Shown: positions 1-10,270 of the stretch, in pieces | How positions within the stretch are numbered: position 1 is the stretch's first letter | Layout of the letters: the number at the start of each line of letters is the position of its first letter | NCBI GenBank assembly: GCA_903821255.1 | Contig: CAIJKT010001094.1 | Location: forward strand, 1 to 10,270 | From: an uncultured Lentisphaeria bacterium | GTDB lineage: Bacteria; Verrucomicrobiota; Lentisphaeria; Victivallales; Victivallaceae | DNA: 10,270 nucleotides | Direction: 5' to 3' | Notes under the pieces: generated by a model | The model's database searches: none | Seen by the model: only the letters and a program-made list of their open reading frames with translations | What the model was told of the DNA's origin: nothing | Translations under genes and position numbers: made by a program

Positions 1-104
1 AGCGCCTCGCGCCGGTGACTATTCATCGAGCAACTGGTGACACGACGGCTGTTGGACTTCTTCAATTTTTAAATTTTAGTTTCATTCTTTTTTGCTGGCA
101 AGAT
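1..104 (+). other. Upstream segment, possible 3' end of an unseen gene
   Basis: The first roughly 57 bases are GC-rich and then composition turns sharply AT-rich, as expected where a coding region ends. Of the three forward frames, one stops at 16-18, one at 38-40 (TGA, residues just before it reading GDYSSSNW) and one stays open to the TAG at 141-143, which would run through the promoter. The frame ending at 38-40 is the best candidate for the C-terminus of an upstream gene. Too little is visible to name a family, and no terminator hairpin is evident after it. Confidence 0.25.
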
Positions 105-105
105 G

Positions 106-134
106 TTGACAAAACTGTGTTTTCTTGTTATAGT
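106..134 (+). promoter_or_regulatory. Strong sigma70-type promoter for the large secreted protein
   Basis: A perfect -35 box TTGACA lies at 106-111 and a -10 box TATAGT at 129-134, separated by 17 bases. The -10 box is preceded by TG at 126-127, which makes it an extended -10 (TGTTATAGT). The predicted transcription start is near 141, giving a 5' leader of about 110 bases before the ATG at 253. The surrounding DNA is AT-rich. This is the best-matching promoter seen in the window. Confidence 0.72.
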
Positions 135-140
135 GATAAG

Positions 141-164
141 TAGATGTATATATAGATGTATAAA
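141..164 (+). repeat. Two-copy 12-bp tandem repeat at the predicted transcription start
   Basis: TAGATGTATATA at 141-152 is followed directly by TAGATGTATAAA at 153-164, with 11 of 12 bases identical. It begins where transcription is predicted to start, immediately downstream of the -10 box. A weak hairpin follows (AGTTTT at 164-169, loop, AAAACT at 174-179). The repeat could be a binding site or a simple AT-rich coincidence; the sequence alone does not decide. Confidence 0.5.
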
Positions 165-236
165 GTTTTCTGAAAAACTGGTTTAGCATTATGTATAAGC
201 TTTTGATATTTTGTTATTAAAATTCTAAAGGCAGTC

Positions 237-242
237 AAGGAG
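237..242 (+). promoter_or_regulatory. Ribosome binding site for the large secreted protein
   Basis: AAGGAG ends 10 bases before the ATG at 253. It is a near-perfect Shine-Dalgarno sequence with slightly long spacing. It fixes the start that also yields a classic signal peptide. Confidence 0.7.
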
Positions 243-252
243 TGGCGTCAGT

Positions 253-3200
253 ATGAAAAAAACAGTATGCAGAATGACAGTATTGTTGATGGCTGTGTGC
301 CTTGCCGCAACGTCGGCGCTGGCAATGCCGTCTTACAATGACGTATTGCTGGTGGTAAATTCCAATTCATCCGAATCCCAGGAGATCGGCGCGTACTTCA
401 AAGCGGCGCGTAATCTGCCGGATACGAACGTCTGCAGCATTAACGTCAAGGCCGGGGTTGACAGCGCCAGAATGAGTCATGACGAAGAGTTGTCGGCGCT
501 GTCCACCATCAAAAATCATCTGATCAAGAATGGCCTGACTGACAAGATCAATTATATCGTAGTGACCCGCGGCATTCCGTATTGGTCCTACACCGGAATC
601 AAAGGTCCTTTTCAATACGGCAGCAGTGCGGACGTTGACGGATATCATCTGTTCGACGTTTTCCTGATGTATCAGTTGTCGAATGCCGCCAGCGACTCGA
701 AGCTTGACAACATTTTCAACAACAATCCCTACTTCTATTACAATAACGATGCTGACAAACTGAACAAGAAATTTTCCAAAACAAAATTCGGCTTCTATAT
801 TGTCGGTCGTCTGGACGGCCCGGGGGCGATCACAATCAAAAATATGATTGACAGCACCGGTGCGCTCGCTTACGAGTCATACAAGAAACAGGCCAACGGC
901 AAAATGAAGCTGCTGACCCTTGCCCCGTATTACGATCAGACTTTCGCGGATGAGATCAACAGCCGCGGTAATATCGAAGTGGTTTCACCGAATCCGCTTC
1001 CGCCTGACGTGTGGAATCCTGATACTAAAACAACCACGCTGGTGGATATTGCCACCCCTGCCGCGGGCCAGATTCAGACAACCTTTGATAAAGTCGGCAA
1101 GGATGTGATGTTTTCCTACCTGAATGATGTTGCCTGGAGTTCGTTTTTTCCGTGGCCCAAGGGTAACAGCTATTACGCGGATGCCGACTTTGTTGATGAA
1201 TATCCGTTCATATACCGCGGTGCGACTTTTCTGCCCGGCTCGATCATGATGGTTTACCGTTCATTTCCGGCGGCTTATATGTCCCACACCGGAGTCGGCG
1301 GCCTGTATAAAATGAATATCTCCACCAAGGCGAAAATCGATTACCGTAAAACCGACGGCAGTGACATTGATTTCCGGCATACTACCTGCGCAGCTTATGA
1401 TCCGGTCAACAGCCAGGTATGGTGCGGAACCGGCGCCAGTCAGTTTGATGTCGGCATTAATTTCGATACGCGCTGCACGGACGATGCGCATCGTGAAACC
1501 ATGCGCAATTACGGCGGTGGGATTGCCATTTACGCCGCCGCCACCGGCAATATCATCAGTTATATCAATGCCAACGATGCAGGCAGTCCGCTGAAAAATA
1601 ATGCGGTGATGAAAATGGTCTACGACAAGAACTCCAGATACATGTGGGTGGCGCATTATAAAGGCATTCAGTATTATGACTTTACGGCTAAGACCTGGAA
1701 CGATGTTCCGGCGTTGCAGAATGATTATGCGGCGATGGCCGATATCTGCCTTGACCCGTTTGACAGCGACAAAGTATATTTTGCATTTTACTACAATGGC
1801 GCGAATGGCAATACCAAGAAAGTGTCTTCGCAGATTGCCGGCGCCGACACCAGTATTTTTGAGTACAGCAAAAGCGCCCAAACTGTAACGCCTTATGTGA
1901 TTGACGCCGTTAAGAACAAAGGCATTTTGCCGAAGATGGCCAAAACTTCAGCGAATACGATCTGGGTCAGCAAAGGCACCACGCTTTACCGTTATGATCT
2001 GTCAGCCAAGTCGGTTATTGAAACAATAGACCTGGCTGCAGTTATTCCTGAAATGGTGACTTTGCCGGTAAATGGCAGCACTGTTACTCTTGACACCCCG
2101 CGTCATCTTGTTTCGCCGGCCGCCGGAATTGCCATTGCCAGCGTCGGCTGCAATCTGACTTATACCAAAGATCTGCTGGATACAATGCCGGGTTCCACAT
2201 TCCAGAAAAAGAATTATCTGGTACGCATTGTTGAAACCACCCCTCCAAGTGCGGTCACCACAATCAATACCAGTACGATGAATGCGGTTTCGACCGCTGC
2301 TCCTAACTATAAAGTCAGGGACATTGTGGCCGATCCGGCTTCGAACGGCAAAACCCTGTATATGGCAGTGTCGGAGCCGGGGAGAATCTTGAGCTCAACC
2401 GATGGCGCGGGGGCGGTTTGGAAAGACTTTTCAAACGACTACAGCGCATTCAGCCAGGTAAAAGGATTAACCTTGGATGGCAATGGCTATCTATATGCAG
2501 TGGGCGGCTATAGAATGTCCCAGAATAATGCAGCAGACTTCCAGGCATTCGGACTGTGTGCCTGGGGCGGCGGCATGAGCCACGACGCGATGGAATATCT
2601 GGACCCTCAGCCATATGCATATTTCTCAGGCTCCGGACATCCTTATTATACGGGCGAAGGTTCCTGGAGCAGCAGCATGGGATACCGCGGCTCCTCGCAG
2701 ATGGAACCGATGATGTTCATGCTGCTGGACGGGTTTTACATGGGAGAAGCGCGTTTGAGCGTGTTTAAAGGTTATCCTGCGGAAGGCAGCGGCGGCCATA
2801 CCGGCCACATGCTGGTGTTTGAGCCGAAGTGCGCGCCGTTCGCGCCCAGAGTCAATGAAGCGATGCTGCCTGCCAATCCGCAGGTTGCAAATAAAGCAAC
2901 GCTCGACATTCCGATATTGAGTCCCGGACTGCCGTGGCGCATGAATGATTTGACGATGGAAAGCGTCAATAAGGATACTGTAAAAATTACCGATGAGACC
3001 GGCGCGGTATTTACGCCGGCGAAGTATGAATTCATTAAGCCGTTCGGTCCGGACGAAGCCGGCAAGGTTACCGGAACGGGTACATTGCGTATCTCCGGTA
3101 ATTACACCGGCATTGTCTATAGCGTCAAGCTGATTTGCGGCGTCAACGGCATTAAAAACATCAAAGGCGCGAGCCTGACCAATACGCGGACTACTGAATT

Positions 3201-3978
3201 TAAAGACGATATAACTTTATATTTCGGTAATGGCGTGGATATCAGCAAGGGAACATACGTTCCGCCGGATGCAGTCACCGGTCCGCAGAAAATGCCGCTG
3301 AGCAACTCCAAAATAGACCTGGTGGTGAACAAGGTGTGGCTGGCTGCCGCTCCGGTGACCGGCAAACCGCTGACCGTAAAATTCCAGATCAAGAATGTCG
3401 GCACGGTCAAAACCAATGCCGGAACTATTGTGGCGAATGTTTACTGGAACAATATACTGGTTGGCTCGGTCACCCACGGCGACCTTGCGGCAGGCGCTGT
3501 GAGTGCGGATCTCAGTTTCCTGCTGGATGCGCAATATGTAATTGTCGGACGCACTAATACTATTATGGTAATGGCGGACGGTACCGGCAAAGTTTCGGAA
3601 ATGCGTGAAACCAATAATACAGGTTCCACCACTTTCCTGATCGACAACAAGCCTGACCTGTCGGTAAAAGAAATCACACTGTCGTCGACCAAATCCGGAA
3701 TCACAACCGTGAACTTCAAAATTGCCAATGTCGGTTTCGGTCCCACCGCTGCAGGAGCGGGTGCTCAGACTGCGGCGGTCTATGTCAATAACAGTCAAGT
3801 CGGCACTGTACACTACGATGATCTGGCAAAGGGCGCGGTTGTCGCGTTGAAATTAGACAACGTCACCGTAACTGCCGGCGCCTGCAGAGTAAAAGTGACT
3901 GCCGACAGCGGGGGCATAGTCACAGAAGTTAACGAAAAGAACAACAGTCTGGAGAGAGCTTTTATCATCAAAAACTGA
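253..3978 (+). CDS. Large secreted TIGR03790-type protein with inserted propeller and two CARDB domains
   Basis: An exported 1241-residue protein of unknown function. Residues 1-24 form a signal peptide (basic MKK start, hydrophobic core, ALA before the cut). The mature N-terminus resembles the TIGR03790 family: 'YNDVLLVVNSNS', then 'INYIVVTRGIPY', then 'FLPGSIMMVYRSFPA' at about 326-340. Residues about 347-765 read as beta-propeller-like repeats (for example 'MWVAHYKGIQYYD', 'TIWVSKGTTLYRYDL', 'GYLYAVGGY'). TIGR03790-like motifs resume at about 817-833 ('MEPMMFMLLDGFYMGEA') and 856-863 ('FEPKCAPF'), so the propeller appears nested. An Ig-like segment follows at about 885-1000, then two CARDB domains at about 1020-1132 and 1134-1241, each ending in an E-x-N-N-type motif. 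No C-terminal anchor or PEP-CTERM sorting tail is present. TIGR03790 is known to co-occur with exosortase genomes; its activity is unknown. The gene has its own promoter and terminator. Confidence 0.8.
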   Translation: MKKTVCRMTVLLMAVCLAATSALAMPSYNDVLLVVNSNSSESQEIGAYFKAARNLPDTNVCSINVKAGVDSARMSHDEELSALSTIKNHLIKNGLTDKINYIVVTRGIPYWSYTGIKGPFQYGSSADVDGYHLFDVFLMYQLSNAASDSKLDNIFNNNPYFYYNNDADKLNKKFSKTKFGFYIVGRLDGPGAITIKNMIDSTGALAYESYKKQANGKMKLLTLAPYYDQTFADEINSRGNIEVVSPNPLPPDVWNPDTKTTTLVDIATPAAGQIQTTFDKVGKDVMFSYLNDVAWSSFFPWPKGNSYYADADFVDEYPFIYRGATFLPGSIMMVYRSFPAAYMSHTGVGGLYKMNISTKAKIDYRKTDGSDIDFRHTTCAAYDPVNSQVWCGTGASQFDVGINFDTRCTDDAHRETMRNYGGGIAIYAAATGNIISYINANDAGSPLKNNAVMKMVYDKNSRYMWVAHYKGIQYYDFTAKTWNDVPALQNDYAAMADICLDPFDSDKVYFAFYYNGANGNTKKVSSQIAGADTSIFEYSKSAQTVTPYVIDAVKNKGILPKMAKTSANTIWVSKGTTLYRYDLSAKSVIETIDLAAVIPEMVTLPVNGSTVTLDTPRHLVSPAAGIAIASVGCNLTYTKDLLDTMPGSTFQKKNYLVRIVETTPPSAVTTINTSTMNAVSTAAPNYKVRDIVADPASNGKTLYMAVSEPGRILSSTDGAGAVWKDFSNDYSAFSQVKGLTLDGNGYLYAVGGYRMSQNNAADFQAFGLCAWGGGMSHDAMEYLDPQPYAYFSGSGHPYYTGEGSWSSSMGYRGSSQMEPMMFMLLDGFYMGEARLSVFKGYPAEGSGGHTGHMLVFEPKCAPFAPRVNEAMLPANPQVANKATLDIPILSPGLPWRMNDLTMESVNKDTVKITDETGAVFTPAKYEFIKPFGPDEAGKVTGTGTLRISGNYTGIVYSVKLICGVNGIKNIKGASLTNTRTTEFKDDITLYFGNGVDISKGTYVPPDAVTGPQKMPLSNSKIDLVVNKVWLAAAPVTGKPLTVKFQIKNVGTVKTNAGTIVANVYWNNILVGSVTHGDLAAGAVSADLSFLLDAQYVIVGRTNTIMVMADGTGKVSEMRETNNTGSTTFLIDNKPDLSVKEITLSSTKSGITTVNFKIANVGFGPTAAGAGAQTAAVYVNNSQVGTVHYDDLAKGAVVALKLDNVTVTAGACRVKVTADSGGIVTEVNEKNNSLERAFIIKN

Positions 3979-3997
3979 CTGTTGTGAATGAAATCGG

Positions 3998-4039
3998 AAA
4001 GCCTCCCGCGGAATTATGTTTTGCGGGAGGTTTTTTATT
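3998..4039 (+). terminator. Intrinsic terminator after the large secreted protein
   Basis: A perfect 8-bp GC-rich stem (CCTCCCGC at 4002-4009 with GCGGGAGG at 4023-4030) encloses a 13-base loop and is followed directly by a run of T (4031-4036, continuing TATTTTT). AAA at 3998-4000 can extend the stem against the T run. It begins 20 bases after the stop codon and separates this gene from the PLP enzyme downstream. Confidence 0.92.
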
Positions 4040-4106
4040 TTTATACTGGAAACATCGCTGATTCCGGTGTCTGTTAATAGCACATAACGAACGGTTGGGG
4101 AAATAT

Positions 4107-5237
4107 ATGGATATGGAAAAATACTCCGGCAGATCGAAACATGAACTTGATACGCCATGCCTGACGCTGGATATAGACATTTTTGAAGATAATCTGGCGC
4201 TGATGCGCGATTTCGTCACGGCCGCGGGGAAAAAGCTGCGTCCGCATGTGAAAACACATAAATGCTCGGAGATCGCGAAGCGGCAACTGGCGGCCGGCGG
4301 TTGCGCCGGGCTGTGTGTCGCCAAGGTTTCGGAGGCGTCAAGGCTTGTTGACGCCGGCCTTACTGACATTCTGATTACGTCGCCGGTGGTGACTGAACAG
4401 AAGATATCCGCATTGCTGGAATGTGCGGAATCTGCCAGGGTCATGACCGTGATTGATAACCGGGACAATGCTGATGCGCTTAACCGGGCTGCCGGCGAAA
4501 GCTGCCTGAAACTTAAAGTGCTGGCGGACATCAACCCTGCAATGGGGCGGACCGGGGTTGACTGCGAAGAGGCATTGGAACTGGGAAAATATATTGCATC
4601 GCTGCCGAATCTGGAATTTACGGGGATTCAATGTTATGCCGGAAATCTCCAGCATATCGGGAGTTTTAAGCAGCGGCAGGAAAGTTCGCTGCTGGTGATG
4701 CGGCGGGCGGCTGAAGTTTTCCGCCAGTTCAGGCAGGCCGGACTGAACTGTGAGATTTTCACCGGCACCGGCACCGGCACGTTTAATATCGACAGCGATG
4801 TTCCCGAAATGACTGATTTTCAGGTTGGCTCGTATTGTGTCATGGATGCGGAATATCTGCAGACCGGCGGCAGCGCAAACCCCGAACGGTTCGATCTGTT
4901 CAAGCCGGCGTTATCGCTGCAGGCTTCGGTAATCAGCGTCAATCAGCCGGACTTTGTCACAGTGGATGCCGGGCTTAAAGCCTTGTATTATACCCCGCAT
5001 GCGCCGCCGATGGTGCTGAATCAGGCCTGTCACGGCTGGAAATATGAATGGTTCGGTGACGAACACGGCCGGGTGTATTTCCCGGAGCCCGGCATGAAGC
5101 CGGCGCTGGGCGGCAGAATTGAACTGAGCGCGTCGCATTGCGATCCGACAATCAATTTATTCGACTGCATGTGGATTATTAAAGACGGCATTGTCATAGA
5201 CTGCTGGGAAATAGATCTGCGCGGCTGCTGCCGCTAA
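4107..5237 (+). CDS. D-threonine aldolase / D-serine dehydratase-like PLP enzyme
   Basis: A 376-residue fold-type III PLP enzyme (alanine racemase-like N-terminal barrel with the metal-activated D-serine dehydratase-like C-terminal domain). It probably cleaves or dehydrates a beta-hydroxy-D-amino acid in the cytoplasm. The PLP lysine is K49 in 'RPHVKTHK'. 'GIQCYAGNLQH' and the glycine-rich 'TGTGTGTFNID' are barrel motifs, the latter expected at the PLP phosphate. The C-terminal metal motif is 'SHCDPTINLFD' with H344, C345 and D346; the His-x-Asp spacing matches D-threonine aldolases (His and Asp ligands) better than eukaryotic D-serine dehydratase (His and Cys). Length is normal for the family. 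The frame opens at a TTG (4095), but the ATG at 4107 is preferred because GGGGA at 4097-4101 sits 5 bases before it; the ATG at 4113 is also possible. Exact substrate is uncertain. Confidence 0.85.
   Translation: MDMEKYSGRSKHELDTPCLTLDIDIFEDNLALMRDFVTAAGKKLRPHVKTHKCSEIAKRQLAAGGCAGLCVAKVSEASRLVDAGLTDILITSPVVTEQKISALLECAESARVMTVIDNRDNADALNRAAGESCLKLKVLADINPAMGRTGVDCEEALELGKYIASLPNLEFTGIQCYAGNLQHIGSFKQRQESSLLVMRRAAEVFRQFRQAGLNCEIFTGTGTGTFNIDSDVPEMTDFQVGSYCVMDAEYLQTGGSANPERFDLFKPALSLQASVISVNQPDFVTVDAGLKALYYTPHAPPMVLNQACHGWKYEWFGDEHGRVYFPEPGMKPALGGRIELSASHCDPTINLFDCMWIIKDGIVIDCWEIDLRGCCR
4761..4778 (+). repeat. Three-copy ACCGGC hexamer inside the PLP enzyme gene
   Basis: ACCGGC occurs three times in a row and encodes Thr-Gly three times, within the 'FTGTGTGTFNID' loop that probably contacts the PLP phosphate. 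Copy-number change would add or remove whole Thr-Gly pairs without shifting the frame. Confidence 0.8.
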
Positions 5238-5292
5238 TCATAACTTCCAGATTGTGAAAACCGTTGAGTGAAGGTGTCCCGGTTGTCCGGAA

Positions 5293-5313
5293 TGCCTGCC
5301 GTTGCGGCAGGCA
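5293..5313. terminator. Hairpin between convergent genes, possible bidirectional terminator
   Basis: A perfect 9-bp stem (TGCCTGCCG at 5293-5301, loop TTG, CGGCAGGCA at 5305-5313) lies in the 91-base gap between the converging stop codons of the PLP enzyme gene and dut. It is symmetrical, so it would form in either transcript. No T run follows on either strand, so it is not a standard intrinsic terminator. It may act in termination or protect 3' ends, or be a dispersed palindromic repeat. Confidence 0.5.
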
Positions 5314-5328
5314 CTTGTCGCCGTATGC

Positions 5329-5775
5329 TCAGTGTTTTCCGGTACTTCCGAAGCCTCCGGCCCCCCTGCCGGATTCAGAGAGTTCATCGGATTCGATGAA
5401 ATCCACTTCCGGCAGTTCGCAGATCACCATCTGGGCGATGCGTTCGCCGCGTTTGATGTGGAACGGTTCGCTGCCGGCGTTGTACATGATGATGCCGACT
5501 TCGCCGCGATATCCGGCGTCAATGGTGCCCGGGGAATTGGTCAGCGTGATGTCGTGTTTCAGCGCCAGTCCGCTGCGGGGCCTCACCTGCGCCTCAAACC
5601 CGACGGGCAGTTCGATAAAAAGACCGGTGGCCACGAGCTGGCTGCGTCCGGTGACCAGTTCCATATCCACTCTGGATCTGAGGTCGAAGGCGGCGTCGTC
5701 ATGGTGCGCCCGCTGCGGTTTTAGGTCGTCACACCCTTCCATCATTTTGAACCTGACCGTAACTTTAGTTCCCAT
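5329..5775 (-). CDS. dut: Deoxyuridine 5'-triphosphate nucleotidohydrolase (dUTPase)
   Basis: Hydrolyses dUTP to dUMP and pyrophosphate in the cytoplasm, keeping uracil out of DNA and supplying dUMP for thymidylate synthesis. The 148-residue product has all five motifs of the homotrimeric dUTPase family in order: motif 1 'AAFDLRS' (28-34), motif 2 '[11 protein letters not shown]' (66-76), motif 3 '[13 protein letters not shown]' (83-95) with catalytic Asp 86 and the uracil-site Tyr 89, motif 4 '[10 protein letters not shown]' (109-118), and the C-terminal glycine-rich motif 5 '[10 protein letters not shown]' (137-146). Length is typical. The frame extends upstream to 5850, but the ATG at 5773-5775 is chosen because GGAG lies 5 bases before it and family members begin here. 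The gene is convergent with the PLP enzyme gene and divergent from the pilus ATPase gene. The motif set looks fully functional. Confidence 0.97.
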
Positions 5776-5888
5776 TTTCACTCCGTTGCGATTATTGGCG
5801 TTGAGTTTGAATTCTTGATTACATGGTTTACTGTATACTGAGAGGAACATATTTCAACCGCCAGTATTCGGAGACAGGTAAAGCAATC
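5776..5888. promoter_or_regulatory. Divergent intergenic region with a candidate -10 box
   Basis: These 113 bases separate the starts of dut (minus) and the fused pilus ATPase gene (plus) and should hold promoters for both. On the plus strand TATACT at 5834-5839 is a good -10 match, but the nearest TTGATT (5815-5820) is only 13 bases away and TTGAAT (5807-5812) is 21 bases away, so no well-spaced -35 box is present. On the minus strand a TTGAAA (5857 to 5852) lies 14 bases from TATACA. The start points are therefore uncertain. Confidence 0.35.
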
Positions 5889-8090
5889 ATGCGAATTATC
5901 GAATTACTAAATGCCGCCGCGCAGTCCGAAGCGTCCGACTTGTTCATCTCGGCAGGCAAGCCGCCGTACGTCCGGCAGCTTGGCAAAGTCCTGCCGGTTG
6001 ATAGTGCACCCGTCACGGCGGAGGAAATCGAAGCTTTCCGCCGGAAAGTGCTGCTGCCGGGGGCGGAAGAGAAGTTCAACAGTTGCGGCAGTTACGATAC
6101 CGGATTTTCGCTGGAGCAGGGATTCCGTTTCCGGATCAATTTTCTGATTCAGCAGGGCCTGCCGGGAATGGTTGCGCGTCCGGTGCAGCTCGGCAGCGAC
6201 TTGTCGTTTGAAAAACTCCAGTTGCCGGGGATTATCCGGGAACTGTCCGATCTTCCCCGCGGGCTGGTTCTGATTGTCGGTTCCGCCGGCAGCGGCAAGT
6301 CGACGACGATGGCCGCCATGATCAACCATATCAATAATCACTATGAAAAGCATATTGTCACCATTGAAGATCCGATCGAATATATTCACCAGGATATAAA
6401 AAGCCTGATCACCCAGCGCGAAATCGGCGCCGACACCACCTCCTTTTCCGAAGCTTTGACCAATGTCGTCCGCGAAAGCCCGAATGTCATCGTTATCGGT
6501 GAAATGCGCGACCTGGTCACCATGCAGACGGCAGTCACCGCCGCGCTGACCGGGCATCTGGTCATTTCCACGGTGCATACGGCGGATACCGTGCAGGCGC
6601 TGGAGCGGATCATCAACCATTTCCCGGAGCATCTGCGGCGGCAGGCCGCCGACGATCTGTCCCTGGCGCTGGAAGGAGTCATCGCCCAGCGGCTGGTTCC
6701 CCGTGAAGATCAGCCCGGCATGATTCCGGCGGTGGAAATCCTGCGCGCCACTCCGGTAGTCCGTTCGCTGATCGCGGACCGCAATTTTAAAGACCTGGAA
6801 ACCGCGATCCGCCGCGGCCATGAAGACGGCATGGTCACCTTTGACCGGGCATTGTGCGAAATGCAGAAATCCGGCAGGATCTCGCTTGAGACCGGACGCC
6901 TTGCGGCATCCAATCCGGATGAATTTCTGCTGCTGTCAAAAGGCATGGAAAGCGGCATCGAGACTTTCCGCGATCTTTCCAGCAAAGAGGAATCCGATAC
7001 CGATAAGATCAATATCAAGCGGCTGCTGCATTCCGCAGTCGCCAACAACGCCAGTGATCTGCTGATCAGCGCCGGCTGCCGCCCGACGGTCCGGGTTAAT
7101 GGCGAACTGGTGCCGATGGACACTGACACCATGACTTCCGCCGACACCAAACGGCTGCTGTTCAGCATTCTTTCGCCAAGACAGCGGGCTGATTTTGAGG
7201 AGAACCGGGAAATAGATTTTGCCTTGACCGTGCATCTTAAGCGCAGCGATGCGCCGGAGGATGCCCCGCCAGACCAGTGCCGTTTCCGCGTAAACGGTTT
7301 TTACCAGCGCGGCAATGTCGGCACGGCAATCCGCGTTATTCCCCAGACCATACCGACCCCGGAAGACTTGAAGATTCCGGCGGCAGTCGTCGCCCTTACG
7401 GATAAAAAACATGGTCTGATTCTGGTCACCGGCCCGACCGGACACGGCAAAAGCACCACCCAGGCCAGTCTGATTGACCGGATCAACTCTAAACATGGAT
7501 GTCATATCATTACGGTGGAAGACCCGATCGAGTATGTCCACCAGAACCGTAAAGCGGTGATTGAACAGCGCGAAGTTCACGCCGATACTTTAAGTTTTGC
7601 CAATGCCTTGAAATATGTCCTGCGCCAGGATCCCGACGTGATACTCGTCGGGGAAATGCGCGATACTGAAACCATTGCGGCGGCGCTGACCGCGGCGGAG
7701 ACCGGGCATCTGGTCATGGCCACGCTGCACACGAACAATGCCCCCCAGAGCATTGACCGCATCATCGATTCATTTCCCGCTCATCAGCAGAACCAGATAC
7801 GGCTGCAACTTTCCGGAACGCTGCTGGGAATCATTGCCCAGCGGCTCATCCCGCACAAGGACGGGCGGGGCAGGGTGGCGGCGTTCGAGGTCATGCTCGG
7901 CACTCCGGCGGTGCAGTCGCTGATCCGGGAAGGCAAGACCAGTCAACTGCAGTCCGTCATTGAAACCAGCTTCAAGGACGGCATGATCACGATGGAAAAG
8001 GCGATGATGGAATTATATAATAAGAATTTGATTTCAAGGGAAAGCGTCAACAGCATGCTGAAGAACTTCAAGCAGGACAAGGCGTATTAA
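5889..8090 (+). CDS. Tandem PilU-PilT fusion, double type IV pilus retraction ATPase
   Basis: A 733-residue cytoplasmic protein with two complete PilT/PilU-type ATPase modules; ordinary PilT or PilU is about 340-380 residues and hexameric. Module 1 (about 1-372) opens with 'ASDLFISAGKPP' and has Walker A 'GSAGSGKSTT' (131-140), 'IEDPIEY' (159-165), 'GEMRD' (204-208) and 'STVHT' (227-231). Its tail 'FDRAL...SNPDEF' recalls PilU. Module 2 (about 374-733) has 'ASDLLISAG', Walker A 'GPTGHGKSTT' (515-524), 'VEDPIEYVHQ' (543-552), 'DPDVILVGEMRD' (581-592), a 'TLHT' box and 'GTPAVQSLIRE', which corresponds to PilT's AIRNLIRE motif. The modules differ widely, so this is an old duplication or a pilU-pilT fusion rather than a recent copy. 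The frame opens at 5823, but the ATG at 5889 matches where PilT proteins begin and has an AGG 10 bases upstream. It probably powers pilus retraction or a related type IV filament system. ispF follows after 47 bases. Confidence 0.93.
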   Translation: MRIIELLNAAAQSEASDLFISAGKPPYVRQLGKVLPVDSAPVTAEEIEAFRRKVLLPGAEEKFNSCGSYDTGFSLEQGFRFRINFLIQQGLPGMVARPVQLGSDLSFEKLQLPGIIRELSDLPRGLVLIVGSAGSGKSTTMAAMINHINNHYEKHIVTIEDPIEYIHQDIKSLITQREIGADTTSFSEALTNVVRESPNVIVIGEMRDLVTMQTAVTAALTGHLVISTVHTADTVQALERIINHFPEHLRRQAADDLSLALEGVIAQRLVPREDQPGMIPAVEILRATPVVRSLIADRNFKDLETAIRRGHEDGMVTFDRALCEMQKSGRISLETGRLAASNPDEFLLLSKGMESGIETFRDLSSKEESDTDKINIKRLLHSAVANNASDLLISAGCRPTVRVNGELVPMDTDTMTSADTKRLLFSILSPRQRADFEENREIDFALTVHLKRSDAPEDAPPDQCRFRVNGFYQRGNVGTAIRVIPQTIPTPEDLKIPAAVVALTDKKHGLILVTGPTGHGKSTTQASLIDRINSKHGCHIITVEDPIEYVHQNRKAVIEQREVHADTLSFANALKYVLRQDPDVILVGEMRDTETIAAALTAAETGHLVMATLHTNNAPQSIDRIIDSFPAHQQNQIRLQLSGTLLGIIAQRLIPHKDGRGRVAAFEVMLGTPAVQSLIREGKTSQLQSVIETSFKDGMITMEKAMMELYNKNLISRESVNSMLKNFKQDKAY

Positions 8091-8137
8091 ACTGCGGTTC
8101 ATTTTTTTAAATAACATAAATACTACTGGAGAAAATT

Positions 8138-8611
8138 ATGTACAGAATAGGACAGGGATTTGACGTTCACCGGTTTGTCGCGGACAGGCCGCTGGTCCTC
8201 TGCGGGGTGACAATCCCGCATCATGTCGGGCTGCTCGGACACAGCGACGCCGATGTCGCGGTTCATGCGGTAATGGATGCCATGCTGGGGGCGCTGGCCC
8301 TGGGCGATATCGGGGAATGGTTCCCGGACAACGATCCGGCATTCAAAAACGCCAACAGCATGGATTTGCTGGTGCAGATCATCGGCGATGAACATTTTTC
8401 CACTTATGAGATCATGAACCTGGATATCACGATTATCGCCCAGCGCCCTAAAATCAAACCGTATGTTGATCAGATGAGAACCAATCTCGCCGGAGTGCTG
8501 GACTGTGCCCCCGACAGGATTTCCGTCAAAGCCACCACCACCGAAGGCATGGGATTCTGCGGCCGCGAAGAAGGCGTCGCCGCCATGGCCGTAGTTCTCC
8601 TGGGAAAATAA
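8138..8611 (+). CDS. ispF: 2-C-methyl-D-erythritol 2,4-cyclodiphosphate synthase
   Basis: Cyclises CDP-ME 2-phosphate to methylerythritol cyclodiphosphate with release of CMP, a middle step of the MEP isoprenoid pathway. The enzyme is normally a homotrimer with zinc at the subunit interfaces. The 157-residue product has the usual length and signature: 'IGQGFDVHRF' at the start with metal ligands Asp 9 and His 11, 'GHSDADVAVHAVMDA' with the third ligand His 43, and 'KATTTEGMGFCGREEG' (131-146), the conserved nucleotide-side loop. GGAG at 8128-8131 sits 6 bases before the ATG. It lies 47 bases after the pilus ATPase gene with only a short T run (no stem) between, and 9 bases before the next gene, so all three are likely in one transcript. 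IspD, the common partner, is not next to it here. Confidence 0.97.
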   Translation: MYRIGQGFDVHRFVADRPLVLCGVTIPHHVGLLGHSDADVAVHAVMDAMLGALALGDIGEWFPDNDPAFKNANSMDLLVQIIGDEHFSTYEIMNLDITIIAQRPKIKPYVDQMRTNLAGVLDCAPDRISVKATTTEGMGFCGREEGVAAMAVVLLGK

Positions 8612-8620
8612 CAGACGCTC

Positions 8621-10270
8621 ATGGTTTCAATAATGAAAAAACTGTTTTTATTACTATTGTGTTGCAGTTTTACGGCCGTCGCGGTCGAAATTGAGAATGA
8701 GGCTTTAATCAAAGAAGCCATTGCCGTCATCGGAGAGTATAAACCGGCTAAAACCGGCGAACGCGTGGAACTGTACCTGAGCGACTATGATGACGATGAT
8801 AAAGTAACCGGCAGACTCCGCAAATTAGACTCGAACAGGATTGTCCTGGATTTGGACGACGGCACAACCGCCGGATATAAGCAGGATGACGTCTCGTTAA
8901 AGTCCAGATGGATCTTTTTTAAAGAGGCATATTATAAACGGCTGGCTGACACCATCTATAAACTGGCTGAAGATAAAAGGCGGCTCGAAGAAGCCAGACT
9001 TCAGACAACCGGAGAGGCCGGAACCGCAAACAGCAGAAACATCCCGAGCTGGCGTCAGGTAAATTACAAATATGACGCGGTTGCACCTTATTTCGAGGTT
9101 GTTAATTTCCCCGACAAACGCCCTGCCGCTGCTCAGAAAGAAGCGAATAACGGAGTATCCAGTATCGACGCCGTTGTCACCAGGGAAAGCGGCGTTTTCA
9201 GGGTCAAGGCAAAAGGGCAGGGCGATAATATTGATGACGCCCTCAAGCAGGCCTTTAAAGACGCAATCCGGAAGGTGGTCGGGGTATATGTTGACAGCTT
9301 TGAAATTGTAAAAAACGAAGAAGTCATCGAAGACAGGATCATCACCCACAGCAACGCTTTCATCAAGGACTATTTGAAAACGACCCCGTTCTCCGGCGGC
9401 ATAATTGAAATAGAAGCAGTCGTCGTCATCGACGATTTTGAGTCGGCCCTGAAAGACAACCGGATCACTTTCAAAGCCAATGTCAGCGGTTATGCCCTTT
9501 TTGCTGAAACCTCGACCAAACTGGACGGCTTGAAAGACGCGACAAGCGTTTTTCAGAACATCTTCCAGAATTTTCCGCGTAAAATAACGAAAATATCAGC
9601 TTCGGAAGTCAAACTTTACAATGAGGAAAAAGGTCTTTACGTTACAAATATTAAAATCGAAACCGACCCGCGGAAATATCAGGTGTTTGTAAAGGAAACG
9701 GAAAAAGCGCTTGACTCAATCTGCAAAGGAAAATGTATTTTTAAAGTTTACTTCAAGGAAGTAACCTACGCCGATGAAAAAGATAAAGTCAAGCAGAGAG
9801 AGCTTCAGAAATTAGGTTTCTCTCCAAGATACAGCGCGTTCAGCGGAACCAGATATCATTCCGAGTTAAATTCTCTGCCGGAACTGAAACTCGCAGCAAA
9901 ACGGGATCCGGCCGCAGCCGCAAGGCTGGACGAATGCAGAAAAAAGCTTCGCGCATACTGGCCGTATTATTGCAATACGCTCATTTTTCAGAAGATCCAG
10001 GATTTCTGGAAATCCTATGATTTTGACTGTTCCCCGTTCAGGATAGTCAGAGATATTGATTATGACAAAGGCATTATGACGTTTGTCCTTTATGCGATTC
10101 CGGGGACTGTATGTAAAAGCGTTGAGACGATCAACAGGCAGGAACTGCCCGCCGGGGACATGCAGAAAATAGACGCGAGTTTATTCAGACCGGCCGCGCC
10201 TTATTACTGGAATGATTTGATTTTAATGGTGGATCTGAAAAACGGCATTGATACCGTCTGGAGTAAAAGG
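8621..10270 (+). CDS. Exported protein of unknown function, FlgT/LPP20-like segment (3' end outside window)
   Basis: The frame is open for 550 codons from the ATG at 8621 to the window edge without a stop, so the C-terminus is missing. An alternative ATG at 8633 (MKKLFLLLL) gives a more typical signal peptide; neither has a clear ribosome binding site. The signal sequence probably ends at AVA before 'VEIENE'; its two cysteines lack a proper lipobox, so a lipoprotein is unlikely. Residues about 49-92 are an acidic, small-barrel-like segment ('VTGRLRKLDSNRIVLDL'), followed by a charged helical stretch (about 100-128, 'KLAEDKRRLEEARL'). Residues 191-254 contain 'AKGQG...ALKQAFKDAIRKVVGVYVDS...DRI...IKDYLKT', resembling the pattern in FlgT-N and LPP20-like periplasmic proteins. 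The rest is not recognised. A periplasmic or outer-membrane-associated role is likely; function is unknown. It follows ispF by 9 bases. Confidence 0.8.
   Translation, partial: MVSIMKKLFLLLLCCSFTAVAVEIENEALIKEAIAVIGEYKPAKTGERVELYLSDYDDDDKVTGRLRKLDSNRIVLDLDDGTTAGYKQDDVSLKSRWIFFKEAYYKRLADTIYKLAEDKRRLEEARLQTTGEAGTANSRNIPSWRQVNYKYDAVAPYFEVVNFPDKRPAAAQKEANNGVSSIDAVVTRESGVFRVKAKGQGDNIDDALKQAFKDAIRKVVGVYVDSFEIVKNEEVIEDRIITHSNAFIKDYLKTTPFSGGIIEIEAVVVIDDFESALKDNRITFKANVSGYALFAETSTKLDGLKDATSVFQNIFQNFPRKITKISASEVKLYNEEKGLYVTNIKIETDPRKYQVFVKETEKALDSICKGKCIFKVYFKEVTYADEKDKVKQRELQKLGFSPRYSAFSGTRYHSELNSLPELKLAAKRDPAAAARLDECRKKLRAYWPYYCNTLIFQKIQDFWKSYDFDCSPFRIVRDIDYDKGIMTFVLYAIPGTVCKSVETINRQELPAGDMQKIDASLFRPAAPYYWNDLILMVDLKNGIDTVWSKR

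Follow-up and report, generated by a model that had tools for sequence, protein, structure and literature searches.

PilT, the retraction ATPase of the type IVa pilus, and PilU, a PilT-dependent retraction ATPase, are known as separate proteins. In proteobacteria they are encoded by adjacent genes, pilT followed by pilU, and the C-terminal tail of PilU is free. KaiC and other tandem ring ATPases, which belong to a family different from that of PilT and PilU, form double hexamers.

How PilU works via PilT, with what geometry and in what stoichiometry, is left open in the available passages of PMC13142100, PMC6762196 and PMC12607626, the last of which states that orientation and stoichiometry need experiments. 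The simplest model in the passages available from PMC6762196 is a PilU hexamer directly beneath PilT, and the available parts of PMC6821130, PMC6762196 and PMC12607626 report that separate PilT and PilU do not mix within one ring. A PilU-specific C-terminal segment, typically absent from PilT, is described in the relevant passages of PMC12607626, where modelling suggests that it stabilises PilT binding. The sections available from PMC13142100 cite, from another work, a PilU-like density directly under PilT, and present a model in which the PilU C-terminal domain lies against two adjacent PilT N-terminal domains. No description of a PilU-PilT fusion was found in the open-access literature searched; the passages on fusion available from PMC6668835 concern other genes, and the database names of the fused proteins described below, where present, are at family level only.

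The fused gene and its occurrence

The window (the whole stretch of DNA that was analysed, 10 270 nucleotides) contains a single open frame of 733 codons without a stop, which carries two complete PilT-family ATPases. The features of this gene and of its neighbours are as follows.

5329–5850, reverse strand: dut (dUTPase), divergent upstream neighbour, adjoining the fused gene in 5 of 24 related loci
5889–8090, forward strand: fused PilU-PilT gene, 733 amino acids with stop, from frame, motifs, profiles and homologue lengths
5889–6188, forward strand: PilU-type half, N-terminal (PAS-like) domain, residues 1–100, limit approximate
6189–6905, forward strand: PilU-type half, RecA-like ATPase domain, residues 101–339, limits approximate
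6279–6305, forward strand: PilU-type half, Walker A motif GSAGSGKST, residues 131–139
6492–6512, forward strand: PilU-type half, Walker B motif VIGEMRD, residues 202–208
6750–6779, forward strand: PilU-type half, AIRNLIRE site, here TPVVRSLIAD, without Arg-Glu
6906–6971, forward strand: PilU-type half, conserved tail, residues 340–361
6972–7007, forward strand: variable linker, residues 362–373, within a low-pLDDT stretch
7008–7349, forward strand: PilT-type half, N-terminal domain, residues 374–487, limits approximate
7350–8033, forward strand: PilT-type half, RecA-like ATPase domain, residues 488–715, limits approximate
7431–7457, forward strand: PilT-type half, Walker A motif GPTGHGKST, residues 515–523
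7644–7664, forward strand: PilT-type half, Walker B motif LVGEMRD, residues 586–592
7902–7931, forward strand: PilT-type half, AIRNLIRE-type motif, here TPAVQSLIRE
8138–8611, forward strand: ispF, downstream neighbour, adjoining the fused gene in 6 of 24 related loci

An alternative start upstream, the ATG at 5823, would give a protein of 755 amino acids; the start at 5889 was favoured because four of the five closest homologues among the matches listed are 730–733 amino acids long (the fifth is 758). The 733-residue protein was matched twice by PF00437 (Pfam) and twice by TIGR01420 (pilT_fam, the NCBIfam 'PilT/PilU family type 4a pilus ATPase'), with a total of 821.6 bits against a cut-off of 319.1. 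The halves of the near-identical gene in the closest genome, G215, scored 452.1 and 373.5 bits with TIGR01420, each alone exceeding the cut-off. Identity between the two halves is 39% over 347 columns, and Walker A, the acidic box, Walker B (GEMRD) and the histidine box are found in both. This architecture of two ATPases in one chain is far beyond chance. The preliminary description, made from the window alone, had read the chain as two full retraction ATPases, each with these four motifs, and had assigned an AIRNLIRE-type motif to the second; it was correct in each respect, the last motif being present as the variant AVQSLIRE.

Two open frames on the minus strand, at 5907–6821 (304 codons) and 6936–7580 (214 codons), lie opposite the fused gene and are perhaps a by-product of its codon usage. 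Elsewhere in the window, 253–3978 encodes a 1241-residue protein with CARDB repeats and a sub-threshold match to TIGR03790. A further open frame, at 8621–10270, is ended by the window end; neither Pfam nor NCBIfam matched it at E 0.001, and G215 keeps a counterpart beside ispF with 84% identity. The window gave no Rfam match at gathering scores, and the promoter-like and terminator-like matches are consensus matches only.

Two modules were present in all 241 proteins collected, that is, the window protein and 240 others (clusters at 90% identity), these being the best 120 homologues for the window protein and the best 120 for the L057 protein of about 8000 scored; one of the 241, P0114, is without the start of the first module. 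Among at least 592 matching stretches, 80 loci were taken from species genome contigs. Both modules lay in one frame in 17 of these, and in the other 63 most of the query was matched without a single frame showing both modules. Within the phylum of G001, where the carrier loci are named Lentisphaerae, Victivallaceae, Kiritimatiellota and Verrucomicrobia, 58 of 240 genomes gave a fused-gene match at E ≤ 1e-150. These matches fell at 61 places, none with an internal stop; 60 of the frames are at least 723 amino acids long and one, of 570, is ended by the contig end. In the phylum of G016, whose loci carry the names Myxococcota and Deltaproteobacteria, the fused gene occurred in 29 of 188 genomes, with frames of 713 to 1207 amino acids. 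Nearly all of the named carriers among the matches listed are labelled MAG or uncultured, the exceptions being P0007 ('Lentisphaerota bacterium ZTH') and P0196. P0007 is probably strain zth2 of PMC11361711 and is a candidate for a culturable carrier. A search of plasmids revealed no apparent fused gene among the best 20 of at least 5000 records.

G215 encodes a 96% identical protein in a single frame, in the gene order dut, fusion, ispF as in the window. The same order recurs in L162 (from G161), L001, L002 and L167, and L163 has the fusion followed by ispF; in the remaining 18 of 24 loci compared, neither dut nor ispF lies beside the fused gene within the DNA examined. The possibility raised in the preliminary description, that an assembly or sequencing error had joined two genes, was rejected, with nothing in its favour and a negligible probability, given the single frame and shared gene order of G215, the recurrence of the same two modules in 240 further proteins and the conserved length of the linker. 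The search for the same architecture in related genomes, suggested in the same description, was successful in the two phyla. The fused gene is genuine, of old origin and widespread, and it unites two different retraction motors.

Several carriers showed additional peculiarities. Two fused genes per genome were found in G015, G158 and G198. The first half of L015 (from G015) is on a very long branch, with the invariant catalytic residues still present. P0209 and P0214, from the L057 homologue list, are fused proteins of 1017 and 1021 residues.

Kinship of the two halves

A quick tree of 141 rows included 25 first and 25 second halves of fused proteins. The first halves formed one clade (100) inside a 55-row set holding PilU (99), and the second halves formed one clade (98). 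A careful tree of 85 rows, unrooted and without an outgroup, contained 17 fused pairs. It omitted 37 of 122 rows, namely three PilB, the fused pairs L014, L015, P0180 and P0206, and other long-branch or paralogue rows; five of those omitted came, by the 122-row tree, from the PilU side (L063, L111, L146 and the third genes of L025 and L059). One branch of the 85-row tree (ultrafast bootstrap 100, SH-aLRT 93) divides a PilT side from a PilU side. The PilT side, of 50 rows, holds all 17 second halves, eight proteobacterial PilT, the carriers' pilB-adjacent PilT and others. The PilU side, of 35 rows, holds all 17 first halves, eight proteobacterial PilU, eight separate PilU-like proteins of carriers and two Armatimonadota genes that are the first of three. 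First halves and second halves each form their own clade. When a PilB outgroup was included in a 122-row quick tree, the root fell beside the fused second halves, so that these were not one clade (two changes); this root was given no weight because the PilB branch is very long.

Profile scores agreed with the trees. The PilU profile scored higher in 31 of 31 first halves and the PilT profile in 31 of 31 second halves, the margins for the window protein being 43 bits (first half) and 29 bits (second half). Structure matches fitted both halves without telling PilU from PilT. The suggestion that the first half is PilU-like and the second PilT-like, to be checked by placing each half in a tree, is thus upheld by both trees and profile scores.

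The first split in both half-clades is the same, separating an L016-related set (Myxococcota and Bradymonadia, where named) from a Lentisphaerota/Verrucomicrobiota set, and the pairwise distances of first and second halves correlate at 0.90; a single fusion event with subsequent joint descent of the halves would produce this pattern. In the tree, the fusion evidently had a single origin. A single pilT gene, recently duplicated in tandem at the locus and then fused, would account for two halves that are adjacent and 39% identical, but this origin is very improbable: forcing the halves into one clade costs 39.1 log-likelihood units (p-AU 0.00099), and in the 85-row tree the first and the second halves form two distinct clades. 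Local duplication, which the preliminary description had considered in the form of halves that are each other's closest relatives, is refuted under the tree model used.

The second half resembles PilT in fold, in catalytic residues, in an AIRNLIRE-type motif with invariant Arg and in its side of the tree; it differs in sitting behind a PilU-type module, and the clade of second halves is apart from the carriers' pilB-adjacent PilT. The first half resembles PilU in its side of the tree, in a tail that extends past the PilT end and in the loss, in this lineage, of the AIRNLIRE Arg. The tail of this half, unlike the free tail of PilU, leads into PilT. The adjacent pilT-pilU genes of proteobacteria bring the same two motors together, but as two genes in the order T then U, whereas the fusion is one gene in the order U then T. 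An unfused row is found in Armatimonadota (L017, L018, L020 and L022), where a PilU-side gene is followed by two PilT-side genes; in the 85-row tree the fused second halves have nearer kin than the PilT genes of L018 and L022.

Catalytic residues and the junction

Among 138 fused proteins neither half shows any variation at the key Walker A Gly and Lys, the acidic-box Glu or the Walker B Glu, and the histidine box retains its His in 136 first halves and in all 138 second halves. Both halves are predicted to act as ATPases. For comparison, 50 control pairs from 52 loci were used, in which PilT and PilU were assigned by position alone and of which at least L076 is no PilT-PilU pair in the 141-row tree. 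All 257 second halves of fusions keep the AIRNLIRE-type Arg, as do 49 of 50 separate PilT; it is present in 109 of 257 first halves over all fusions and in 19 of 50 separate PilU (the second genes of the pairs). A general loss of this Arg in first halves, as seen in the first set of mainly Lentisphaerota/Verrucomicrobiota proteins (kept in 2 of 138), was considered and rejected when the second homologue list was added. The absence of AIRNLIRE as a mark of PilU holds for the first half of the window protein (TPVVRSLIAD), although the feature itself is not absolute.

The first half evolves faster than the second (mean p-distance 0.49 versus 0.41). The most conserved part is the second-half ATPase domain and the least conserved is the first-half N-terminal domain. 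The ratio of divergence between N-terminal and ATPase domains is 1.40 in first halves and 1.44 in the separate PilU of the control pairs; the corresponding values are 1.30 in second halves and 1.28 in separate PilT. Because these ratios match, the two halves would appear to remain under the constraints that act on separate PilU and PilT, respectively. The conservation gradient was also considered as support for stacking of the halves and was rejected, since the same ratios in separate PilU and PilT mean that the gradient is merely inherited.

The PilU-type tail (residues 340–361; family consensus approximately NRDEFLLLVxGMESGIETFR) is conserved up to residue 361, and the next 12 residues are variable. 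The linker is 10–17 residues long in 130 aligned proteins and 12 residues in 76 of them. Beyond the position equal to residue 350, the 50 mostly proteobacterial PilT of the control pairs have a median of 1 residue and their 50 partner PilU a median of 25.5 (quartiles 22–32). The PilT half of 257 fusions starts 23 residues past this position (quartiles 22–24, range 19–29), that is, about where the tail of a proteobacterial PilU would end. The carriers' own separate PilU-like proteins (n = 12) have only 9–15 residues here, so the spacing matches that of proteobacterial PilU and not theirs.

Separate gene pairs run pilT then pilU in eight of eight cases in the 85-row tree, and the fusion has the reverse order. 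A fusion serving the geometry modelled in the passages available from PMC13142100 must run PilU then PilT, because the PilU C-terminal domain there lies under the PilT N-terminal domains. Order and tail spacing fit the published stacking models.

Ring arrangement and role in the carriers

The reading that we prefer, and hold to be probable by a modest degree, is that of a covalent PilU-PilT fusion of single origin that forms two stacked hexamers and serves as a retraction motor, tethered via the PilU-type tail. Six fused chains would assemble into the two rings. The PilT ring would act on PilC, the platform protein, and power retraction of the pilus, and the PilU ring would hang beneath it, held by the PilU-type C-terminal tail, and add force. 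In such a covalent chain, recruitment of PilU would be obligatory and the stoichiometry fixed at 6:6.

The preliminary description had named stacked rings and a mixed ring of three double subunits as the alternatives, and the evidence leans to stacked. In a mixed ring, the three double subunits would make up one hexamer with PilU-type and PilT-type modules in alternation. The available passages of PMC13142100 describe, for both PilT and PilU, rings in which the ATPase domain packs on the N-terminal domain of the next subunit, and with such packing and a flexible linker of 10–17 residues a U-T chain could fill two neighbouring places; the alternating open and closed ring interfaces reported there for both proteins would also suit such a ring. 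The orientation of PilT cited in the passages seen of PMC6762196 places the AIRNLIRE motif, a part of the ATPase domain, towards the cytoplasm and, like the short tails of the carriers' own separate PilU-like proteins, counts against the stacked reading. Conversely, the separate proteins are reported not to mix in the parts available of the three papers cited above, although fused modules still could, and the divergence profiles of PilU and PilT are still distinct in the two halves, although mixing once joined would be compatible with this. A mixed ring is on this evidence rather unlikely.

In two AlphaFold2 runs each half folded well and the mutual arrangement was unsure (pTM 0.51 and 0.64); the KaiC rows among the structure matches had an rmsd of 14–17. 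In a mean-field coupling analysis of 261 fused sequences, with an effective number of 156, the top pairs were scattered over all domain combinations, and for this reason the result was taken as noise that does not separate the models. Interface residue pairs are listed in the available part of PMC6858323, with within-chain and between-chain contacts together.

The other pilus genes were examined in 21 carriers, 17 from the locus set and four picked from genomes of the G001 phylum. At least one separate PilT-scoring gene was found in 20 of the 21 and a separate PilU-scoring gene over the cut-off in 15, counts in which G005 is represented by fragments only and the PilU assignment of G016 is narrow. 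G215 holds separate PilT and PilU-like genes besides the fused gene. In six of six genomes tested, a PilC-type gene adjoins the PilT that follows two PilB-type genes; PilM matches were present in all six, over the cut-off in three. In both the window and G215 the fused gene is located away from this pilB-pilT-pilC cluster, beside dut and ispF. As the carriers usually also hold separate PilT and PilU, the fusion has the look of an additional motor and not of a simple substitute, and with its position outside the cluster it may serve another task, which counts against the preferred reading.

Two further arrangements were observed in carriers. At L015:409-3972, a short way upstream of a fused gene, a 1187-residue protein combines a protein kinase domain (95–350) with a PilB/GspE-type ATPase domain (797–1180). 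L112, L114, L116, L117, L137, L141, L143 and L145 have a further tandem pair of PilT-family genes, one with a long N-terminal extension and one short, both scoring as PilT.

The fusion could also be a specialised extra motor, in which sensing or recruitment is the main task of one half, probably the PilU-type, and which serves a second pilus or a secretion system. Several PilT-family, PilB-type and PilC-type loci per genome would accord with this, as would the PF14332 domain additionally carried by the long homologues P0209 and P0214. The faster evolution of the first half also points this way, but separate PilU likewise diverges more than PilT, and the first half is no less invariant than the second in its catalytic residues. 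We regard this specialised role as improbable. The fuller form of the stacked reading, a two-deck motor with the PilU tail as tether and an obligate 6:6 composition, which arose once, occurs in two distant phyla and stands beside separate PilT and PilU in many cells, is in our judgement only just on the favourable side of even.

A single chain with both motors removes the problem of stoichiometry, and one purified protein can show stacking or mixing. Each motor half can moreover be inactivated separately in the fused chain. The U-T order, the reverse of the usual pilT-pilU pair, provides evolutionary evidence on the arrangement that is independent of modelling. The main value of the fusion is that it makes the arrangement of PilT and PilU testable with one protein.
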